Source: a virus
Virus record (IMG/VR): IMGVR_UViG_3300019458_000024
Span: 1 to 64,000 of that record
Length of the DNA stretch: 64,000 nucleotides
Strand: one strand, 5' to 3'
Shown: positions 1 to 64,000 of the stretch, one piece after another
Position numbering within the stretch: the first letter of the stretch is position 1
How the letters are laid out: each line of letters starts with the position of its first letter
Program-made: the position numbers and the translations under genes
Notes under the pieces: model-generated
Told to the model about the DNA's origin: nothing
Databases searched by the model: none
The model's input: only the letters and a program-made list of their open reading frames with translations

Positions 1-1230
1 GCGCAAGTTGAGTCCGCTCCAGATTCTGGTGCGTTCGAGTATCTCGACACTATTACCACCACAAGTGATGTAACTACTGTAACGTTTTCGTCAACCGGAG
101 ACGGTGTGCGGCTCGCACCTCTAGATGGCAACACTGATGAAGAATATTATTGCCGATACCACATAGTCCAGAACGATGCTACAGGACCTGGCTACAACGT
201 AAGACCGAACGGCATCACTACCAATCAGGACTATGAGAATGTATTTAGTTCAAACGGAGCCGCGAGCGCAACTACGGGCACTGATTTACGCATAGCGGGC
301 GCTACGAACAATGCCGAAGGTCATGCGGGTTGGTTTTCTCTTGTCGCGAAGACAGGGTTGCCGCGTTATATGGAGAGCCATTCTGCTACTTATGATACCA
401 CTCCGTCATTTACTGCTAACAGTTTTTCAAATCGTGGTGCTCTTTGGAATGACACTACTACAAATATCACCAGTTTAGCCATTGTAGCCACTTCTGCCAG
501 TGGTATTCGTTCCGGCAGTAGATTCGAACTCTTTAGAAGAAAGTCTATGCGCAGTGCTGCAACTTCAGCAGCTACGTATGAACGACAAGTGACTGCTGCA
601 GTCGATCCCAGCGCATTAGTAACGACAGAACAAACTACTGGTGGTGTAACATTTACTGGTTCATTAATTGGTTTTTCTGCGCGACTAGAGGAAGCAGTTA
701 CTGCTGGTACGATTACTGTCAACATTAAGGTCGGTGGTGTAACTAAGCTCACTGGAGTATTAAATACTACTAACACAACTTTTATTAGAGCAAGTGCTGG
801 TTTGGGCGTGTATGCAGTGGTGCCTGGTGACAACGTTTCTGTAGAAATAGTTCCATCGGGATACACTAATACCGGCGCAGTGGTTTCGGGAATCACCGTC
901 AATACTACACTAGTCAACAGTGGCATATTCCAACCTGTTGATAATAGACGCAATGTAACAGCGGTTAAGACTGCTGCATATACTGCGATTATAAACGATT
1001 ATATTCCGTGTGATCCGACAGCGGGTACGTTTAGCGTAACCTTGCCGTCTGCTTCTTCTAGCGGAAGCGGTGCTGTGATTCGTGTCAAACATGATTCAAC
1101 TACAGGTAACAGCTTCTCTGTAGTGAGATCTGGAACTGACACACTTGATAATCTCACTACACTCGTAGTGAATACTCAAGAACAATATGAGTTCACTAGT
1201 GATGGTGTCTCTAAATGGAGGATTGGATAA
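1..1230 (+). CDS. Tail fibre-like modular protein, 5' end outside window
   Basis: The frame is open from the first base, so the gene starts upstream; a GTG at 106 is only an internal codon. Three modules can be seen. The N-terminal part shares the EYLD/EFLD...DEEYxCRY pattern with both repeats of the gene at 2250-4070. The middle module carries SARLEEAVTAGTI and the last one TAVKTAAYTA...SVTLP, both also present in that gene. The composition (Thr, Ser, Gly, Val) suggests beta-rich trimeric appendage proteins. No catalytic motif is visible. Function as a tail fibre or appendage component is inferred from composition and neighbours. Confidence 0.75.
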   Translation, partial: AQVESAPDSGAFEYLDTITTTSDVTTVTFSSTGDGVRLAPLDGNTDEEYYCRYHIVQNDATGPGYNVRPNGITTNQDYENVFSSNGAASATTGTDLRIAGATNNAEGHAGWFSLVAKTGLPRYMESHSATYDTTPSFTANSFSNRGALWNDTTTNITSLAIVATSASGIRSGSRFELFRRKSMRSAATSAATYERQVTAAVDPSALVTTEQTTGGVTFTGSLIGFSARLEEAVTAGTITVNIKVGGVTKLTGVLNTTNTTFIRASAGLGVYAVVPGDNVSVEIVPSGYTNTGAVVSGITVNTTLVNSGIFQPVDNRRNVTAVKTAAYTAIINDYIPCDPTAGTFSVTLPSASSSGSGAVIRVKHDSTTGNSFSVVRSGTDTLDNLTTLVVNTQEQYEFTSDGVSKWRIG

Positions 1231-1979
1231 TGAGTTATTCTCCTAAACGTAATAACTTACCGTGGTGGTTTCCAGCAAAGAACACGCACGCACTCACAGA
1301 TTATTTCGAAACTAACACATTGGCTGATTACACACTATCATCTACGGTGTCTGGTTCTGCCATAGATCCTGATGCTACTTTCTCAAGTGGCGGGCCTCGT
1401 GTGTCCTTTACAGGTGCCGGACTTCAAGTTCAACCAGAGATTGACGTTACCTGGACTATAACCAAGCCAACTACATTTGCAACAAATGTATTTGTAATGG
1501 TGTTATTCACAGCGGGTGGACGTGAAACTCAAAATATCCAAAATCATCAGGCTGGTTTGAGTGCAATTGTGTTTAGCGAAAATGCAACACAGACCGGTCA
1601 TTATGCGCACACTACAACGCAAGTTGTCACGGCCGCCACCTACTATATGCCAACGATGATCATCAATCATACAGCTGGTACGGTAAAGAAAGAGGCTGAT
1701 GATAACGGCTTTACAGATTGTCGTGAGTTTGCCGCTACTCAATACGCAGCGGTGGCGATGCAAAAAATTAGCAATAACTACCATGGTTATGCGATTACCC
1801 ACGCCGGCAACTGGTTCAATATGGGAGTAACAGCATATTCAGGAAATACTTTAGATAATTTTATCATTCCATTTTATTCCGTTGACGACGTTGCGGCATT
1901 CCGTCGTGGCAATCCAATACACACCATTCGAGCCATCTACACTGTAGATGCCATCGTAGTTCCAGGATCTATGAAGTAA
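1230..1979 (+). CDS. Hypothetical structural protein (fibre cluster)
   Basis: 249 residues starting MSYSPKRNN. The start is set by a TAATG overlap with the previous stop and a GGAGG Shine-Dalgarno about ten bases upstream; a longer frame from 1215 would lack these. It is rich in Thr, Ala and aromatic residues with no membrane segment. The MSY beginning is shared with the genes at 4072 and 5818, suggesting related proteins. It lies inside the fibre gene cluster, so a virion appendage role is likely but not shown. Confidence 0.7.
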   Translation: MSYSPKRNNLPWWFPAKNTHALTDYFETNTLADYTLSSTVSGSAIDPDATFSSGGPRVSFTGAGLQVQPEIDVTWTITKPTTFATNVFVMVLFTAGGRETQNIQNHQAGLSAIVFSENATQTGHYAHTTTQVVTAATYYMPTMIINHTAGTVKKEADDNGFTDCREFAATQYAAVAMQKISNNYHGYAITHAGNWFNMGVTAYSGNTLDNFIIPFYSVDDVAAFRRGNPIHTIRAIYTVDAIVVPGSMK

Positions 1980-1984
1980 CTTAT

Positions 1985-2248
1985 ATGCATTATGTAATTT
2001 GCCTAAATAATCCAGATTTTAACGGCTCTTACGATACGCAAGAGGATGCCGAAATTGCTGCTATTGCCGCATTGGGAAAACTAGGTCCACCGATGTTGGT
2101 ATCCACTTCTGAAGAACCAATGGATTGGATCGTTAGATTTGTTGCCTGTCCGTGGGATATGGAAAACAGTCCGAACAGGTTCGAAAGAGGAGAAAATGCA
2201 GAACGGGACGCTCGTATAGCTGAAAAAATAGCGGAGTTCAACGAATAA
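1985..2248 (+). CDS. Small acidic hypothetical protein
   Basis: 87 residues, acidic, with no recognised domain. It lies between two fibre-like genes with 5-base and 1-base gaps, so it is probably co-transcribed. It contains Cys6 and Cys53 but no metal-binding pair. Its small size and lack of the Thr/Gly-rich composition of its neighbours set it apart; a fibre-folding accessory protein is possible but that is speculation. Confidence 0.6.
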   Translation: MHYVICLNNPDFNGSYDTQEDAEIAAIAALGKLGPPMLVSTSEEPMDWIVRFVACPWDMENSPNRFERGENAERDARIAEKIAEFNE

Positions 2249-2249
2249 C

Positions 2250-4070
2250 ATGAAACTCTCACATCAAATAGGGCCGCCTCCATCAGGAACACTAGATGTC
2301 ACTACACAGAAGTTTGTTACGGATACCGTTTCAACTCCTCTGTCTAGCGGCATGGAGCTGGTGGACAAAATTACACTGACAGCTAATGCACAGAATGTTA
2401 CGTTTTCAGCCACAGGCGATGGTCAGTTTAAGCACGATGTTAATGGCAATACTGATGAAAGATACATTCTGATTTGCAGGATTTTGAATAACAGTGGAGG
2501 CGGTCCCACCTATACCTTGAAACCGAATAATCTCACCACCAATCAGCAAACGGAAAGCGTAGCCGTTAGCGGTGGCGTTGTTACAGGAACTGTAACCTCT
2601 GATATCCTATTTATTTCTACAGCATCAACTAGTTTGTTTATTAATTCAGATATTCAGGCCAAAACAGGGTTTGAGCGCCTCATACATTCTAGAACTGTAG
2701 CTTCTGCGGCAGGTGATGATTTACAAAGGATGTCCGGATCGGTCTGGAACGATACTTCTACAAATATCACTAGTTTAGTAATTAGTTCTTCATTGGCCAA
2801 CGGTCTTGGTACCAACTCTGTTTTTGAACTCTATAGAATTAGAGCTTTACGACCTGTTGTTTTGACTAAAGCAATCGGTAGCCTAGAATTTTTAGACAGG
2901 ATTGAAGTAACTGCAAATACCACTTCAGTAACTTTTGGCGCAACTGGGAATGGTCAATTACTGCGGGCACTAGACGGTGACGTAGATGAAGAGTATGTTT
3001 GTCGATACCGTTTTGTCAAAAATGGCAATCCTGTTTACAGTCTGCAACCGAATGGTATAGCTACCGGTCAGTCTTTTGAAGCTGTTGTAAGTGCTGGAGG
3101 TGTTGCATCAGCATCAGCTCTGACTGAGTTAAGAATTACTGGCGCGTCTGTTGGTGCAGAAGAATACCACGGTGAATTTAGATTACATGCAAAAACTGGT
3201 CGTCCACGTAGATTCAAAACAGCTGACACTGGTATAGATACTAGTTCGTTTGATGTTTCATTTTATGTAAATGGGGGTGGCGCCTGGTCTGATACTTCTA
3301 CTAATGTTACGTCACTTGTTATTGCTTCAAGCCTTGCAAGTGGTATTGGTATTGGTTCTACTTTTGAATTGTATCGCGTTACCTCAAAAACTGTGCGAGC
3401 AGACTCTGCTGCGTCTTACGAGAGGTTGGTAACTGCCCTTGTTGATCCAGGAGCACTCGCCACTACAGAGCAAACTACAGGTGCTATTGCCTTTGGAGGA
3501 TCTCTTCTAGGCTTTTCTGCTCGTTTAGAGGACGCAGTTACGGCAGGAACCATTGCTGTAAATGTCAAGGTGAACGGAGTAACTAAACTCACTGATACTT
3601 TGAGCACTACGCAGACTACTTTCATCCGTGCCGCAGCTGGCGTTGGAACATACCCGGTAGTGGCTGGTGACAATGTTTCCGTAGAAATTGTACCAACTAG
3701 TTATACCAACAGTGGATCAGTGGTTTCTGGCATAACTGTTAATGTAATGTTTATTAACAGTTCTCTAACCCAACCTCCTGTAATACAAACTGTTACGGCA
3801 GTCAAAACTTCTGCTTATACAGCAAATTTCTGGGAGACGGTGTTGGTGAACCCATCCGCTGGTTCGTTTGTTGTAACACTTCCAAATGTCAATCCTCATG
3901 ACATTGGCTCGGCGGTTGAAGTCCATATTGATGCCAATACGTCGAACCAGATTACAGTAGATGGTGATGGCTCCGATACCATTGCTGGCGTGAGCGATTT
4001 CTCCTTTGCTGGACCATACACTACTGCTGTGTTTCGCGCGATTACAACTTCAAAATGGATAGTAATATAA
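2250..4070 (+). CDS. Tail fibre-like protein with two internal repeats
   Basis: 606 residues. It contains two copies of an approximately 160-residue module (starting near residue 35 with ELVDKI and near residue 211 with EFLDRI), each ending in an FELYR segment, followed by a module with SARLEDAVTAGTI and a C-terminal module beginning TAVKTSAYTA and ending SKWIVI. All three module types recur in the gene at 1-1230. This is typical of phage appendage proteins that evolve by module duplication. No enzyme motif is seen. It follows the preceding gene by one base. Confidence 0.75.
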   Translation: MKLSHQIGPPPSGTLDVTTQKFVTDTVSTPLSSGMELVDKITLTANAQNVTFSATGDGQFKHDVNGNTDERYILICRILNNSGGGPTYTLKPNNLTTNQQTESVAVSGGVVTGTVTSDILFISTASTSLFINSDIQAKTGFERLIHSRTVASAAGDDLQRMSGSVWNDTSTNITSLVISSSLANGLGTNSVFELYRIRALRPVVLTKAIGSLEFLDRIEVTANTTSVTFGATGNGQLLRALDGDVDEEYVCRYRFVKNGNPVYSLQPNGIATGQSFEAVVSAGGVASASALTELRITGASVGAEEYHGEFRLHAKTGRPRRFKTADTGIDTSSFDVSFYVNGGGAWSDTSTNVTSLVIASSLASGIGIGSTFELYRVTSKTVRADSAASYERLVTALVDPGALATTEQTTGAIAFGGSLLGFSARLEDAVTAGTIAVNVKVNGVTKLTDTLSTTQTTFIRAAAGVGTYPVVAGDNVSVEIVPTSYTNSGSVVSGITVNVMFINSSLTQPPVIQTVTAVKTSAYTANFWETVLVNPSAGSFVVTLPNVNPHDIGSAVEVHIDANTSNQITVDGDGSDTIAGVSDFSFAGPYTTAVFRAITTSKWIVI

Positions 4071-4071
4071 T

Positions 4072-4566
4072 ATGAGTTACTTTGGCAGACCTGATAAGCC
4101 ATTTACGGCCAGTAGTCACATTGGCATCTATACCATCGCTCCACTAGATGCGAGTGGTTTATATGGAACCTTTACCGCTGCGCCGACCTTAATACCACTT
4201 AATAAAGCCCTTCAACCTTGTGCGGGTGTTGCGATCAATAATGGGGGTTTACTGTTGGACAATGGCTCATACTTAATTACCACTCCAATTGGGGCCCGCT
4301 CTGTCGCTGGCGTAGCAGCCTCTATTGAAACCACTTGGGTTATCAATAGTAACTTTGCAAACTTTACACAACACACTGCATCATTTTTTGCAAATTCGGC
4401 TAATACAAATACAGTCGGCTCTTGTCGTCAAGGGGGGGTAGGTCCGACAGCTTTTGTCACCACTACGGCACAAGTCACGCTATTCTTCGTGGTTACAGCA
4501 GTTTCAGGACAGACTTGGAATATCGAGACATATTCCACACCTATCATTGTTATGAGGACAAGTTAA
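4072..4566 (+). CDS. Putative jelly-roll (C1q-like) fibre protein
   Basis: 164 residues starting MSYFGRP. The body (GLYGTFTAAPTLIPLNK ... CAGVAI ... NGSYLI ... IIVMRT) aligns by eye with each of the two halves of the next protein, so it is one copy of a repeated beta-sandwich resembling the C1q/TNF-like fold of phage tip proteins. The fold assignment is an inference from the strand pattern and the conserved small-residue loop before the final hydrophobic strand. It ends in a TAATG overlap with the next gene. Confidence 0.65.
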   Translation: MSYFGRPDKPFTASSHIGIYTIAPLDASGLYGTFTAAPTLIPLNKALQPCAGVAINNGGLLLDNGSYLITTPIGARSVAGVAASIETTWVINSNFANFTQHTASFFANSANTNTVGSCRQGGVGPTAFVTTTAQVTLFFVVTAVSGQTWNIETYSTPIIVMRTS

Positions 4567-5456
4567 TGGATGCAGGACTATTCAAACTTTCCGCTAATCA
4601 AACAGCCCTAGACACAAACGGTGAATTGATTGTTTTCAACAGCACGTTGAAATCTTGCAGTGGTGTATCCCTATCAGCAGGTGCGTTCACTCTCTCTGCT
4701 GGCGGTCCATATCTAGTGCTTGGAAATTTTGATTTTACACGAACTGCTGGTTCTGTAGGTTTTACTTGGGTCAATTGGTACCGTAATCCATTAAGCACGC
4801 CTGAACTATATGGCGGTCAATTTTCATGTCTGCATCCATCGCAGGACGCATCAAATGGGTATGCTGGTGGCCTTGGCCCATCTACTGTATTTGTACAAAC
4901 TGGGCAAGATCTTACGCTTGGACCATGTGTGAATCCAGCCTCCGGGCTTACATATACGGCCAATTCAGCCTATACCTCATGCTGTATCATCAATTTTGAT
5001 CGTCAACTTGCAAGTTCCGGGCTTTACGATCTAAGTGCGACCCAAACCAATGTCGATACAGTCGGGGAACAAATCATATGGAATCGCACTCTTCGCGCGT
5101 GTAGCGGCGTGACCCTTTCGAGTGGTGCTTTTACTTTCGCTAGTGGCGGCCTCTATATTGCCATTGCGAATTTTGGATATAATCGTACAAGCGGAACTGG
5201 TAACTCCATTGGTACTCAATGGACAACGGATTCCACCGGAGCTGGGACAACGGCCTACGCAACTGCTGTTGCTTCACGATGTTCTACCGGAGATGGAACG
5301 GCAAATACCGGAAGTAACAGCGGACCGATTGCCGTTGTGGATACAACGGGTGGGGCGGTCACCATTGGCACCAATGTGGAATCCGTTCCTGCAAGTACGG
5401 TCTTTCAAGCAAATACGGGTAATGGTAATGGCGTCATGATCATGAGGCTTACCTAG
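4566..5456 (+). CDS. Putative fibre protein with two jelly-roll repeats
   Basis: 296 residues from ATG 4566 (TAATG overlap); an upstream extension to 4422 would only read through the preceding gene in another frame. It consists of two tandem copies of the unit found once in the gene before it: repeat 1 begins DAGLFKLSANQT and repeat 2 SSGLYDLSATQT, each followed by a CSGV segment and a long Gly-rich tail ending in VMIMRLT-like strands. Together the two genes hold three paralogous copies, probably from tandem duplication. Likely receptor-binding or tip protein. Confidence 0.65.
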   Translation: MDAGLFKLSANQTALDTNGELIVFNSTLKSCSGVSLSAGAFTLSAGGPYLVLGNFDFTRTAGSVGFTWVNWYRNPLSTPELYGGQFSCLHPSQDASNGYAGGLGPSTVFVQTGQDLTLGPCVNPASGLTYTANSAYTSCCIINFDRQLASSGLYDLSATQTNVDTVGEQIIWNRTLRACSGVTLSSGAFTFASGGLYIAIANFGYNRTSGTGNSIGTQWTTDSTGAGTTAYATAVASRCSTGDGTANTGSNSGPIAVVDTTGGAVTIGTNVESVPASTVFQANTGNGNGVMIMRLT

Positions 5457-5492
5457 AGGTCTGTGGAGTTTTGCCATAGTGGAGGTTTTTAA

Positions 5493-5816
5493 ATGAGAGT
5501 AGCTAATCAAATACCACCAATATCCGGCGTATTCATACAAACAAGTACCAAGACTACGACATACACTGCTCAAGTTGGTGAGTTAGTGCCTGTGGACCCT
5601 TCTGGTGCTGGGTTCACAGTGAACCTTGCTGCAATTACTGCGGCAAATAAAGATGGTATGATCTGTATAAAAAACATCACAAGTAGCACAAATGTCGTAA
5701 CACTAGACGGTAACGGAGCCCAAACTATTGATGGTTCAGCGACGTTTTCTATGAACATCGGTTTCCAATCTATTTGGCTAGTGTCTGACGGTTCGTCAAA
5801 CTGGATGGTCATCTAA
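5493..5816 (+). CDS. Stand-alone fibre C-terminal module
   Basis: 107 residues. Nearly the whole protein corresponds to the C-terminal module of the genes at 1-1230, 2250-4070 and 6442-6897: the pattern is TYTAxVGE...PxxGxFTVNL...DGxGAQTIDG...SDGSSNWMVI. It starts at ATG 5493 after a GGAGG sequence eight bases upstream. A free-standing copy suggests the module folds on its own and may attach to or cap other fibre subunits. Confidence 0.65.
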   Translation: MRVANQIPPISGVFIQTSTKTTTYTAQVGELVPVDPSGAGFTVNLAAITAANKDGMICIKNITSSTNVVTLDGNGAQTIDGSATFSMNIGFQSIWLVSDGSSNWMVI

Positions 5817-5817
5817 T

Positions 5818-6258
5818 ATGTCATATGCTCCAGCAGATAGTAGAAGTTTGATCATTATCAGCAATAGTGCGCCTGAGACTTACACCTCAGAAACAGATAT
5901 TACATTCGATACGACTGATCGACAGCGGGGCGATCTCACGCGTTCTGGAAGCCAGATTTTAGGGTTGAAGGCAAACAAGACTTATTTGGTGATGGGCGTT
6001 CTTTCCGGCAGTGGTTCATTGGCTGATGATGCACTTTCTGCCCAAATTTATGATGTAACAGGTACTGCGTACCTTGGTTCGTTAATCGCAACCAGTGTGT
6101 ACTTAGTCGCTGCGACTACTACCAACACCATTCAACCGCTTTCCTACTTCCTGTTCACACCCACCGTCAACACTACAGTGTCATTTCGCATGAAAGCAGG
6201 AGGCAGCGGCACAGCGACAGTAAAAGCTAAAACCAGCCTCATGGTAATTGAGCTGTAA
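5818..6258 (+). CDS. Hypothetical fibre-cluster protein
   Basis: 146 residues starting MSYAPADS, in a TAATATG junction one base after the previous gene. The alternation of hydrophobic strands and the Gly-rich turn followed by LMVIEL at the end resemble the jelly-roll proteins at 4072-5456, but the similarity is weak. No signal peptide or membrane segment. Probably a virion appendage subunit. Confidence 0.6.
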   Translation: MSYAPADSRSLIIISNSAPETYTSETDITFDTTDRQRGDLTRSGSQILGLKANKTYLVMGVLSGSGSLADDALSAQIYDVTGTAYLGSLIATSVYLVAATTTNTIQPLSYFLFTPTVNTTVSFRMKAGGSGTATVKAKTSLMVIEL

Positions 6259-6323
6259 ATCCGAGCGTTTAGACCAAGACAGGAACCCTTTTGAATTGGA
6301 ACTCCGTGATACTAACCTAATAT

Positions 6324-6332
6324 TGCTATAAT
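6324..6332 (+). promoter_or_regulatory. Possible extended -10 promoter in a 183-base gap
   Basis: The gap 6259-6441 is the largest in the fibre cluster. It contains TGCTATAAT (6324-6332), a full consensus -10 hexamer with the TGn extension; no good -35 is found at normal spacing. An ATG 15 bases after the hexamer opens only 12 codons. The next real gene at 6442 has no clear Shine-Dalgarno. A sigma70-type promoter for the tailspike genes is plausible. Confidence 0.35.
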
Positions 6333-6441
6333 GTACGATAAATGATTACTTCTCTGACTACACCGGACCTGGACCTGTAAACAACATACTGGTGCATAAA
6401 CGATACGGCTTTACCAACAACTAAAAACAATTTAACTTTTC

Positions 6442-6897
6442 ATGAGTACAATATTACGAAGAACAGGGACTAAACTAGGCATCTTTAAAGAAAGAAGCGC
6501 CAGTCCGTCACCCGTTGCAGGCTCTGCGCAAATTTACGCAAAACTATTTTCTGGTAATACCAATTTCTTCGTAATGGATTCAGTTGGCAATGAATACGCA
6601 TTGTTAGTTGGAAGTGTAGTTACAGCTGTTAAAATTGCTAATTATTCCGCTAATGTAGGTGAAACTGTGAGGGTAAACCCCACCGCAGGCGGTTTCACTA
6701 TAACTTTACCTGCTATTTCAGCAGGTAATGCAGGCGGTAAAATTACTATTAAAAATCAAAGTAATAGTATAAATTCTGTAATTATTGACGCTACAGGCGC
6801 GGACACAATAGACAGTGTAGGATCGTTTACAATGAATTCAGCCAGAGAAACACTGTCTCTACAAAATGATGGAATCTCTGACTGGATGATTGTCTAG
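6442..6897 (+). CDS. Small fibre/adaptor protein before tailspike
   Basis: 151 residues. The C-terminal half (TAVKIANYSANVGE...FTITLP...DSVGSF...SDWMIV) is another copy of the module seen at 1-1230, 2250-4070 and 5493-5816. The N-terminal 55 residues are distinct and contain AQIYAKLFSG...FFVMDSVGNEYAL, a pattern common in phage fibre and trimer-forming segments. Its stop overlaps the GTG start of the tailspike gene, so it may be an adaptor that connects the tailspike. No clear ribosome-binding site precedes the ATG. Confidence 0.65.
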   Translation: MSTILRRTGTKLGIFKERSASPSPVAGSAQIYAKLFSGNTNFFVMDSVGNEYALLVGSVVTAVKIANYSANVGETVRVNPTAGGFTITLPAISAGNAGGKITIKNQSNSINSVIIDATGADTIDSVGSFTMNSARETLSLQNDGISDWMIV

Positions 6898-8660
6898 TGA
6901 CCTACAAAAGACAAATAACTCCAGAAGCTTTTGGAGCTGTGGGTGACGGCATAGCTGATGACGGTGTAGCGTTACAAGCGTGGTTGGATTCTACAGAGGG
7001 CGCGACTGTCAATTCAGCCAGACATTTAGTAGCTCGCGGACAGTACAAATTTACTAATGAGCTACTACTGGCACCTACAGGCAGTACTCGCGTAACTATG
7101 GATTTTCAAGGAGCGCGTTTTAATTATGCCGGAGTTAGCGGCATTCGTGTAGAAGGTCTTACTCTTACTTTCGACGCGGCGGGAAAGACTATCACAAGAT
7201 CAGCTGGAAGTTTCATTACGGACGGGTTCACAGCTGGTCGCAAAGTGTTCATTTACGGATCTTCCCTGAATGACAAGCTATTCAAGGTGTCTAGCGTCAC
7301 TGCATTGGTACTAACCTTGGACCCATTAGACATTCTTCAAGATGAAGGGCCAGTATCAGACTGTCGTGTGGAAGATTATAGAAACCTTTTTACTTTAGGA
7401 GATCCATATAACAGTAGAAAACTGTTTTGGAGTCGAATCGAAGGTTTGTTTTTGGGCGCATCCACTGGAACGAACACAAACGCCTTACTAGTCCATCACG
7501 CGGATTTCCTTACGGTAGTGAGCGGATCTATAGGTGCACATGGTCGTGCTTTGTTCTTGTGTGGTGGAGGTGGGGGGCCAGTGGCATCTTCTGCAAACTC
7601 AGCAGCATTTCATCAAGTTACCATGACAGGAGGATATTACGAAACAGCCCTAATGATGGGTAATGTTTGGTCTATAACAGGCAACAGAAATCAACAATCA
7701 CAACACGCAACAGCTGGATTTGGAATTCACGCATACAAATGTTCTGTATTTGAAATATCTAATGTTGATTTCAGCTTGCACAAAGGTGGTGCAGTAAAAA
7801 TAAACAAAGCAGGTAATGGTAAAGTTCACTTCTACTCAGAGTCAATAGGAACGGGGGTTCCAGACAATGACACTAAAGTTATTCACGCCATTCTCAGTAA
7901 TAATGTACAGATCAATGCAACTAGTTTGAACTGTGCACAAGGCGGAACGAGTTCAGGCAATCACACTGATTACGGTATGTATTTGGAAAGTTGTTATGGA
8001 TTTCAAATGCACGCTAACGGGCTGCTGCCGATGAAAGCCTTCTTGTTTTTGGACTCAGCTTGTGGTCCCAATGAGCTTATGTTTGCGTCTAACTGTGATC
8101 ACAAAGGCGATGATGATCAAACATATCCCGGACCTATTATTGATAATGGTAAGTTGTTAAAAAATAGTGCTAAGGGCAAGTTCCTTACTCCAGTCTCCCC
8201 AAGTGCTGTAAATCATCTTGATCCTGATCTGTCTAACTGGACGTATGCTAATGGTGCTGTTTATTCAGGTAGTACTGTTCCATCCGATGATTTGAGTGGA
8301 ACTGTCAATATTATCGAGCTGGATAAAGCTAATATTGGTGATTATTCTTCTTTAACATTCCTGAGTTCTGCTACTACTGGCGCGCCTACTAAAGGTATAC
8401 GAATTCGTCTAAAGAGCCGTTTTGTGGCTTTTAGGGATCCGCCTACTAAAAGGATGGCCATCCTGGAAATATTGATTCGTAATTCGGCAAACTACGCACA
8501 AGTAGTGAGAAGAGACTTTAGGATTGGTGACAATTGGGATTGGCATGAACTTACGTGGTTCCCTCCAGCAGACAGCACTTTTGACGTATTCATAAATCCT
8601 AGAGAATCTTGGGAACCAGTAGATATTGCCATTGAATCAATTGGCATGATCGTGGAATAA
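6897..8660 (+). CDS. Tailspike with pectate-lyase-like beta-helix
   Basis: 587 residues from GTG 6897 (TAGTG overlap). The start TPEAFGAVGDGIADDGVALQAW is the signature of the pectate lyase superfamily 3 beta-helix found at the front of phage tailspikes and depolymerases. The following 400 residues show short Asn/Gly-rich coils consistent with a right-handed helix, and a separate C-terminal region from about residue 440 could be a carbohydrate-binding beta-sandwich. Likely binds or cleaves host surface polysaccharide; catalytic residues cannot be assigned by eye. Confidence 0.8.
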   Translation: MTYKRQITPEAFGAVGDGIADDGVALQAWLDSTEGATVNSARHLVARGQYKFTNELLLAPTGSTRVTMDFQGARFNYAGVSGIRVEGLTLTFDAAGKTITRSAGSFITDGFTAGRKVFIYGSSLNDKLFKVSSVTALVLTLDPLDILQDEGPVSDCRVEDYRNLFTLGDPYNSRKLFWSRIEGLFLGASTGTNTNALLVHHADFLTVVSGSIGAHGRALFLCGGGGGPVASSANSAAFHQVTMTGGYYETALMMGNVWSITGNRNQQSQHATAGFGIHAYKCSVFEISNVDFSLHKGGAVKINKAGNGKVHFYSESIGTGVPDNDTKVIHAILSNNVQINATSLNCAQGGTSSGNHTDYGMYLESCYGFQMHANGLLPMKAFLFLDSACGPNELMFASNCDHKGDDDQTYPGPIIDNGKLLKNSAKGKFLTPVSPSAVNHLDPDLSNWTYANGAVYSGSTVPSDDLSGTVNIIELDKANIGDYSSLTFLSSATTGAPTKGIRIRLKSRFVAFRDPPTKRMAILEILIRNSANYAQVVRRDFRIGDNWDWHELTWFPPADSTFDVFINPRESWEPVDIAIESIGMIVE

Positions 8661-8693
8661 TAAATGACAAGGCAGTTACTAGGAGTATTTTAA

Positions 8694-9230
8694 ATGGCAG
8701 GCGGGTGGGGATCAGGGCCATGGGGATCAAGCCCATGGGGTAGTGGAGAAGATGAAACACCAGCGTTTACTGATGTAAACGTTGCTGTTGTAAAAATAGT
8801 GGCATTGGACATGGTTCAAATCATTTTTAGTGAACCTATGAAAAATAATGCTGTATTGCAAGACGCAGCGTCGTACACAGTCACGGCATTTAATCCTGGT
8901 GTGGGTGTACCTGTTACTGTAAGAGAAGTTAGGACAGGAAAAGGGATTTCTGCTTTAAGTGTTTTGTTGGTTATTTCTCAACCTACAGTAGGGGCTGTAT
9001 ATGATGTAACTGTGGTTGGAAATATAGTGTCACTCAATAACGTGGCACTAACCATCAACACCAAAAGAGGAAAATACAGAAAAACAAAAAACGACAGTTT
9101 GTTTACCACTAGGCCCTCGATGTATGATCTTAGACCACAGTCTGTGTATAGAAATGTTCTCACGGCTATTGGTCTTGAAGATGATCTAATCGGCGGCTCT
9201 GAAAATGAGGGTGAAGACATTTTTAGGTGA
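8694..9230 (+). CDS. Gly/Trp-rich virion protein with Ig-like domain
   Basis: 178 residues; AGGAG precedes the ATG by eight bases. The N-terminus repeats GWGSGPWGSSPWG, a Gly/Trp-rich motif often seen at the N-terminus of phage structural proteins. Residues about 25-120 (VKIVALDMVQIIFSEPM ... AASYTV) match the SbsA-type Ig-like domain pattern. The acidic C-terminus ends EGEDIFR. Probably a minor tail or decoration protein. Confidence 0.65.
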   Translation: MAGGWGSGPWGSSPWGSGEDETPAFTDVNVAVVKIVALDMVQIIFSEPMKNNAVLQDAASYTVTAFNPGVGVPVTVREVRTGKGISALSVLLVISQPTVGAVYDVTVVGNIVSLNNVALTINTKRGKYRKTKNDSLFTTRPSMYDLRPQSVYRNVLTAIGLEDDLIGGSENEGEDIFR

Positions 9231-9233
9231 CAC

Positions 9234-9674
9234 ATGGATAATGAGACTAAGAAGACGTTAGACAAAGTAGTAGATTGGATTAAATCCAATAAAGAAACAC
9301 ATGGAGGCAGTAAATCTCCTTGGAGCCTAGTTGTAGGTTTAATGACTGCTGCGGTAGCTCTTTTGGCTACAGGATTCATGTATTATCGCGCCTGGAAGCA
9401 AGGTAAAGTTATCGCAAAACTAAAGCATGAGAAAGACTTAGCTGAGCAGGTTAAATTAACTGGAGAAGTCGCCAGACAAGTTTCCAAAAATAAGGTTCAA
9501 GCTGCTATACTTCGCAAAAAGGGTAAACTTGCTGAAGAGAAAATTAAGGAGCTTGATACTCAACTAAAGGAGCTTGATGATGTTAGGACTAAGACCACAA
9601 ATGATATCAAGGCTATCAATTCTTGGAGTGATGTTGATAGCTTTTTGTCTAAACGCAAAAACGGCGAAAGCTGA
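9234..9674 (+). CDS. Membrane-anchored coiled-coil protein
   Basis: 146 residues. A single transmembrane segment lies near residues 30-50 (WSLVVGLMTAAVALLATGF), followed by about 80 residues of Lys/Glu-rich heptads predicted as coiled coil. This is the architecture of an inner-membrane spanin or other lysis-related phage membrane protein. Its 3' end is overlapped in another frame by the next gene, which has a signal peptide and its own membrane segment, an arrangement reminiscent of Rz/Rz1 pairs though the partner is not a clear lipoprotein. Confidence 0.65.
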   Translation: MDNETKKTLDKVVDWIKSNKETHGGSKSPWSLVVGLMTAAVALLATGFMYYRAWKQGKVIAKLKHEKDLAEQVKLTGEVARQVSKNKVQAAILRKKGKLAEEKIKELDTQLKELDDVRTKTTNDIKAINSWSDVDSFLSKRKNGES

Positions 9675-10047
9675 GTTACCAAAAGGGGATAGAAGGGGTT
9701 CCGGTAGTTCTGAGGTCATGTGCTATGACCTTGAAAACTTTACACTTCTATTGCAAATGGACTCCGATTTGACAATATGTCACGCGGAAGTCACTATTAG
9801 AACACACTTAGCAGATGACCTAAAACTTCAGGTTAAAACACTTAAAGAACTGGTAGCTGTTACAGAAGACAATAACACTATTCTGAAGACCGAGAATACC
9901 AGGCTATTCGAACTATGGAAGGAAGAGAATAAACGGCGCCACGAGGCGGAGAATGCGCCTAAATGGGGTTCTTGGATGGGTTGGATAGTGGCAGGGGTAG
10001 CGACTGCTGTAGCTGGTGGGGCAATTACATACGCAGTGGTGAAATGA
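9601..10047 (+). CDS. Exported protein with C-terminal membrane segment
   Basis: About 148 residues if started at ATG 9601; an ATG at 9574 is also possible. The N-terminus (MISRLSILGVMLIAFC...KTAKA) looks like a signal peptide with an AKA cleavage site. A helical, charged middle region (residues about 80-115) and a C-terminal transmembrane segment WMGWIVAGVATAVAGGAI follow. It overlaps the preceding coiled-coil gene by about 70 bases in a different frame. Membrane-related lysis function is an inference from architecture only. Confidence 0.6.
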   Translation: MISRLSILGVMLIAFCLNAKTAKAELPKGDRRGSGSSEVMCYDLENFTLLLQMDSDLTICHAEVTIRTHLADDLKLQVKTLKELVAVTEDNNTILKTENTRLFELWKEENKRRHEAENAPKWGSWMGWIVAGVATAVAGGAITYAVVK

Positions 10048-10460
10048 ATGAAGGTAACGAACCTTGTCTGGTCCTTAAAGTAACTGGACAAAAATCAGGT
10101 AAAGTCGCGCTTTTTATGAAGTTAGACGCACTTTTTCCCGAGTGCTCCTACCTCATAAAAGGCGCAGATCAGCTGTATCCACTCTTTTGTCTTAAAAATA
10201 ACGTATGTCCTAGAAACGCTAACTGTATGGAAAGATTAGCAAAAAGAACAAAATACGTGTTTGACACGTTTCCAGACGCGGATCTACTACTACTATACTT
10301 CAGGTATGCAGATATGCCCAACTCTCACAGAGCTGGAGTGTTTTGGAGAGATATGAGAGAGCCCAGATACGTGACTTTTAATAGAGCAGTATGGGAAAAG
10401 ATGAAGAAAGTAGGAATTGTATATGAATGGGTCCTGCCTGATAACCTATTCTTATCTTGA
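10044..10460 (+). CDS. Hypothetical protein
   Basis: 138 residues from ATG 10044, which overlaps the previous stop as ATGA; a longer in-frame version from 9963 would sit wholly within the upstream gene. It contains five scattered cysteines (for example NVCPRNANC) but no recognised domain. Its 3' end overlaps the -35 region of the promoter at 10457-10486. Function unknown. Confidence 0.6.
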   Translation: MNEGNEPCLVLKVTGQKSGKVALFMKLDALFPECSYLIKGADQLYPLFCLKNNVCPRNANCMERLAKRTKYVFDTFPDADLLLLYFRYADMPNSHRAGVFWRDMREPRYVTFNRAVWEKMKKVGIVYEWVLPDNLFLS

Positions 10461-10486
10461 CGCGTAAACAGCCATTATTTTATAAT
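10457..10486 (+). promoter_or_regulatory. Strong sigma70-type promoter
   Basis: TTGACG (10457-10462), an 18-base spacer and a perfect TATAAT (10481-10486). The expected transcription start near 10493 is only about seven bases before the ATG at 10500, and there is no Shine-Dalgarno in between, so the mRNA for the next gene may be nearly leaderless. Confidence 0.6.
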
Positions 10487-10499
10487 AGAAAGCAACCAT

Positions 10500-11000
10500 A
10501 TGTCGGTAGATCTGCAAAAAATTTCTGCGGTGTGCAATGCTCTAAAGAACGGAGATTTGGACTATACGAAGGGCACCGTCTATTGCTTGGAGCGTTGCGC
10601 TTTGAAAAAATCGTGGAGCAAACAACCAAGTTATTGGATTGATTTATTGTTTTGTTCTGAGACTGGGTATTATCAAGTATTCAAATACTGGAGTTGGATT
10701 GGAAAAGACAAGCTAGTTAAAGAAGGCAGAGTACCGCATAAAGGTTCTACAAAAGACAACCACACAGCGGTTTGTAATTATTTTTGTGCAATTGAGGCTA
10801 AAATGATCAGCGGTGGTTGGGGTGTTAGTGAGCGGCAACACTCTGCGGCAACGCCAGTACGCGATTTTGATAAGAAAATCGCTAGCATCAAAAATAATAT
10901 ACCTGCAATCAGCACTCCAATCATTGAAGTGAAACCTGTACAAGATAAAAAAGAACCTAAAAAGCTACTTTCCAGAAAACCGGTGAAAGATTGGTTTTAG
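10500..11000 (+). CDS. Hypothetical protein upstream of UvsW-like helicase
   Basis: 166 residues, basic, with no domain I recognise. It starts at ATG 10500 just downstream of a consensus promoter. The C-terminal third is Lys/Pro-rich (KPVQDKKEPKKLLSRKPVKDWF), suggesting nucleic-acid contact or a flexible tail. Its stop overlaps the start of the helicase gene, so the two are translationally linked. Confidence 0.6.
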   Translation: MSVDLQKISAVCNALKNGDLDYTKGTVYCLERCALKKSWSKQPSYWIDLLFCSETGYYQVFKYWSWIGKDKLVKEGRVPHKGSTKDNHTAVCNYFCAIEAKMISGGWGVSERQHSAATPVRDFDKKIASIKNNIPAISTPIIEVKPVQDKKEPKKLLSRKPVKDWF

Positions 11001-12406
11001 CTTCGTCATGTACTATTTTAGTTGGTGAAGTTAACTCCGTAATATCCGGTACTTTTCCAATAGATGCTGTAAGAGAAATAACCTCATACAGAGTTGAAGG
11101 ATATCAATTCACACCAAGATTTCGAGACGGCCACTGGGATGGAAGGAAACACTTATTCAACAAGAGATTAAGTGCCTTTCCTACTGGGTTGCTCGACGAT
11201 GTTATTGACTATATTAAAACAGCATATCCTACAATTGACCTAGAAGTTAAGTGGGCGGGAAAGCCTATTCCAGAACCTAAAAACTTGGGTTTCGATCTTC
11301 AAAGTATTGAATTTGGTAAAGGCAAGTATGATTATCAATTAGGTGCTGCTATTGCGATGATAGAAAAACGTAGGGGTATCATAAAGATAGCTACCAACGG
11401 TGGTAAAAGTGAAATAGCATGTGCAGTTACAAAACATATAGGACATCCAACACTGTTTTTAGTGGAAAGAAAGGAACTATTATACCAAACGAGGAGACGC
11501 TTCTCAGAAAGACTCGGCATTGCAGAAGCTGAAATTGGTATTGTAGGAGATGGAAACTGCGTGGTGAAAGATATAACCATTGCCTCCCCACAAAGCTACT
11601 TAAACAGGCTGGAAGAGGGAAAAGTTCCTACAGACTGGACTGTGTTGTTCGGCGATGAATGTCAACACTTGCCTGGGGATACTTACTATTCGGTAGTGTC
11701 ACAAATAACTGCCCCTTATAGGTATGCATTATCTGGAACACCGCTGAACCGTGCTGATGGAGCAGACCTGAAACTTATAGCACAAACCGGTCCAGTGATT
11801 TTTGAGGTCAGAAACAAGTTGTTGGTAGAACGTGGCATTTCTGTAATGCCGAGCGTGGAGATGCTTCCTATTAAAGAACCCAGTATTCTTAAAAAAATGA
11901 GCTACGCTCAAGTGGAAAAACTGGGGATTCGAGAAAATAAGCAATTAAATGACTTAGTAGTTGACAATGCAATTAAACACGCTAAAAACAAAAAACAAGT
12001 TCTAATACTAGTGGACAAAACCAGTCATGGAGAGACTATAAAAAAATTATTGGACGGTAAAAAAACATCTCCTATGTTTCTCTTTATCCACGGCAAAGAA
12101 AATACTGAAACCAGACTTCAAGCACTGGAAGACTATAAAAGCGGTAAAATTAGAATTTTGATCGCCACTCCGATATTGGACGAAGGCATTAACTTGCCGT
12201 GCATTGATGTACTCATCCTAGCGGCCGGAGGAAAGAGTAAAATTAAACTACTGCAACGTGTTGGAAGAGGTCTCCGATCTGGAAAAGGTAAAGAAAATCT
12301 TCTGGTTATAGATTTTGCGAACTTTACACACAAATACCTACTGAAACACTCCTTGACACGTCTACAGACGTATGAAGATGAAGATTGTTTTGTAATATCA
12401 GGTTAG
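10991..12406 (+). CDS. SF2 DNA helicase, UvsW-like
   Basis: About 471 residues from a TTG at 10991; no ATG or GTG is available near the conserved N-terminus. Motif I is IATNGGKSEIA (near residue 135), the DEAD-like motif II is GDECQH, motif III LSGTPL, and motif VI QRVGRGLRSG. This is the T4 UvsW/RAD25-like family of ATP-dependent branch-migrating helicases that process recombination and replication forks. The N-terminal approximately 100 residues (including FRDGHWDGRKHLF) match the substrate-binding region of phage UvsW homologues. Motif I has Asn-Gly-Gly-Lys-Ser in place of the usual GxGKT. Confidence 0.85.
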   Translation: MVLASSCTILVGEVNSVISGTFPIDAVREITSYRVEGYQFTPRFRDGHWDGRKHLFNKRLSAFPTGLLDDVIDYIKTAYPTIDLEVKWAGKPIPEPKNLGFDLQSIEFGKGKYDYQLGAAIAMIEKRRGIIKIATNGGKSEIACAVTKHIGHPTLFLVERKELLYQTRRRFSERLGIAEAEIGIVGDGNCVVKDITIASPQSYLNRLEEGKVPTDWTVLFGDECQHLPGDTYYSVVSQITAPYRYALSGTPLNRADGADLKLIAQTGPVIFEVRNKLLVERGISVMPSVEMLPIKEPSILKKMSYAQVEKLGIRENKQLNDLVVDNAIKHAKNKKQVLILVDKTSHGETIKKLLDGKKTSPMFLFIHGKENTETRLQALEDYKSGKIRILIATPILDEGINLPCIDVLILAAGGKSKIKLLQRVGRGLRSGKGKENLLVIDFANFTHKYLLKHSLTRLQTYEDEDCFVISG

Positions 12407-12429
12407 TAGAGCATATCCTGCAAGTGGCG

Positions 12430-12461
12430 TATAATAAATCAACGAAAGTAATTTGTTGATT
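12430..12461 (+). promoter_or_regulatory. TATAAT and AT-rich hairpin in leader of next gene
   Basis: The gap 12407-12524 contains a perfect TATAAT (12430-12435, no convincing -35) followed by an inverted repeat AATCAAC/GTTGATT (12437-12443 and 12455-12461) with an 11-base loop, then a T-run at 12473-12478. It could be a promoter with a structured leader, or a weak terminator after the helicase gene. Confidence 0.3.
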
Positions 12462-12524
12462 GCAGAATCCAATTTTTTAGACTGTAATATACTGAACTAC
12501 TTGTCATAGGATTCCCCACTACCG

Positions 12525-13178
12525 ATGGCCAAAAAACAAAACGATATTTTTTATAATTTTAAAGGGCTTATCCCAGATGAGTTGTTGCTTGCACTAAAGG
12601 GAGAAGTTCGAAGAAAGGATGAAATTGTACATTCTATTGAATATGAGACTTCAATTGAACGACTAAGTGATTTAGATTTCACGACAGACGATATTGGAAC
12701 AGTTGTAAAACAAAAAAGTCCTTTAAGTTGGTGGCTTTTAACGTCTGTCTCCCCTCCTGTGTGGGTAGAGTTGACTGCGACCGGTGGACCTACAGGTCCA
12801 GCAGTAAATACTGTATTTGTATGGGGTAATCAAACTGTAGGAGCTTCTGCTACTACTAGATTTTTGATTCCTGGTTGGGGAGATGTAGTAGCACCAACAT
12901 CTGCAATCCAATTTCGATCTCCTACAGCAGGTACTATAAAAAACTTATACATACGACATAATACACCAGGTGTAGGAAGTACGATTACCTATACAGTTAG
13001 AATAAACAATGTAGCTACTTCACTCTCTGTAGGTCTGGCTGCTTCAGGCACTGATGCTAATAATACTGCTAATTCAGCGGCCGTATCTGTTGGAGATCTT
13101 ATAGATATTCAAATAACAAAAGCAGCTATCACTACCTCACCACAAAATGTTACAGCTGCTGTCCAGGTAGAGCAATGA
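12525..13178 (+). CDS. Hypothetical virion protein
   Basis: 217 residues. The first 75 residues are charged; from about residue 85 the sequence becomes Thr/Ala/Gly-rich with alternating hydrophobic positions, ending in QNVTAAVQVEQ, the look of a beta-sandwich appendage protein. It overlaps the long tail fibre gene by four bases (ATGA). Possibly a fibre base or connector. Confidence 0.65.
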   Translation: MAKKQNDIFYNFKGLIPDELLLALKGEVRRKDEIVHSIEYETSIERLSDLDFTTDDIGTVVKQKSPLSWWLLTSVSPPVWVELTATGGPTGPAVNTVFVWGNQTVGASATTRFLIPGWGDVVAPTSAIQFRSPTAGTIKNLYIRHNTPGVGSTITYTVRINNVATSLSVGLAASGTDANNTANSAAVSVGDLIDIQITKAAITTSPQNVTAAVQVEQ

Positions 13179-16100
13179 GCGTTTTCCGTTACAGATTGAC
13201 CGGTCCTAAAGCCGAAGATATTGACGATTTTCTTACGTCTACACCTACCGTAGCCGATCCTGCTCCTCCAATTTTTGTTGATGTTACTTATTCAGGATTG
13301 CAATCAGATCTTGATGATGTGATGAGGGGGCTCGGATATACATATGATTCTACAGATCCGACGACGCCTCCAATAGAAGACTCTGGCGTTGAGTTGGTTG
13401 TAAATAAAGGTGCACCTGATGGTTACGCACCACTAGACAGCACAAGTAAAGTTCCTGCGGTGTATTTACCTTCTTACGTAGATGACGTGTTGGAGTACGC
13501 AGATTTCTCATCGTTTCCAGGAACAGGAGAAACAGGAAAGATTTATATAGCTATAGATACCGGAGACATTTACCGATGGTCCGGATCTGTTTATGTCAAT
13601 ATTTCCAGTGATTCAGGAATAACCCAACTTACGGGTGATGTTACTGCGGGCCCTGGAAGTGGCTCTCAAACAGCTACAATTGCCAATAACGCTGTCACAA
13701 ATGCAAAGGCCGCAGATATGGCGGCAAACACTGTAAAAGTTAATGATACGGCAGGCACAGGAGACCCAGTTGACCTTCCAATGGGGTCCAGTACTATACT
13801 CTCTCGTCTGGCTGCTGGAAACATTGTTGCGGCCACTCCTTCACAAATCAATTCGTTGTTAGGCACAGGAGCGCTAACTAGCACTGCTCCAGCAGATGTT
13901 ACTAAAGCGTCCGCTGCAGTGGGAGTTTCTACAGAATCTGCACGATCAGATCACAAACATGATGTTTCTACCGCTGCGGCGATAGATCTTACCGATGCTA
14001 CCAATGCGGAGGGCACGGCTACTAGTCTGGCTAGAAGTGATCATACACACGCGCACGGGTCCAGAGGAGGTGGCACACTCCACGCAGACGCCACTACATC
14101 AGTGTCTGGATTCATGTCGGCCGCTGATAAAACTAAACTAGATGGGGTGGCTTCAGGAGCTGCTGCATTAACTAGCACTGCGCCAGTAAATGTAACAAAA
14201 GCAGCAGCAGCAGTGGGCGTAGGAACCACCGCAGCCAGGCATGATCATAAACACGACATAGATACGGCTGCTCCTGCGGACATAGGAACAGCTAATGCTG
14301 AAGGAGCGTCTACATCTCTCGCTAGGGCAGATCATGTTCACAATCTACCTTTTACCCCAGTACAAACTGCACTAGCAGCAGCTACCGGTTCTATATCAGT
14401 TAACAACAATTTCATTACTGATGTTCTTGATCCGGTTAATCCTCAAGACGCAGCTACTAAGACTTACGTAGACGGCTCTTACGGAGTTGCTAACTGGTCT
14501 GGTATTCGTTACTTTGCAGTGGACTATGATTTCGGCAGTGATTCCAATCTTGGATACTCAGATGTATCTATGGCCGCCGCAGGGGCTGTTGCTATTAAAA
14601 CTCTAGAACACCTAAAATTCATCTTTCCAGTAGCGGGCGGTGGAAATACAGCTGTAATTGCAATCGCGGCCAGAGCTGGCGGTGCAATGTATCGCAATAT
14701 AGCAAACACTGCTGATGACGAATTAAGACTTCTTGGCATACATGGGTATGCGTATGTTCTAGTGCGAGGAACTGGAACTGTTGCTACCGCTGGTGCCGTA
14801 AAATTTGCTAATGACACAGCTGATAAGATTGCCTGCGGATCTCAGATTTTTGCAGGTACAAATGCAGGTGGGTACAACCCTGCGGGTACCATTTCGGCAG
14901 CTACTTTTGACTGCACTTTAGCAGGAGGAGGAGCGCCGGGATTAGCTGCGGAGCCGACTCTTATAGGCAAGCGTATACGATTCGATTCAACCACCACAAC
15001 CGTAGCTCTTAGAAATATCTGCAGAATGATTCATGCAAATGATACAGACACTATCACAGTAGATAATAATCTACCTGCAACACCAGTTAGAACTGATGTA
15101 TTTTATATCGAAGAACCGTCTGTTTCAGTTGACCGTATTCAAGTACACGGTTTTAGTGGGTCTACTCAAGCACTGCTTCCTTCTTTTGCAGCAAGTGGAT
15201 TAAATATTGCAGGCATTAGAATGCCAAACACTACCGCAGGATTTGTCCCCTTTGCAGCTCGATCAATTCAGGCCGGATTTCGTGTATCTTTTTGTGATTC
15301 TTATTCGCCGGGTTTCACTAATTGTACCTGGGGAAATATTTCTGCTGTTACAGTAAACAATGCATACATAGACGAAACATTTGCGACAATTACTACTGGA
15401 GTTGGGTATGCTTGTAATGGTTGGGGCGGAACTATATCTGGAGTAGGATCATTAGTTTTAAGCTCTTCTGCAAATCGTCTTGGACGTTGGCAAATTTTAG
15501 GAGTTGGTCCTGGGGCCTTTGGTGTAGGCAGCGCAGGAGGGTGCTATTTTGGAAACGGACTTTTGTTTCAAAATTGCAAATCTTCTGGAGGTACACAGAA
15601 TACAACTGGTGGAAATCTTTTAGGAAGTAACGCATCCGCAACTGTCAGGAGGACTAGACTATTGGTTGGTTTTGCTGGCTCTGTACTTTCAATGCAACAC
15701 ACTCCAATAATGATTCGTGGAGTAGATATACAAAGCGCTGGCGCTTTGTCACTGATGAGCATAACCGGTCTTGGAATAGATGCAGTTATTAATGACGTAG
15801 TTGGATCTACTGGAAATACTGGTAACGGACTAGATTTAACTCTTACGCGCAACAGCAACATACTTCTTGGGCAGCTTAATGCAAATACTTTTACAGGAGC
15901 TGCTGGGCAGGATATTGCGTGTTCAAGTGGAATTTTTTATGTCCACGCAGACTATGCTAGGACGGACTTAGTAGATTCTTTTAATAATCTAGTGCAAGGC
16001 ACTGCAGGAACACAATTAGGCACTGCTTCACTAGCGATCAACGATGCAACTGCTAATATAGGACAATACCAAATATGTAGGGCTACCGCCATAGGAGTAG

Positions 16101-16426
16101 TAAGAGCAGCACGAGCAGATACCGCAGCGAACGCTGCTGGAGTGGTTGGAGTTTCTCAATCAGCGTTTACTACAGGCGGAGCAACAAATAAAGCGATGTT
16201 AGCTTTTTCTGGCGGTTCTTGGGTGCAATTTGATGCCGCACCGACCGCTGGAAGCATTGCATATCTATCAACCGCTACGGCTGGAAACGCACAAGTAGCA
16301 GTACCTACATTTTCTTTTACCAATCAAAAACTTCGTCTTGGACGGGTCTTGGCTGTTTCCGGTACACTTGGTTATGTAAACTTTGAACCTGATAATCTGC
16401 CAGTTACCGCAGATGGTGCAGCGTAA
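13175..16426 (+). CDS. Large tail fibre with HxH repeats
   Basis: 1083 residues. Between about residues 230 and 395 there are repeated units of the form STAPxxVTKAxAAVG...ARxDHKHD or SLARxDHxH; four DHxH sites are visible. Such His-x-His motifs coordinate metal in intertwined trimeric fibres such as T4 gp37. A segment GFMSAADKTKLDGVASGA, common in tail fibres, links the repeats. The C-terminal 600 residues are Gly/Ala/Thr-rich with a probable beta-helix. The N-terminus may attach to the tail. Typical receptor-binding fibre. Confidence 0.85.
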   Translation: MSVFRYRLTGPKAEDIDDFLTSTPTVADPAPPIFVDVTYSGLQSDLDDVMRGLGYTYDSTDPTTPPIEDSGVELVVNKGAPDGYAPLDSTSKVPAVYLPSYVDDVLEYADFSSFPGTGETGKIYIAIDTGDIYRWSGSVYVNISSDSGITQLTGDVTAGPGSGSQTATIANNAVTNAKAADMAANTVKVNDTAGTGDPVDLPMGSSTILSRLAAGNIVAATPSQINSLLGTGALTSTAPADVTKASAAVGVSTESARSDHKHDVSTAAAIDLTDATNAEGTATSLARSDHTHAHGSRGGGTLHADATTSVSGFMSAADKTKLDGVASGAAALTSTAPVNVTKAAAAVGVGTTAARHDHKHDIDTAAPADIGTANAEGASTSLARADHVHNLPFTPVQTALAAATGSISVNNNFITDVLDPVNPQDAATKTYVDGSYGVANWSGIRYFAVDYDFGSDSNLGYSDVSMAAAGAVAIKTLEHLKFIFPVAGGGNTAVIAIAARAGGAMYRNIANTADDELRLLGIHGYAYVLVRGTGTVATAGAVKFANDTADKIACGSQIFAGTNAGGYNPAGTISAATFDCTLAGGGAPGLAAEPTLIGKRIRFDSTTTTVALRNICRMIHANDTDTITVDNNLPATPVRTDVFYIEEPSVSVDRIQVHGFSGSTQALLPSFAASGLNIAGIRMPNTTAGFVPFAARSIQAGFRVSFCDSYSPGFTNCTWGNISAVTVNNAYIDETFATITTGVGYACNGWGGTISGVGSLVLSSSANRLGRWQILGVGPGAFGVGSAGGCYFGNGLLFQNCKSSGGTQNTTGGNLLGSNASATVRRTRLLVGFAGSVLSMQHTPIMIRGVDIQSAGALSLMSITGLGIDAVINDVVGSTGNTGNGLDLTLTRNSNILLGQLNANTFTGAAGQDIACSSGIFYVHADYARTDLVDSFNNLVQGTAGTQLGTASLAINDATANIGQYQICRATAIGVVRAARADTAANAAGVVGVSQSAFTTGGATNKAMLAFSGGSWVQFDAAPTAGSIAYLSTATAGNAQVAVPTFSFTNQKLRLGRVLAVSGTLGYVNFEPDNLPVTADGAA

Positions 16427-16443
16427 AATGGAAAGGATAAGTT

Positions 16444-16785
16444 ATGTATAATTGGGTATTTTAGACATATGAAGGAGTTCAATATTACGTTACAAGCAAT
16501 GAAGAACTATATGACGACGCTTGCGAAGATCTTAGAATCTATACTGGACTAGCACCTGAACAATTTGTAGAGTTTAAAGGGCTGTTAAACCCAAACAAAT
16601 CTTATAAAGAACCAGCAAGTGTCTCCCATATAGGAGATGTTTTAAATAGAAGTACCAAAGCACTCATATTAGATGTCGATTTAGCTGATTTTCCAGAGGA
16701 ATTTTGGGTACATAACCCAGACCTTACTGGTTTAGAAAATGTTCCCGACTATTACTGGAAAGTTGAAGATGACACTCTTTCGGAA
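16444..16785 (+). pseudogene. N-terminal part of DUF4376-like gene, interrupted by TAG
   Basis: An ATG at 16444 has a good Shine-Dalgarno (AAGGA, six-base spacing). Its frame reads MYNWVF, then TAG at 16462-16464, then continues open (TYEGVQYYVTSNEE...) straight into the next entry without another stop. There is no ATG, GTG or TTG in this frame between the TAG and 16786. A second Shine-Dalgarno-like GAAGGAG occurs at 16471-16477 but is followed by no standard start. Either an amber mutation, an assembly error, readthrough, or a noncanonical start. Confidence 0.6.
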
Positions 16786-17178
16786 ATGAACCAGAGCGAA
16801 AAGGATGCTGTTGATGCATCAAGATTGGATAATCGTAAAAAAGAAAGATACACAGAAATAGACAGTCGCACTGACGCATTAATTGCACAGGGTTTTATGT
16901 TCGCCGGCAAAAATTTCAGTCTTAGTGCTAATGCTCAAATGAAAATGATGGGCATTAATCAAATACGTGATGATGTAGCTGTTACTTATCCAATAGTTTG
17001 GAATACTAAAAATGATACAGATTCGTACGATATTCCAAACTCAGCAACGGTTCGTGGTTTCTATTTAACCGCAGTGGGCACGTACAGGGCGCACGTAGAC
17101 ACAGGGTCTGCCCTTAAAGCAGCAGTGCGCGCGGCGACCTCTATTGAAGCCGTGGACGCTATAGTTGACAATCGATAG
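16786..17178 (+). CDS. DUF4376-like tail protein, C-terminal part
   Basis: 130 residues from ATG 16786 to a TAG stop, but the frame continues open upstream to the TAG at 16462, so the intact protein would be about 244 residues. The segment ALIAQGFMFAGKNFSL...A...DDVAVTYPIVWNT...AALKAAVRAATSIEAVDAI follows the DUF4376 pattern, a domain commonly encoded right after phage tail-fibre genes. It has no good ribosome-binding site of its own at 16786. Likely fibre-associated; assignment by pattern only. Confidence 0.6.
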   Translation: MNQSEKDAVDASRLDNRKKERYTEIDSRTDALIAQGFMFAGKNFSLSANAQMKMMGINQIRDDVAVTYPIVWNTKNDTDSYDIPNSATVRGFYLTAVGTYRAHVDTGSALKAAVRAATSIEAVDAIVDNR

Positions 17179-17188
17179 GAGAATATAA

Positions 17189-17386
17189 ATGAGTCCAACT
17201 ACAATATCAGTACTGGTAGGTATTCTATTCCTAGTAATAGTAGGTTTTGATATCTATCTAGCTACTGATTCCATTAAAGGTAATACATACAGTGCAAGAA
17301 TCAGACAGTGGGGCCGGAAATGGAAATGGTTTCCATACGTAATTTCACTGGGGTTTGGAGCACTTACAGGACACTTCTTTCTATGA
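17189..17386 (+). CDS. Small two-span membrane protein
   Basis: 65 residues with two hydrophobic segments (VLVGILFLVIVGFDIYLA and FPYVISLGFGALTGHFFL) joined by a basic loop RIRQWGRKWKW. Small phage membrane proteins of this shape are often holins or lysis accessories. AGGAG precedes the ATG by seven bases. It overlaps the next micro-gene by ATGA. Confidence 0.65.
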   Translation: MSPTTISVLVGILFLVIVGFDIYLATDSIKGNTYSARIRQWGRKWKWFPYVISLGFGALTGHFFL

Positions 17387-17463
17387 AAAACAAAATTATA
17401 AAAGGTGCATTTCTAGTCACTGTATTTGTCATTGGAATGATTGGCGGTTCTTTGTGGTGGTAG
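17383..17463 (+). CDS. 26-residue single-span membrane peptide
   Basis: Reads MKNKIIKGAFLVTVFVIG then MIGGSLWW. It has a short basic N-terminus and one hydrophobic helix ending in two tryptophans. The ATGA overlap with the preceding stop and the TAG directly abutting the next GTG start (17464) indicate a real translated unit within an operon. Function unknown; membrane-active or lysis-related role is possible. Confidence 0.5.
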   Translation: MKNKIIKGAFLVTVFVIGMIGGSLWW

Positions 17464-17910
17464 GTGGATTCAATCCACATTACTGAAATAGTGCCAGGCG
17501 ATGTTTTACGCATCGCTATGAAGCCAGGAAGACATTTAGAGCCTGTTTTATCTCCTAGAGGTAGTCAACATAGACTTCTTCCAGGCAGGGCGTCTGCTAA
17601 TGGCAGATCGCTACAGGCAAAAAGCTTCTCACGAACTGTATATCTTGGATATGTAACACAAAACGACACTATAAACGGGGTCTTAGCTCTTCAAATTGAA
17701 AATCGAGGACAACGACGAGAGCATCTAGCAGCCACTGTTCCGTACAAAGACATTAAAATTATTCAGAAATTCATTACCCCAACCAAACACATGGGCGCTA
17801 AAATAGTACCATTAAGTGGTGCTAAAAATGCAATTAGAAGACCTGGTGCAATTGCGAAAGGAGTGTTAGATCCTAAAGGATTCATGAACTTAGTTAGAGT
17901 ATATTTCTGA
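17464..17910 (+). CDS. Hypothetical protein, paralogue of 47822 gene N-terminus
   Basis: 148 residues from GTG 17464. The beginning (IHITEIVPGDVLRIAM) and the segment GVLALQIENRG...AATVPYKDIKIIQKF resemble by eye the gene at 47822-48547 (ITIDEIVVGTVVRVLL and ITLVLEDSH...VQLPYSSFLRVSRLV), so the two may be distant paralogues sharing a small beta-barrel. The C-terminus is basic. Its stop overlaps the next ATG (TGATG). Confidence 0.6.
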   Translation: MDSIHITEIVPGDVLRIAMKPGRHLEPVLSPRGSQHRLLPGRASANGRSLQAKSFSRTVYLGYVTQNDTINGVLALQIENRGQRREHLAATVPYKDIKIIQKFITPTKHMGAKIVPLSGAKNAIRRPGAIAKGVLDPKGFMNLVRVYF

Positions 17911-18368
17911 TGTTTATCACAATGGTAAAAGAAGATCCATGTTGGGTTCAATTACAAGGAGCTTCCAGACAGCTGATTGCGAACATAAAAGCAACAGTCC
18001 GTCCTTCTAATAGAAGGAAATATGACGTTGATTCAAATATGTGGTCTGTGCACTGGCACTGGTTGTCTGTTGTAGCGACATTAGCTAAGAACCTTGGGCA
18101 CACAATAGACTGGAGCGCTTTACCAGAGCGTTGGCAAATGGTAGCTGCAGGGGCTTGTACAGCAGCAGATGCGCAAGTTATGGATCAGGTTTCAAATGAT
18201 CCTTTTGATGTACTATATATAACTACAGACGCACCTCAAGTAGTTATCAAGGCTGCGTACAAAGCTCTTGTCAGTGTTCACCATCCTGATGTTGGAGGAA
18301 ATGTAAAAGATTTCCAAAAAATAGACGACGCCTACAAGAGAATTCTGAAACTTAAAGATAAAGGATAA
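17910..18368 (+). CDS. J-domain (DnaJ-like) protein
   Basis: 152 residues. The last 60 residues form a J-domain: PFDVLYITTDAPQVVIKAAY, KALVSVHHPDVGG with the essential HPD tripeptide, and FQKIDDAYKRIL. The N-terminal 85 residues have a conserved Trp-rich stretch (MWSVHWHWLSVVATLAKNLGH) unlike DnaJ proteins. J-domains stimulate host DnaK, so the protein probably recruits the chaperone to a phage process. A second ATG at 17922 is an alternative start. Confidence 0.75.
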   Translation: MFITMVKEDPCWVQLQGASRQLIANIKATVRPSNRRKYDVDSNMWSVHWHWLSVVATLAKNLGHTIDWSALPERWQMVAAGACTAADAQVMDQVSNDPFDVLYITTDAPQVVIKAAYKALVSVHHPDVGGNVKDFQKIDDAYKRILKLKDKG

Positions 18369-18386
18369 ATTTTTTACAGTCTTCAT

Positions 18387-18416
18387 TTGACAACTTTTGA
18401 TCATTGATGGTAGTGT
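18387..18416 (+). promoter_or_regulatory. Possible promoter before 18483 gene
   Basis: A perfect TTGACA (18387-18392) with a weak -10 TAGTGT (18411-18416, 18-base spacer) in the 114-base gap. It would drive the 349-residue protein and the ribonucleotide reductase operon. Confidence 0.35.
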
Positions 18417-18423
18417 AAAACTT

Positions 18424-18465
18424 CGTCTCATAAAGATTTTAGGTAAGTCTTAGATTTCTGAGACG
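18424..18465 (+). promoter_or_regulatory. Stem-loop in 5' leader
   Basis: Inverted repeat CGTCTCA (18424-18430) / TGAGACG (18459-18465) enclosing 28 bases, with an internal AAGA/TCTT pairing. It lies between the candidate promoter and the Shine-Dalgarno GAGGAG (18469-18474). It could regulate translation or stabilise the message; no riboswitch class is recognised. Confidence 0.35.
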
Positions 18466-18482
18466 ATTGAGGAGTACTGCGC

Positions 18483-19532
18483 TTGGAATACCTATTTGTT
18501 AAAAATCTTCTTTTAGAACTTTTAAAACTCCTCTCATTACGTAATTGGGAAACCAAATTTACGCACAATGATGTAAAAGAAATTCTAAAATGTGAAGAAC
18601 CTACATGTGGTCTTGTTGTATCCTTAGGTGTGGAAAAAGGGTACTTTGAATTACAATTTCAAGACTACGTAATAACAAAAAATGGTAAGAGTGTAGGCGC
18701 TCAAATGAGCATGTGTATGACACCTTTACCTACATGTAAAAGTGACGTAAGTGTTGAAAAAGACTCAAAAGATTTTTTGGGTCCTACCCTCAAAGCGACA
18801 GCTTTCTCAATTTCTAGTGTTCTAAACAATGATCTCAAGGATCAAATAGATCTTAGAGATCTAGGTATTTCTACAATTACTAGTAATACGGTGTCGCGTG
18901 CGCGTGCGCGCGTGAACGTAAATAACCTTAAAATAGCTAAAAAAGAAGAAGAAGTGAAATCCATTCTCTCAGGAGAGACTGCATCAGGAGATGATGAAAC
19001 TGCGAAGTGTTGGTTAATGGCAAAAGTTTATGAACAACAACTTCGTGAGTATAGAAACAAACCGTATATGGTGTTCTTTAAGAAATCTGAGTTGTCCCGT
19101 CAGACAAAAACAGTGCTTAAACGAGCCTGTGCCTTTGCAGATGAACTTGGTGTAGATTTCACGACATATGTTCGAGCGCAGTTTTGGTGGTTTGATACCA
19201 ACTTCTCACAGGCTCCTGAACTTCATTACCTTGCCTCCAGTAGGTCCAAGTTCAATGCCAAGGAGCGCGTGAAGGTATTCTTGCAGGAAGCCTCTACAAC
19301 GCAGCTAATGAAGCCTGTGAGGAGCAGAGAGATGGTTCCTCCAAAATGGAATAACTCAGCTAAATTTGATCAGTGTGATGTGGTGTTGAAGCGTATGATG
19401 ACTAACTATAAACTAACCGAAGAAGAAGTGTTTAAAGCTTTTAAGGGGCACAGTATTGATTTGTTCTTTGATTCTGCGTGGTTAAAGCAGAATGAAACAT
19501 ATAAACGACTTAGAGCAGCGGGCGAGGTTTAA
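18483..19532 (+). CDS. Hypothetical protein upstream of RNR
   Basis: 349 residues from TTG 18483, supported by GAGGAG nine bases upstream. No recognised domain. Residues about 150-180 (RARARVNVNNLKIAKKEEEVKSIL) look like a basic then coiled-coil linker, and the C-terminal half is helical. A GC-only alternating purine-pyrimidine stretch at 18896-18914 encodes the RARAR part and differs from the AT-rich surroundings. It ends just before the nrdJ start, so the two probably form an operon. Confidence 0.6.
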   Translation: MEYLFVKNLLLELLKLLSLRNWETKFTHNDVKEILKCEEPTCGLVVSLGVEKGYFELQFQDYVITKNGKSVGAQMSMCMTPLPTCKSDVSVEKDSKDFLGPTLKATAFSISSVLNNDLKDQIDLRDLGISTITSNTVSRARARVNVNNLKIAKKEEEVKSILSGETASGDDETAKCWLMAKVYEQQLREYRNKPYMVFFKKSELSRQTKTVLKRACAFADELGVDFTTYVRAQFWWFDTNFSQAPELHYLASSRSKFNAKERVKVFLQEASTTQLMKPVRSREMVPPKWNNSAKFDQCDVVLKRMMTNYKLTEEEVFKAFKGHSIDLFFDSAWLKQNETYKRLRAAGEV

Positions 19533-19536
19533 ATCT

Positions 19537-22500
19537 ATGTCAGATAATAAGTCGGGCGGTCTATTCGCGTCCGGTGTGGATTACGTTCGTGAAGGTTCGG
19601 CTGTTTATGTAGGTGAGCCTTCTCCATTGTCTGATGATTTTGTTCCTAGCGGAGAGAATCCTAAACTAAAGATTAATGAAAACTTTACTTTAGGACAATC
19701 TGACCCATTCAAAAGTGTTGAATGGGAATTTCGAGACGTAGTTCTCACCAACCCACAGACAGGGGAAGAGGTTTTTAGTGGAAAGAATCTGGAATTTCCC
19801 AAAACTTGGTCACAGAACGCGGCCACGATTGTAGCTGAAAAGTATTTCAGATTCGTTCTGCAGGATGACGGTACGAAGGTTAAAGAGATATCTGTAAAGC
19901 AGATGATTTCAAGGGTCGCTAGTACTATTGCACGTTGGGGGCAAATTGGCGGCTACCTCAGTGAGATTGGCGCTCGAAAGTTTTATAATGAATTGTCTTA
20001 TATTCTTGTGAACCAAATAGCTGCGTTCAACAGTCCGGTTTGGTTCAATATTGGAACTAATAAAGGGCTGCCTCAAACAGAAGCAGCTTCAGCATGTTTT
20101 ATTGTTTCTTTGCAAGATACTATGGAATCGATTCTTGAGCTGGCTAAGACTGAAGGTACTCTTTACAAAGGCGGATCAGGCTCTGGGGTGAATTACTCAA
20201 ATCTTAGATCATCTCGTGAGAAATTGAGTGTTGGAGGAACTTCCTCTGGTCCTGTTCCTTTTATGTTGAAAGATGATTTCAATGCAGGTGCTGTGCGCAG
20301 TGGAGGTACGTGCCTAGCTCCCTACCAGAGGGTATATACCGCTGAAGGGCCCGTGGCTGTAGAAGAACTTGCTAAACTGGAAAGCTTTATTGTTTTGAGT
20401 TTTGATCCTCCTGCAGGTCGTTACAAAGCCAAGAAGGCGCGTGCGTGGAAAGCTGGTAGAAAGAATGTAGTTAAGATTGTTACTGATAAGGGTGAATTTC
20501 ACGTAACTGATGACCATCCTATTAAACTGTCGTCAGCAAACTTTGTGAAAGCGGGCGACCTAACACCAGGTTTGTCTTTATTTGCTTGTTGTATTGACGA
20601 CCGGGCCGGTTATGTTCGTGTTAATTTGCGAAATGGTCGAAAAGGTAAGGAGTTTTTCCATAGATTGATAGCTTCCGATGTTGGTGGGTATGATATAGAC
20701 AATCTTGTTGTGCATCACAAGGACCACAACAAAATCAACAACGCACTTTCAAATCTTGAGGTGATGACACAATCTTCGCACGCCTTTCAACACAATAAAG
20801 AACTAGTAGATGTGGGAGACCATGTATTCCAGCGTAGATCATTTCCAAAGGCTGGTCGTGCAAATGGTATGCACAGCAGTTCTGCGTTCTGGGACTCTCC
20901 GGAAAAATTAACTGCCTATCGATCACGTTTAGCCGCTGCTATTAAGCCTCACGCACGAGAAATGCAAAAAGCAGCTGGTCAACAACGCATGATGAACACC
21001 GCGTATACACTACTTAATGCTGGGTGTGCAATTGATACATTTGAGCAATATGTGGTGAGTAGAAAGCAGATTTTAGGACGTATTAGTAGTGTTTCCAAAT
21101 TAAGGAAAATGCTTAACCATAGATTTGATAATTACGATAATTTTCTCAAAGAAGTAAATGCTAACAATCACCGTGTAATCAGTGTTGTTCGTGTAGGAGA
21201 GATGGACGTTTATGACGTTGAGGTTGAGTGCCCCACGCTAGATGACAAAAGCCCAATGACCGGGCACAATTTCGTTATCTGGTGTGACGATTCCAATTTT
21301 GGCTCTGGTGTTGTTGTAGCAAACACACGCAGAGCGGCAAAAATGACAATTCTAAATATAGACCATGGAGATATTTTAGAATTCATTCAATGCAAAGCTA
21401 AAGGGGAGGAAGTAGCACATGCTCTGATTGATTCCGGTAAATTTTCTGGAGACTTCAGAGACCGCTGGGGTGCTTATGCTATTGCTCCATTTCAAAACGC
21501 CAATCACTCAGTACGTGTGACTGATGAATTCATGAAGGCTGTTGAGAATGACGATACTTGGAATCTACTAGCCAGGGACGGCACTGCGTTGCAGATTGTT
21601 AAAGCACGCACTCTGTGGGATGAGATTTGTAAGGCTGCTTGGTTTTGCGGTGATCCTGGTTTGCAGTTTGATACTACAATTAATAAATGGCACACCAGTC
21701 CAGCTAGTGGACGAATTAGCGGATCAAACCCGTGTTGTCTGACTGGTGATACGCTAGTTGAGACTTCTGAGGGGCGGATTCGAATTGATAAGCTGGTTGA
21801 TATGTATAATGCGGGTGAGAAACTACCGCAAGCATTTGCTTGGGATGAGTCTGCAAACCTTCCCGTGCTGCGTCCCATAACCAAGGCGTGGAAAGCTGGG
21901 GACACTACTTCGCTTGTTATTGTCACAACCGACAAGGGCGCGACAATCAAGTGTACACCCGAACACAAGTTTTTGTTGCGTAACGGTTCGTGGGTTCAAG
22001 CTTGTGATTTGAATCCTGGAATGCGGCTACGTAAAATAGGACGTTGGGCCAATGAACAGCGGTCTGATCGTTGGCACATCAATCACAAAACAACCATGTC
22101 CGCCCCAAATGGAACTTCTATCCAAGCCCGATGGATGTGGGAACAAGCTAACGGACCAATACCTCCGGGCTATGCCATCCATCATTTAAACGGTGACCCC
22201 ACTGATGATCGACTTTCAAATCTAGAGATGATAACGCGTTTTGAGCACGCAAGTGGCCACGCAAGCGGTGCTGAAAATTCTCGCTTCATGGAAGTGCGCC
22301 CAGAAGTGTTGGTAGAAATTTACGAGGAGATTGAAGCTACTCCAAAACGGACCCATAAAAATGGTATTGCGGTTACGCCGGCCCGATGGAATAGCTTCAT
22401 AAAGAGAAGAGGGCTTATTGGAAAGGTGCCAATGGCACAGAGTCCGTCCACAGGTGGACGTATACAAGGTATGGCTTGGAGCCAATTTGTTGAGTTCATT

Positions 22501-24243
22501 GAAGACCACCGTGGCGATGTTAATGACTGTGTAGTGTCTGTATCTAGAGACGACCGCACAGACTCTACATGTTGGGCTGTGTATGATTTAGAGATTGAAG
22601 GTGTTCATAATTTTTCCGTCGGTACGCAAGGCGTGGACCACGGGATTATTGTTCACAACTCAGAATACATGTTTCTGGATGATTCAAGCTGCAACTTAGC
22701 GTCGATCAACTTGCTCAAGTTTTTGCGTTCCGATGGGATGTTTGATGTTGATGGTTACCTTCACACGATTGACGTATTGATTACGGCAATGGAAATTCTT
22801 GTTGGATATGCAAAATATCCGACTAAGAAAATTGAGGAGAATAGCCACAATTTCCGCCCTCTAGGTCTGGGCTACACTAACCTCGGGGCTTTGCTGATGT
22901 CTCAAGGAATGGCTTACGACAGTGTTGAAGGTCGTACACAAGCGGCATTGTTAGCTTCAATCCTTACTGGTCGCGCGTATCGCCGTAGTGCTGAAATAGC
23001 CTCAGTAGTTGGTCCTTTCGAAGATTATGATGTCAATCGTGCTTCCATGTTGAATGTTATGAATATGCATCTCAATTCTATGAATGCAGTATCTGCCCGG
23101 ACGGACCAAGAGTCTTTGTTGGAAAATACTGCTAAAAACGCTTGGAAAGAGTGTATTTCTCTGGGCAACAAATATGGTTATAGAAATGCACAAGCAAGTG
23201 TGATGGCACCTACTGGAACTATTGCTTTTTTAATGGACTGCGACACCACTGGCATTGAACCTGATTTATCGTTAAATAAAACGAAAAAACTCGTTGGTGG
23301 TGGGACAATGAAGATTGTAAATAAACAAGTTGAACCAGCTTTGAAGGCTTTTCGCTATTCAGACTCTGATATTACAAGTATTTTGACCAAGATTAGGGAA
23401 ACCGGGTCCGCCGCTAATTCTCCTTTATTGGAGTGTCACCAAAATGTGTTTGCGACAAGTTTTCCAGATCCGGTGAGTGGTAGATTCATTAGACCTGAAG
23501 CGCATGTTCTCATGATGGCGGCTATCCAACCATTCGTCAGTGGCGCTCTATCCAAGACAGTCAATATGTCAAACACAGCTACTGTGGAAGACATTGGCAA
23601 AGTATATATGGAGGCTTGGAAGCTTGGCCTCAAAGCTATTGCTTTATACAGAGATGGCTGCAAGCGCACACAACCGTTGTCTGTTGAGAACGCTGTTGTA
23701 GAGTCTGAAACAGCGCCAGAACCTTTGCAAGTTCGTAGGAAATTACCCAACGACTGTGTAGCGCACAGGCACCATTTTAAAATCAGTCAACACGCAGGAT
23801 ATCTGCATATCGGGCTGTATCCAGATGGAAAACCTGGAGAACTTTTTATTCAAATGGCCAAAGAAGGTTCCACCGTGTCTGGTTTGATGGATGCAATTGG
23901 GGTTCTTACGTCTATTGCGCTGCAGTATGGAGTTCCTCTTGACGTATTGGTGGAAAAATTCTCTTACACTCAATTTGAGCCGGCCGGCATGACTAGTAAT
24001 GAGGATATAAAGTTCGCGCAAAGTCCTCTAGACTATATTTTCAGATTCCTTGGCTCTCAGTTTTCAGTTGAAGAAAATCCAACTGTTGAAGTAAAAGACT
24101 TGTCAAAAAGTGACGATACACGTATAAAAAGTGTGCTTAACGGCGCTTATGGTCAAGTATGTACTAATTGCGGCAATGGAATGCAGCGCGCCGGATCTTG
24201 CCTAACGTGTTCAACCTGTGGTAATACATCAGGATGTGGTTAA
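19537..24243 (+). CDS. nrdJ: Class II ribonucleotide reductase with two inteins
   Basis: Adenosylcobalamin-dependent ribonucleoside-diphosphate reductase: makes deoxynucleotides without a separate small subunit. The precursor has 1568 residues from ATG 19537; removing two inteins (residues 259-596 and 734-1041) leaves about 922 residues, normal for NrdJ. Extein landmarks: FNSPVWFNIG, SACFIVSLQDTMES, GGSGSGVNYS, NPC joined to SEYMFLDDSSCNLAS, APTGTIAFLMDCDTTGIEP, and a C-terminal zinc ribbon CTNCGN...CLTCSTCG. Both inteins sit in conserved substrate or active-site motifs, so splicing is required for activity. A longer frame from 19492 would overlap the previous gene by 41 bases and is less likely. 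Confidence 0.92.
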   Translation: MSDNKSGGLFASGVDYVREGSAVYVGEPSPLSDDFVPSGENPKLKINENFTLGQSDPFKSVEWEFRDVVLTNPQTGEEVFSGKNLEFPKTWSQNAATIVAEKYFRFVLQDDGTKVKEISVKQMISRVASTIARWGQIGGYLSEIGARKFYNELSYILVNQIAAFNSPVWFNIGTNKGLPQTEAASACFIVSLQDTMESILELAKTEGTLYKGGSGSGVNYSNLRSSREKLSVGGTSSGPVPFMLKDDFNAGAVRSGGTCLAPYQRVYTAEGPVAVEELAKLESFIVLSFDPPAGRYKAKKARAWKAGRKNVVKIVTDKGEFHVTDDHPIKLSSANFVKAGDLTPGLSLFACCIDDRAGYVRVNLRNGRKGKEFFHRLIASDVGGYDIDNLVVHHKDHNKINNALSNLEVMTQSSHAFQHNKELVDVGDHVFQRRSFPKAGRANGMHSSSAFWDSPEKLTAYRSRLAAAIKPHAREMQKAAGQQRMMNTAYTLLNAGCAIDTFEQYVVSRKQILGRISSVSKLRKMLNHRFDNYDNFLKEVNANNHRVISVVRVGEMDVYDVEVECPTLDDKSPMTGHNFVIWCDDSNFGSGVVVANTRRAAKMTILNIDHGDILEFIQCKAKGEEVAHALIDSGKFSGDFRDRWGAYAIAPFQNANHSVRVTDEFMKAVENDDTWNLLARDGTALQIVKARTLWDEICKAAWFCGDPGLQFDTTINKWHTSPASGRISGSNPCCLTGDTLVETSEGRIRIDKLVDMYNAGEKLPQAFAWDESANLPVLRPITKAWKAGDTTSLVIVTTDKGATIKCTPEHKFLLRNGSWVQACDLNPGMRLRKIGRWANEQRSDRWHINHKTTMSAPNGTSIQARWMWEQANGPIPPGYAIHHLNGDPTDDRLSNLEMITRFEHASGHASGAENSRFMEVRPEVLVEIYEEIEATPKRTHKNGIAVTPARWNSFIKRRGLIGKVPMAQSPSTGGRIQGMAWSQFVEFIEDHRGDVNDCVVSVSRDDRTDSTCWAVYDLEIEGVHNFSVGTQGVDHGIIVHNSEYMFLDDSSCNLASINLLKFLRSDGMFDVDGYLHTIDVLITAMEILVGYAKYPTKKIEENSHNFRPLGLGYTNLGALLMSQGMAYDSVEGRTQAALLASILTGRAYRRSAEIASVVGPFEDYDVNRASMLNVMNMHLNSMNAVSARTDQESLLENTAKNAWKECISLGNKYGYRNAQASVMAPTGTIAFLMDCDTTGIEPDLSLNKTKKLVGGGTMKIVNKQVEPALKAFRYSDSDITSILTKIRETGSAANSPLLECHQNVFATSFPDPVSGRFIRPEAHVLMMAAIQPFVSGALSKTVNMSNTATVEDIGKVYMEAWKLGLKAIALYRDGCKRTQPLSVENAVVESETAPEPLQVRRKLPNDCVAHRHHFKISQHAGYLHIGLYPDGKPGELFIQMAKEGSTVSGLMDAIGVLTSIALQYGVPLDVLVEKFSYTQFEPAGMTSNEDIKFAQSPLDYIFRFLGSQFSVEENPTVEVKDLSKSDDTRIKSVLNGAYGQVCTNCGNGMQRAGSCLTCSTCGNTSGCG
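20311..21324 (+). mobile_element. Intein 1 in NrdJ, with HNH endonuclease motif
   Basis: 338 residues from Cys (TGC at 20311, CLAPYQRVYT) to Asn (AAC at 21322-21324, GVVVAN), followed by Thr as the +1 residue of the extein (TRRAAKM). Block B is VTDDHPIKL. The penultimate residue is Ala instead of the usual His. A central HNH-type motif VVHHKDHNKINNALSNLEVM (around 20707-20766) indicates a homing endonuclease. The insertion site is the GGT/TRRAAKM motif of RNR. Confidence 0.88.
21736..22659 (+). mobile_element. Intein 2 in NrdJ, with HNH endonuclease motif
   Basis: 308 residues from Cys (TGT at 21736, CLTGDTLVETSEG) to Asn (AAC at 22657-22659, GIIVHN) with Ser +1 (SEYMFLD). It is canonical: block B TPEHKFLL, block F VYDLEIEGVHNFSV, penultimate His. 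The HNH motif AIHHLNGDPTDDRLSNLEM lies near 22174-22230. It interrupts the NPC/SEYMF motif. Being in the same gene as intein 1 but with different sequence, it is an independent insertion. Confidence 0.9.
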
Positions 24244-24278
24244 ATGAATTTTCTATCCAGCGTCTTAGGGGGTAAATA

Positions 24279-24488
24279 ATGTCCGGTAAAATAAATCTAA
24301 CAGTGGGTGAGATGCAAGGAAACTTGCGCCAGCTGTTGGAATCTGATATTAATCTTAGTCCAGAGCAGCGTTACAGTTTAGTAGCTGCTATAGAGACTAT
24401 TGATTTTCTGAAAAAGATTTCACCAGGACTTAGAAAGGCTTTAGGTGAGCATGGTAGTGGGAAAGGTGCAAAGCAAAAACGTAAATAG
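24279..24488 (+). CDS. Small helical basic-tail protein
   Basis: 69 residues, predicted helical, ending in a Lys-rich tail (GKGAKQKRK). The start follows GGGGG in an 11-codon mini-frame (24244-24279, MNFLSSVLGGK) whose TAATG overlaps this ATG, so translational coupling is possible. No domain recognised. It lies between RNR and the replicative helicase. Confidence 0.6.
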   Translation: MSGKINLTVGEMQGNLRQLLESDINLSPEQRYSLVAAIETIDFLKKISPGLRKALGEHGSGKGAKQKRK

Positions 24489-24512
24489 TACTTTTTTTGT
24501 TTTTATTAATTT

Positions 24513-25958
24513 ATGAACGCACAGAAGTTCTCTTTTGGTAGAGACTTCCAGATAGGGATCTTAGCGCTGATGATGCAGCGCTTTGAATTTCTATTAATGG
24601 CAGTTGAACTCGTACCAGCAGACTCATTTGAGGACAAGATTCTCATTTGGTTTTTTAATACGACGAAAGAATATTATACACAACATAAAGAAGCTCCCTC
24701 TAGATCTGTAATTGAAAATGAATTACTTAAGGCGTGTAAAACAAAAATTTTTAAGGAAAATGAGATTGATGAGTATTTCAAAGTCTCCGAGAAGTTGTGG
24801 GAAACTGTTCAATCTCAAAACTATGTAGTGAATGAAGTTATTAGGTTTTGCAGGAGACAAGCCTGCCGTAAAGCATACCTTGAGACTGCTCCTCTTATGG
24901 ACTCTGCTGGTGAGGATGAGTGGGATCAGATTGTAGACAAAATAACTGACGCCAGAAATATAGGATTAAATTATCTAGAGGACGGGCACTGGTACTTCAA
25001 AGAAGTTAGAGCAAGGTGTAACAGAAGATTGAATAACATGGCAGTAAAGCAATCCCACACAGGAATATCAGGATATAACCCTACTTTCAAAGTAAAGGTA
25101 AATTTGGATGATATTTTAGGCGGTGGGCTAAACCAAGGACAATTAGGTATTTGGATGGGTAAGAGCGGCGGAGGTAAATCCATTGCTCTTTGTCATATTG
25201 GGAAACGTGCAGTTATTCAGGGGCAAAAGGTCATCCATTACACTCTAGAATTGGATGAGGATCAAATTGCCAGCAGGTACGATGCTAATTGGGCGGATGT
25301 AGACCATAGGAAACTAGTAAAAAACACCGCTAAAGTAGTTTCTGAGATCGAGAGGCTTGGAACACTTCAAGGTTATGAGGACCGTTTAATTATCCAATTC
25401 TTTCCAACCGGATCTGTGACTGTTAATGCAATTAGAAGCCATTTACGTCAACTCGCCAGTGTAGGATGGCTCCCAGATGTTATTATTGTTGACTATATAG
25501 ACCTACTTAAACCGACAACTAACTACAAAGATCAATATCAAGACCTTGGTGTTATTTCTCAAGATCTTAGAGGACTTGCTGGTGAGTTGGAAGTACCAAT
25601 GTGGACGGCTTCTCAAGTTAATCGTCCCGGTTACAATCTAGAAGTTGTGGATTTAGACCATATGGGTGATAGTATGCAGAAGGCATATATAGCCGATGTG
25701 GTTCTGGCCATTTGTGCTGATAGAGATGAGAAGCAGAAGGGAATTATGCGGATCAACGTAGCAAAAAATCGCAATGGTCCAGATAAGATTCAGGTGGGTA
25801 TTCGTACTGATTTTCCTAAAATGTCTTTGTATAAAGAATCTGCTGATGCGACGGACTGGCCAAGCCCTTCAGCAAAGAAGAAGGCCAATACCAATATTCC
25901 TGAAGAAGATCAAGCACCTGGGTTGCCTGATAAAAACGTGCATGAGGAGGATAAGTGA
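24513..25958 (+). CDS. DnaB-like replicative helicase
   Basis: 481 residues. Walker A is GKSGGGKS (near residue 220), preceded by LDDILGGGLNQGQLGIWMG as in RecA-fold hexameric helicases; Walker B is DVIIVDYIDLL; further signature SQDLRGLAGELEVPMWTASQVNR matches the DnaB/RepA family helicase core. The N-terminal 190 residues are a helical domain, as in DnaB, that normally binds primase. The C-terminus is acidic and flexible. No primase gene is recognised in this window, so the priming partner is elsewhere or from the host. Confidence 0.85.
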   Translation: MNAQKFSFGRDFQIGILALMMQRFEFLLMAVELVPADSFEDKILIWFFNTTKEYYTQHKEAPSRSVIENELLKACKTKIFKENEIDEYFKVSEKLWETVQSQNYVVNEVIRFCRRQACRKAYLETAPLMDSAGEDEWDQIVDKITDARNIGLNYLEDGHWYFKEVRARCNRRLNNMAVKQSHTGISGYNPTFKVKVNLDDILGGGLNQGQLGIWMGKSGGGKSIALCHIGKRAVIQGQKVIHYTLELDEDQIASRYDANWADVDHRKLVKNTAKVVSEIERLGTLQGYEDRLIIQFFPTGSVTVNAIRSHLRQLASVGWLPDVIIVDYIDLLKPTTNYKDQYQDLGVISQDLRGLAGELEVPMWTASQVNRPGYNLEVVDLDHMGDSMQKAYIADVVLAICADRDEKQKGIMRINVAKNRNGPDKIQVGIRTDFPKMSLYKESADATDWPSPSAKKKANTNIPEEDQAPGLPDKNVHEEDK

Positions 25959-26509
25959 GTTCAACTAACAGAGGGTCTGTAAGAAAATTAGATGATTTGT
26001 ACGAGACACCAGAGTGGCTTACAGAGTCTATAATTCCAGAATTATTGAGTAGAATTGTAAGACCTCAAGATTGTAAGGTTTTAGAACCTGCTTGTGGAAA
26101 AGGACTAATGGTGAGGGTTCTTAATAAGTATTTTCACAACATTACTGCTACTGATATTAACAGCTCGCCATCCGTAAACTTTTTGAATTCCAATATGCCA
26201 CCAAAACCTACATTCGATTTGATCATCACCAACCCACCTTATATACATGCAATGGAGTTTATTAAAAAGGCTCTAGAATGGCGTAGGACGCCTGAATCAG
26301 TGGTAGCTATGTTGCTTAGGCTTAACTTCTTAGGAAGCCGTAGAAGGGCTGTATGGCTTCGTGAGCATATACCAGCCGTGTATGTCACACCGCACAGACC
26401 GTCTTTCATAAATGGTAAGACAGATTCTACAGAATATGCTTGGTTTATATGGCAACAACCCTTTGAAAAGACTAGTGAACTTGGAATATTGGAAACAGAA
26501 AACACCTGA
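25955..26509 (+). CDS. DNA adenine methyltransferase
   Basis: 184 residues from GTG 25955 (GTGA overlap with the helicase stop). SAM-binding motif VLEPACGKGLM and catalytic motif TNPPY (N6-adenine type) are present, with IxATDIN for the adenosine contact. It is short, with only a small target-recognition region after NPPY, like phage orphan methyltransferases. Probably modifies phage DNA against host restriction or marks replication state. Confidence 0.8.
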   Translation: MSSTNRGSVRKLDDLYETPEWLTESIIPELLSRIVRPQDCKVLEPACGKGLMVRVLNKYFHNITATDINSSPSVNFLNSNMPPKPTFDLIITNPPYIHAMEFIKKALEWRRTPESVVAMLLRLNFLGSRRRAVWLREHIPAVYVTPHRPSFINGKTDSTEYAWFIWQQPFEKTSELGILETENT

Positions 26510-26532
26510 ATGTCATACTAGTATGTGAAACT

Positions 26533-26829
26533 ATGTTCAGATCATATGATTTTTGTTGTGATGATTGTGTTTTGACATTTGATGCTCTTGTGGATAAAGA
26601 GGCAACGGAAGAGCCTTGTCCTGATTGTGGTAAGCCGGCGTACAAAATAATGAGCGCTCCGAGTATTATAACTGGCAACGATCCTGAGTCTAGAAAGCAA
26701 AAATTGTTGAAAAGATCCCAAGAACACACTAGGTCTGAACATAAAAAAAATCCGGAAAAATTGGCCGCGCAACTAGGTGGAACTCCTAAAGCTCAATCTC
26801 CTTGGAATATAAGATCTTCAAAGAAATGA
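26533..26829 (+). CDS. FmdB-like zinc-ribbon protein
   Basis: 98 residues. Starts MFRSYDFCCDDC and has a second pair PCPDCGK, giving a Cx2C...Cx2C zinc ribbon of the FmdB regulatory-protein type, followed by a Lys/Gln-rich tail. Such small zinc ribbons occur often in phage replication regions; the role is unknown. The ATG of the polymerase overlaps its stop. Confidence 0.7.
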   Translation: MFRSYDFCCDDCVLTFDALVDKEATEEPCPDCGKPAYKIMSAPSIITGNDPESRKQKLLKRSQEHTRSEHKKNPEKLAAQLGGTPKAQSPWNIRSSKK

Positions 26830-29042
26830 ATACTTTAGCTACAGAAGAGATTGTTCAAGTCAAGAAATTGGTCCCTAAGTTTTCTTCTAGAAGCTGGGAG
26901 GGTGTTAGGGGAGGTGTTTATTATCTTGTCGAAACTATGGAACAGTACCACGAGTTTTGGCAGGAGTGTAGAAAGCAAAAAATACTAGCAGTAGATACAG
27001 AGACTAGCGGTCTCAATTGGGTGCGTGCTCATGCTTGCGGTATTGTTATTGGTTGGGGTGTTGAATATAATTTTTACCTACCCATTGCGCACACCACAGG
27101 TGAAAAACAGTTAAATCTTGATGACATTAGAGAGTCATTAAAAGAAATTCTAGAAGACCCGACTGTGCAAAAGGTCTTTTGGAATGAAAAATTTGATCGT
27201 CACTTTTTGCGAAAGTGTGGGATTGATGTAAAAGGTGCCATACATGATGGTGTTGTGATTGTTCACCTTTTGGATGAAAACACAGATAAAGCCTTAAAAG
27301 ATTTCAGTAAAGTACGAATACATCCACAAGCTGATAAGTGGGAAAAAGATATAGACAAGTGGAGAAAAGAAGAATCAAAAAAGAGGAAGAAAGCTTATAG
27401 CGATCTTGTAACGGCCTATGTACGAGACCACCGGCCAGAGGTTGAAGCTCAAGCACTTCCGTACGCCTCTTTTACGGGGCTGACTAAGCAGCAAATTCTC
27501 GCTAGATTAAAAAAATACGTACGAGAGAATATATTGAATGGCCATCCTTTGTCCTTTTGTAAAAAGGAGCATGTTTCTTACGATCAGGTACCTTTGGAGA
27601 TAATGACTCCTTACGCCTGTGCGGACGTTCATTACACGCTGCTGCATTACAAGGATTTAATCTCAAAAGTATCACTGCATGATGATTTGAAACACTTGTA
27701 CATTACGGAGATGGAATTGTCCGACACGCTATATCACACAGAGCGAATAGGACAAAAGATTGATGTTCCTTATTTAAGACGCATAGAACCTGATTATGTG
27801 AAAGAAGTTAAAGACTTCGCCGAAGAAATTTTTGCGGATGTAGGTTTCGAGTTTAAAATTGATTCTAATATTCAATTAATTGAAGCACTTACAAAAGTAG
27901 GCGTTAGACTTACTAAGCTCACAAAAGCAGGCAAGAAGCTTCAAAAAGCTGGTGGCAAAGTTGAACTTAAACACTTTAGTGTTGACGATGAAGCTTTAGA
28001 ATATCTAGCTACCACGCATCCGTTCGCGGCGAAAATTCAAACATACAGAAAGAAACAAAAGGTTTTAAATACCTATATACGTAAAATTGCACAAATGGTA
28101 GATGATAACCATTTTCTACACTCCACGTTTAATGCAAATGTTTCTACAGGGCGCATGTCTTCACACGAGCCTAATACACAGAACATTGGAAGTAGAGATC
28201 TTTCCATTCGAAGAGCGTTTACTGTTCCTGAGGTAGTGGGTCGGGAAGGTTTGGATATTGAATCCAGTGAATTTGTTTACTTATTCGCAGATTATAGTCA
28301 GGTTGAATTGAGACTAACTGCCCATCACAGCCAGGACCCTACTTTAATTGCTGCTTACCCATGGGTTGGAAAAGAACTGGATGTTCATTCTATCACTTGT
28401 GCAGAAGTTGTGATGAATCGTCCCTTGGATGAAGTTTTACTGATAAATGGAGATGAAGATCACCCGGAATATTATGATGTGTCTTGGTATAGAAATATTG
28501 CGAAAAGAGTGAATTTTGGTATTATCTACGGGGCTGGCCCTGATGCTATTCAGCGACAGGTATCGACACCTGCCCGTCAAGTTTCACGAGAAGACTGCAG
28601 TGACTATATAGACAAGTATTTTGTTAAGTACGGTGGTGTTGAGTCTTGGATTGGAAACGTACAACGCGCATTGAAAAAATACGGGTACTTACAAAATACT
28701 TTTGGACGTTATAGGCGTCTTCCTGATAGTCAGGTAAGGGAGAAGTGGAAGCGTGAGCGAGCAGGGCGGCAAGGAGTTAACTTTTTAATTCAGGGTGATG
28801 CTGCTGATTTGTTTAAACAAGCCATTGTACGTATAAGAAATTTGTTGCGAAAAGAAAATGCAAAGACTAGGATTGTTAACTTCGTACACGATGACATTCA
28901 GTTTTATTTGCATAAAGATGAATTTCATTTATTAGAGCCGATTAAACAGACTATGGAAGACTTTCCACAATTTTCAGTTCCTATTCGGGTTTCAATGTCA
29001 GTTAGCAAAAGGGATTGGGCTTCTAAAAAAGCTCTTAAGTAG
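26826..29042 (+). CDS. DNA polymerase I (family A) with 3'-5' exonuclease
   Basis: 738 residues from ATG 26826 (ATGA overlap); a TTG at 26802 is an alternative. The N-terminal DnaQ-like exonuclease has motif ILAVDTETSGL, then FWNEKFDRHFL and YACADVHYTLLHY. The polymerase has motif A FADYSQVELRLTAHHSQD, motif B KRVNFGIIYG and motif C FVHDDIQF. There is no 5'-3' exonuclease domain, as usual for phage polymerases. It is the likely replicative enzyme. Confidence 0.92.
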   Translation: MNTLATEEIVQVKKLVPKFSSRSWEGVRGGVYYLVETMEQYHEFWQECRKQKILAVDTETSGLNWVRAHACGIVIGWGVEYNFYLPIAHTTGEKQLNLDDIRESLKEILEDPTVQKVFWNEKFDRHFLRKCGIDVKGAIHDGVVIVHLLDENTDKALKDFSKVRIHPQADKWEKDIDKWRKEESKKRKKAYSDLVTAYVRDHRPEVEAQALPYASFTGLTKQQILARLKKYVRENILNGHPLSFCKKEHVSYDQVPLEIMTPYACADVHYTLLHYKDLISKVSLHDDLKHLYITEMELSDTLYHTERIGQKIDVPYLRRIEPDYVKEVKDFAEEIFADVGFEFKIDSNIQLIEALTKVGVRLTKLTKAGKKLQKAGGKVELKHFSVDDEALEYLATTHPFAAKIQTYRKKQKVLNTYIRKIAQMVDDNHFLHSTFNANVSTGRMSSHEPNTQNIGSRDLSIRRAFTVPEVVGREGLDIESSEFVYLFADYSQVELRLTAHHSQDPTLIAAYPWVGKELDVHSITCAEVVMNRPLDEVLLINGDEDHPEYYDVSWYRNIAKRVNFGIIYGAGPDAIQRQVSTPARQVSREDCSDYIDKYFVKYGGVESWIGNVQRALKKYGYLQNTFGRYRRLPDSQVREKWKRERAGRQGVNFLIQGDAADLFKQAIVRIRNLLRKENAKTRIVNFVHDDIQFYLHKDEFHLLEPIKQTMEDFPQFSVPIRVSMSVSKRDWASKKALK

Positions 29043-29055
29043 AAAGGGGAAATTT

Positions 29056-29550
29056 ATGAATTTGCCAGAGATTGAATACAATAACTACAATACTAGAGAA
29101 TTTGAAAAAGACGTATCGATTGACCGTACTAATTTAGATGAAGAGTTTGCCACTCATGCTGAAAAGTTTGCTTACTACGCATTCTGCGCAGCGGAGGCAA
29201 GGTATCTTTCTGATTTGAAAAAATCCGAATTTAAACACACAGAGTCTGTTGTTTATATGGAATTCAGGACCAATGCGATGTTGAGTTCTCTTAAGGTTAC
29301 TGAAGCTATTTGTGAACATGAAGTTAGAAAAGATTCACGTTATAAGACTGCTCTTGAAGAGTCACAAAAAGCCGAACTCAAGGCTCAGCAGCTAGAGGGT
29401 GCGGTTAAAGCCATGTCACAGAAAAAAGATATGTTGATGCAGATGGGAGCTTCAGCTAGAGTAGCTGCGGTGCCTCCAAGGATATTGGCTGCACAAGAAG
29501 AACAGGTTAGAGATATTATTACTAGGAACAGAAATCAACAAGGAGAATGA
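29056..29550 (+). CDS. Helical protein next to SSB, possible recombination mediator
   Basis: 164 residues, largely helical. The stretch LKAQQLEGAVKAMSQKKDMLMQMGASAR resembles the conserved end of a phage family usually encoded beside SSB and recA (pattern KxAxxxxxxRDMLIxLGAxxR) and sometimes called UvsY-like. Position between polymerase and SSB fits a loader or mediator. Assignment is from memory of the pattern and uncertain. Confidence 0.6.
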   Translation: MNLPEIEYNNYNTREFEKDVSIDRTNLDEEFATHAEKFAYYAFCAAEARYLSDLKKSEFKHTESVVYMEFRTNAMLSSLKVTEAICEHEVRKDSRYKTALEESQKAELKAQQLEGAVKAMSQKKDMLMQMGASARVAAVPPRILAAQEEQVRDIITRNRNQQGE

Positions 29551-29552
29551 AA

Positions 29553-30422
29553 ATGGGTGTAGACCTTAATAAAGTAGATCAGCAAAGACTGGAACTAGAA
29601 CAAAAGGAAGCAGCCCGTGCCGTCGGGCCAGTTAGGTGGTGGACACCTGAACAAGGTCAAAATAATATTAGATTGCTTCCTCCTTGGACAAAGGAAGGCA
29701 GGAATGCTAATTCTTTTGCGCGAGAAATTTACACGCATTGGAATATTGGTGATGGAGACGATACCACTGCCTTTACGTGTCCACTAAAGACTCCAGATCT
29801 TGGAGAGGCTTGCCCTATTTGTGAAGAAGTTGACCGTTTGCGGGCTACTGGCGATCCTGTAGACGCAGAGAAGGCTAGCGATCTCAGAGCTAAGCAAGGC
29901 TTCGTGTCTAATATCATTGATCTTGATGACCCAATTTTTACTAAGAAGGATTACGATACGGTTGTAGCTTCAGGTAAGGATCCAACTTTTTCTGTTGGTG
30001 ATACTAAGGTTCAGGTATTCCGCTACGGACCTATGATTTATAAGGCTCTATTAGACAATTTCAGTCTGCTCAAAATGGATCTTACTGATCCAACGTCGGG
30101 GCGAGACTTGATTGTTAACAAAACTGGTAAGGGCAAGACTGGCACGAAGTATAGTGTTCTTGTGCAGCCTGCTGCCTCTCCTGTTGTGGTTCAAGGACAG
30201 GAGTCTCTTGATAAGAGGATGTATAATCTCGACTCTATTAACAAGCCGAGGTCGTCTGCTGAGATGTTCCAAGCATTGAACGGTGGTCCATTGCCAATGG
30301 CTTCTCTTCCTCCTATGGCCAAACCTCCAGTGCCTCAAATTACTGCTAACCCTGTGCCGACTGTTAACGCGGGTATAAGCGATCTACAACAAAAAATGAT
30401 GGATGCTCTTAAAAATGGCTAA
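29553..30422 (+). CDS. Single-stranded DNA-binding protein, gp32-like
   Basis: 289 residues; ATG 29553 is chosen over 29547 because AAGGAG ends seven bases before it. The core WWTPEQGQNNIRLLPPW, FTCPLKTPD...CPICEEVDRL contains a Cys-based zinc site typical of gp32-like SSBs, followed by beta-strands VGDTKVQVFRYGPMIYKALL. Its C-terminus overlaps the recA start. It coats single strands during replication and recombination. Confidence 0.8.
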   Translation: MGVDLNKVDQQRLELEQKEAARAVGPVRWWTPEQGQNNIRLLPPWTKEGRNANSFAREIYTHWNIGDGDDTTAFTCPLKTPDLGEACPICEEVDRLRATGDPVDAEKASDLRAKQGFVSNIIDLDDPIFTKKDYDTVVASGKDPTFSVGDTKVQVFRYGPMIYKALLDNFSLLKMDLTDPTSGRDLIVNKTGKGKTGTKYSVLVQPAASPVVVQGQESLDKRMYNLDSINKPRSSAEMFQALNGGPLPMASLPPMAKPPVPQITANPVPTVNAGISDLQQKMMDALKNG

Positions 30423-31509
30423 AATCAAACAAAATCCAGATGACTCTAATATTGAAGATGTTCTTGAGAACCTTCAAAGTGACCTGAATAAATACTTTGG
30501 AGCAGGCTCAGCTACAAGATTAAATGATCCTGGAGTTTTATCTAAAGTAGATTATTGGGTATCTACCCGAAGTATGGTTGTTGATTCCATACTTCGTGGT
30601 GGGCGCCCTCCTGGTGCCTCTTTGTTGCCTTTTGGCCGGCAAGTAGAAGTTAGTGGAAAATCCGGCAGCGGCAAAACTACCCTGTGCGCACAAATATCTG
30701 CTGAAGTACAAGCCAATGGCGGTCTGGTAGTTATTACTGACACAGAGGAGAGAGTAGATGATATTTATTGGACTTCTCTTGGTGTAGACGTTTCTAAGGT
30801 TATTAGAATTCAAGCAACTGATGTTAGTGAAGTCTTTAATAAGCAATATAGAGCACTGCAGTTTGCCAGGGAACACGCCGCAGATCGTCCTTTACTACTA
30901 ATTTGGGATTCTTTAGGAGGCACTGCTGGCGCTGAAATGTTAGAAATGGGATCAGATGAATCCCCTATGGAGCAGGCTTCCAAATTCGGTATGCGTCAAG
31001 CTAAGGTTATCTCTGATGGAATGACTTTAATCAATACTATCGTAGGTCAGACCAGAGCTTGCTATTTGTATACTAACCATGTATATACTGATTTTAATGT
31101 GAAATACGGATCTCCAATCAAAACTCGTGGTGGAGACAAACCAATTTTTATGGCCACTGTCCGTTTGCAACTATCCTCTGCAGGCCAAATTAAGGAACTA
31201 GACTCCGCATCTGGAAATGAGACGGTAGTTGGTCAAAAGATTAGGGTAAAGGCATTAAAAAACTCCATGGCAGGACGATTGATGGAGCGCGAAGCTGTAA
31301 TTATGGCAGGCCGTGGATTTGTAAATTCATATTCCTGTTTTGATATGGGTACTAATCTCGGAATAATTATAAAGTCGGGGTCATGGTATACATGGACGAC
31401 GCCAACAGGTGAACAGATTAAGTTTCAGGGCTTCAGTGGTTTTGAGGACAAAGTGGTTACTCATCCTGAGTACGATTCTCTGTACGCTGCTGTTGAGGCG
31501 GAATTGTAA
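30415..31509 (+). CDS. RecA/UvsX recombinase
   Basis: 364 residues from ATG 30415, overlapping the SSB gene by eight bases. Walker A SGKSGSGKTT, the strand LVVITDTEERVDDIYWTSLGV, and Walker B PLLLIWDSLGG are clear; loop regions include AGAEMLEMGSDESPM and the TNHVYTDFN segment. Strand-exchange protein for recombination-dependent replication and repair, working with the adjacent SSB and the UvsW-like helicase. Confidence 0.88.
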   Translation: MAKIKQNPDDSNIEDVLENLQSDLNKYFGAGSATRLNDPGVLSKVDYWVSTRSMVVDSILRGGRPPGASLLPFGRQVEVSGKSGSGKTTLCAQISAEVQANGGLVVITDTEERVDDIYWTSLGVDVSKVIRIQATDVSEVFNKQYRALQFAREHAADRPLLLIWDSLGGTAGAEMLEMGSDESPMEQASKFGMRQAKVISDGMTLINTIVGQTRACYLYTNHVYTDFNVKYGSPIKTRGGDKPIFMATVRLQLSSAGQIKELDSASGNETVVGQKIRVKALKNSMAGRLMEREAVIMAGRGFVNSYSCFDMGTNLGIIIKSGSWYTWTTPTGEQIKFQGFSGFEDKVVTHPEYDSLYAAVEAEL

Positions 31510-32010
31510 ATGCGCGCGTTACAATTGACAGATAAGCAGTTCGGTCGATGGTTGGTCGTAGCACGCGGTGATAATTCGTTACAAGGCAAAACACAGTGGT
31601 TATGCCAATGTGTTTGTGGAGAGTTTTCACTTGTATTGGGAACAAGCTTGACTAGAGGGTTTTCTCAATCTTGTGGTTGTTTGTCAATTGAAAAGACTTC
31701 GAAAAGAAATGCTACTCATGGTGCTACTAAATCAAATAAAGACAAAAGTATTTATAATATTTGGTGTACTATGAAAGCTCGTTGTAGTAATCCCAATAGT
31801 CATAAATATAAATCCTATGGAGGTCGAGGCATAAGGGTCTGTGACCGTTGGCGAGATTCTTTTGAGAATTTTTTAAACGATATGGGTGAACGTCCTGGTA
31901 AAGGATATTCAATAGATCGTATTGACAATGATGGAAATTATGAACCCGGAAACTGCCATTGGGCCACCGCAAAAGAGCAAAGATTGAATCAAAGAAAAGT
32001 TGGAGTGTGA
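31510..32010 (+). CDS. AP2/HNH-type homing endonuclease
   Basis: 166 residues immediately after recA. An N-terminal Cys-rich domain (LTDKQFGRWLVV...WLCQCVCGEF...SCGCL) precedes the signature SYGGRGIRVCDRW...FLNDMGERPGKGYSIDRIDNDGNYEPGNCHW, typical of free-standing phage endonucleases of the AP2/HNH type. It shares both parts with the gene at 34737. Probably a selfish element inserted between recA and the cupin gene. Confidence 0.78.
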   Translation: MRALQLTDKQFGRWLVVARGDNSLQGKTQWLCQCVCGEFSLVLGTSLTRGFSQSCGCLSIEKTSKRNATHGATKSNKDKSIYNIWCTMKARCSNPNSHKYKSYGGRGIRVCDRWRDSFENFLNDMGERPGKGYSIDRIDNDGNYEPGNCHWATAKEQRLNQRKVGV

Positions 32011-32012
32011 CT

Positions 32013-32516
32013 ATGAATGAACTTGTTAATAATCTGTTAACTAAGTTTAATGTAATTCCTCATCAGAATCCCGATAAGTTTTTACATGAATTTGCTAAAG
32101 ATCAATTAGCTATTGGTAATGGAAGAACTATCATAGTAGATGGGAGCGAATACCTCACCAGAATTTATCTCAGACAAGGTCAACCTGATTTTGGTATGTT
32201 TTTACATTATTTTCATAAAGGTGATCAAGTTCGGGATTTGCATAGCCATCCGTGGGAATATGCATATAGTATAGTACTCACCAGTGGGTATGATGAGGAG
32301 AGATGTGAAGGTCCAACTGGAAAGATTGTACATGTTTCCCATAAACCAGGAGATGTTAATGTATTAACTAAAGATACATACCACAGAGTTGACTTACTAA
32401 ATGGCGGTGCTTGGACTTTATTTATAAGGGGACCGCGAATCCAAGGATGGGGATTTCTTAATAGAGAGACTAGAGAATATACATCCATGGATGCGGATGA
32501 TTCTACAAATGACTGA
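32013..32516 (+). CDS. Cupin-like protein
   Basis: 167 residues from ATG 32013. The region MFLHYFHKGDQVRDLHSHPWEYAYSIVL carries HSH metal ligands and a downstream TYHRVDLL His, as in a cupin beta-barrel; it ends GWGFLNRETREY. Similar small cupin-like proteins occur in phages. The substrate is unknown. It overlaps the next gene by eight bases. Confidence 0.65.
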   Translation: MNELVNNLLTKFNVIPHQNPDKFLHEFAKDQLAIGNGRTIIVDGSEYLTRIYLRQGQPDFGMFLHYFHKGDQVRDLHSHPWEYAYSIVLTSGYDEERCEGPTGKIVHVSHKPGDVNVLTKDTYHRVDLLNGGAWTLFIRGPRIQGWGFLNRETREYTSMDADDSTND

Positions 32517-32808
32517 TGATGACACTTTTTCTGATGATAACAGCTGGATAGTTAAGCCTACTTCTTTTCGCAAACTTGCAGAAGAGGAGATGGCGAGGCG
32601 ATCAGCTCTTTTAACCGCATATTCATTTAGTGATGAATCTGTTCAAATCATTTGTGAGGACGGCTCTGTTTTCTTCATAAGAAATTCATTTTTTGAAGAA
32701 TGGGGAGAAGCTGACAGAATTGGTGAATGGCTTTTTGTATATTGTGAGCATTATCCTGATATGTGTTTTGATACTGATGACCTTATTTACTGGGGGTCGT
32801 CAAAATGA
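32509..32808 (+). CDS. Acidic hypothetical protein
   Basis: 99 residues from ATG 32509, acidic (many Asp/Glu), with no recognised domain. ATGA/overlap junctions on both sides place it in a dense operon of small genes between recA and sbcD. Confidence 0.55.
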   Translation: MTDDDTFSDDNSWIVKPTSFRKLAEEEMARRSALLTAYSFSDESVQIICEDGSVFFIRNSFFEEWGEADRIGEWLFVYCEHYPDMCFDTDDLIYWGSSK

Positions 32809-33122
32809 ACGCGTGCGGGGTATTGTGTCATTTGTGTAATAGTGCAGTGTCGTGGGTGCCGTCTTGTCATACTTATAAAAGATTTGATACGTGGATGTCT
32901 TGTGTATTGTGTGACAGTGCTGTTTTATGGTCTTGTGAATCATGTGATTGGAGCTATACAGAGGGATTGAATAAAAATAATCCCAGATCCGAGGATAATG
33001 AGAAAAAAAGACCGCCTTGGATTGATGATGAAGGATCACACATATACAAAGTCTTAGTGGCAGATCCCGTGGTCAACTTAACAACCAGGACCAGAAAAGC
33101 TGGAGTCGCTAGAAGGAAATAA
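32805..33122 (+). CDS. Cys-rich zinc-ribbon protein
   Basis: 105 residues. Four Cys pairs in the first 50 residues (CHLC, CVLC and CESC preceded by single Cys) suggest two zinc knuckles; the rest is polar and basic. It overlaps its neighbour by four bases. Probably a small nucleic-acid or protein-binding zinc protein. Confidence 0.6.
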   Translation: MNACGVLCHLCNSAVSWVPSCHTYKRFDTWMSCVLCDSAVLWSCESCDWSYTEGLNKNNPRSEDNEKKRPPWIDDEGSHIYKVLVADPVVNLTTRTRKAGVARRK

Positions 33123-33124
33123 AA

Positions 33125-33646
33125 ATGAGATCAGAGCAAGACAAGGCTTTAGTATTGAAATATCCACTTACTTTTGCGCACAGATACAGGTCTATGCAAG
33201 AAACGTGCATGTGTTGGGGTCTTGAGGTTGGTGATGGTTGGGTTAAAATAATTGATGACGCAGCATCTAAGATAGAGCCTATTTTGGAGAAGTTGCGAGA
33301 AACAGCCACCGTATGTGATTGTTATCACGAAAACTCATCTCACGACGAAAACGGAAAATGTAAAGAAGTATCAACGTGGAGGGGTGAGACTACTCACTGT
33401 AGATGTGAAAAATTTGTTCCTTATCTTCCTACGTCTTCCCAACTCAAAGAGAAATACGGAACTTTACGATGGTATTGGACATCCTATACAAAAGAAATTG
33501 ATGATATAGTTGACCAAGCAGAAGAACTATCTGCTAAAACCTGTGAAGAATGCGGTGAACCTGGAAAAATTCGAGACGAAAGTTATTGGGTCACCGTCAG
33601 GTGTGATAAGTGCTACGCAGAAGATTGTAAAAGGTGGGAAGGTTGA
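33125..33646 (+). CDS. Conserved phage hypothetical with Cys pairs
   Basis: 173 residues. The combination of a GLEVGDGWVKIIDD segment with LKEKYGTLRWYW and a C-terminal CEECGEPG...RCDKCY zinc knuckle is familiar from a widespread family of phage proteins of unknown function. It overlaps the SbcD start. Confidence 0.65.
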   Translation: MRSEQDKALVLKYPLTFAHRYRSMQETCMCWGLEVGDGWVKIIDDAASKIEPILEKLRETATVCDCYHENSSHDENGKCKEVSTWRGETTHCRCEKFVPYLPTSSQLKEKYGTLRWYWTSYTKEIDDIVDQAEELSAKTCEECGEPGKIRDESYWVTVRCDKCYAEDCKRWEG

Positions 33647-34740
33647 GAATAGTTCTCTTCAGTGACTTGCATTGTCATCCATTTCAGCCTTACGCGACTA
33701 TATTAGCTAATGGTATGAATTCAAGGTTGGCTGATGCTATTAGTTGCATAGACCAGATAGTGGCGTACTGTGCTGATCCAAATAATCACGTAGATTTGGT
33801 TTTATTCGGCGGTGATTTGTTCCATGTTCGCAAGAACATTTCTGTAGCTGCGTTCAATGAAGTGTACGCTGCTCTGTCACAATTTGCTGCGAACGACATT
33901 CCACTGGTTTTGATACACGGTAATCATGATCAAGCCAGTAAGGACGGCAGTGTTAATAGTATAAAGACGTTTCACAGTATGGCTCACGTTATTGAACGTC
34001 CAGGATGGTTGGAATTACGAGGTCGGTGGGGAGACCCATATTCCATTCTCGGCGTTCCATACACGGAAAACATTGAACACCTAAAAGATATTGTAAACAT
34101 TCCTAACCCAGAGCCACTAGCTCCTAGCATATTGCTAGCTCATTTAGGTGTGCAAGGCGCTAAGGTAGGGGCTGATTTTGTGTATGCCACTCCGTACGAC
34201 GCCAAAGTAGAAGACCTGAACTGTGGAGCGTTTGACCGTGTTTATCTTGGTCATTATCACATGCACCAACAACTGGCGTCGAATGCTTGGTACATCGGAG
34301 CGCCACTGCAACACAACTGGGGTGACAAACATCAGTGGAGAGGTTTTTTGGTATATAATACTGACACCAAGAGTCATGAGAAAGTTGATTTGAAGTCACC
34401 AAAGTTTGTTGAAATTGATAATACCTCATTAAATATGGATACCTCACTGTATAGTGATGATTTCGTAAAAATTGTAGATTCTTCTACCGACAGTTGGTCA
34501 AAAACACGTATTGAGGAAGAAAGGATTAGGTTAGGCGCTAGATCACTAGAAATAGTGGTGAGGGAGAAAAACAGTGCACCTTTTGTCCCTAGATTAGATA
34601 TTTCAACTAACACATCCTTTAAAGACGCCATGGAAAAATATGTTAGGTCTGGTTTGTCTTCCGTTGAAGGGTTGGACGAGTCATATTTGTTGCAAATTGG
34701 AAATGAGATCTTGGAAGAAGTAGAAAATGGAGAAAAATGA
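33643..34740 (+). CDS. sbcD: SbcD/Mre11-like nuclease subunit
   Basis: 365 residues from TTG 33643, chosen because MRIVLFSDLHCH is the usual beginning (a GTG at 33634 is possible). Metallophosphoesterase motifs: SDLHCHP, FGGDLFH, IHGNHDQ, LLAHLG, YLGHYHMHQQ. This is the nuclease partner of SbcC, whose gene follows after two mobile-element-bearing genes (34737-37914); normally the two subunits are adjacent. It opens and trims DNA ends and hairpins. Confidence 0.85.
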   Translation: MRIVLFSDLHCHPFQPYATILANGMNSRLADAISCIDQIVAYCADPNNHVDLVLFGGDLFHVRKNISVAAFNEVYAALSQFAANDIPLVLIHGNHDQASKDGSVNSIKTFHSMAHVIERPGWLELRGRWGDPYSILGVPYTENIEHLKDIVNIPNPEPLAPSILLAHLGVQGAKVGADFVYATPYDAKVEDLNCGAFDRVYLGHYHMHQQLASNAWYIGAPLQHNWGDKHQWRGFLVYNTDTKSHEKVDLKSPKFVEIDNTSLNMDTSLYSDDFVKIVDSSTDSWSKTRIEEERIRLGARSLEIVVREKNSAPFVPRLDISTNTSFKDAMEKYVRSGLSSVEGLDESYLLQIGNEILEEVENGEK

Positions 34741-35726
34741 TGGGCATCCGATTAAATTTGGAGAATCAAAAATTTGGATATCTTACTGTACTGCGTGATG
34801 CAGGGAGAGCTTCTTCTGGCGCCGTCAAGTGGATGTGTCAATGTGATTGTGGCAAGAAAAAAGTCGTCGCCTCTGATTCTTTGAGAAGCGGAAGAGTATA
34901 CCATTGTGGCTGTCAGGGCCGACGTGCTTTGCATGATTTAGAGTTAATTGGAAAACAGTTTGGAAGACTGACGGTACGTTCGAAACAGGGTTACGAAAAG
35001 AAAAGCCAAGCGCTCTGGAACTGTGTTTGTAGTTGTGGTAAAGAGGTAGTCGTGCGTGGAGGAAATCTAGTTTCCAGTAACACGCGTAGTTGTGGTTGTG
35101 CTATAGCATTCAAACACGGAATGAGTCGTACGTCTGAGTATATGATCTGGTCTGGTATCAAAGCTCGCTGCTTTAATAAAAATAATTCGGCATATTCCTA
35201 TTATGGCGGTCGTGGAATTACGATGCACGATCCTTGGATAAATGATTTCATGAAATTTTTTGAATATGTTGGAAAACGTCCTGGGCCTGAGTATTCTATA
35301 GATAGAATTAACTCAGACGGTAATTATGCACCAGGAAATGTTAGATGGGTGACAGACGGTGAGCAAATGATTAATAGAAAAGCCAGGGGAACGACATTTA
35401 ATTACTATCAAAATAATACGAAAAAGACGGCTATTTATCCAAAAGAAGACCCGTTCGTTGCTATAGTTTATTGTGCGCTAGGTTTGTCCTCGGAAGCAGG
35501 TGAGATCGCGAGCAAGATAAAAAAATGCATGAGGGATAATGAGGGGATAATAGATCGAGAAGTCAAAAATTCGTTGATTGGTGAGATTGGTGATTGTTTT
35601 TGGTATTTAAGTGAATTGTCATCCAACTTGGGAGTGTCCTTAGACTACGCCGCTAAGAAAAATTTGAGCAAGTTGATGGGAAGAAAAGAGCGCGGTACAT
35701 TGAAAGGTAGCGGCGATAATCGTTAG
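34737..35726 (+). CDS. Homing endonuclease-like / MazG fusion
   Basis: 329 residues. Residues 1-105 hold two copies of a Cys-rich domain (KFGYLTVL...CQCDCG...HCGC and QFGRLTV...CVCSCG...SCGC); residues about 145-200 hold the endonuclease signature YYGGRGITM...YSIDRINSDGNYAPGNVRW shared with the gene at 31510. From residue 219 the protein becomes a MazG-type nucleotide pyrophosphohydrolase: TTFNYYQNNTKKTAIYP, GLSSEAGEIASKIKK, LIGEIGDCFWYLSEL. At the joint there is ACG (35391) directly after AGGGGA, with no ATG, so MazG can apparently be made only as part of the fusion. Confidence 0.75.
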   Translation: MMGIRLNLENQKFGYLTVLRDAGRASSGAVKWMCQCDCGKKKVVASDSLRSGRVYHCGCQGRRALHDLELIGKQFGRLTVRSKQGYEKKSQALWNCVCSCGKEVVVRGGNLVSSNTRSCGCAIAFKHGMSRTSEYMIWSGIKARCFNKNNSAYSYYGGRGITMHDPWINDFMKFFEYVGKRPGPEYSIDRINSDGNYAPGNVRWVTDGEQMINRKARGTTFNYYQNNTKKTAIYPKEDPFVAIVYCALGLSSEAGEIASKIKKCMRDNEGIIDREVKNSLIGEIGDCFWYLSELSSNLGVSLDYAAKKNLSKLMGRKERGTLKGSGDNR

Positions 35727-35751
35727 TTAGTCAATTTAAGGGGGTGGTACA

Positions 35752-37914
35752 GTGTCTTGGCAGGTTATTAAAAGTGACTGTTTATCAGCATTAAAAACGT
35801 TTAATGATGAGTCTGTTCATTCTATTATTACTGATCCTCCATACGGACTAGGCTCTGAGCCTACTCCTGAACAATTAATTGCGTTTATCAGCGGGGATGA
35901 CGTTCGACTCAATGATAAAGATTTCATGGGCAAGGATTGGTCAATTCCTTCTGTGGCTGTTTGGAAGGAATGCTTTCGCGTATTGAAGCCAGGGGGACAT
36001 TTGCTAGTATTCGGTGGAAGTCGCACGTTTGATCTCATGTCTCTTGGTATTCGTACGGCTGGATTTGAATACCGAGACACGGTTATGTGGATCTATGGTT
36101 GTTTGTCAGAAGACACAGAAATACTTGTAGATGGAGAATGGGTACCTTACTTCAAAGCAGTAAAAGGTAGGCACGCACTTTGTTATGATAGAGAATCTAA
36201 TAGTTATTCGTGGGAAAAAATCAACAATTTGTACGTGTATGAATACAACGATATCGCGTACAAAATTACGTCAGATAGTACAGACCAACTCGTCACCAAA
36301 AACCATCGCTGCTTGGTTGAACAAAACGGAAACTTTGAATTCAAAGAAGCGTGGGAAGCTGCACTGGACGCAGAAACACGCGTACCCGTTTTGGAAGGTT
36401 TGTCAGAATTGCTTAACTGTATTCCCCTGCCGGACAAACGAGCAGGCTTTGAGGAAAAGGGCGTGCTCGACACTATGTGCGGGCCGCTTAATTTCAAAAG
36501 CAAGGAAAGGGAAATACAGAACCCTAGTAAGAGTTTGTGTAATTTGCAAGAAATCCTACCGTGCGTACATCAGCAAGAAACGAGCCTCGAACAGAAAATT
36601 CTGCAGCAACAGGTGCAGAATAATCTGGAGGAAAAAGAATCCACACTTATGGGATCACCTTTACAAGGTGGGGCATCTGGGCAGAAGCGGATGGACAGCG
36701 GAATCAATGGCGTCTTACAAATTAAAAATGAGTGGCAGCAAAAACCCTGCATGGAAGGGAGGGATTACGAAGTTGAAAGCCAGAGGCAATTACAAGAATG
36801 TTGTTTTGGTTCGGTGTCCGCCGGAGTTTCACAAGATGGCTCAACAGAACGGGTATGTATTGGAGCACAGGTTAATAGTAGCAAAACAGATCAAAAGAGT
36901 ATTGACACAAAAAGAAGTTGTTCACCACATGGATCACAATCCGCAAAACAATGCAGCTACGAATTTAGCATTGTTCAAGACAAACAAAGATCACAAACTG
37001 TTCGAGCATCATGGAAGACCGCTGCCTCTCTGGCAAGGTTCGAAGAAATAGAATACTCAGGCATTGTTTGGTGCATATCAGTTCCTACGGGTGCTTTTGT
37101 AGCAAGACGAAATGGTAAGATATTTGTTACAGGTAATTCAGGATTCAATAAGGGAGGAGATATCTCGAAAAAGATTGATAAATCCCTCGGTGTAGAACCT
37201 ACAGTTATCGGAGAAAATCCTAATCACAGGCCGCTGTCCGGCGTTAGTTATGAAGGAATTTATGCTGGTGGCAATACTGGAAGCAAGTATGTTACTGCGG
37301 CTACTAGTGATGAGGCAAAGGTGTGGGAAGGTTGGGGCGTATCGATTAAGCCAGCTCACGAGCCGATAGTCATGGCAAGAAAACCATTCAAGGGAGCATT
37401 ATTTAAAAATGTGTTGAAGCACGGCACCGGTGCAGTGAACATTGATGCCTGTAGAATTCCAACAGAAGACAAACTGACAAGAAAACTGGGAAAAACGACA
37501 GAATCAGATGCCGGCTGGAAATCCGTCAATCGATCAGAAATTGCAGGAAAAGATGGTGGTAGAGTGCCTGCAAATGTAATCCTTGACGAAGAGGTTGGAG
37601 AGATTTTAGACTCTCAAGAATCTAAATCTAAGCCTGCCCGTTTTTTTTACTGCGCCAAAGCTTCAAAGTCTGAAAAGAATGAGGCTGGGCCTAATAATCA
37701 TCCAACAGTGAAGCCGGTAGATTTGATGCAGTGGCTGGTTAGACTAGTTACTCCTCCTGGTGGTGTGATATTGGATCCGTACGCAGGTAGTGGCACTACT
37801 GGGGTAGCTGCGGTTTCCGAAGGTTTTTCCTTTATAGGAATAGAAAAGTGCCAAGAGTATGTTGACATTGCAAGACAGCGAATTGAGCATATTGAATTCG
37901 AGAATCGCGAATAG
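35752..37914 (+). CDS. Beta-class DNA methyltransferase with intein
   Basis: 720-residue precursor from GTG 35752 with GGGGG upstream. Methyltransferase parts: ITDPPYGLG (catalytic motif IV) first and LDPYAGSGTTGVAA (SAM motif I) near the C-terminus, the order of beta-class N4/N6 enzymes. An intein at residues 117-462 splits the motif WIYG/SGFNKGGDISKKIDK; after splicing the enzyme has about 374 residues. The intein region also contains a long second reading frame with an HNH endonuclease (see 36185). The spliced enzyme probably protects phage DNA. Confidence 0.85.
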   Translation: MSWQVIKSDCLSALKTFNDESVHSIITDPPYGLGSEPTPEQLIAFISGDDVRLNDKDFMGKDWSIPSVAVWKECFRVLKPGGHLLVFGGSRTFDLMSLGIRTAGFEYRDTVMWIYGCLSEDTEILVDGEWVPYFKAVKGRHALCYDRESNSYSWEKINNLYVYEYNDIAYKITSDSTDQLVTKNHRCLVEQNGNFEFKEAWEAALDAETRVPVLEGLSELLNCIPLPDKRAGFEEKGVLDTMCGPLNFKSKEREIQNPSKSLCNLQEILPCVHQQETSLEQKILQQQVQNNLEEKESTLMGSPLQGGASGQKRMDSGINGVLQIKNEWQQKPCMEGRDYEVESQRQLQECCFGSVSAGVSQDGSTERVCIGAQVNSSKTDQKSIDTKRSCSPHGSQSAKQCSYEFSIVQDKQRSQTVRASWKTAASLARFEEIEYSGIVWCISVPTGAFVARRNGKIFVTGNSGFNKGGDISKKIDKSLGVEPTVIGENPNHRPLSGVSYEGIYAGGNTGSKYVTAATSDEAKVWEGWGVSIKPAHEPIVMARKPFKGALFKNVLKHGTGAVNIDACRIPTEDKLTRKLGKTTESDAGWKSVNRSEIAGKDGGRVPANVILDEEVGEILDSQESKSKPARFFYCAKASKSEKNEAGPNNHPTVKPVDLMQWLVRLVTPPGGVILDPYAGSGTTGVAAVSEGFSFIGIEKCQEYVDIARQRIEHIEFENRE
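36100..37137 (+). mobile_element. Intein in methyltransferase, endonuclease out of frame
   Basis: 346 residues from Cys (TGT at 36100, CLSEDTEILVDGEW) to Asn (AAT 37135-37137, IFVTGN) with Ser +1. The splicing N-domain runs to about residue 212 of the precursor and contains block B-like VTKNHRCLV; the C-domain starts near EYSGIVWCISVPTGAFV. The roughly 220 residues in between, where an intein endonuclease normally lies, are Gln/Ser-rich and resemble no domain in this frame, while the +1 frame of the same DNA encodes a clear zinc-finger/HNH endonuclease. Confidence 0.82.
36185..37051 (+). CDS. HNH endonuclease in +1 frame inside intein
   Basis: The open frame runs 36185-37051; the convincing part begins near 36395. 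It has two zinc fingers of matching spacing (C73-x2-C76...C94-x3-C98 and C118-x2-C121...C140-x3-C144), the motif GSKNPAWKGG, and an HNH core YVLEHRLIVAK...EVVHHMDHNPQNNAATN...KDH. The first 65 residues are only a shadow of the intein. There is no ATG or obvious ribosome-binding site next to the real start of homology, so expression would need an internal non-ATG start, a +1 frameshift, or the region has suffered two compensating frameshifts. Stop is TAG at 37049. Confidence 0.72.
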   Translation: MIENLIVIRGKKSTICTCMNTTISRTKLRQIVQTNSSPKTIAAWLNKTETLNSKKRGKLHWTQKHAYPFWKVCQNCLTVFPCRTNEQALRKRACSTLCAGRLISKARKGKYRTLVRVCVICKKSYRAYISKKRASNRKFCSNRCRIIWRKKNPHLWDHLYKVGHLGRSGWTAESMASYKLKMSGSKNPAWKGGITKLKARGNYKNVVLVRCPPEFHKMAQQNGYVLEHRLIVAKQIKRVLTQKEVVHHMDHNPQNNAATNLALFKTNKDHKLFEHHGRPLPLWQGSKK

Positions 37915-37917
37915 CAA

Positions 37918-39837
37918 ATGAGATTCCTTTCGGTAGAAATTCAAAATTTCATGTCGTATGGAGAGCCAGCACAGACTCTCCGTTTGGAAGACTTGGGTTT
38001 GGTATCTATTGTAGGTATTAACAAGGACGCGTTGGGTGCTTGTTCAAATGGTTCCGGAAAGTCTTCTATCATGGAAGCGATTGTATGGACATTGTATGGA
38101 CAGACAATGCGTGGTTACAAGGGGGACGAAGTAGTCAATAGAACAAACAAGGAGAACTGTTTTGTTAGACTGGCCTTGGAAGAAAATAACTCACTATATG
38201 AAATCAAGAGAACCAGAAAAGTTAATCAAAAACGTTCTAATGATTTGTGCTTGTTTATAGACGGTGTAGATGCTTCGCAAGGAACCGTAGCAGACACACA
38301 AGCAACTATTCAAACTATCATTGGTATGGATTTTTGTACATTTACGCAAAGTGTGATGATGTGGCACGGTACGCAACCCTTCAGTAAAATGACAGATAAA
38401 GAGCAAAAAGAGGTCCTGGAAGACATACTTCAAATAGACCAGCTCGCTAAGGCCAAAGATATTGTTAAGAATAAAATTTCTAAGGGACAAGAAAGTCTAA
38501 AAAATCTGACAAATAGAGTGTTGTTTTTAGACGCGACAATAGAAGATCTTTCCTTGTCTATTTCCAAACTGTCTTCACAAGACTCTCAATACGCTGAAAC
38601 AATCAAACAAAGACGTATTGCGCTGTTAACTAAAAAAGTAGATACGGAACTAAAAATAAATGAATTATATAAAAACACCGGGCTCGACAAACTAATTAAA
38701 ATTAGAGAAAATATAAGTAGTAAATTAGAGGTTATAGGCAATAGCCGAAGACATGTACAAACTGAAAAGCTTATTGTTGCCCGTTCGTTTGCTGAAAAAA
38801 AAGCTGCCTTATCAAAAAGAGAAGGCGTGGTCCAAGGAAGGATCATACAACTCCAAGAGGATATCAAAGCATTTAACACCCTCGCTGGGAAAGTATGTCC
38901 AACGTGCAAGCAAGAGTTCCACGTTGAGACAGCTTCATCCTGCATGGACATCTGGGCTAAAGAAGCCGAACGGCTACGATCACAAGAGATTGGCCCCATC
39001 GTCAACGCGCAAGAGGCTCTCCACGGAGACGAGCAATCTGAACTCAGTGCATTGGCGATTGAAGAAAGCCGTATCAATCAGGAAATTGGAACGGCCCAAG
39101 CCGAGCTGCAAAGCGCGGATGATAACGTCCGTAAAAGGAAGGCCACGCTTCAAGTTGTCTGTGAGTTGGAGCACCAGGCTCTTGGAATCCAAAAAGAACT
39201 CAACCAGCTTGACGAAGAGAAAAATCCGTATTCCGGCCTCATTGAGGAGAGTAGGAAAAAGCGAGACGACTGCGAAGGAGAGCGAAGATCCCTTACCTGC
39301 AAGATTGATTCTCTTTCTTTTGAATTAAGCCACCTAGAATACTGGAATCACGGTTTTGGTAATAGCGGATTAAAGTCTTACATACTCGATAATGTAGTTC
39401 CTTTTCTTACAGAAAAAGCGCAAGAATATGCTGATATAGTATCTGGAGGGGATATCAGGTTGGAGTTTTCTACGCAAACAAAGCTGAAATCTGGAGAGAT
39501 GAAGGACAGCTTTCAAGTCAAGGCTGTTAATCTAAAAGGCGCAGATGTTTATCACGGAAATTCTGATGGAGAACGCAGACGTATAGATATTGCCGTTGGT
39601 TGGGCTTTGGCAGACCTAGCAGCGACAAGAGCTAAAAAACCTATATATTTTAGAGGTTTAGATGAGCCTTTTGAACACTTAGATACTGTTGGCGAAGATT
39701 TGGTAATAAAATTACTTCACAAAGTTTTGCCAAGGTATGAAACTGTAATGTGTGTCACACATAGTGCACACCTAAGAGATCAATTTCCGAAGGAGGTTGT
39801 GGTAACATTTAAGAATGGATTTTCGAAAATTTCGTAG
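37918..39837 (+). CDS. sbcC: SbcC/Rad50-like SMC ATPase
   Basis: 639 residues. N-terminal FMSYGEP...SNGSGKSSIMEAIVWTLYG (Walker A, near residue 44), long coiled coil with a zinc hook KVCPTCKQEF, ABC signature-like SDGERRRIDIAVGWALADLA and Walker B YFRGLDEPFEHLD. It forms the SbcCD complex with the gene at 33643. A long open frame in another phase (38753-39328) runs through the coiled coil but has no recognisable motif. The stop codon lies inside the 5' strand of the RNA structure that follows. Confidence 0.88.
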   Translation: MRFLSVEIQNFMSYGEPAQTLRLEDLGLVSIVGINKDALGACSNGSGKSSIMEAIVWTLYGQTMRGYKGDEVVNRTNKENCFVRLALEENNSLYEIKRTRKVNQKRSNDLCLFIDGVDASQGTVADTQATIQTIIGMDFCTFTQSVMMWHGTQPFSKMTDKEQKEVLEDILQIDQLAKAKDIVKNKISKGQESLKNLTNRVLFLDATIEDLSLSISKLSSQDSQYAETIKQRRIALLTKKVDTELKINELYKNTGLDKLIKIRENISSKLEVIGNSRRHVQTEKLIVARSFAEKKAALSKREGVVQGRIIQLQEDIKAFNTLAGKVCPTCKQEFHVETASSCMDIWAKEAERLRSQEIGPIVNAQEALHGDEQSELSALAIEESRINQEIGTAQAELQSADDNVRKRKATLQVVCELEHQALGIQKELNQLDEEKNPYSGLIEESRKKRDDCEGERRSLTCKIDSLSFELSHLEYWNHGFGNSGLKSYILDNVVPFLTEKAQEYADIVSGGDIRLEFSTQTKLKSGEMKDSFQVKAVNLKGADVYHGNSDGERRRIDIAVGWALADLAATRAKKPIYFRGLDEPFEHLDTVGEDLVIKLLHKVLPRYETVMCVTHSAHLRDQFPKEVVVTFKNGFSKIS

Positions 39838-40004
39838 GGACTCCTGGGTAGGGCAGCACAGACATGATCTGATGTACTCTGTTTCCCCCTTCCGAGTTCC
39901 CAGATCAAGCGCCTGAGTCTGTGTAGTGGTAGGCAGTGATTAGTTAATACTAATCCGGCAGTTAAAAATGGCGCGCGAGACAACCTGGGAGTCCCTACCT
40001 TTTT
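39834..40004 (+). ncRNA. Candidate structured noncoding RNA
   Basis: The 183-base gap after sbcC folds compactly. Closing stem: GTAGGGACTCC (39834-39844) with GGAGTCCCTAC (39988-39998), extended by five more pairs including two G-T wobbles, and followed by a T-run (40000-40004). Inside: CACAGAC/GTCTGTG (39857-39863, 39917-39923), stacked on TGATCTG/CAGATCA (39865-39871, 39901-39907) and ACTC/GAGT (39876-39879, 39894-39897); a separate hairpin GATTAGT-TAAT-ACTAATC (39938-39955); and a possible pseudoknot GCGCC/GGCGC (39909-39913, 39970-39974). It matches no RNA class I recognise and is not a tRNA. Confidence 0.6.
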
Positions 40005-40020
40005 AAATGGGAATGTAATT

Positions 40021-40398
40021 ATGAATGAAAATGTAAAAGAAGTGCAAAGTAGGTTATTTGCGGGTGTTGATCCCGATACCCCTGTAGACCAGATTCCACA
40101 AACCGTAAAGGACAGGTTGTTTGCCATTGTTTGGCAATTATTTCAAAGCCATAGAGTTTGTGAGTTGTTAAAAAATAATATTACTATCGTGGATCGAATA
40201 GATCCTGACAGTAAGACTATTGAAACTCTGGTGGTGGAAAACCCTGTTTCCGTTGGTCCCCCTCTTACCAGTGGCCAAGTAGTAGAGTTGCAGACTTTGC
40301 TCAAGATAGCCGGCTGCAAAAGTCCTGACAAAATCTTTCAAAGCGTCATGAAGATATTTGGACAGGAAGGTCCTACTGTTCATTTGGGAGGCTCTTAA
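40021..40398 (+). CDS. Hypothetical protein after structured RNA
   Basis: 125 residues with no recognised domain. It begins 17 bases after the T-run of the RNA candidate, with GGGAATG-like sequence upstream. It is followed closely by the resolvase-like and RNase H genes, so it may act in recombination, but nothing in the sequence shows this. Confidence 0.6.
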   Translation: MNENVKEVQSRLFAGVDPDTPVDQIPQTVKDRLFAIVWQLFQSHRVCELLKNNITIVDRIDPDSKTIETLVVENPVSVGPPLTSGQVVELQTLLKIAGCKSPDKIFQSVMKIFGQEGPTVHLGGS

Positions 40399-40400
40399 AC

Positions 40401-40769
40401 ATGGCTAATCGCAATAAGCAACGCGGAAACGAACTGGAAAGAGCGCTAGTCCAGGAAGCCAAAGAGGCCGGCCTATCTGCAATTCGCGCTTGGGGCAGCA
40501 ATGGAAGGGCTCTAGGCGAGGCGGAAACAGTAGATTGTATAGTTGATAACGTACGCATCCAGGCTAAAAGGCGGAAAAAGTTACCCGAATATTTACAAGT
40601 TCCTGAAGGAGCCGACATAGTGGTTTTTAGGCAAGACCGCTATGAGCCGCTGGCACTCATTCCCTACTCAGAGTGGCTGCGACTACGATTGCTAGTATCT
40701 AAATTAGAAGATCTGAAAAAGAATGATGATAATGACAAAAAAGAACCAACAACTACCAACAATCCCTAA
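40401..40769 (+). CDS. Hjc-like Holliday-junction resolvase/PD-(D/E)XK nuclease
   Basis: 122 residues. RGNELERALVQEAKEAG, IRAWGSNGRALGEAETVDCIV and RIQAKRRKK match the E...D...QxK layout of small PD-(D/E)XK enzymes such as archaeal Hjc, where the RGNxxE helix, a Ser-rich loop and the AKRRKK lysine form the active site. Small size and position beside SbcC and RNase H fit a branched-DNA nuclease. A short zinc-knuckle frame overlaps its 3' end. Confidence 0.7.
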   Translation: MANRNKQRGNELERALVQEAKEAGLSAIRAWGSNGRALGEAETVDCIVDNVRIQAKRRKKLPEYLQVPEGADIVVFRQDRYEPLALIPYSEWLRLRLLVSKLEDLKKNDDNDKKEPTTTNNP

Positions 40770-40833
40770 ATGTCCAGATTGCAAAGAGTCTATGCTTTAT
40801 TGCAAATGCCTCAATAAAAGCTTGAAGAAATGA
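40732..40833 (+). CDS. 33-residue zinc-knuckle micro-protein
   Basis: Reads MTKKNQQLPTIPKCPDCKES then MLYCKCLNKSLKK. It contains CPDC and CKC, enough for one zinc site. It overlaps the previous gene by 38 bases in another frame and its stop overlaps the RNase H start as ATGA, which argues for real translation. Function unknown. Confidence 0.45.
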   Translation: MTKKNQQLPTIPKCPDCKESMLYCKCLNKSLKK

Positions 40834-41303
40834 AAAAATATGTAGCTCACTGTGACGGTTCTATTTCTGGGGGTAATCCTGGAGGGTGGGCTGTAGGAGG
40901 GTGGGTGCTGCGTAATGATGAATCTTGTGAAGTTGTACAATACGGCTGTGTTGATTTAGGGAAAAATGAACACAACACTAACAATATGGCGGAATACGCG
41001 GCTGTTTATGGGGTAATGTGGTGGGCTTATTTACACACGCCACCAACATCTCGTATTGATGTATTTAGTGACAGTCGATTGGTTGTCATGCAACTGAAGC
41101 AGCTTTGGCAGTGCAACCGTGCGCAATTAATCCGATTCAGAGATAGTATTTGGAGTTTGACTAAAAAATTTGAAGTTTCGTATAACTGGCTTCCCAGAAA
41201 CGAAAACAAAGACGCCGATGCTGTATCTAGACTACTTTATGGAGATAAGATTGTAGAACCTTGGACAGCGGAGGAAAGCTACACAATTCCGTTATGCGCG
41301 TGA
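40830..41303 (+). CDS. rnhA: Ribonuclease H
   Basis: 157 residues. CDGSISGGNPGGWAVGGWVL (catalytic Asp), NTNNMAEYAAVYGVMWWA (Glu), VFSDSRLVVMQL (Asp) and NENKDADAVSRL (final Asp) give the complete RNase HI active site DEDD. Removes RNA primers or R-loops during phage replication. It follows the zinc-knuckle micro-gene with an ATGA overlap. Confidence 0.85.
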   Translation: MKKYVAHCDGSISGGNPGGWAVGGWVLRNDESCEVVQYGCVDLGKNEHNTNNMAEYAAVYGVMWWAYLHTPPTSRIDVFSDSRLVVMQLKQLWQCNRAQLIRFRDSIWSLTKKFEVSYNWLPRNENKDADAVSRLLYGDKIVEPWTAEESYTIPLCA

Positions 41304-41791
41304 TGGAGCAACCAAACCTGAAACTTAAAATGCGGAGAGATGACCCGCAAAGTTGGCTTGCACGCATGGCGCCTTGCACTGTATTGCCTGGAGAGATTTT
41401 AGCCGGGGCAGGTGGGCTAGAGGAAAAAAGAAAGATTGTCGCTGCTTTTTTAGTGCAACTTCCTAAGGGAGGACGTTTAGCCACTGTAGCGAGATGTTGC
41501 AACTCCGGATATGAGTTGGTAGATAAAATTACCAAGACTGGTTTTGTATTACCGGAACTTCCACTCATACCCAATAATGAAATTATTGGATTAAAGCCAA
41601 GCAGTGCTGAATATATCTCTTACAGTAATATTTATAGAAACAGGTCAAAAGATATCGACGAAAAAGAGAAGAAAATCATAGAGTTTATTACGCACGTCTT
41701 AGGTGTTTCAATCACAGATAAGCTGGAAATGTCTTTACCAGATGTTTTTCCAGTTACTAGGATTGATGTTGGCATGATTTGGGAGAAATAA
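41294..41791 (+). CDS. Hypothetical protein upstream of terminase
   Basis: About 165 residues from ATG 41294; ATG 41303 (TGATG overlap) is an equally possible start. Contains GGLEEKRKIVAAFLVQLPKGGRLATVARCCNSG, but no domain I recognise. Its stop directly abuts the terminase GTG start. It could be packaging related by position only. Confidence 0.55.
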   Translation: MRVMEQPNLKLKMRRDDPQSWLARMAPCTVLPGEILAGAGGLEEKRKIVAAFLVQLPKGGRLATVARCCNSGYELVDKITKTGFVLPELPLIPNNEIIGLKPSSAEYISYSNIYRNRSKDIDEKEKKIIEFITHVLGVSITDKLEMSLPDVFPVTRIDVGMIWEK

Positions 41792-43621
41792 GTGCCTGAT
41801 CAGATAAAACCTAAGAGAAAGGCTGCTGTCTTTGCTGGTGGCACTCCATCCGCTCCTGGTCAAGCTACTCCGTACCTTAAAGGCATTCAACCTCTAGATG
41901 TACAAAAGACTATTGCACAAGCTACTCCATCACAATTGTCCTTTTTAATGGGCAATAACTTTGCGCTATGGGCACAGTATGCAGGTATTGAAGTAGATCA
42001 AAGAGTATTTGATTTTGATCACCACAGATATTTGCTTCCAATTTATCTTTGTGACGCCAAGGAGATGGCGTGGATGAAGAGCGCTCAAATGGGGGCTACT
42101 ATTTATGAAGTATTGAGGCTCTTGTGGTTTTGTAGGTATCACCAAGTTAAGGCGGCGTTATATTTCCCTACTTCCGACGGTGTAACCAAACTGGCTAAGG
42201 ACCGGCTGAACCCTATCATTTCTTCCAACAAAGAGTTGTCTGATAATTTGAAAGATGGGGATGCGCTAGGACTCAAGCACATAAACAATATTCACGGAAA
42301 ACAGTCCTCTTTGTATATGCTGTACCTCGGGGGAACCGCTTCTAAAGACTCAGTTCCCTTGGATATTTTAGGTTTCGACGAAGTTAGACTTTGTGATAAT
42401 AACGATATAGACCAAGCCAGAGAGCGTGTGTCGCACTCTATGTGGAAGTACATGATGTACGTTTCTACTGCAGGGCATCCATACAACGACATTGACGCCA
42501 GATTCCAACGTGGTACGCAGAATTTTTGGCATGTGAAGTGTGGTGGCTGCCTTGATGGTTTTATCCCATCCGAGTGTTTTCCAGATTGTATAATTGAAAC
42601 CAGGGATAAACAAGTTTTTCTTAGATGTCCGCGTTGCAAATCTATTATCAAGGATCCGCAGAACGGAAATTATGTTCCACACAACCCTGGTGCGGACTAT
42701 CCTTCATTTCATATTAGTCAATTTATTTCCAAATTCATCTCTCCAAAAGAGATTTGGACACACTACAACACGTCCACAAATAAGAAAGAATTTTACAACG
42801 CTAAACTTGGCAAACCTTACGTGGATGAGGAGAACATGCCAATCAACGATGATGTGTTGGAAAGTTGCGTAAACACAGATTTGCGGTGGCTAGCAAAAAG
42901 TGCCAATAAAGCAGATAAAAAGAATTGCGCTATGGGCGTGGACCAACACGGTGGAAATGTCTACGTAACCATCATGAAAAGGGGTAAAGACAACAAAAAG
43001 CAAATTGTACATCTTGAAGTAGTAGATTGTGATAACCCAAATTATTGGGAAGCTGGCAAGCCTGTAAGTCCATTCAAAAGACTACATGAACTTATGAAGG
43101 AGTTTGATGTCAGTATGTGTGTTATTGACTGTATGCCCAACTACAACGAGGCTACACAGTTTGCTAGAGATTTTCCAGGACGCGTGTTCGTAGCTTGGTA
43201 CGGAGGACCGGAACAGAAAGACATGGTTCTGTGGCACGATAAATTGCGTACAAAAGAAGCCATGAGGAAGGGGTCTAAGCAAATTAAGATCAAGTGGCAA
43301 GTCACTATAAACAGGTACACGGGCATTGATTTTGTTTTGAATGAGTTTGTAGATAGAAATATTGAAATGCCACACCCAGATGGCCTGGTTCAAGTTGCCC
43401 GCAGTCCACAGGGGCGATGGGAAGCTGAAAACATCTGTCGGGCTAGATACTGGCTTCATCTAAAGAGTATTGTTCGTCAAAAAACTTGGATTGATGAACA
43501 AACTGGTCGTTTCAAAATGGAATGGGTATACTTAGGTAGAGACCCGCATTTTGTACACTCTAGTTTATATTGTAGTATTGCTATTGAAAGAATGAAAAGA
43601 CAAACCATATTCGTTTTTTAA
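41792..43621 (+). CDS. terL: Terminase large subunit, GpA-like
   Basis: 609 residues from GTG 41792. The ATPase region has MKSAQMGATIYE where the Walker A loop of GpA-type terminases lies, TSDGVTKLAKDRLNP, and DILGFDEVRLCD as Walker B. A zinc finger VKCGGCLDG...LRCPRCKSI is typical of the GpA family. The nuclease domain contains AMGVDQHGGNVYV and VIDCMPN. Packages DNA into the capsid and cuts it. The recognised partner with a helix-turn-helix lies downstream at 44423. Confidence 0.85.
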   Translation: MPDQIKPKRKAAVFAGGTPSAPGQATPYLKGIQPLDVQKTIAQATPSQLSFLMGNNFALWAQYAGIEVDQRVFDFDHHRYLLPIYLCDAKEMAWMKSAQMGATIYEVLRLLWFCRYHQVKAALYFPTSDGVTKLAKDRLNPIISSNKELSDNLKDGDALGLKHINNIHGKQSSLYMLYLGGTASKDSVPLDILGFDEVRLCDNNDIDQARERVSHSMWKYMMYVSTAGHPYNDIDARFQRGTQNFWHVKCGGCLDGFIPSECFPDCIIETRDKQVFLRCPRCKSIIKDPQNGNYVPHNPGADYPSFHISQFISKFISPKEIWTHYNTSTNKKEFYNAKLGKPYVDEENMPINDDVLESCVNTDLRWLAKSANKADKKNCAMGVDQHGGNVYVTIMKRGKDNKKQIVHLEVVDCDNPNYWEAGKPVSPFKRLHELMKEFDVSMCVIDCMPNYNEATQFARDFPGRVFVAWYGGPEQKDMVLWHDKLRTKEAMRKGSKQIKIKWQVTINRYTGIDFVLNEFVDRNIEMPHPDGLVQVARSPQGRWEAENICRARYWLHLKSIVRQKTWIDEQTGRFKMEWVYLGRDPHFVHSSLYCSIAIERMKRQTIFVF

Positions 43622-43634
43622 GGAGATTGTTATT

Positions 43635-44423
43635 ATGAAAATTGATGAGAAGAAGAATTTATTTCCCACTACTAACCCCAATGCCTACAAGGGGTCATTC
43701 TATGAAGAAATGAGGAAAACCGAGCCGTTTAAACAAGGTAGTAAGGAGTTTTGGGATCCGATTAAGGCAGAGTCGCCGCCTTTTGAAATAAAACTTGAAA
43801 AATTGGACGTAGATAAGTATTTAAATGAGAAAGCTACTGCTCTGTACAACACTAAGCTTGGTAGTACTGTTATTGAGTATTATCAGTGTCCTACGGATGG
43901 TGATCGTTTTGCACTGGCTATTGGCACCATTCCAGTTGCGAATTTAACAGATCCCGATGACCCAATTAAATATGTAAATAGTGAACCGACTTGGGAACTT
44001 AAGTGTTCCTTGATTCATTATTTAGGTGTTCGGTGTGTTGCTGATTCGCACGGTCGTCCTCCTGAAAAATCTGTAAAAAAGTGGGCTGAGGTTCTTAACA
44101 GGTTGGCTGATTCTGGTGTGTGGCAATTCGGCACATTAGCCTCTGCTTTTTGCTTTCCTTTGTTGGTAGATGCGAAAGGTGAACTTTTACTGGAAAGAAG
44201 TTTGGACAATCCTTTTGGAGATATTGACACATCCCAAAAAACTGTTCGTTCCAGAATCGGCAAACGAGGTCAGCAACTAATGCTTACTACTTACATAGGC
44301 GTTCATCCTGCTTACGCTGTAAAAGACTACGAAAAGGGAGTGGAGCTGCTGAACCAAAAATATGGAAATTTCTTTGTATTTGAAGGAGAGACCGGACGAG
44401 AGGTCTGGAATGACAATGAATAA
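43635..44423 (+). CDS. Hypothetical protein between TerL and HTH gene
   Basis: 262 residues with an AGGAG-containing leader; soluble, mixed composition, no domain recognised. It overlaps the next start by one base (TAATG). Location within the packaging genes suggests a virion or packaging role, unproven. Confidence 0.6.
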   Translation: MKIDEKKNLFPTTNPNAYKGSFYEEMRKTEPFKQGSKEFWDPIKAESPPFEIKLEKLDVDKYLNEKATALYNTKLGSTVIEYYQCPTDGDRFALAIGTIPVANLTDPDDPIKYVNSEPTWELKCSLIHYLGVRCVADSHGRPPEKSVKKWAEVLNRLADSGVWQFGTLASAFCFPLLVDAKGELLLERSLDNPFGDIDTSQKTVRSRIGKRGQQLMLTTYIGVHPAYAVKDYEKGVELLNQKYGNFFVFEGETGREVWNDNE

Positions 44424-45022
44424 TGGCTGATGATCTCAAAGATCCTGCGGACAGAAGCAAGTGGACTGAAGCTTTAGAAGTCACTCACGCTTTTGACATA
44501 GAGGAACGCCGGCTTGAGGTGCAACGCCTCAAGTTTAAAGGCGGCACTGTGCGCGGCATTGCTGCTCAACTAGGTGTCAGTCCTAGTACTATTCAGTTGG
44601 ACATCAAAGCAATAAAGGCGGCTAATGCCGCTGCTGAAGGAGAAATTACTAGTGAAGATCGGTTAGCTGAGGCTATGGTGCACTACAGAGAGTTAGAAGC
44701 ACAGGCATGGAGGTCATACCACGCGGCGCAGGAAGGCTCCATGCAGGCTCTTAAGGCGTTGGATCTGTTGAGAGTTATACAATCTGATAAAATCAAAGCA
44801 CTTAGAGATACTGGATTTATCAGAGATGCTCCTGCACAAGTGGAGGTCCAAGTCAGTCACAGATTGGAACAAATAGCTACGCCTGAGCTTATGGCTGAGC
44901 TTTCTATAGCTCTTATAGAAAAAGGACTGACTCCACAGCTAGCAGAGCCTGTTCCGGAGAATGAAATTTTAGATGCGGAGGTTGTTGAATATGACGAGGA
45001 AAATGACACCGGACAGGACTAG
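44423..45022 (+). CDS. Helix-turn-helix protein, probable terminase small subunit
   Basis: 199 residues. The segment VRGIAAQLGVSPSTIQLDIKAIK is a clear helix-turn-helix. It is followed by a long helical region (LAEAMVHYRELEAQAWRSYHAA...) and an acidic C-terminus, the architecture of phage small terminases that bind pac/cos DNA and oligomerise. It is downstream rather than upstream of terL, so the assignment is not certain; a regulatory protein is the alternative. Confidence 0.65.
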   Translation: MADDLKDPADRSKWTEALEVTHAFDIEERRLEVQRLKFKGGTVRGIAAQLGVSPSTIQLDIKAIKAANAAAEGEITSEDRLAEAMVHYRELEAQAWRSYHAAQEGSMQALKALDLLRVIQSDKIKALRDTGFIRDAPAQVEVQVSHRLEQIATPELMAELSIALIEKGLTPQLAEPVPENEILDAEVVEYDEENDTGQD

Positions 45023-45470
45023 TAGAACTATGCGGAGTAGTTCTTGGGAATACGACACCCATCTTAAAATGGAAGATATCATCAGCTCATTTATAGATGA
45101 TAGTGGTCATTTTGTGCTTAGGATGACGCCTGAGACGGCTTTGGCGTTGCACAGAAGCGCATTGTACCATACAGGTCAGCTTTCACTTACTCCAACTACA
45201 GGTTTTGTTGAATTAACTTATCAATGCCCGTCCGGGCCTATGAAAGTTATTCCCTGCGAAAAGGGTTGGAAGCCTTTCATTGGGTTTGACCCTCTGCCGG
45301 ATGGGGTTGGCTTAGTGTATAGGAATATTAAAGGTTTACCTGCATATCTATTTGATTTCAGAGGGCCTTATGGGAAAATATGCAAAGATTTCAGTGCTAT
45401 AAGAGAGGCGCTGGGATTTGCCCCGAAGCACTATATTAAAGTGCGAAAAGACGCTCTTTGGAATTTTTAA
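44991..45470 (+). CDS. Hypothetical protein
   Basis: 159 residues if started at ATG 44991, which has GGAGG about nine bases upstream and overlaps the previous gene by 32 bases; ATG 45030 is an alternative. No recognised domain; the C-terminus ends KVRKDALWNF. It is followed by a zinc-ribbon gene. Confidence 0.55.
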   Translation: MTRKMTPDRTSRTMRSSSWEYDTHLKMEDIISSFIDDSGHFVLRMTPETALALHRSALYHTGQLSLTPTTGFVELTYQCPSGPMKVIPCEKGWKPFIGFDPLPDGVGLVYRNIKGLPAYLFDFRGPYGKICKDFSAIREALGFAPKHYIKVRKDALWNF

Positions 45471-45491
45471 TACCCCTGGGATGCTTAGATT

Positions 45492-45767
45492 ATGTCTGAA
45501 GAATTAGAGAAAGTATGGCGCAAATGTTTGCAATGTGATTCTGATTTTTACATTAAAGAAGCTGATCAAGAGTTTTTTAAACTTAAAAACTTAGAACTGC
45601 CTAAACGTTGTTGGACTTGCCGTCAAAAAAATAGAAAGGAAGCTATGGAGGCTAGGATGCGACAAGCTGAGGCAGACAGAATCGCTCGCCTGAACGGTAA
45701 GTTGAGAACGGGACGTTCTCCAGTTGACAAGGAAATGTCTCCTGGTAAGATAGTGCGGAAGAGGTGA
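45492..45767 (+). CDS. Zinc-ribbon protein
   Basis: 91 residues. RKCLQCDSDFYI...EFFKLKNLELPKRCWTCRQKNR is the pattern of the small probable zinc-ribbon domain family (CxxC then F..  LPxRCxxCR), followed by a basic helical tail. Common in bacteria and phages, with unknown function. Confidence 0.65.
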   Translation: MSEELEKVWRKCLQCDSDFYIKEADQEFFKLKNLELPKRCWTCRQKNRKEAMEARMRQAEADRIARLNGKLRTGRSPVDKEMSPGKIVRKR

Positions 45768-45774
45768 AAAATTT

Positions 45775-46347
45775 ATGAAATTGAAGCCGGTGGTAATTGC
45801 ATTTTTAGGACGGGCTGGATCAGGAAAATCAACTGCCGCCAAGTACGTAGAAGAGACTTACGGTGCTAAGAAAGTTGGGTTTGCTGGTCCTGTAAAAGAG
45901 CTAGCACGACTGGCGTATAATTTCACTGATGAGCAATTATATGGGTCGCAAGCGGTGAAAGAAGCTGTGGATCCTCGTTATGGATTTTCCTCTCGTGAAG
46001 GTATGCAGCGTATTGGTGAGGGCGCCAGGCAGATCATAGGTAGAGACGTATGGGTGACAGCTTGCTTCAAATATATTGAGAGCTGTGGTGAATCAATTTT
46101 TGTTATCGAAGATTGTCGATATGTTAATGAAGCCAAGGCCATTATTGAGGCGAGCGGTTTTCGTGGCATTGTAATTAAGCTTACATGTCCAGATTCTGTC
46201 TCTGTAGCCAATGCAGAACATCCTAGTGAGGCGGAGGTGGATAAGGTCCCTAAGGAGTACATTACCACACATATTGAAAGTCGCGTTTCTCCTGGATCCA
46301 AAGATTTACTGGAAAAAGTTCACGCTGCTCTTACTGAACTTATGTAG
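45775..46347 (+). CDS. Deoxynucleoside monophosphate kinase
   Basis: 190 residues. P-loop FLGRAGSGKST at the N-terminus, then VGFAGPVKELARLAY, SREGMQRIGEGARQIIGRDVWV and VIEDCRYVNEAKAI as in T4 gp1-like dNMP kinases. Phosphorylates dNMPs released from host DNA or produced by the deoxynucleotide pathway, complementing the RNR, dCMP deaminase and MazG. Its stop codon TAG is part of a copy of the 13-base motif. Confidence 0.8.
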   Translation: MKLKPVVIAFLGRAGSGKSTAAKYVEETYGAKKVGFAGPVKELARLAYNFTDEQLYGSQAVKEAVDPRYGFSSREGMQRIGEGARQIIGRDVWVTACFKYIESCGESIFVIEDCRYVNEAKAIIEASGFRGIVIKLTCPDSVSVANAEHPSEAEVDKVPKEYITTHIESRVSPGSKDLLEKVHAALTELM

Positions 46348-46355
46348 AATGACCT
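46343..46355 (+). promoter_or_regulatory. Repeated motif TGTAGAATGACCT, copy 1
   Basis: Straddles the stop of the kinase gene and ends seven bases before the ATG at 46363. TAGAAT resembles a -10 box and lies 18 bases before the ATG. No good -35 and no Shine-Dalgarno follow. See the findings for the five-copy comparison. Confidence 0.6.
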
Positions 46356-46362
46356 TACAGAT

Positions 46363-46716
46363 ATGACGCAGTATTATTTACTAGACGATAATGACATGCC
46401 AGTCACTTACACTGGTACTTTTGACGAATGGGTTGAAAAGTGGGAAGATATGAAAGGCAGCAGTAAACACCCATTTCAACAGGCAGTGTGTAAAAATGTA
46501 TGGGTATCTACTACATTTGTAGGTTACAGCTCTTTGAAACTGTATGAAACCATGGTGTTTGGTGGGTCTCTTAGCGGAAAATGTGCGTATTCTTCTGATA
46601 AGGAACAAGCTAGGGCAATTCATGATGAATTTGTCTATAAGGTGAAGGAGTCTGAGGGCTTGAACGCACTGGACAATATAAAGAAACAACATCGCAATTC
46701 TAGGTGGGCATTTTAA
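46363..46716 (+). CDS. Conserved phage hypothetical protein
   Basis: 117 residues. The segment VWVSTTFVGYSSLKLYETMVFGGSLSG...YSSDKEQARAIHDEFV is similar in style to a frequent phage family of unknown function (VSTxFLG...FETMVFGG...RYxTxxEAxxGH). It is preceded by motif copy 1 rather than a ribosome-binding site. Confidence 0.65.
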   Translation: MTQYYLLDDNDMPVTYTGTFDEWVEKWEDMKGSSKHPFQQAVCKNVWVSTTFVGYSSLKLYETMVFGGSLSGKCAYSSDKEQARAIHDEFVYKVKESEGLNALDNIKKQHRNSRWAF

Positions 46717-46717
46717 A

Positions 46718-47482
46718 ATGGCTAATTCTTCTGAAAAATTCAATATGGCTGAAATCGCGGCTGGTAGGTTGACTCCATCCATGATTACTGATCTTGTCAC
46801 CACATATCAACAATTGCACAGTCTATCCCCGGTAGACGGAAAAGCTGGTGCAGCAACCAGGGCGCACTTGTCCTCTGCACTGAAAGTAGTCCCCACACCT
46901 GTTTCAGCGAAATGGTTGCCGTGGGATGGACCAGAGTCCAAACAACCCGTTACGCGCGCAGACATATATGAAATGTTTGGCAATCCAGGGGTGGGCAAAG
47001 CTGACTCTGCTTGGGTCAAAAATAATATTGTAGGTGCTGAAATTCCTGGCCTTCCTAAGAAAATTTGGGTTAACAAGCGCATAGAACCGTATCTACGTGA
47101 GGCCGTTCGCAGAGTCCTTCTGGCACGTCCTGATTTTAAGATTGTTTCTTGTGCTGCTCACGTGTTTCGACATACGCGGCACGATCCAAAACTGCCATTG
47201 TCTTATCATTCATGGGGTATTGCTGTAGATTTTAATCCTGATGAGAACTTCGGAAAGGAGTTTCCGAAAGGTAAAGCGCCTGAGCTATGGAGTTCCGCTT
47301 ACAATTCTGTATGGCCTCCTGGTCCTAGAGTTGTGGATCAGGTTGTAATAGACGCGATGGCCTCTTGCGGCTTCGCGAGCGGTGTTGATTGGAATGAAGA
47401 TGGTTCCTCTTTAGATACTTCTTACTTCGATGTGATGCATTTTGAATGGGTTGCCAGGGATGGCAAGGATAAAATGGTATGA
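46718..47482 (+). CDS. Endolysin, M15 (VanY-like) peptidase
   Basis: 254 residues. The N-terminal 60 residues may be a peptidoglycan-binding domain (TYQQLHSLSPVDGKAGAATRAHL). The C-terminal part holds the zinc-peptidase motifs SYHSWGIAVDFNPDEN and YFDVMHFEW, that is HxxxxxxD and the final His of M15 LD/DD-carboxypeptidases. It cleaves peptidoglycan cross-links at lysis. No signal peptide, so it needs a holin. Confidence 0.8.
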   Translation: MANSSEKFNMAEIAAGRLTPSMITDLVTTYQQLHSLSPVDGKAGAATRAHLSSALKVVPTPVSAKWLPWDGPESKQPVTRADIYEMFGNPGVGKADSAWVKNNIVGAEIPGLPKKIWVNKRIEPYLREAVRRVLLARPDFKIVSCAAHVFRHTRHDPKLPLSYHSWGIAVDFNPDENFGKEFPKGKAPELWSSAYNSVWPPGPRVVDQVVIDAMASCGFASGVDWNEDGSSLDTSYFDVMHFEWVARDGKDKMV

Positions 47483-47829
47483 GTAGTTCTGAAGAGGTTA
47501 CTAAGTACTTAGATGAGCTAACTGAGAAGATGCAGACGCGAGAGGCTAAAGAGGGCGCGCAGAAGCTTTTCGACGCTTCCCCTGAAGAGTTGGGTCAAGC
47601 CGCTGTAGACGCAGCCAAGTCAGAAGAGGTTCCACGTCTTGAATTTATTCCTTCCAAGTATGCCCGTAGAACTTGCGGCAGCTGTCGTGGTTCGGGGGAG
47701 TTGCGCATTCATCAACCGTTCGAAAAGGGGAGTAAGAAGGTTGTACCCACGGCCAATAAAATTGCTGTTATTCCCTGCGGGTGTGCAATTAAACGGTATA
47801 CGAAGGCCATGAAGGATCTTAGTGCCTGA
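47479..47829 (+). CDS. Zinc-finger hypothetical protein
   Basis: 116 residues. After a helical N-terminus it has RTCGSCRGSGELRI and IPCGCAIKRY, a DnaJ-type Cys-x2-Cys-x-Gly-x-Gly zinc motif. It overlaps both neighbours (four and eight bases). Confidence 0.6.
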   Translation: MSSSEEVTKYLDELTEKMQTREAKEGAQKLFDASPEELGQAAVDAAKSEEVPRLEFIPSKYARRTCGSCRGSGELRIHQPFEKGSKKVVPTANKIAVIPCGCAIKRYTKAMKDLSA

Positions 47830-48547
47830 CACTTCCATAATTACCATTGACGAGATTGTAGTCGGTACGGTAGTGCGTGTTCTGCTCCCATCTTCCAGCA
47901 AAGGATTTAGACCGAGGAACACTGGGCTGTTTAGAGTATTAGATGGAGGTGAAAGAACTTCCATTAACCAGGTTGACTGGCGCAGGGTTGTTGGTTTGAA
48001 CCGACGAAAATTCGTAGCCAGAGTCATAGAAAACGATGTTGATAACCGTGAAATAACCTTAGTTCTTGAAGATAGCCACACTACCAACAATAGGAAAATC
48101 CGGTACGAGGTCCAGCTTCCATATAGCTCGTTTTTACGCGTTTCCAGGTTGGTGCCTCAATCGAGAGTGTTCGATTCCAACGAAGAGGAACTTGCCTTTA
48201 GAAGGCAAAACCGGCAATCTGCTGTTAATAAAGGTTATTTTGATGCTAAAGACAGATTTATTGGTGTTGAACTTCTTGCAATTTTAGGAGATACGGAAAT
48301 GGTCATTAATTTTACGTTTCAAGTAGGGGTAAGCGGTAGTAGTTTTACAGTACCACTTCCGGCTAATGCTGTAGATGATGCTGACTATACTGTAGTTTCT
48401 GGGTATAATACTGTAGTGGGTGCTGCGGCACCTATGTTGATGACTGCAGAATCGTCTAGAACAATTAATAACTTTTTGGTAGCGACTGCTGATGGGTCTT
48501 CTGTAATGGCAGGTACTACCATCGATTTTGTAGTAAAGGCAAGGTGA
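47822..48547 (+). CDS. Hypothetical protein with two domains
   Basis: 241 residues from GTG 47822. Residues 1-125 resemble the gene at 17464 (small beta-barrel pattern). Residues from about 155 (DTEMVINFTFQVGVSGSSF...ADYTVVSGYN) look like a separate beta-rich virion domain; an internal ATG at 48299 could start it alone. No domain name can be given. Confidence 0.6.
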   Translation: MPDTSIITIDEIVVGTVVRVLLPSSSKGFRPRNTGLFRVLDGGERTSINQVDWRRVVGLNRRKFVARVIENDVDNREITLVLEDSHTTNNRKIRYEVQLPYSSFLRVSRLVPQSRVFDSNEEELAFRRQNRQSAVNKGYFDAKDRFIGVELLAILGDTEMVINFTFQVGVSGSSFTVPLPANAVDDADYTVVSGYNTVVGAAAPMLMTAESSRTINNFLVATADGSSVMAGTTIDFVVKAR

Positions 48548-48552
48548 CGTAA

Positions 48553-48888
48553 ATGTATAAATATTTATTCAGTATTTCACTTCTACTAGGTTGTCAAGTT
48601 GGCGCCGACGATAACATGTCTAGTTTCACACCGGGTCCTGACTACATGGCTCCAACGTTAACTCACATAGAGGGCAGTTGGCGTAGTCAGGATAATGAGT
48701 TTGTGATCGAAACCGGTAAGATTAAATGCTCTGGTGCGGAAGAAACTATTACTGTGTATCAAAAACATGTGGAATTGGACCGCCCGGCCTGTAGTGTAGG
48801 CTACACTGCTCTGTATCAGTTGCCTCCTCCATACGACGCACTTAGAATTCAAGATTCATTTGGTATCAGTTCTTACTATAGAAATTAA
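48553..48888 (+). CDS. Predicted lipoprotein
   Basis: 111 residues. N-terminus MYKYLFSISLLLGCQVG has a basic start, short hydrophobic core and lipobox LLGC, so it should be lipidated and sent to the periplasmic face. The mature part is beta-rich with two more Cys. It lies before the RlpA-like gene and near the endolysin; an outer-membrane spanin role is possible but the protein is larger than typical Rz1. Confidence 0.65.
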   Translation: MYKYLFSISLLLGCQVGADDNMSSFTPGPDYMAPTLTHIEGSWRSQDNEFVIETGKIKCSGAEETITVYQKHVELDRPACSVGYTALYQLPPPYDALRIQDSFGISSYYRN

Positions 48889-48912
48889 CTAAAAACTGAA
48901 GGGGTTGGTGCG

Positions 48913-49374
48913 ATGTTGTCTATTGCGGTGATGTCTGTTGTCTGTAATGCTACTATATTTGGCTACGCCGGAGACAAGTGGGCAGGAGGAAATGCTTCCT
49001 ACTTAAAACGTCCTGTAGCGTCTTATGACGTTGGTGTGGCGCACAGAACTTGGAAACTAGGGTCAACGGTATTGGTTAAAAATCCTCGTACTAAGCTCAC
49101 TGCGTTGGCCTTGGTAGTGGATCGTGGACCTTATGGCGCTACAGACGACAGTGGTATGTGGGTTTTGAAGAGGAAGAGAGAAGATCCAGGGCAGTGGAGA
49201 GGATGTGTAGATTTGACGCCCGCGCTTGCTAAATCAATTAAACACAACGGCTACGAAAAGGTGTATATTAGGCGCGTCAAGCTGCAGGAACTTGTTAGCA
49301 CGGTGATTAAGAAAATTGAAGAGCAAAGCGAAGTAAAGGACTTAATTATATTTGCATTAGCTACCAGAAACTAG
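48913..49374 (+). CDS. RlpA-like double-psi barrel exported protein
   Basis: 153 residues with a probable signal peptide (MLSIAVMSVVCNATIFGYA). The core VAHRTWKLGSTVLVKNP...ALVVDRGPYG...VDLTPALAKSI is the double-psi beta-barrel of RlpA/expansin type, which acts on or binds peptidoglycan. AAGGGG precedes the ATG by about nine bases. With the M15 endolysin and lipoprotein it forms an envelope-directed group. Confidence 0.72.
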   Translation: MLSIAVMSVVCNATIFGYAGDKWAGGNASYLKRPVASYDVGVAHRTWKLGSTVLVKNPRTKLTALALVVDRGPYGATDDSGMWVLKRKREDPGQWRGCVDLTPALAKSIKHNGYEKVYIRRVKLQELVSTVIKKIEEQSEVKDLIIFALATRN

Positions 49375-49375
49375 T

Positions 49376-49486
49376 ATGGAAACCTTTTTTACATCAGATA
49401 CTCCGAATGGTTTTATACACGGCACGTTAGAAACTTCTTATTCTAATGTTTGTACTAAAGAGATGGTGACAAATGGGCCGCTATAA
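49376..49486 (+). CDS. 36-residue hypothetical peptide
   Basis: Begins METFFTSDTPNGF and ends MVTNGPL, TAA at 49484-49486. It starts one base after the RlpA-like gene. FFTSDT recalls the start of metallophosphoesterases like the one at 50479, but the rest does not match, so it is treated as a separate small gene or a chance frame. Confidence 0.3.
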   Translation: METFFTSDTPNGFIHGTLETSYSNVCTKEMVTNGPL

Positions 49487-49495
49487 CGTGCAATA

Positions 49496-50482
49496 ATGGC
49501 TGGATTTAGATGGTCCGAGACAGAGGATTCTGTTTTAATTACGCATTGGCGCAATTTTAAAAAGTCTGAATTAATGGAACTTTTGCCTGGTCGCACTTGG
49601 GCTGCTGTCTTACTTCACGCTGCCAAGTTAGGATTAACAAGAGATACAACATCCACGACTGTTAATACTCACAAGGCAAAGAGCTATATAGACGGGACAT
49701 CAAAGATCTCAGCGCTATTGGAAGAAACTCCAGAGGCTTATTACTGGGCGGGATTTATTGCAGCCGATGGTCATATTAGTAAAAGACGCAGATTGCGGAT
49801 TACATTGGCTCAAAAAGACGAAGCACATTTACAATTATTTTGTAAATTTATTAATGCTAATCCACCTAAAAAACGACTTTCAAATACAGGATATGGCCAG
49901 TGCTACATTTCTCTGCAGGACTTAGGCTTCCTTCCTTTTACGGAAAAATTTAACATAACGTCTAGAAAAACCTATGATTTGCGCACACCGAACATTCCTG
50001 ATGACTCCTTATTTTTATCATTTTTAGCCGGGTTTGTTGATGGGGATGGAGGTATACGAACGCTGGATGGTCGAAGCGATGTGAATTTGCATTTAGTGGG
50101 ACATGTTAATTCTCTTTCAGTGTTTATGGAATGGGCCGATCGGTTTAATTCACTTATTCCTTCTTCGCAAACTAATAGTAGGATTACTGCAGGAAGTGTG
50201 CCAAGAATTGATTCCAGCGGTTATGTTCGTTGGTGCATCTCGAATAATGAAACCATTCGTGCTTTTAAACGATCGTTGCTGTCATTAAATTTGCCATTAA
50301 TGGCTAGGAAATGGGATTTAGTTGACATTAATAAAAAATCTAAATACGTTTTATCTGATATACGAAAACAGTGGTATTTTGAACTTACAAAAGCTAATTT
50401 TTCACGAACCGAAATAGCAAAGGTTCTGGGGGTTGGTATGACTTATACGTATAGGTATACTGCTAATAGAGGCGAGATATGA
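49496..50482 (+). CDS. LAGLIDADG homing endonuclease
   Basis: 328 residues. Two LAGLIDADG-type helices: YYWAGFIAADGHIS (near residue 83) and FLAGFVDGDGGIRT (near residue 178). The N-terminus has a SANT/Myb-like helix-turn-helix (WSETEDSVLITHW...LPGRTWAAV) and the C-terminus another (SRTEIAKVLGVGMTYTYRY). Free-standing; its stop overlaps the phosphoesterase start (ATGA). Selfish element that may target the neighbouring gene of related phages. Confidence 0.85.
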   Translation: MAGFRWSETEDSVLITHWRNFKKSELMELLPGRTWAAVLLHAAKLGLTRDTTSTTVNTHKAKSYIDGTSKISALLEETPEAYYWAGFIAADGHISKRRRLRITLAQKDEAHLQLFCKFINANPPKKRLSNTGYGQCYISLQDLGFLPFTEKFNITSRKTYDLRTPNIPDDSLFLSFLAGFVDGDGGIRTLDGRSDVNLHLVGHVNSLSVFMEWADRFNSLIPSSQTNSRITAGSVPRIDSSGYVRWCISNNETIRAFKRSLLSLNLPLMARKWDLVDINKKSKYVLSDIRKQWYFELTKANFSRTEIAKVLGVGMTYTYRYTANRGEI

Positions 50483-51087
50483 TATACTTTTCCTCCGACG
50501 GTCACCATGGTCACGCTAATATTATTAAGTTTTGCTCACGCCCATATAAAGATGTGAATGAAATGAATGAACTGCTAATTCACAATTGGAATTCGGTTGT
50601 GAGACCCGATGATGAAGTTTACTACTTAGGGGACTTTAGTCTAACTAGAGGTGTTGTGGAACGAACAGCACCTAGATTACTGGGAAAGAAGTATTTAATT
50701 CCAGGCAATCATGATCACTGTCATCCCGCACACAAAAAAGGCAGGAAGAATCTTCCAGAACAGGTTAAATTTTATGAAAACCACGGATTTACGGTACTGC
50801 CTATCCACTATCATATGGATATTCCTGAAATAGGGCAGGTAAACCTTTGTCATATGCCTTATAAAGGTGATTATACTGATGAAAGATATACAGAATATAG
50901 GATGGAGAATGACGGCAATTGGTTACTGTGTGGGCATGTTCATGAAAAGTGGTTTCATAAAGAACGAATGATCAATGTCGGCGTGGATGTTCATGATTTC
51001 AAGCCAGTAGCACTGGAGTGGTTGGTTGAATACATGAAGAAAAAAGCTAATGAAAAGCTCTGTGTCACTGGACTGTGCAAGAAATAG
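50479..51087 (+). CDS. Metallophosphoesterase
   Basis: 202 residues. Motifs FSSDGHHGHANII, YYLGDFSL, IPGNHDH, LCHMPY, LCGHVHEKW form a calcineurin-like active site; the first motif has DGHHGH where DTHFGH is usual. Phage proteins of this family hydrolyse phosphodiesters or nucleotides. A LAGLIDADG gene sits directly upstream. Confidence 0.78.
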   Translation: MIYFSSDGHHGHANIIKFCSRPYKDVNEMNELLIHNWNSVVRPDDEVYYLGDFSLTRGVVERTAPRLLGKKYLIPGNHDHCHPAHKKGRKNLPEQVKFYENHGFTVLPIHYHMDIPEIGQVNLCHMPYKGDYTDERYTEYRMENDGNWLLCGHVHEKWFHKERMINVGVDVHDFKPVALEWLVEYMKKKANEKLCVTGLCKK

Positions 51088-51118
51088 ACGTGGACGGACA
51101 CAAAGAACGCAATCAAAC

Positions 51119-51147
51119 TTGACAATGTAACGAGGCTCTAATAGCCT
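51119..51147 (+). promoter_or_regulatory. Possible promoter before dCMP deaminase
   Basis: A perfect TTGACA at 51119-51124 in the 77-base gap, with only a weak -10 (TAGCCT at 51142-51147, spacer 17). A small inverted repeat AGGCT/AGCCT overlaps the -10 region. Confidence 0.25.
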
Positions 51148-51164
51148 TACAGGACTGTGTAACT

Positions 51165-51650
51165 ATGACTAGACCCGATTGGCGATCATATTTTATGGAC
51201 ATGGCATACCTAGTTGCCACCAGGGCTACGTGCCCTCGTAAGCAAGTAGGTGCGGTATTGGTTGATCCTGATTTTAGGGTTGTGGCTACTGGTTACAATG
51301 GCAGCCCTGCTGGCACTCCGCACTGTACGGAATTTGGTTGTGAGATTGTAAATATTGATGGAAGAGACAGTTGTGTGCGTACGTTGCATAGTGAATCTAA
51401 TTGTATAGACTACGCAGGTAAAAACGCACGAGGCTGCACTTTATATGTTACGTGCCATCCATGTTTGGAATGTGCTAAAAGAATTGTCAATGCAGGTATT
51501 CACGCAGTTGAGTATGACGAGTATTACGTAAGCCAAAAAACTGATTTAGCTAATGAGTTTCTTTGTAAGGAATTGTGTAACGAGTATTCAGATAGGCACG
51601 GTTACATTTCCTGCGTTCGCGACTATGGGTATGTGAGGAGCACAAAATGA
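51165..51650 (+). CDS. dCMP deaminase
   Basis: 161 residues. VATRATCPRKQVGAVLV, ATGYNGSPAG, TLHSESNCIDYAGK (His and catalytic Glu-type site, with Ser between) and VTCHPCLECAKRI (zinc cysteines) define the cytidine/deoxycytidylate deaminase family. Note HSES rather than HAE. Converts dCMP to dUMP for thymidylate synthesis. It overlaps the deoxyribonucleotidase gene. Confidence 0.8.
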   Translation: MTRPDWRSYFMDMAYLVATRATCPRKQVGAVLVDPDFRVVATGYNGSPAGTPHCTEFGCEIVNIDGRDSCVRTLHSESNCIDYAGKNARGCTLYVTCHPCLECAKRIVNAGIHAVEYDEYYVSQKTDLANEFLCKELCNEYSDRHGYISCVRDYGYVRSTK

Positions 51651-52261
51651 AAACTCTAAGAATACTAGTGGACATGGATGAGATCACCGTCAATTTAATG
51701 AGTGATTGGCTGCGTATATACAACCAAGAGTGGAATGACAATCTAACTCATGACAAGATTCTCGATTGGGATGTTCATCAGTTTGTTAAACCTGAGTGTG
51801 GAAAAAAGATCTATCAAATTCTCAAACGTCCAGGTTTGTTTGACTATTTGCCTCCTATGCCGGGCGCTGTGGACAGCATCACAGAACTAGTCAAGGCTGG
51901 TCACGATGTCAGGTTTGCTACTGCACCTCCATCGTCAGATGCTGCTAGGGGTAAAATTGAGTGGGTTTTACGTAATTTTGGTCACCTTGATTTCAAGATT
52001 GATCATGTTATGCAACTCCACGATAAGGCGTGGATTAACGCTGATGTGCTAGTTGATGATAAGCCTGACACCATTAAGAAATGGCACATGTTGGATCGTG
52101 GTTTTGGTAACGACCCCGTAGTCATGGCCATTGCCCATCCGTGGAACACTAATTGTTCCGATATTGCAGACGTGTATGCAAAATCTTACAAGGAACCAGA
52201 AAAAGCTTGGAAAACTATAGTATCTGCAATTCACAAATTGAGTAAAAAAGGAGAAAAATAA
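51647..52261 (+). CDS. 5'(3')-deoxyribonucleotidase
   Basis: 204 residues, HAD superfamily. LVDMDEITVNLM is the DxD-type motif I (DMDE), FATAPPSS motif II and LVDDKPDTIKKW motif III/IV, as in NT5C-like deoxyribonucleotidases. Removes phosphate from dNMPs to balance pools. It overlaps the dCMP deaminase by four bases and the next gene by one. Confidence 0.78.
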   Translation: MKTLRILVDMDEITVNLMSDWLRIYNQEWNDNLTHDKILDWDVHQFVKPECGKKIYQILKRPGLFDYLPPMPGAVDSITELVKAGHDVRFATAPPSSDAARGKIEWVLRNFGHLDFKIDHVMQLHDKAWINADVLVDDKPDTIKKWHMLDRGFGNDPVVMAIAHPWNTNCSDIADVYAKSYKEPEKAWKTIVSAIHKLSKKGEK

Positions 52262-52545
52262 TGGGCGGATTACCAAGAAAAGCACCTGTCACCGAATCTA
52301 CAGAAGCGATGCCTCCAATTGAGTGGACTATCAAGCCTGTTGCTCTGCTAACTCTAAAAGCGTCTTACAAAATGCGAAAACAAGGCTTTGTGGAGCGTTT
52401 TGGGATGGTTAGGGGTTTGGTAGCACATCAGGTGTGGTGGATTCTACACAATTGTCTGGTGCATCCATTGGCTGGGCTTCTGCCATTCAAGCCTATGTTC
52501 GCGTTGCACAACTTTACAGTTAAGCTGGCTACCGGCAGAAAGTAA
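52261..52545 (+). CDS. Hypothetical protein
   Basis: 94 residues, basic; contains VWWILHNCLVHPLAGLLPF near residue 60, a hydrophobic stretch also seen in other small phage proteins (HNxxxHP). TAATG overlap with the previous gene. Possibly membrane associated. Confidence 0.6.
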   Translation: MGGLPRKAPVTESTEAMPPIEWTIKPVALLTLKASYKMRKQGFVERFGMVRGLVAHQVWWILHNCLVHPLAGLLPFKPMFALHNFTVKLATGRK

Positions 52546-52551
52546 ATTTAG

Positions 52552-52585
52552 TGTAGAATGACCTTATATTAAGGGGGTCATTCTA
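52552..52585 (+). promoter_or_regulatory. Motif copy 2, forming a perfect hairpin over the start
   Basis: TGTAGAATGACCT begins at 52552. Its TAGAATGACC (52554-52563) is repeated as the exact inverse GGTCATTCTA at 52576-52585, ending on the A of the ATG. The loop contains AAGGGGG, the Shine-Dalgarno. The hairpin could hide or present the ribosome-binding site of the next gene. Confidence 0.55.
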
Positions 52586-52770
52586 TGAAGAAGTCTTACA
52601 AAGTAGCTATCGGCGGTAGGTACAGTATAGTTAATGGAGAAGCGCAAGATACTGTTGAAGAATCTCTTCAGAAAGCAATTGACTACGCTTACAACACGGC
52701 GAATTTACATGAATACGTAGAAATATCTGATGATGCTGGTCTTTCCTTTTGGTTTGTAAAGAAGCAGTAA
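52585..52770 (+). CDS. Small hypothetical protein
   Basis: 61 residues, mixed alpha/beta pattern (SYKVAIGGRYSIVNG...VEESLQKAIDYAYN...VEISDDAGLSFWFV). Its ribosome-binding site sits inside the loop of the motif hairpin. Function unknown. Confidence 0.55.
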   Translation: MKKSYKVAIGGRYSIVNGEAQDTVEESLQKAIDYAYNTANLHEYVEISDDAGLSFWFVKKQ

Positions 52771-52771
52771 C

Positions 52772-53338
52772 ATGTCTGATATTGCAGTGTATGTAGAGGT
52801 TCTTGAACCGTCCGGTGCGTGGCGTTTCTACGAGTATCGGAGATTTGCAGAAGCCAATGAATCCAAATCCGTGTTTAGGGAATTGGCAGGCACTTCTGTT
52901 GGGTGGTTATACAGGGGTTTTCCGACGGATATGTCCTCAGACACTCGCGAGGAGATCGATTGTGATCCTGGAGTTAAAAATGGCCATTGGCTGTTTTTGC
53001 GTGAGCTGCTGGAAATGAATCTGCATAAGCTGCAGGAGGATGTGTACGGTTGGGCTGATTTGAAGGATTGGCTTGAGTTTAATTCGACCGGTTCTATAAG
53101 GAAGATCAAGAAAGTGGCCAACCCAATTTACTGTAAAGAAATTAGCTCCTTACAAATGTCTATGCATGTGCATGGAATTCTTAATTCCCCCCCAGAGATT
53201 ACCCCTATTACCAACGTAGCTCTGAAAGTCACCTCCGTTGGTTCTTTCGTTAACTACTTCATTCCTGAGCTGTCTGCTCTGTCCGTCAACACTCCAGCAG
53301 GTGGAATGGGTATCAGGATTATCTACTATTTTGTATGA
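52772..53338 (+). CDS. Conserved phage hypothetical protein
   Basis: 188 residues. VYVEVLEPSGAWRFYEYRRFAE...FRELAGTS...RGFPTDMS resembles a frequent phage family that begins with a YxExLxxxGxW...Y pattern. No catalytic motif known. The end overlaps the next micro-gene as ATGA. Confidence 0.6.
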   Translation: MSDIAVYVEVLEPSGAWRFYEYRRFAEANESKSVFRELAGTSVGWLYRGFPTDMSSDTREEIDCDPGVKNGHWLFLRELLEMNLHKLQEDVYGWADLKDWLEFNSTGSIRKIKKVANPIYCKEISSLQMSMHVHGILNSPPEITPITNVALKVTSVGSFVNYFIPELSALSVNTPAGGMGIRIIYYFV

Positions 53339-53451
53339 AATCACGTCCCTGTCAAATTTGTGGTTTTAAACCAATGGGCTGCGTTTGCCCGTGCCTTATA
53401 TTCAGTGTAGTAGTGCTGCTTTTAACTGTAATATACAGTTATTGGTGGTAA
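53335..53451 (+). CDS. 38-residue zinc-knuckle membrane peptide
   Basis: Begins MKSRPCQICGFKPMGCVCPC and continues with a hydrophobic helix LIFSVVVLLLTVIYSYWW. Two CxC/CxxC groups give one metal site in front of a single membrane span. ATGA overlap supports translation. Like the micro-protein at 17383 it ends in two tryptophans. Confidence 0.5.
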   Translation: MKSRPCQICGFKPMGCVCPCLIFSVVVLLLTVIYSYWW

Positions 53452-53461
53452 GTTAATAACT

Positions 53462-53662
53462 ATGGACGAGGAAAATTTTGTGGAAATAGACGGTGTTAAG
53501 GTAGTTATTGAAACCGAAAAAGCAATACTCTGCTTAATTCATGACGAAGAGGTCTGGGTCCCAAAAAGCCAAATAATGGAGCATAGTCAAGTACAAGGGG
53601 AGGGAGATGAGGGATTTCTTTCTATTACCAAGTGGTTTAGTGAGGAAACTGGCCTTGAATGA
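53462..53662 (+). CDS. Small acidic hypothetical protein
   Basis: 66 residues, acidic, of the pattern VEIDGVKVVIETEKAILCLIHDEEVWVPKSQI, probably a small beta-barrel; similar short proteins occur in phages. The stop TGA overlaps the next promoter region. Confidence 0.55.
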   Translation: MDEENFVEIDGVKVVIETEKAILCLIHDEEVWVPKSQIMEHSQVQGEGDEGFLSITKWFSEETGLE

Positions 53663-53692
53663 TTGACCTGTAAACTTCTAAGATGCTAACAT
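53663..53692 (+). promoter_or_regulatory. Sigma70-type promoter
   Basis: TTGACC (53663-53668), 18-base spacer, TAACAT (53687-53692). The predicted start is about four bases before the ATG at 53703, again a nearly leaderless arrangement; AGGAA lies within the short leader. Confidence 0.45.
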
Positions 53693-53702
53693 TATAGGAA
53701 CT

Positions 53703-53966
53703 ATGAAGTTAAAGAAAGAAACTTACATGCCGATCAGGTCTAATGCTCGTTATGCCGTCGGTCTACTGGCTTTGCTTGCTTTTGTGTTATTTTCGTATTC
53801 GTTTATGTTATCACTGGCTGTAGTGTCTGTGCTCGTTACAGATGGGCCAATCGGTGCTATAGTCATGTCCTTGTTCACGGTGGTTCTCTTCTTTTGCATA
53901 GCCTTGTTCCACCCCGGTGAGGGTAGTCTAAGGTCCAGGTTTGTTTTTTCTAAACGTGTAGAATGA
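53703..53966 (+). CDS. Small membrane protein, two spans
   Basis: 87 residues with two hydrophobic segments (AVGLLALLAFVLFSYSFML and IGAIVMSLFTVVLFFCIALF) and a basic C-terminus. The stop TGA lies inside motif copy 3. Function unknown. Confidence 0.55.
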   Translation: MKLKKETYMPIRSNARYAVGLLALLAFVLFSYSFMLSLAVVSVLVTDGPIGAIVMSLFTVVLFFCIALFHPGEGSLRSRFVFSKRVE

Positions 53967-53969
53967 CCT
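53957..53969 (+). promoter_or_regulatory. Repeated motif TGTAGAATGACCT, copy 3
   Basis: Overlaps the last codons of the previous gene and ends seven bases before the ATG at 53977; TAGAAT is 18 bases upstream of that ATG. Confidence 0.6.
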
Positions 53970-53976
53970 TGTACGT

Positions 53977-54087
53977 ATGAAACTGATTAAATCTGCTATT
54001 CAAGGTTTTGTGGTTTGCGGCGCTTCCGTCGTTTTTGGCGTTCCAGGTTTGATTGTAGGTGTATTGATCGCATGTGCTATTGAGTAA
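53977..54087 (+). CDS. 36-residue hydrophobic micro-protein
   Basis: Starts MKLIKSAIQGFVVCG and ends CAIE; almost entirely hydrophobic with a short basic start, so probably one membrane helix with GxxxG-like spacing (GVPGLIVGVLIA). It directly follows motif copy 3, with no Shine-Dalgarno. Confidence 0.45.
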   Translation: MKLIKSAIQGFVVCGASVVFGVPGLIVGVLIACAIE

Positions 54088-54105
54088 AGAAGGGTTACTA
54101 GGGGG

Positions 54106-54255
54106 ATGATGACAAAGATAGACTGGTTTCAGTCCTCTAAATCTATTGAGGATTTGAAGGAAGAGGCGGAATGCGAAAACACACTCAAGCTTCTTTTCCA
54201 GATCTTGTCTGTGGTTAATAAGTGTCTAGGCCTCCGGCAGTACTTGCAGATTTAG
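54106..54255 (+). CDS. 49-residue peptide resembling a J-domain N-terminus
   Basis: Preceded by GGGGG adjacent to the ATG (a second ATG at 54109). Reads MMTKIDWFQSSKSIEDLKEE and then ends after 29 more residues. The first 20 residues look like the start of small phage J-domain proteins (DWF...SIEDLKxxY), but the HPD part is missing; it may be a truncated remnant. Overlaps the next gene by 34 bases. Confidence 0.35.
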   Translation: MMTKIDWFQSSKSIEDLKEEAECENTLKLLFQILSVVNKCLGLRQYLQI

Positions 54256-54422
54256 ATATTTTATTGAGGAAAATAGAACAAGACAATAAGCTTCATCCTA
54301 CATCAATATTGAGCTATGGAGATACGTTTGACGCGTATTCTGGAACTTCCTACGCGAAAAAAGGTAACTGGAAGAATTCCATATCTAAAATTGCTGCTAT
54401 TCTAAAACAAAAAGGAACGTAA
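54222..54422 (+). CDS. Small hypothetical protein
   Basis: 66 residues from GTG 54222, in a different frame from the overlapping peptide at 54106. No recognised domain. The start is uncertain. Confidence 0.45.
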   Translation: MSRPPAVLADLDILLRKIEQDNKLHPTSILSYGDTFDAYSGTSYAKKGNWKNSISKIAAILKQKGT

Positions 54423-54425
54423 TTC

Positions 54426-54665
54426 ATGAGCATTAGCAAAGATCGAAAGCTAGTATACCTTAAGGACGTTGTTTTTTCACTACGCCACCTTATAGGCGTT
54501 CAACCATACCAAAAAACAGAATACGTCCAGGGTAAGGTTGTTGTTTTGTGGGAAGGTACTTCCATTCACTTATTTAACCCACAAGATGGAAAAGCAGTCA
54601 CTATGTATAGTAAGGTGGATACTGAAGTTGTCATAGCGGAAATCAGAAAGGTGTCCACTCTATGA
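54426..54665 (+). CDS. Small hypothetical protein
   Basis: 79 residues, beta-rich (KVVVLWEGTSIHLFNPQDGKAVTMYSKV). It overlaps the next gene by four bases. No function recognised. Confidence 0.5.
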   Translation: MSISKDRKLVYLKDVVFSLRHLIGVQPYQKTEYVQGKVVVLWEGTSIHLFNPQDGKAVTMYSKVDTEVVIAEIRKVSTL

Positions 54666-55009
54666 AAACAATTATTGCAGGTTCTAGGGACATTATTGAC
54701 TATGACTTCGTTAAGGATGTCATAAATTCTTGCCCGTGGGAAATCACTGAAGTAGTTTCAGGAGGAGCCACTGGTGTAGATACGCTGGGGGAAAAGTGGG
54801 CAGGGGAAAAAGGGATTGCCGTGAGAAAGTTTCCTGCTGAGTGGGACAAGTGGGGCCGGAGTGCAGGACCCCTGCGAAATACACAAATGGCAGACTACGC
54901 AGACGCGTTGGTACTGGTTTGGGATGGAATTAGCCAGGGATCTGGTCATATGTTAGAGATTGCCCTAAAGCGCGGACTCACTCTGCATTGCAGGAAATAT
55001 CAAAAGTAA
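54662..55009 (+). CDS. SLOG-family DUF2493 protein
   Basis: 115 residues. KTIIAGSRDIIDYDFV, VSGGATGVDTLGEKWA, FPAEWDKWGRSAGPLRNTQMADYADALVLVWDG and SGHMLEIA are the hallmarks of the DUF2493/YAcAr subgroup of the SLOG (Rossmann-like, DprA/LOG-related) superfamily. These proteins are predicted to bind or process nucleotide-derived ligands; in phages the role is unknown. ATGA overlap upstream; a nucleotidyltransferase-like gene follows. Confidence 0.75.
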   Translation: MKTIIAGSRDIIDYDFVKDVINSCPWEITEVVSGGATGVDTLGEKWAGEKGIAVRKFPAEWDKWGRSAGPLRNTQMADYADALVLVWDGISQGSGHMLEIALKRGLTLHCRKYQK

Positions 55010-55012
55010 AAG

Positions 55013-55705
55013 ATGTTGTTGCATAAACCTAAATATGATTGGTTTCGCCGACGAACTGAGGTTTCTCACGGTGGCGACGTTATCGAGGAAATGGATAATG
55101 TACTGAAGATCATGTATGACTTCCGGTACCTTGGACCTGTTATAGCTGGAGGTTGTTTATGGTCGTGGGCTGCGGGACAGAAGTCTCGTGACGTTGATAT
55201 ATTTTTTCAAGATAGTGGTGAGACGATGGATGCCCTTAGCAATTTTGACAAAGTATACAAAAATCCAGAAGAAGATTTCATGGGTATGGAGGTAACGCAT
55301 GATGAGTACGGTGACATTGTCGGAGAACAGGAACGTGCGATTCGAGTATTTAATGGCAAGATAAAGTCTTCAGACACTGCTATTCAGCTTACTGTCACGC
55401 AAGAAGAGTCTGAATATATTACGAATTTTTTCGATTATGAGCACGTGCGCGTATCATGGTCACCCCATAATTTTGTGACAGATGGCGCAAAATTTTATGC
55501 TAAGGCAATCTTACAACTCGTGGACAATGTGCACGCCAGGGTGCCCGGCAACGCACGATCAGAAGAAAAGATTATGTCAAAAATTATTGCCAAAATGTGG
55601 GGCAATCCTCATGCCCATGCCGCACTTTCACAAGTGGGTAGATTTCTCAACAACGGCTACAATCAACTTGTGTCTGTTAAAAATTATGAGGATATTCCTT
55701 TTTGA
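55013..55705 (+). CDS. Nucleotidyltransferase-like protein
   Basis: 230 residues. VIAGGCLWSWAAGQKSRDVDIFFQD matches the GG...DxDxF pattern of the Pol-beta-type nucleotidyltransferase fold found in phage proteins. A third acidic residue may be in the VTQEESEY or RVSW region. The target is unknown. It follows the SLOG-type gene by three bases, so the two may act together. Confidence 0.65.
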   Translation: MLLHKPKYDWFRRRTEVSHGGDVIEEMDNVLKIMYDFRYLGPVIAGGCLWSWAAGQKSRDVDIFFQDSGETMDALSNFDKVYKNPEEDFMGMEVTHDEYGDIVGEQERAIRVFNGKIKSSDTAIQLTVTQEESEYITNFFDYEHVRVSWSPHNFVTDGAKFYAKAILQLVDNVHARVPGNARSEEKIMSKIIAKMWGNPHAHAALSQVGRFLNNGYNQLVSVKNYEDIPF

Positions 55706-55716
55706 AAGGAGAATTT

Positions 55717-56166
55717 GTGGAGAAAAAAACACTACAGGACTACGGTCAAGATTTGCTAGACAACATCAAGTTTAATATTGCAGCACTTGAAGAGCTAAAA
55801 ATTAAAATAAGCGGGGAATGGCAAGAAGAAGATGCGGTGTACCGTTTTTACCACGGTAGTTTTAAGGTATATAGACTACAAGCACTTACCAAAGAAATTG
55901 TCCAATTCTTGGCTACGTTAGATCCTAAGGAATCTAAGTACTTGGCAACATACTTTAACGTTATTGTAGACCGAGGAACTAATCTTGAGTTTGACTTGAA
56001 GCACAACGGAGATTGGCTTGGATATGCCAGACCCATTTTGGAGGCGTTTTGGCACGCTAAGTATTTTTTAGAAATGTGTATAAAGTATGGGAAAGAGCTG
56101 GAGAAGGCGCCACGTACTCTTCCATCTGGCTGGTCCGCCGCGCTTTATCTGTATTGCATCAGGTGA
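55717..56166 (+). CDS. Hypothetical helical protein
   Basis: 149 residues from GTG 55717, chosen because AAGGAG lies six bases upstream (a TTG at 55702 is longer). Mostly helical, no recognised domain. It follows the nucleotidyltransferase-like gene. Confidence 0.6.
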   Translation: MEKKTLQDYGQDLLDNIKFNIAALEELKIKISGEWQEEDAVYRFYHGSFKVYRLQALTKEIVQFLATLDPKESKYLATYFNVIVDRGTNLEFDLKHNGDWLGYARPILEAFWHAKYFLEMCIKYGKELEKAPRTLPSGWSAALYLYCIR

Positions 56167-56181
56167 CTTACACACTTTATG

Positions 56182-56195
56182 CTAGACATGTCTAG
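56182..56195. promoter_or_regulatory. 14-base perfect palindrome
   Basis: CTAGACATGTCTAG reads the same on both strands, in the gap before the collagen-like gene. It could be an operator for a dimeric regulator or part of a promoter; nothing else confirms this. Confidence 0.3.
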
Positions 56196-56238
56196 TTAGG
56201 TGGTTTATAACCATTCAACCAAACTTTTTTGGGAGGAA

Positions 56239-57021
56239 ATGAAACAAATGAAATCTATTATGACTGTTATTGTATGTCTACTAATGGCTTCGCCAGTCCT
56301 GGCAAGCTCTGTTACTTCCGTTCCTGAGGCTAAATTGGTCACAGGGAAGAAGGTTACTGCTGATGTGAAGACTAAGCCGGTTGTCAACAAGCAACTGATC
56401 AAGGATGATTGTCCACCTTGCAATAAGCCGAAGAAGAAGAAGCGGAAGCCTTCTCCTAACAAGCCGAAGCAGTGCTCTGAGTGTACTCCGACGGTTGTTC
56501 TGGTGTGTCCACAAGGCCCTGTTGGTCCCGCTGGTCCTCAAGGTGCAAAAGGAGATAGGGGAGTTACACAATACGCTTCTCTGTATCCTGGTGTTGGGTA
56601 TATGGCTGTGGGTCTATGGCCGAAGAAGGATTACGCATGGGCACAAGGTGTTAGTCTACGTTTTGAGTCCATTCTTAACGCGGATAATACTATGCTTGTT
56701 CAAATTGGCTTCGCCCCCGGTCGAGATGGCGCTGTGATGGGTCAGGTTGCTATCCGGCACTGGTTCGATAATACTTTTCTCGGATTTGATTCTGCCCTTA
56801 GTTTTGGCCTGTTTGGTCAGGTTATTGGTTTGAACGATAATAGAGAAAATGGTTACTATGCTGGTTTTACTCCTCAGCTTGTTCTGAGTCGTAATATTTT
56901 CAGCAATTTTATCTTGTCTGTTGAGGCTGGTCCCGTGTTGGGGTTGGCTAAGTATGAGACTACAGATACTGATGTGGTTGGTGGTGTCCTTGGTGGTGCC
57001 GGCCTTTCCTGGGAGTGGTAA
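56239..57021 (+). CDS. Exported collagen-like protein with outer-membrane barrel
   Basis: About 260 residues from ATG 56239 (56248 also possible), with GGGAGG just upstream. Signal peptide MKSIMTVIVCLLMASPVLA; a Lys/Pro/Cys-rich linker (CPPCNKPKKKKRKP, CSEC); five collagen-type triplets GPVGPAGPQGAKGDRG; then about 150 residues of amphipathic strands with repeated aromatic residues ending in WEW, the C-terminal aromatic typical of outer-membrane barrels. It may be displayed on the infected cell, for example to block superinfection. Function inferred from architecture. Confidence 0.7.
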   Translation: MKQMKSIMTVIVCLLMASPVLASSVTSVPEAKLVTGKKVTADVKTKPVVNKQLIKDDCPPCNKPKKKKRKPSPNKPKQCSECTPTVVLVCPQGPVGPAGPQGAKGDRGVTQYASLYPGVGYMAVGLWPKKDYAWAQGVSLRFESILNADNTMLVQIGFAPGRDGAVMGQVAIRHWFDNTFLGFDSALSFGLFGQVIGLNDNRENGYYAGFTPQLVLSRNIFSNFILSVEAGPVLGLAKYETTDTDVVGGVLGGAGLSWEW

Positions 57022-57023
57022 AT

Positions 57024-57398
57024 ATGGAAAACGTAAACGCGAAAATTGTGGTAATGGCTATTATTTCAACTGTTATTGCTGTGCTGGCTCTCAGCTCTTG
57101 TGCTGAGTATGGTGGGCACAGTGGTTCTACAGTGAGCGGTCCTACTGTTCCAGGAACTACCGATCCAGGCCCAACTACAGAGCCTGATCCTGTCCCGGAA
57201 CCTGAACCTGAGCCTCCCAACACTTGTGACAGAGATCAGTGTGACGAAGTGTGTTATGAGTCTAAGTGTGAGTGTGAACGCAATTGTCGTTACGGTAACG
57301 ATAATTACGAATGCCGAGAAGATAGGGACTGTCACGAAAGCTGTGAGCTAGCTTTTGGCTGGTGTGAATGCAGTTGCGAAGCTGAGTGTGGATCGTAA
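57024..57398 (+). CDS. Cys-rich lipoprotein
   Basis: 124 residues from ATG 57024 with GGAG upstream. Signal peptide with lipobox ALSSC, then a Pro/Thr/Glu linker (PGTTDPGPTTEPDPVPEPEP) and a C-terminal domain of about 55 residues with 13 cysteines (CDRDQCDEVC...CECERNC...CECSCEAEC). Disulphide-rich exported domain anchored to the membrane; target unknown. Ends just before the terminator at 57437. Confidence 0.65.
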   Translation: MENVNAKIVVMAIISTVIAVLALSSCAEYGGHSGSTVSGPTVPGTTDPGPTTEPDPVPEPEPEPPNTCDRDQCDEVCYESKCECERNCRYGNDNYECREDRDCHESCELAFGWCECSCEAECGS

Positions 57399-57706
57399 CT
57401 AATTAGTAAGTCCTCACCGCAACACATACAACAACCAAGGCAGCTTAAATTAGCTGCCTTTTTCTTTTTGTATCTTACTGTTCCTACAACAGATCCAACT
57501 ACACTGCCAACTATACTAGAAACTGCTACAGAAATGTCATGGCTGGTAAATGCCACCCACCACACAGGTGCCCAATGAGAGGCTCCTAATAGTGCGGTGA
57601 TAACTCCTAACCTATATAGATCTCCACGCTCTCTAGCGTTTTGCCACTCTACCGACAAAAAATCACTAACAGCTGCGATTGCGAAGAATACAAGTAGTAG
57701 GGTCAT
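57332..57706 (-). CDS. Small membrane protein, minus strand
   Basis: About 124 residues from ATG 57706 (ATGA overlap with the gene before it on this strand). Hydrophobic segments MTLLLVFFAIAAVSDFL, VITALLGASHWAPVWWVAF and SIVGSVVGSVVGTV. The frame reads on through the terminator, where it encodes YKKKKAANLSCLGC, and overlaps the 3' end of the convergent lipoprotein gene by 67 bases; the last 40 residues are therefore doubtful. Confidence 0.5.
   Translation of the reverse strand: MTLLLVFFAIAAVSDFLSVEWQNARERGDLYRLGVITALLGASHWAPVWWVAFTSHDISVAVSSIVGSVVGSVVGTVRYKKKKAANLSCLGCCMCCGEDLLISYDPHSASQLHSHQPKASSQLS
57437..57469. terminator. Bidirectional intrinsic terminator
   Basis: Perfect nine-base stem AAGGCAGCT/AGCTGCCTT with loop TAAATT (57437-57460), followed by T-rich sequence to 57469 and preceded by A-rich sequence on the other strand. 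It separates the plus-strand lipoprotein operon from the minus-strand block. Confidence 0.85.
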
Positions 57707-57921
57707 TTTTCTAGTCTCCAAGTCTTATCTATAGATATTTGCGGGTTATCTACATCAATTTGGTACATGATTGTGTCTCTGTCTTTTCTGTGTTTGGATC
57801 CGCCTACACGGTCACCAATCACTTTTACTTTTTTAGCTAACTTTATAGCTTGTGCGATATTTTCAGCTTCTATATAGACATCCGCAGTAACTGTAAATTT
57901 ATACTTCCTCTGCCCTCGCAT
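57703..57921 (-). CDS. Small hypothetical protein
   Basis: 72 residues. Pattern RKYKFTVTADVYIEAENIAQAIKLAKKVKVIG is a small alpha/beta protein common in phages, with a regular strand-helix repeat. AGAGGTG precedes the ATG on the minus strand. Translationally coupled to the membrane protein downstream. Confidence 0.6.
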   Translation of the reverse strand: MRGQRKYKFTVTADVYIEAENIAQAIKLAKKVKVIGDRVGGSKHRKDRDTIMYQIDVDNPQISIDKTWRLEK

Positions 57922-57924
57922 TTT

Positions 57925-58539
57925 TCACCTCTTCCCTATTGATATAGCGTACAAACTCTTGTCGTCGCCCTTCCATTGCGTTCCGTTCCACCACAGTTTC
58001 ATTAGCTTTTCTTTTGGTAAAATATGTATGCCGTGTTCTTTTTTGTTGTTGATTGTGTTTTGTGGGTCGAACACTGTTACGCGATCCCCGGATGTACTGA
58101 ATGCAAGGCACCAATGCGACCACTTGCTTACACACAAGATTACGACTCTAGCATGAATCAAGGCTCCATGGAGCCAAAGCCAAGCTTCGTCCCTGCTTTG
58201 TGATTTAAACTCGGAGGCTGTTAAAAGATCAGCTCCAAAATGCCTCACCGCTGCTAGTATCCCGTCGTACGTAGTGCCTGATACGCATTCACCCTTTGCG
58301 GCCTTCCGGAATCTGTCGCATTGTGTACACTCACACTTCCAGCGGCCCTCCTTACACTTTCTTCGTTTTAGTGCAGCGGCTACTTCTCTACAGTGCTTAC
58401 ATTTACCGGCTGGAACGGTTCCTGCCACAGGTATAACTTCAGCTTCGTTGAGATTTACGCTAAAGCACTTAAAGGCGTTGACCACAGAAGCAGAGCCGCA
58501 AGACCAGGTAAATCTTTGGAATTTCATGAAATCATTCAC
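57925..58539 (-). CDS. C39-like cysteine peptidase with zinc insertion
   Basis: 204 residues. Candidate catalytic Cys in FTWSCGSASVVNAFKCF, His in VSKWSHWCLAF and Asp in VTVFDPQN follow the papain/C39 layout. A Cys-rich insertion (CKHCREVAAALKRRKC...CECTQC) between Cys and His could bind zinc. No signal peptide. Substrate unknown; in this block a role in altering host proteins or processing a phage protein is possible. It overlaps the next gene by eight bases. Confidence 0.65.
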   Translation of the reverse strand: MNDFMKFQRFTWSCGSASVVNAFKCFSVNLNEAEVIPVAGTVPAGKCKHCREVAAALKRRKCKEGRWKCECTQCDRFRKAAKGECVSGTTYDGILAAVRHFGADLLTASEFKSQSRDEAWLWLHGALIHARVVILCVSKWSHWCLAFSTSGDRVTVFDPQNTINNKKEHGIHILPKEKLMKLWWNGTQWKGDDKSLYAISIGKR

Positions 58540-58867
58540 CTCTTTTGAAATACACCACTGTCACTGGACTATATTCCGTAACATCGTGTCCTTCGGCTCT
58601 GAGATTGCTTACAAAGGCTTCTAATCCGGGTGCCCCTGTAGCCCACAAATCATCTTCACTCAGGTCTATAGCAGCGCAGAAGCGCACAGAGGTAATCTGT
58701 ACAGGGATCTCTACTATTACTCCGTATCCATTATTACTGTAAAAAGTGGCTTTTCCTCTTGACACGTTCTTTTTACCTGCAAAGGCAATCGCAGATATTA
58801 GACCATCGTCTATAAACCACTGAAGACTATAATCTATTGGCAGGCGCATATTTCTAGTATGCCCCAT
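58532..58867 (-). CDS. Hypothetical protein
   Basis: 111 residues, beta-rich (SLQWFIDDGLISAIAFAG, GYGVIVEIPVQITSVRFCAAIDL). A strong ribosome-binding site (AAGGGGG) precedes the ATG on the minus strand. No domain recognised. Confidence 0.55.
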   Translation of the reverse strand: MGHTRNMRLPIDYSLQWFIDDGLISAIAFAGKKNVSRGKATFYSNNGYGVIVEIPVQITSVRFCAAIDLSEDDLWATGAPGLEAFVSNLRAEGHDVTEYSPVTVVYFKRGE

Positions 58868-58910
58868 TTTTAATCCCCCTTGGCTCTTGTGTTATAACAT
58901 ATTGAAACTA

Positions 58911-60572
58911 TTACACTAAAGTGGTCCAGTGTCCGTCAACAACGAAGAGCATTTGACGCTTACCATTGGGGTGGATGACATTGTGAGCATGTGCCCATGA
59001 ACTGGGACCTTTAGTGTAATCCAGCTTAAGTGTGGTAGAGGTGCCTACTTGGTGACATCCAAATCTGATTCCAGGCTTGTGGACATGAGCTATTGAGCTT
59101 TTAACACCTATCTTAGCGAATTGATTGATGTTTCCCTTGGAGCCATTGATTCCGTTGTGTCCGTGCATCCCTACTTCCACGTCACTAACCATGTAGCTCT
59201 CGTCTGGTGCTAAGAACCGGACCGGAACCTTGCTTTTTCCAGTTATCCAAACTGCTAGTGGATCTTCGTGCACTATGCCGTGTTCTTTAAAAGATACTGA
59301 TTCAATGAGGGAACTCCACAGAGATAACCACGCTTTTGCATTCCACGGTTCTTCAGTTGGTGCGTTAACTTCTTTCATCCATCGTAGTAGGTGACCGTGG
59401 TGATTACTAGATACGATTATATTTTCAGCCCAGTCTGGTGTGGTCGATTCTATGTGTTTTAGGGTTAGCTCTAGTTCTCTCTCTACCAGATGATGCCCGT
59501 GCATGTGTTTGGAGTACTGTATAACCGGATCTTTTCTATTGTGGTGAGAGATTGAGTACCCGTCAAAAACATCGTGTCTAACAATTTTCTTTGGCCGCAA
59601 TGTGTTGACAATGGAGTTTTTGTCTAGATATGTAGCTGCTCTGCATTTGCTGTCATTAATCATCGCGTGCTCGTCGCCCGTGATTAACGCTAGCGCACCG
59701 TCAGACTTACTCATTCGATCTGGGCTGTAATACTTATTCAGATCGTAGAATCCACCATTTTTCCGGTCGTTAGTTACTGACCTGATATAGAATCTGGGTC
59801 CATCCGTTTCTACAATTACTGCACCTCTACTGTGGTGGAATTCTCCGTTCACACCAGCTCTGGAATCAGAATATTCGCGTACACTGGTGCTCCCAGTTGT
59901 ATACATGACTTTAGGTAGCTTGTTTTGTGGAGTAGCTACCATTTCCATAGCGAGTTGTGGATGTCCAAAAACTGCAGAGGCACCTTTTGATAGGGACTCT
60001 AGTCCGCTTAGTGGAGATGTGGCGGTAGGTTGGACTCTAACATGCCCCATCACCCACAAGTGTTCGTGTAGTTTTACGAGTTCATCCGTTGCGTACGGCT
60101 CTATTTCCTCGGGCCACCACGCCTGGTACACTTTGCACTCTTGTGGGGAAGTAGGGTTCCTATATCTGATAGGAATGACAATTATTTCTGCGTCGTTTTC
60201 TTTGGCATACACATTGATACTATTCCAGACATCCATGTCTAGAGCTGCGTTGTTCTGCGCGGAAGTAATTATGAATCTTTTTGCATTGCGAATTCTTTTC
60301 TTGCGATCTTTTGAGAGAGAGTAAATGATGTCCTCTGGTCTCACTGTTTTTGGCTTCTTCTCTTTTTCTTCAAGTTTGCCCATGTAGTCAACGAGGGACC
60401 CTTGGAGACTTAGCCTGCTCTTATATCTCTTGTGTGCGTTAAATAACGCATCCACAGTTATCAACTCTTTTGTTTCTTTAGATAAAGCAGTGGCAAGATC
60501 GCTTGTGGTGCTAACCTTCTTGCCACACTTTTCTAAAAGCCCCTTTTCAAAGAGCTTCGTCCAATTTGGCAT
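58911..60572 (-). CDS. T5 A1-like protein (metallophosphatase-related)
   Basis: 553 residues. The segment RFIITSAQNNAALDMDVWNS...AEIIVIPIRYRNPTSP is the hallmark of the A1 family, known from T5 where A1 is needed for host-DNA degradation and second-step DNA transfer. Phosphoesterase-like motifs follow: ALITGDEHAM, RHDVFDGYSISHHN, IVSSNHHGHLLRWM and GMHGHNG. The length is close to that of T5 A1. It is the largest gene of the only minus-strand block, which fits an early takeover module. Confidence 0.75.
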   Translation of the reverse strand: MPNWTKLFEKGLLEKCGKKVSTTSDLATALSKETKELITVDALFNAHKRYKSRLSLQGSLVDYMGKLEEKEKKPKTVRPEDIIYSLSKDRKKRIRNAKRFIITSAQNNAALDMDVWNSINVYAKENDAEIIVIPIRYRNPTSPQECKVYQAWWPEEIEPYATDELVKLHEHLWVMGHVRVQPTATSPLSGLESLSKGASAVFGHPQLAMEMVATPQNKLPKVMYTTGSTSVREYSDSRAGVNGEFHHSRGAVIVETDGPRFYIRSVTNDRKNGGFYDLNKYYSPDRMSKSDGALALITGDEHAMINDSKCRAATYLDKNSIVNTLRPKKIVRHDVFDGYSISHHNRKDPVIQYSKHMHGHHLVERELELTLKHIESTTPDWAENIIVSSNHHGHLLRWMKEVNAPTEEPWNAKAWLSLWSSLIESVSFKEHGIVHEDPLAVWITGKSKVPVRFLAPDESYMVSDVEVGMHGHNGINGSKGNINQFAKIGVKSSIAHVHKPGIRFGCHQVGTSTTLKLDYTKGPSSWAHAHNVIHPNGKRQMLFVVDGHWTTLV

Positions 60573-60653
60573 GTAGTTATTTGCTCCTGGCTATTAGATG
60601 CCTGGATCAAATCTACCACAAGCAGCGGCGGTGTAAACTATTTAAGCCCTAAA

Positions 60654-61295
60654 TTAGGGGAAATACTTAGCTAAAACACCGCCGCCAGTCTCTTCCCAAT
60701 TCTCTGAAGGTCCCATATCTACATAGCGCCAATCAATAATACCCACAACTTCCCAATATTCGTTGAATACGGGTCCGCCGCTATTTCCAGGGACAACGTG
60801 CATACTTACCCAGAAGTCGTCTTCTTCGTCATATGCGAATACTCTTCCACATTTTGTAGTGATAACGTCAACAAGACCGCCGCCACCTGTATAACAAATG
60901 ATGTCATCGATTTTAGGTGCAACAGTGCTTACTGGCATCCAGTTGTTCAAATCACTCTCTGATTCTAGTCTGGCTGCGTCTTTCTTGCTTTGTGCAACGA
61001 GTTTAGCTTCAATTTTCGTGCCATTCCACAGCCTAATTTGAACTCTTTCCAGGGGACAATCCACCACATGATATGCAGTAATTACGCTCCGTTTACTGAT
61101 AGCCACGCCAGTTCCCATGCTGCGTGAGCCGTCTTTGCAAGTAGTGAATATTCTTACCACCGACTTATACCTATTTTCAGTTGCGTAGCTTTTGTATTGT
61201 CCGCTGTCTGCACTGGGAAGCGTGTGCCTTTGTGGACCTTGAACGTTGCATGACGTGAAAAGTCCAAGAAGTAATAGAATTATTGAATATTTCAT
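60654..61295 (-). CDS. Trypsin-like serine protease lipoprotein
   Basis: 213 residues. Lipobox LFTSC after MKYSIILLLLG; catalytic His in VITAYHVVDC, Asp in SKKDAARLE and Ser in VPGNSGGPVF give a full trypsin/DegP-like triad. A lipid-anchored periplasmic protease encoded by a phage is uncommon. AGGAGGT precedes the ATG by about ten bases. It begins the minus-strand block. Confidence 0.78.
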   Translation of the reverse strand: MKYSIILLLLGLFTSCNVQGPQRHTLPSADSGQYKSYATENRYKSVVRIFTTCKDGSRSMGTGVAISKRSVITAYHVVDCPLERVQIRLWNGTKIEAKLVAQSKKDAARLESESDLNNWMPVSTVAPKIDDIICYTGGGGLVDVITTKCGRVFAYDEEDDFWVSMHVVPGNSGGPVFNEYWEVVGIIDWRYVDMGPSENWEETGGGVLAKYFP

Positions 61296-61345
61296 AAATG
61301 GTGAAACCTCCTACACTTACTTACAGGATACCTTCATACGGCGAA

Positions 61346-61367
61346 AATGTGGCAAAAAATCCACATT
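61346..61367. promoter_or_regulatory. Inverted repeat in divergent intergenic region
   Basis: AATGTGG (61346-61352) and CCACATT (61361-61367) with an A-rich loop in the 129-base region between the divergent protease and micro-peptide genes. Candidate operator or a short hairpin. Confidence 0.3.
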
Positions 61368-61401
61368 ATTGCAACTTGAGAATATTGCTTTGTAAAGTAT
61401 A

Positions 61402-61414
61402 TGTAGAATGACCT
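61402..61414 (+). promoter_or_regulatory. Repeated motif TGTAGAATGACCT, copy 4
   Basis: In the divergent gap, ending ten bases before ATG 61425; TAGAAT is 21 bases upstream of that ATG. This copy overlaps no gene. Confidence 0.6.
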
Positions 61415-61424
61415 ACTATTTAGT

Positions 61425-61523
61425 ATGACTAAAAAACTGCTCGCGCGGTTGAAAAATGCGATTAGGAAATTCATACGCAGAGAAATGAAGTGGGCGGCGT
61501 TTTCGAAGTGTAGAATGACCTAA
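61425..61523 (+). CDS. 32-residue cationic amphipathic peptide
   Basis: MTKKLLARLKNAIRKFIRRE followed by MKWAAFSKCRMT. The first 20 residues form a strongly cationic amphipathic helix. It follows motif copy 4 directly and its end overlaps motif copy 5. Membrane-active or nucleic-acid-binding peptide is possible; translation is not proven because no Shine-Dalgarno is present. Confidence 0.4.
   Translation: MTKKLLARLKNAIRKFIRREMKWAAFSKCRMT
61509..61521 (+). promoter_or_regulatory. Repeated motif TGTAGAATGACCT, copy 5
   Basis: Overlaps the end of the preceding micro-gene and ends seven bases before ATG 61529, with TAGAAT 18 bases upstream of the start. Confidence 0.6.
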
Positions 61524-61528
61524 TAAAT

Positions 61529-61846
61529 ATGAAGAAAGAAGGCACTCTCCTATTTCTGGCCTCCACGACTCTTATTCTTAATGTAATTGACGCTCTTTGC
61601 ACCATGCTGTGGGTGTCGATTTTGGGAGTGGGTAGGGAAGCTAATCCTGTTATGGCATTTTTCCTTAATAGAAGTCCTACGCTATTTTTGGTAGTCAAGC
61701 TTTTGTTGGTGGAGGTCAGTGTTTACGTGTTATGGAGATCTCGATCACACGCGCTGGCGAGGTATGGGTTGTTGTTAGTGTTCCTTGTCTATTCTTTCAT
61801 CGTATTTTTTATACATTCTCCTATGTTAGTTAGGGTGTTGGGATAG
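61529..61846 (+). CDS. DUF5658-like membrane protein
   Basis: 105 residues, three hydrophobic segments. LNVIDALCTMLWVSILGVGREANPVMAFFL fits the DUF5658 pattern (NxxDALxT...EANPxM). Integral membrane protein of unknown function. It is followed one base later by a glycosyltransferase gene and preceded by motif copy 5. Confidence 0.68.
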   Translation: MKKEGTLLFLASTTLILNVIDALCTMLWVSILGVGREANPVMAFFLNRSPTLFLVVKLLLVEVSVYVLWRSRSHALARYGLLLVFLVYSFIVFFIHSPMLVRVLG

Positions 61847-61847
61847 T

Positions 61848-62882
61848 ATGAACATTGCCTACGGCATACATGGCTACGGTTATGGGCACGCTACACGCTC
61901 TATGGCCGTAATAGAAGGTCTGCAAATTTTGGGACACTCTGTTACTGTGTTTGCCGGGGGTAGGGCAATAAAACTTCTGGACGGACTGGTGGAGGTAAAG
62001 GAAGTGCCGTGCTTCGCTTTCCACCAGAGCACTCCTGGGAAAACGGATCCTTTTCTTACCGGCCTTAGAAATGCCCCATATGCCAAGGATCTTATATTTC
62101 GTAAGCGTCGTTACAAAAAAGTTAAACAAGCGCTCAAAGATTGCAAACCTGATATTTTGATAACAGATTCTGAGGCTTGGACTGCGTGGGCAGCCAAGGA
62201 TTTAATGATCCCCACCATTAGCTTTGATCATTATGGAATCATTGCGTGGTGTGACGTAAAAATGGGTTTGATGGACAGGCTGCGTGCCCAAATAGACAAA
62301 GAACTTTATCGTCTAATGATCCCGAATCCTGACAGGGCTCTGATATCTTCCTTCTATTACGCGGAACCCATATCTAGTAACGTAAGTGTAATACCGTCAA
62401 TTCTACGAAAGGAAGTAGAGCAAAGGAAGGCCACTAAAGGTAACCACATCCTGGCTTATTTTTCTATGGGGATGAGTCAACGTGACTTTGACAGTCTCCA
62501 ATATTTTGACGACGTTAGGTTGTATGGCACTGCCCGATCTGGTGTTGAAGGTAACATAATCTACAAAACACCTAGCAATGACGCATTCCTTGATGACTTG
62601 TCATCATGCAAAGCTGTTATTAGTGGTGCCGGCAATCAGCTTATAGGCGAAGCCGTATTCTATCAGAAGCCTGTGTTGGTCATACCTGAGAACAGCGTAG
62701 AGCAGAGACTAAATGCGCACTACGTAGAGTCTATGAGCATAGGAATGACTACTAGTAAGTTGAATGAGTCTGTGTTCAAAAAGTTTTCCAGTAAAATGGA
62801 GTCGTTTAACAGCAGCAAATTATCTAACGGAAGACTGCAAGCACTGGAAATCATTGAAAAATGGTTGGGCGAGTTGTCATGA
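61848..62882 (+). CDS. GT-B glycosyltransferase
   Basis: 344 residues. IAYGIHGYGYGHATRSMAV at the N-terminus and SGAGNQLIGEAVFYQKPVLVIPE...EQRLNAHYVE near residues 265-295 are the conserved features of GT-B enzymes related to MurG/UDP-glycosyltransferases. It could glycosylate phage DNA bases, virion proteins or host surface sugars; the target cannot be told from sequence. Overlaps the next gene by four bases. Confidence 0.75.
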   Translation: MNIAYGIHGYGYGHATRSMAVIEGLQILGHSVTVFAGGRAIKLLDGLVEVKEVPCFAFHQSTPGKTDPFLTGLRNAPYAKDLIFRKRRYKKVKQALKDCKPDILITDSEAWTAWAAKDLMIPTISFDHYGIIAWCDVKMGLMDRLRAQIDKELYRLMIPNPDRALISSFYYAEPISSNVSVIPSILRKEVEQRKATKGNHILAYFSMGMSQRDFDSLQYFDDVRLYGTARSGVEGNIIYKTPSNDAFLDDLSSCKAVISGAGNQLIGEAVFYQKPVLVIPENSVEQRLNAHYVESMSIGMTTSKLNESVFKKFSSKMESFNSSKLSNGRLQALEIIEKWLGELS

Positions 62883-63316
62883 ATGTAAAACCTTATCGTG
62901 TAAGGGTGGTAGCTATCAATGAGATGATTAAGGTTACTGTTAACAACGTGCTGATTCCAGGCGCCTATTTCCTGTGGCGTGGCTACGGAATAAACGATGA
63001 GGATCCTTTTCCAATGGCATTCTCCCCGCCTCCTAAGGTAAAGGCTAACGAGTTCTTAATCATATCTGCAACAGATGTGATGACACGTAAAGAAGTGTGG
63101 CGTGACAAATACCTGCGTCGTTATAAACACGGTAAGTTGTCTTGGGATCTGATACATACAACTTACAAAGGGCCTAATAAACTCCCTCACCGAACGCGCA
63201 TGAAAGCACCGGAGCCGGAGAAACCGACCATCACTAAGTCTCCTAGTAAGGATGAAACAGCGAGAATGCAACGTTTGTGTGACGAACGAAAAAAGAAAGC
63301 GTTATGGAACTTTTGA
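62879..63316 (+). CDS. Hypothetical protein
   Basis: 145 residues from ATG 62879 (ATGA overlap). Beta-rich N-terminal half, basic C-terminal half ending KKALWNF, similar to the WNF ending of the gene at 44991. No domain recognised. Confidence 0.55.
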   Translation: MNVKPYRVRVVAINEMIKVTVNNVLIPGAYFLWRGYGINDEDPFPMAFSPPPKVKANEFLIISATDVMTRKEVWRDKYLRRYKHGKLSWDLIHTTYKGPNKLPHRTRMKAPEPEKPTITKSPSKDETARMQRLCDERKKKALWNF

Positions 63317-63355
63317 AGTTTTACTCTGTGGGCAATTTAATGTAATGTAGGAAGA

Positions 63356-63700
63356 GTGGGAGAGTGGTTCAAAGAATTGTATAAGAGTGTAAAATATTAC
63401 TTTTCTTTGTATCTGTGTTCGTGGATGGGGCACAAGTTTGGACCTTACCAACACTCCGTAGTACCGTTGGGCGGACCGTATGTGCTCGAAGGTAAGTTTT
63501 CATACTGTGAAAGATGTGGCGCCCGATGCAAAGGTCGTAATACTAAAGCTGTTCCTTTGTACGACCCAGACGATTCCAGACACCCGTGGAAACTGAAAGG
63601 ATGGCAATACAATAGAGAAACAAAAAACTGGCAACATCCCGATTTTCCAGGTGAAATTAGAACTCTAGAAGACAGAGTCGCATCTGGTAAGGTAATCTAA
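63356..63700 (+). CDS. Hypothetical protein with zinc knuckle
   Basis: 114 residues from GTG 63356. One CERCGARC cluster plus an upstream Cys may bind metal. GTG start has GGAAGAG close upstream; an AT-rich stretch TAATGT at 63338 might be a -10 box. Function unknown. Confidence 0.55.
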   Translation: MGEWFKELYKSVKYYFSLYLCSWMGHKFGPYQHSVVPLGGPYVLEGKFSYCERCGARCKGRNTKAVPLYDPDDSRHPWKLKGWQYNRETKNWQHPDFPGEIRTLEDRVASGKVI

Positions 63701-63708
63701 TTAGAGTC

Positions 63709-64000
63709 ATGCCTATTATTAACATACCTACAATTACAGCAACCGGAGTCTGGACGGTTGATCCTACTATTACAGTTACCAGTGACAAGTTTGTCTTTAC
63801 CCCAAACCTCCCTGCGCATACAGCTATCTTGACTTCTAGTGTTCCTATGGCTTTATGGGTAGAATTGTTCGAACTTTTTGAGAAAAAGCTCACACAGAAA
63901 GATTTGGATGATTTTTGGGCCCGCTGGAATGCTTCCATGTCCGGCGTTGCGTGCCCTGTGTTGCCAGGCGCCAGAGGCCCCGTTGTGGATTTGAAATCTG
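63709..64000 (+). CDS. Gene running off the window end
   Basis: Open from ATG 63709 to the last base without a stop (at least 97 residues). Starts MPIINIPTITATGVWTVD. Thr/Val-rich opening then a helical part (ELFEKKLTQKDLDDFWARW). No domain recognised; possibly the start of another structural gene. Confidence 0.55.
   Translation, partial: MPIINIPTITATGVWTVDPTITVTSDKFVFTPNLPAHTAILTSSVPMALWVELFELFEKKLTQKDLDDFWARWNASMSGVACPVLPGARGPVVDLKS

Follow-up and report, generated by a model that had tools for sequence, protein, structure and literature searches.

The 64,000-nucleotide window analyzed here is part of a 162,637-base virus record and carries, on its plus strand, a phage DNA methyltransferase gene with an intein inside it (Table 1). 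The methyltransferase ORF is 720 amino acids (aa) long, and its frame (frame 1) runs through the insert without a stop, with the intein motifs in the order C1...VTKNH...VTGN, followed by Ser. The intein-free site YGSGFPKS is present in relatives (e.g., L015 and L016). Within the intein, the +1 frame is open from 36164 to 37051 and encodes a zinc-fingered HNH endonuclease. Both frames had been picked out in a preliminary description of this DNA. Its reading of 36100 to 37137 as a frame 1 intein with good splicing blocks, open throughout, was borne out, as was its account of two zinc fingers, a GSKNPAWKGG motif, and an HNH core in the +1 frame.

Table 1. Features of the methyltransferase gene, its intein, and the HNH gene that overlaps them
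Feature	Position	Strand	Basis or remarks
DNA methyltransferase gene (N6_N4_Mtase), intein included in ORF	35752-37914	+	Pfam N6_N4_Mtase 2.2e-34; phrog_67 3.3e-64
N-extein	35752-36099	+	methyltransferase ORF
Intein, methyltransferase frame	36100-37137	+	346 aa; Cys1, terminal Asn, +1 Ser; insertion point YG/SGF
N-terminal splicing region (block A CLSEDTEIL, block B TDQLVTKNH)	36100-36414	+	alignment A1; pLDDT 91-96
Extended -10-like element TGTTATGAT, putative internal HNH promoter	36181-36189	+	constraint at residues 15-31; enrichment in 50 relatives
HNH endonuclease gene, +1 frame	36239-37051	+	proposed start ATG 36239; stop TAG 37049-37051; another same-frame ATG at 36185
Zinc finger 1 (C..C..C..C), HNH frame	36401-36481	+	alignment A2, invariant cysteines
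Gln/Ser/Glu-rich linker shadowing the HNH gene in the host frame; predicted disordered, stop-free	36415-37023	+	structure prediction; stop counts
Zinc finger 2, HNH frame	36536-36616	+	alignment A2, invariant cysteines
GSKNPAWKGG motif, HNH frame	36734-36763	+	translation; alignment
HNH catalytic core, HNH frame (YVLEHRL..EVVHHMDHNPQNN..NL.LF..N.DHK)	36851-37006	+	PHROG/Pfam matches; alignment
C-terminal splicing region (..VWCISVPTGAFVARRNGKIFVTGN)	37024-37137	+	C-block comparison across relatives
C-extein	37138-37911	+	methyltransferase ORF

Directly upstream of the methyltransferase, a single ORF (34737 to 35726) has zinc-ribbon-like repeats and an HNH/AP2-like stretch (DRINSDGNYAPGNVRWVT) in frame before a MazG domain, a possible endonuclease insertion in MazG. 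An off-frame ORF of 191 aa (38753 to 39328) lies within an SbcC-like gene. The class II ribonucleotide reductase of the same phage (19492 to 24243) contains two ordinary inteins with in-frame HNH (Pfam HNH_3 twice, and Intein_splicing), and a second HNH-like stretch is found in the phage genome at G000:C1:143539-143733.

Profile searches of both frames, which the preliminary description had proposed, placed HNH families in the +1 frame and N6_N4_Mtase in frame 1, with Pfam intein profiles scoring below their cut-off. Matches of the +1 product reached 1e-15 with PHROG HNH families and 5.5e-5 with Pfam HNH_3, the latter slightly under the family cut-off, and HNH_3 was matched in 32/35 relatives. 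Both zinc fingers are of the C2-C2 type, and the catalytic residues and zinc cysteines are invariant or nearly so among relatives. One alignment row, belonging to an annotated phage record, was excluded from the structure predictions. The structural model of the product had a pLDDT of 81 overall, with the zinc fingers and core mostly at 80 to 98. Its best PDB match in Foldseek was I-HmuI, at a nonsignificant E of 1.0, and a sequence search of solved structures returned no HNH relative. The preliminary description had placed the HNH features at 36401 to 36994, but as an extent of the gene this range was too short: coding constraint begins at ~36239, and the ORF ends at 37051.

A search with the HNH frame only, in which an intein was not required, returned 49 viral loci, and profile searches with the N block and the HNH enlarged the set to 190. 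After deduplication at 97%, 66 distinct loci (including L087, a remnant) combined a single open ORF containing both splicing blocks, N and C, with an HNH in the +1 frame. The layout of a standard intein, with the endonuclease in frame between blocks B and F, was not seen, as the HNH was +1 in all 66 loci and an in-frame HNH was found at this intein site in none. Sampling by the C block only does not depend on the type of endonuclease; without deduplication, it yielded 61 inteins with HNH in +1, 17 with an in-frame LAGLIDADG, 1 mini-intein, and 1 that was cut off. Here, too, HNH was never found in the splicing frame. The preliminary description had named homologous inteins with a splicing-frame HNH as the counterevidence to look for; they were searched for, and none was found. 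One seeming in-frame case (L119) lies at a contig end, contains N and frame breaks, and was rejected as an artefact; L112 is a decayed locus. At L087 (2221 to 2817), the HNH core is deleted while the zinc fingers and the open splicing frame are retained, a case of endonuclease loss in progress. L098 (4001 to 4432) has a mini-intein without endonuclease at the same site, with an in-frame TAA seven codons from the start, for which decay, error, and recoding are possible readings.

We compared the number of host-frame stops with that expected from synonymous shuffling of the HNH codons. For the window alone, 10.3 stops are predicted and 0 are present; a stop-free host frame arose in 0/20,000 shuffles, and the third frame of the window has 15 stops. 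Observed over expected stops were 0/503 in 50 two-finger inteins and 0/134 in 15 other inteins. For HNH relatives not enclosed by an intact host ORF, which served as controls, the ratio was 165/187; the openness of the host frame is thus not a by-product of HNH coding, and the explanation that HNH genes inherently leave their alternative frame open was dropped. Within the two-finger loci, T at the HNH third position before AA, AG, or GA occurred in 0/2998 cases, compared to 26% elsewhere. The absence of host-frame stops where ~500 are expected indicates long-term selection on both frames.

We compared substitutions by codon position in both frames, as the preliminary description had suggested. 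Within the HNH region, changes were concentrated at the third positions of HNH codons; within the splicing blocks, they were concentrated at those of host codons. Among the 50 two-finger loci, HNH third positions, which are host-frame first positions, took 46 to 58% of the HNH-region changes up to 40% divergence; the HNH frame is therefore the constrained protein there. Host third positions took up to 78% of changes in the C-terminal splicing block, and both substitution positions and synonymous divergence indicate that the two splicing blocks evolve as host-frame protein. On this computational evidence, both frames are under selection. One of two readings offered by the preliminary description was an overprinted, separately expressed endonuclease. 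Conservation across 66 loci and selection on both frames support it, with expression as its predicted part.

The extent of dual coding was mapped from host-frame divergence at 4-fold synonymous sites. This divergence was 0.63 to 0.72 in the extein and 0.70 at intein residues 1 to 9, dropped to 0.35 at residues 15 to 31, and was back to 0.68 at residues 32 to 40. It was 0.20 to 0.41 at residues 50 to 94, 0.05 at residues 95 to 100, and 0.59 to 0.69 in the C block beyond the HNH stop. By this profile, which is similar whether or not a locus has an ATG at nucleotide (nt) 139, the HNH gene extends from about residue 47 as far as the HNH stop codon.

At this conserved position, ~139 nt into the intein, an ATG is present in 28/50 two-finger loci (synonymous null, 20.8 ± 2.8) and absent from the other 22. 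The Shine-Dalgarno score across the 50 relatives was 2.32, versus a synonymous null of 1.26 ± 0.34, with strong sequences in some loci, for example, L074 (GAGGAGG) and L008 and L073 (AGGAG). An ATG at 85 to 100 is disfavored as a general start by the synonymous freedom of residues 32 to 46. The constrained residues 15 to 31 resemble a sigma-70-like promoter, TTGACA-N17-TGnTATAAT, and are a perfect match in L071 and L104. Matches to the -10 and -35 elements were above the synonymous null with z values of 5.3 and 5.0, which come from related loci and are thus not independent-sample probabilities. The window itself has a good extended -10 and a poor -35, and a consensus promoter scan of the window alone reported nothing on the plus strand, the extended -10 element included. 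As a hypothesis, a sigma-70-like promoter inside the N-terminal splicing block probably drives the HNH gene.

It is possible, albeit unlikely, that the HNH is instead reached by programmed +1 frameshifting of ribosomes translating the methyltransferase/intein frame, in which case the product would be an extein-inteinN-HNH fusion ending at 37051. The offset is invariably +1, dual coding starts within the N-terminal splicing region, and the ATG of the window (36239) has no Shine-Dalgarno sequence, all of which would suit such a route. However, in many loci the +1 frame is closed by stops until nt 124 to 136, immediately 5' of ATG 139, and the ATG and Shine-Dalgarno scores at this start are above the null, while frameshifting leaves the constrained residues 15 to 31 beside the free residues 32 to 46 unexplained. 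Internal initiation fits the data better as the putative route of HNH expression.

Pairwise distances in the extein correlated weakly with those in the splicing blocks (0.13) and in the HNH (0.24), and the correlation between splicing block and HNH was stronger (0.49), suggesting that the parts of the element mostly travel together from one methyltransferase to another. This decoupling of element and extein distances is as expected of a mobile element. We also found 31 loci (including L010, L013 to L017, L019, L020, and L022) with "direct" out-of-frame HNH insertions in phage methyltransferases. These share the HNH family, the +1 offset, and the stop-free host frame of the intein loci (always +1, host frame always open, with 0 stops against 212 expected), but they lack intein blocks and are inserted downstream of the GFPKS motif. 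In the HNH tree, intein-borne and direct genes are largely separate, with some exchange; for example, L165 (intein) groups with L181 (direct). In two control loci, an HNH of the same family separates two halves of the methyltransferase: it forms an ORF of its own between the half-genes in L178 (2155 to 3664) and is antisense in L166 (2865 to 5003).

The splicing frame has the hallmarks of an intein in the window and in the 66 loci: an ORF continuous with the host, a position-1 nucleophile, a block B TxxH, a C-terminal Asn, and a +1 Cys/Ser/Thr. Cys1, the block B His, the terminal Asn, and the +1 Ser are preserved throughout the alignments. AlphaFold gave the host-frame protein a confident predicted Hint fold, with residues 1 to 105 and 305 to 346 mostly at pLDDT >90. 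The model matches solved inteins and Hedgehog in structure comparison, and a profile search matched the host-frame intein to the intein AceL NrdHF (5.6e-7). Residues 120 to 290 are predicted to be disordered (pLDDT ~36 to 54), in agreement with the preliminary description, which saw no domain in the middle of frame 1. A single-sequence search with the host-frame intein of the window found zero viral relatives, where splicing-block profiles succeeded, because the linker is not conserved as protein. There was no Rfam match to a group I or II intron up to E = 1 within 34000 to 39000, and this identity was therefore dropped.

Alternatively, the insert might not splice at all, being a tolerated loop kept in the methyltransferase with intein-like blocks as relics. 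The weak Pfam intein scores could be taken this way, as could the sister HNH insertions, which lack intein blocks, occur in the same methyltransferase family, and are also open in the host frame. Block G could be read likewise, since it ends in TGN instead of HN; the penultimate His is replaced by Gly in these inteins, LAGLIDADG alleles included. A penultimate His in block G is a common feature of inteins but not an obligatory one. TGN-ending alleles with in-frame LAGLIDADG are treated as inteins in earlier work (PMC9957025). Given also the four retained residues, two blocks that evolve as host-frame protein, and the confident Hint model, we consider the loss of splicing very unlikely, and we infer that the insert is an intein able to restore the host methyltransferase by protein splicing.

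The other reading in the preliminary description, that two compensating frameshifts (by mutation or sequencing error) displaced an in-frame HNH and left the nuclease dead with splicing kept, would give an identical pattern in one sequence alone and would accord with ordinary HNH inteins being in frame, including the two in the ribonucleotide reductase of this phage, but it is refuted by the same +1 layout in 66 distinct loci without an in-frame homologue, by conserved catalytic and zinc residues in an HNH frame under purifying selection, and by zero host-frame stops against ~500 expected. Sequencing error or paired indels were dropped on the strength of the 66 conserved loci.

The nearest known report to the present element is that of the ShiLan domain, a hidden out-of-frame HNH in the phage DNA methylase gp65 of Mycobacterium phage ShiLan, which its authors were unable to place among inteins or introns; they suggested leaderless initiation and proposed that the domain remains in the methylase as a tolerated loop (Arsenault et al. 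2025, PMC11855218). Both are zinc-fingered HNHs out of frame inside an open phage methylase, with a patchy, homing-like distribution. However, the ShiLan domain lacks intein blocks, occupies a different methylase site, and has a third-frame HNH with a GTG start 18 bp in, whereas the window HNH uses the +1 frame and lies within an intein, at the site YG/SGF, and its relatives provide evidence suggestive of an internal promoter and ribosome-binding site. A methylase intein with in-frame LAGLIDADG is carried by Mycobacterium phages ShiLan, Bobi, and Lilac (PMC9957025). These inteins share the methyltransferase site and splicing-block family of the window intein, with C blocks 58 to 79% identical and flanks YG and SGF, but their LAGLIDADG is in frame and the HNH of the window is not.

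Fractured genes, reportedly described by Dassa et al. in 2009 (cited in PMC3229294), are said to be split inteins whose halves flank a free-standing endonuclease ORF. There, and as predicted here, the endonuclease is translated apart from the intein whose spread it aids, but those inteins are split over two genes, whereas here one continuous intein-methyltransferase ORF overlaps the endonuclease. The T4 intron endonucleases I-TevI/II/III are encoded by ORFs within a splicing element and have their own internal promoter (PMC2988022). The present gene resembles them in both respects, its promoter being putative, but theirs are group I introns with RNA splicing, in which an open host frame across the ORF is unnecessary. 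We found no report of an intein with an out-of-frame endonuclease in the full-text literature searched, whose coverage excluded subscription papers and preprints, so that absence is unproven; as far as we found, a hidden HNH plus a real intein is an apparently undescribed combination. To our knowledge, the endonuclease of known endonuclease-containing inteins is within the same polypeptide.

Taken together, these observations suggest that the phage DNA methyltransferase gene hosts a mobile element of composite makeup. When it is read in the methyltransferase frame, a disordered linker would join the N and C splicing blocks, and protein splicing would restore the host enzyme. The DNA of the linker would double as a separate +1-frame gene for a two-zinc-finger HNH homing endonuclease. 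Judging from the comparative sequence data, this is very probably an independent homing-endonuclease gene that is overprinted on the linker of the intein and has its own start and probably a promoter of its own. The HNH would be expressed separately, in most relatives via internal translation initiation at or near the conserved ATG, from a transcript that probably begins at the putative promoter within the N-terminal splicing block. Methyltransferase genes without the intein would be cut or nicked by this enzyme and would acquire a copy of the whole element during repair.

Such an element likely represents a third architecture of intein mobility, in which an intact splicing intein is combined with an independent overlapping endonuclease gene whose promoter, ribosome-binding site, and start lie within splicing-domain codons. 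If so, the host-frame linker would be retained solely as a stop-free, disordered shadow, and the splicing and homing enzymes would be made separately and could be regulated, swapped, or lost independently. This bears on the old question of how two independent parasites became one. At one intein site, phages carry either an in-frame LAGLIDADG or an overprinted HNH, never an in-frame HNH, and these alleles are a natural experiment on an endonuclease gene invading an intein without fusion. They also provide an example of long overlapping genes in which both frames are selected. Because nothing looks unusual in the host frame, annotation misses overlapping HNH genes, and our findings suggest that hidden HNH genes in phage methyltransferases form a class larger than the reported mycobacteriophage cases.

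What the first reader, a model, noticed from the sequence alone, without database searches (positions are those of the whole stretch)
39834..40004. Highly structured RNA candidate between sbcC and the next gene
Seen: a 183-base gap whose ends pair over 16 positions (11 perfect Watson-Crick), enclosing a stacked arm of three helices (7, 7 and 4 pairs), a separate 7-pair hairpin with a TAAT loop, and a possible 5-pair GC pseudoknot; a T-run follows the closing stem. That many independent complementary segments in a short gap is hard to explain by chance. It matches no RNA family I know; it is not a tRNA and is shorter than GOLLD or ROOL type phage RNAs.
Basis: seen in the sequence. Interest (0 to 1): 0.78.

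Follow-up and report, generated by a model that had tools for sequence, protein, structure and literature searches.

The report
New structured RNA family in phages
Between two genes of a large uncultivated bacterial virus lies a roughly 165-letter RNA whose folded shape, including a knot, is kept by natural selection in at least four related viruses although its letters have changed; it matches no RNA family in the reference library, and what it does is still unknown.

Summary
Window 39834-39998 (+) forms a 16-pair closing helix P1 (14 Watson-Crick, 2 U-G), a P2/P3/P4 arm (7, 7, 4), a 7-pair hairpin P5 with a UAAU loop, and a GCGCC/GGCGC pseudoknot, followed by TTTTT. Four related phage contigs (TerL 62-69% identical) carry a differently spelled RNA of the same build in the same slot, starting at the sbcC stop codon and ending 22-27 nt before the next start codon. 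P1 pairs completely in all five. In three homologues without the window, 22 of 43 pairs show double-sided compensatory change (0/500 shuffles). A covariance model from those three finds the window element at its exact ends (37.7 bits, E 5e-8 in 10 kb). A sixth relative lacks it. No Rfam match; no copy found elsewhere. So this is a new structured RNA family of one phage lineage. Its function is inferred, not shown: most likely a stand-alone RNA cut out of the sbcC transcript that binds a protein through its conserved unpaired core. A cis-acting leader is the main rival. Both large genomes that carry it also encode Ro60/TROVE proteins, a lead only.

The parts
39834..39849 (+). P1, 5' strand of closing helix; overlaps the sbcC stop codon TAG (39835-39837)
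   Evidence: P1 fully paired in all five homologues, stop codon inside it in all five
39850..39856 (+). J1/2 joining strand AGGGCAG (UGAGGCUG-like in the relatives)
   Evidence: 64% mean pairwise identity against about 30% in P2
39857..39863 (+). P2 5' strand CACAGAC
39865..39871 (+). P3 5' strand TGATCTG
39876..39879 (+). P4 5' strand ACTC (variable apical part)
   Evidence: apical part differs in length among homologues
39894..39897 (+). P4 3' strand GAGT
39901..39907 (+). P3 3' strand CAGATCA
39909..39913 (+). Pseudoknot 5' strand GCGCC, in the one-sided loop between P3 and P2
39917..39923 (+). P2 3' strand GTCTGTG
39926..39938 (+). Conserved, mostly unpaired core GTGGTAGGCAGTG (last base is in P5), identical in L054
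39938..39944 (+). P5 5' strand GATTAGT (loop TAAT 39945-39948)
39949..39955 (+). P5 3' strand ACTAATC, followed by conserved CGGC 39956-39959
39970..39974 (+). Pseudoknot 3' strand GGCGC
39983..39998 (+). P1, 3' strand ACCTGGGAGTCCCTAC
40000..40004 (+). T-run after P1 (T10 in L053, TTTT in L054, CTTT in L055, absent in L069): possible 3' end
37918..39837 (+). sbcC-like gene directly upstream, same neighbour in all RNA-bearing relatives
   Evidence: PHROG 77, E 1e-104; synteny
40021..40398 (+). next gene, family unknown; directly downstream in window, L053 and L054; a different gene intervenes in L055 and L069
41792..43621 (+). terminase large subunit used to find the relatives

Best explanation
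It is a real, selected, structured RNA read from the + strand: closing helix P1, a P2-P3 arm whose one-sided bulge pairs with the strand 3' of hairpin P5 (pseudoknot), and a conserved unpaired core. SHOWN: the structure, its conservation in five phages, its fixed place between the sbcC stop codon and the next gene's start, and the absence of a match to known families. INFERRED: it is co-transcribed with sbcC, folds once the last ribosome has left the stop codon, is released by cutting and/or by termination at P1 plus the U-run, and acts as a stand-alone RNA by holding a protein or RNP on its core (partner unknown; phage Ro60/TROVE or packaging/replication proteins are candidates). The structure itself I hold at about 0.97; the confidence below is for the whole statement with its mechanism.
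For: P1 16/16 pairs in four homologues and 13/13 in the fifth, with different sequences; P2, P3, P5 and pseudoknot present in each (L069 P3 read by eye, GGGTGG/CCATCC). Covariation 22 of 43 pairs, 0/500 shuffles, slid controls 1-3 pairs; with the window added 19 of 38. Model from three homologues finds the window element. Pseudoknot complementarity in all five, combined P 0.0017. Unpaired core more conserved (0.94 within window/L054/L055) than the helices around it (0.48), as expected for a binding core rather than a mere terminator. 19 G-U pairs in the helices and 37.7 against 5.0 bits for the two strands point to RNA of the + strand, not a DNA cruciform. Downstream gene not conserved: unknown in L055, Tad2-like anti-Thoeris in L069, so control of one particular downstream gene is unlikely.
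Against: No expression data; no promoter beyond chance nearby. Only five homologues, all in one lineage. U-run weak in L055 and absent in L069. P1 end to next ATG is strikingly constant (22-27 nt), which also fits a leader. L053 fits the model only weakly (7.4 bits).
Confidence: 0.5

Rival explanations
1. Cis-acting leader or riboswitch-like element for the operon that begins with the next gene: closing the multi-helix junction makes P1, which with the U-run terminates or delays transcription, or tunes the nearby ribosome-binding site.
For: P1 ends 22-27 nt before a start codon in all five; T-run after P1 in four, weak in L055; pseudoknotted junction with conserved unpaired letters looks like an aptamer.
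Against: The downstream gene differs in L055 and L069; L069 has no U-run; the ribosome-binding sites seen in four relatives are outside the helices; no alternative pairing partner for P1 was recognised; the relative G004 has the same gene pair without the element.
Confidence: 0.3
2. A 3' end element of the sbcC message: a stout hairpin that ends transcription or blocks 3' exonucleases.
For: It starts at the sbcC stop codon in every case and can end in a U-run; sbcC is the only neighbour kept directly beside it in all five.
Against: Does not need a pseudoknot or a conserved unpaired core; a 133-nt loop is a poor intrinsic terminator.
Confidence: 0.12
3. Y RNA-like partner of the phage's own Ro60/TROVE protein (a special case of the stand-alone RNA).
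For: Tested after the idea was formed: a TROVE gene is in both large RNA-bearing genomes (G000 E 6e-7, full-length ORF E 3e-7; G002 E 1e-36, close to animal Ro60), against 2 of 20 TerL-related records without a detected RNA. Y RNAs also close with their 5' and 3' ends (PMC4726728). No Hfq or ProQ found.
Against: The RNA is about 93 kb (G000) and about 26 kb (G002) from the Ro gene; P1 lacks the Ro-binding bulges described for vertebrate Y RNAs; no tRNA-like module seen; the two Ro proteins are of different subtypes; many records are fragments.
Confidence: 0.1
4. Mobile or DNA-level element (terminal inverted repeats, cruciform, recombination or packaging signal).
For: Inverted terminal repeats; absent from G004 at the same junction; several inteins and homing endonuclease-like genes in the window.
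Against: Single copy in the 162 kb and 171 kb records; same place in all five; internal helices and pseudoknot covary; G-U pairs favour RNA; no matching copy elsewhere in IMG/VR by motif.
Confidence: 0.04
5. Chance structure.
For: Single-sequence MFE does not show the P2/P3 arm.
Against: Compensatory changes 0/500 shuffles and independent model detection.
Confidence: 0.01

Closest known systems
Bacterial and phage Y RNAs (YrlA, Deinococcus Y RNA) with Ro60/Rsr
   Same: Small RNA closed by its own ends; phage-encoded examples reported (Chen 2014, cited in PMC12282133); Ro60/TROVE gene in both large genomes carrying the RNA
   Different: Larger (150-190 nt), pseudoknotted, no tRNA-like module seen, no adjacency to the Ro gene, no Ro-binding bulges of the vertebrate type, no Rfam match
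GOLLD and ROOL phage RNAs
   Same: Phage-encoded, structured, function unknown (PMC12286853)
   Different: Those are several times longer and often near tRNA islands; no Rfam match; here the RNA lies after sbcC
phi29 packaging RNA (from general knowledge)
   Same: About 170 nt, ends paired in a long helix, junction with side arms
   Different: Different phage group; no sequence or Rfam similarity; the terminase here belongs to PHROG 675, a family not known to use an RNA
Riboswitch aptamers (as a kind)
   Same: Closing P1, multi-helix junction, pseudoknot, conserved unpaired core, near the start of a gene
   Different: Downstream gene not conserved, U-run not conserved, no known aptamer matches

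Membership tests
Any Rfam 15 family | covariance-model score above the gathering cutoff | tested here: not met
   best weak matches are unrelated animal lncRNA, snoRNA or CRISPR-repeat models
tRNA / tmRNA | ARAGORN or Rfam tRNA/tmRNA match | tested here: not met
Y RNA | Ro60/TROVE protein encoded in the same genome | tested here: met
   but also in 2 of 20 related records without the RNA
Y RNA | Ro-binding lower stem with its bulges | tested here: not met
   P1 is an unbroken 16-pair helix in four homologues and 13-pair in the fifth; definition from PMC4726728 (vertebrate form)
Y RNA | gene beside rsr/Ro in bacteria (tRNA-like module in YrlA) | tested here: not met
   Ro gene at 133 kb of G000 and 15 kb of G002; no Rfam Y RNA in G000 or beside the Ro genes
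Conserved structured RNA (as a kind) | compensatory base changes beyond chance in independent homologues | tested here: met
Conserved structured RNA (as a kind) | stable transcript | not testable with these tools
   no transcript data for these uncultivated phages
Riboswitch | conserved downstream gene and an expression platform | tested here: not met
   downstream gene varies; U-run absent in L069
Riboswitch | ligand binding | not testable with these tools
   needs in-line probing
Retron ncRNA / TnpB guide RNA | reverse transcriptase or TnpB gene in the phage | tested here: not met
   none in G000 or G002
Stop-codon readthrough pseudoknot | open frame continuing past the sbcC stop | tested here: not met
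   next in-frame stop within about ten codons in the window, L055, L069 and L053; the L054 frame stops soon after as well

The most novel reading that the evidence does not exclude
A new class of phage RNA machine: a pseudoknotted RNA of about 165 nt that works in trans as the RNA part of a phage-encoded RNP (possibly with the phage's own Ro60/TROVE protein, or with the packaging/recombination genes whose cluster it sits in), distinct from every known RNA family.
Probability: 0.3. Interest if true: 0.8.

Novelty: new variant of a known kind. Interest (0 to 1): 0.62.

Why it matters
Few structured phage RNAs have a comparatively proven fold. This one comes with an alignment, a working covariance model, a pseudoknot, a natural relative without it (G004) for comparison, and a specific testable partner (phage Ro60/TROVE). 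It shows that unannotated gaps in uncultivated phage genomes hide RNA families that Rfam does not list, and that these can be validated by synteny plus covariation when sequence search fails.

Tried and rejected
Direct DNA similarity: none in INPHARED phages, none in the 84 related loci. A 14-mer of the P1 arm gave 42 IMG/VR stretches, none with the partner arm at a fitting distance. Single-protein scans with TerL, RecA-like and the next gene gave no relative; only a TerL alignment did. TerL scan of bacterial genomes: none. MAFFT misaligned all five, so three were aligned with shortened apical loops (one N added in L055) to build R1, and the window was kept out as an independent test. Retron, TnpB guide, readthrough pseudoknot, tRNA, Hfq/ProQ partner: rejected or not found.

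Full report
SETTING. The window is part of a 162,637-base virus record. It carries phage genes: DNA polymerase A, RecA-like, sbcC-like, RNase H, terminase. The closest isolated phages share only about 24-31% identity in TerL, so this is an uncultivated lineage.

OBSERVATION. Energy -63.1 kcal/mol, z -3.69; lowest energy and second-lowest z of 336 + strand windows. The MFE arm differs from the arm described, so thermodynamics alone would not settle it.

HOMOLOGUES. Nucleotide searches found nothing. A terminase alignment scan of IMG/VR found relatives. In L053, L054, L055 and L069 (sbcC 42-47% identical to the window's) the gap after sbcC holds a different sequence of the same build. The P1 5' strand covers the sbcC stop codon in all five. 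P1 pairs 16/16 in four and 13/13 in L053. The pseudoknot is GCGCC/GGCGC in the window, ATGAG/CTCAT in L053, TTTGG/CCAAA in L054, TGGGA/TCCCA in L055, and GCGA/TCGC in L069; own-loop complementarity beats shuffles (combined P 0.0017) and cross-pairing (1 of 20 cross pairs reaches 5). The fifth L055 pair uses a base that is also the first of P2'.

STATISTICS. On three homologues without the window, 94.5% of cells pair, 22 of 43 pairs change on both sides, 0/500 shuffles match, slid controls give 1-3. A covariance model of those three, without the window, finds 39834-39999 with 37.7 bits, E 4.7e-8 in 10 kb with filters off; the default fast filters missed it in a 507 kb search. L053 is the best but weak hit in its stretch (7.4 bits, E 0.42), so L053 rests on synteny and hand-read helices. 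With the window added, 19 of 38 pairs covary.

ANATOMY. Order: P1, J1/2 (UGAGGCUG-like), P2, P3, variable apical part, P3', one-sided loop with pseudoknot strand, P2', core GUGGYAGGCAGU, P5, CGGC, pseudoknot strand, ACA(G), P1', often a U-run. The core is clearest in window, L054 and L055 and diverged in L069 and L053. There it is more conserved than the helices around it. P1 ends 22-27 nt before the next ATG in all five. In L069 the next gene is Tad2-like (E 7e-20); in L055 it is an unknown gene.

DISTRIBUTION. No second copy in the window's own genome or in the 171 kb relative, and none in 84 other loci, at default filters. In G004 sbcC and the next gene abut with a gap of about a dozen bases, so the RNA is absent at that junction. 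On an sbcC tree the RNA bearers form one group (84/86, not a starred branch) with G004 outside it, consistent with one gain.

MECHANISM. Shown: fold, conservation, place. Inferred: stand-alone RNA from the sbcC transcript with a protein-binding core. The cis-leader rival remains open because of the constant distance to the next ATG. A guess that it might be a Y RNA was tested by looking for Ro60/TROVE: both large bearers encode one, but so do 2 of 20 related records without a detected RNA, and the RNA lacks Y RNA hallmarks. This stays a lead.

NOVELTY. No Rfam match for window or homologues; the core string is in no held paper; literature searches found no description, though the library is only open-licence PMC. 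I file it as a new RNA family within the known kind of structured phage RNAs.

Noticed in passing
window 35752-37914 and 36185-37051 (+): The DNA methyltransferase gene appears to hold an intein, and a 288-codon HNH endonuclease-like ORF (Pfam HNH_3, E 8e-5, just under the curated cutoff) lies inside it in a different frame of the same strand, so about 870 bases are open in two frames.
   Followed up: partly
window 19492-24243 (+): Ribonucleotide reductase-like gene of 1583 codons with two intein-like insertions, read by eye from the translation.
   Followed up: no
window 31510-32010, 34737-35726, 49496-50482: Further homing-endonuclease-like genes; one is in the same ORF as a MazG domain, one is LAGLIDADG-like.
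   Followed up: no
L315 820-2418 (G000 about 133 kb) and L314 862-2487 (G002 about 15 kb): Phage-encoded Ro60/TROVE proteins; the G002 one is a full-length relative of animal Ro60 (PDB 1yvp, E 4e-128), the G000 one a divergent type.
   Followed up: partly
L183 3270-12742 (G002): Cluster of 32 tRNA genes in the 171 kb relative, while none was found in the window's own genome.
   Followed up: no
L069 385-621: Tad2-like anti-Thoeris gene directly after the RNA, between it and the usual next gene; this junction may be a site for cargo genes.
   Followed up: partly
window 21234-21399 (+): Strongest folding z-score of the sampled windows (about -5.3), inside the reductase/intein coding region.
   Followed up: no
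window 16427-16785 and 61296-61528: Other long gaps in which some stretches have low folding z-scores (about -2.9 to -4.1); not compared with relatives.
   Followed up: no
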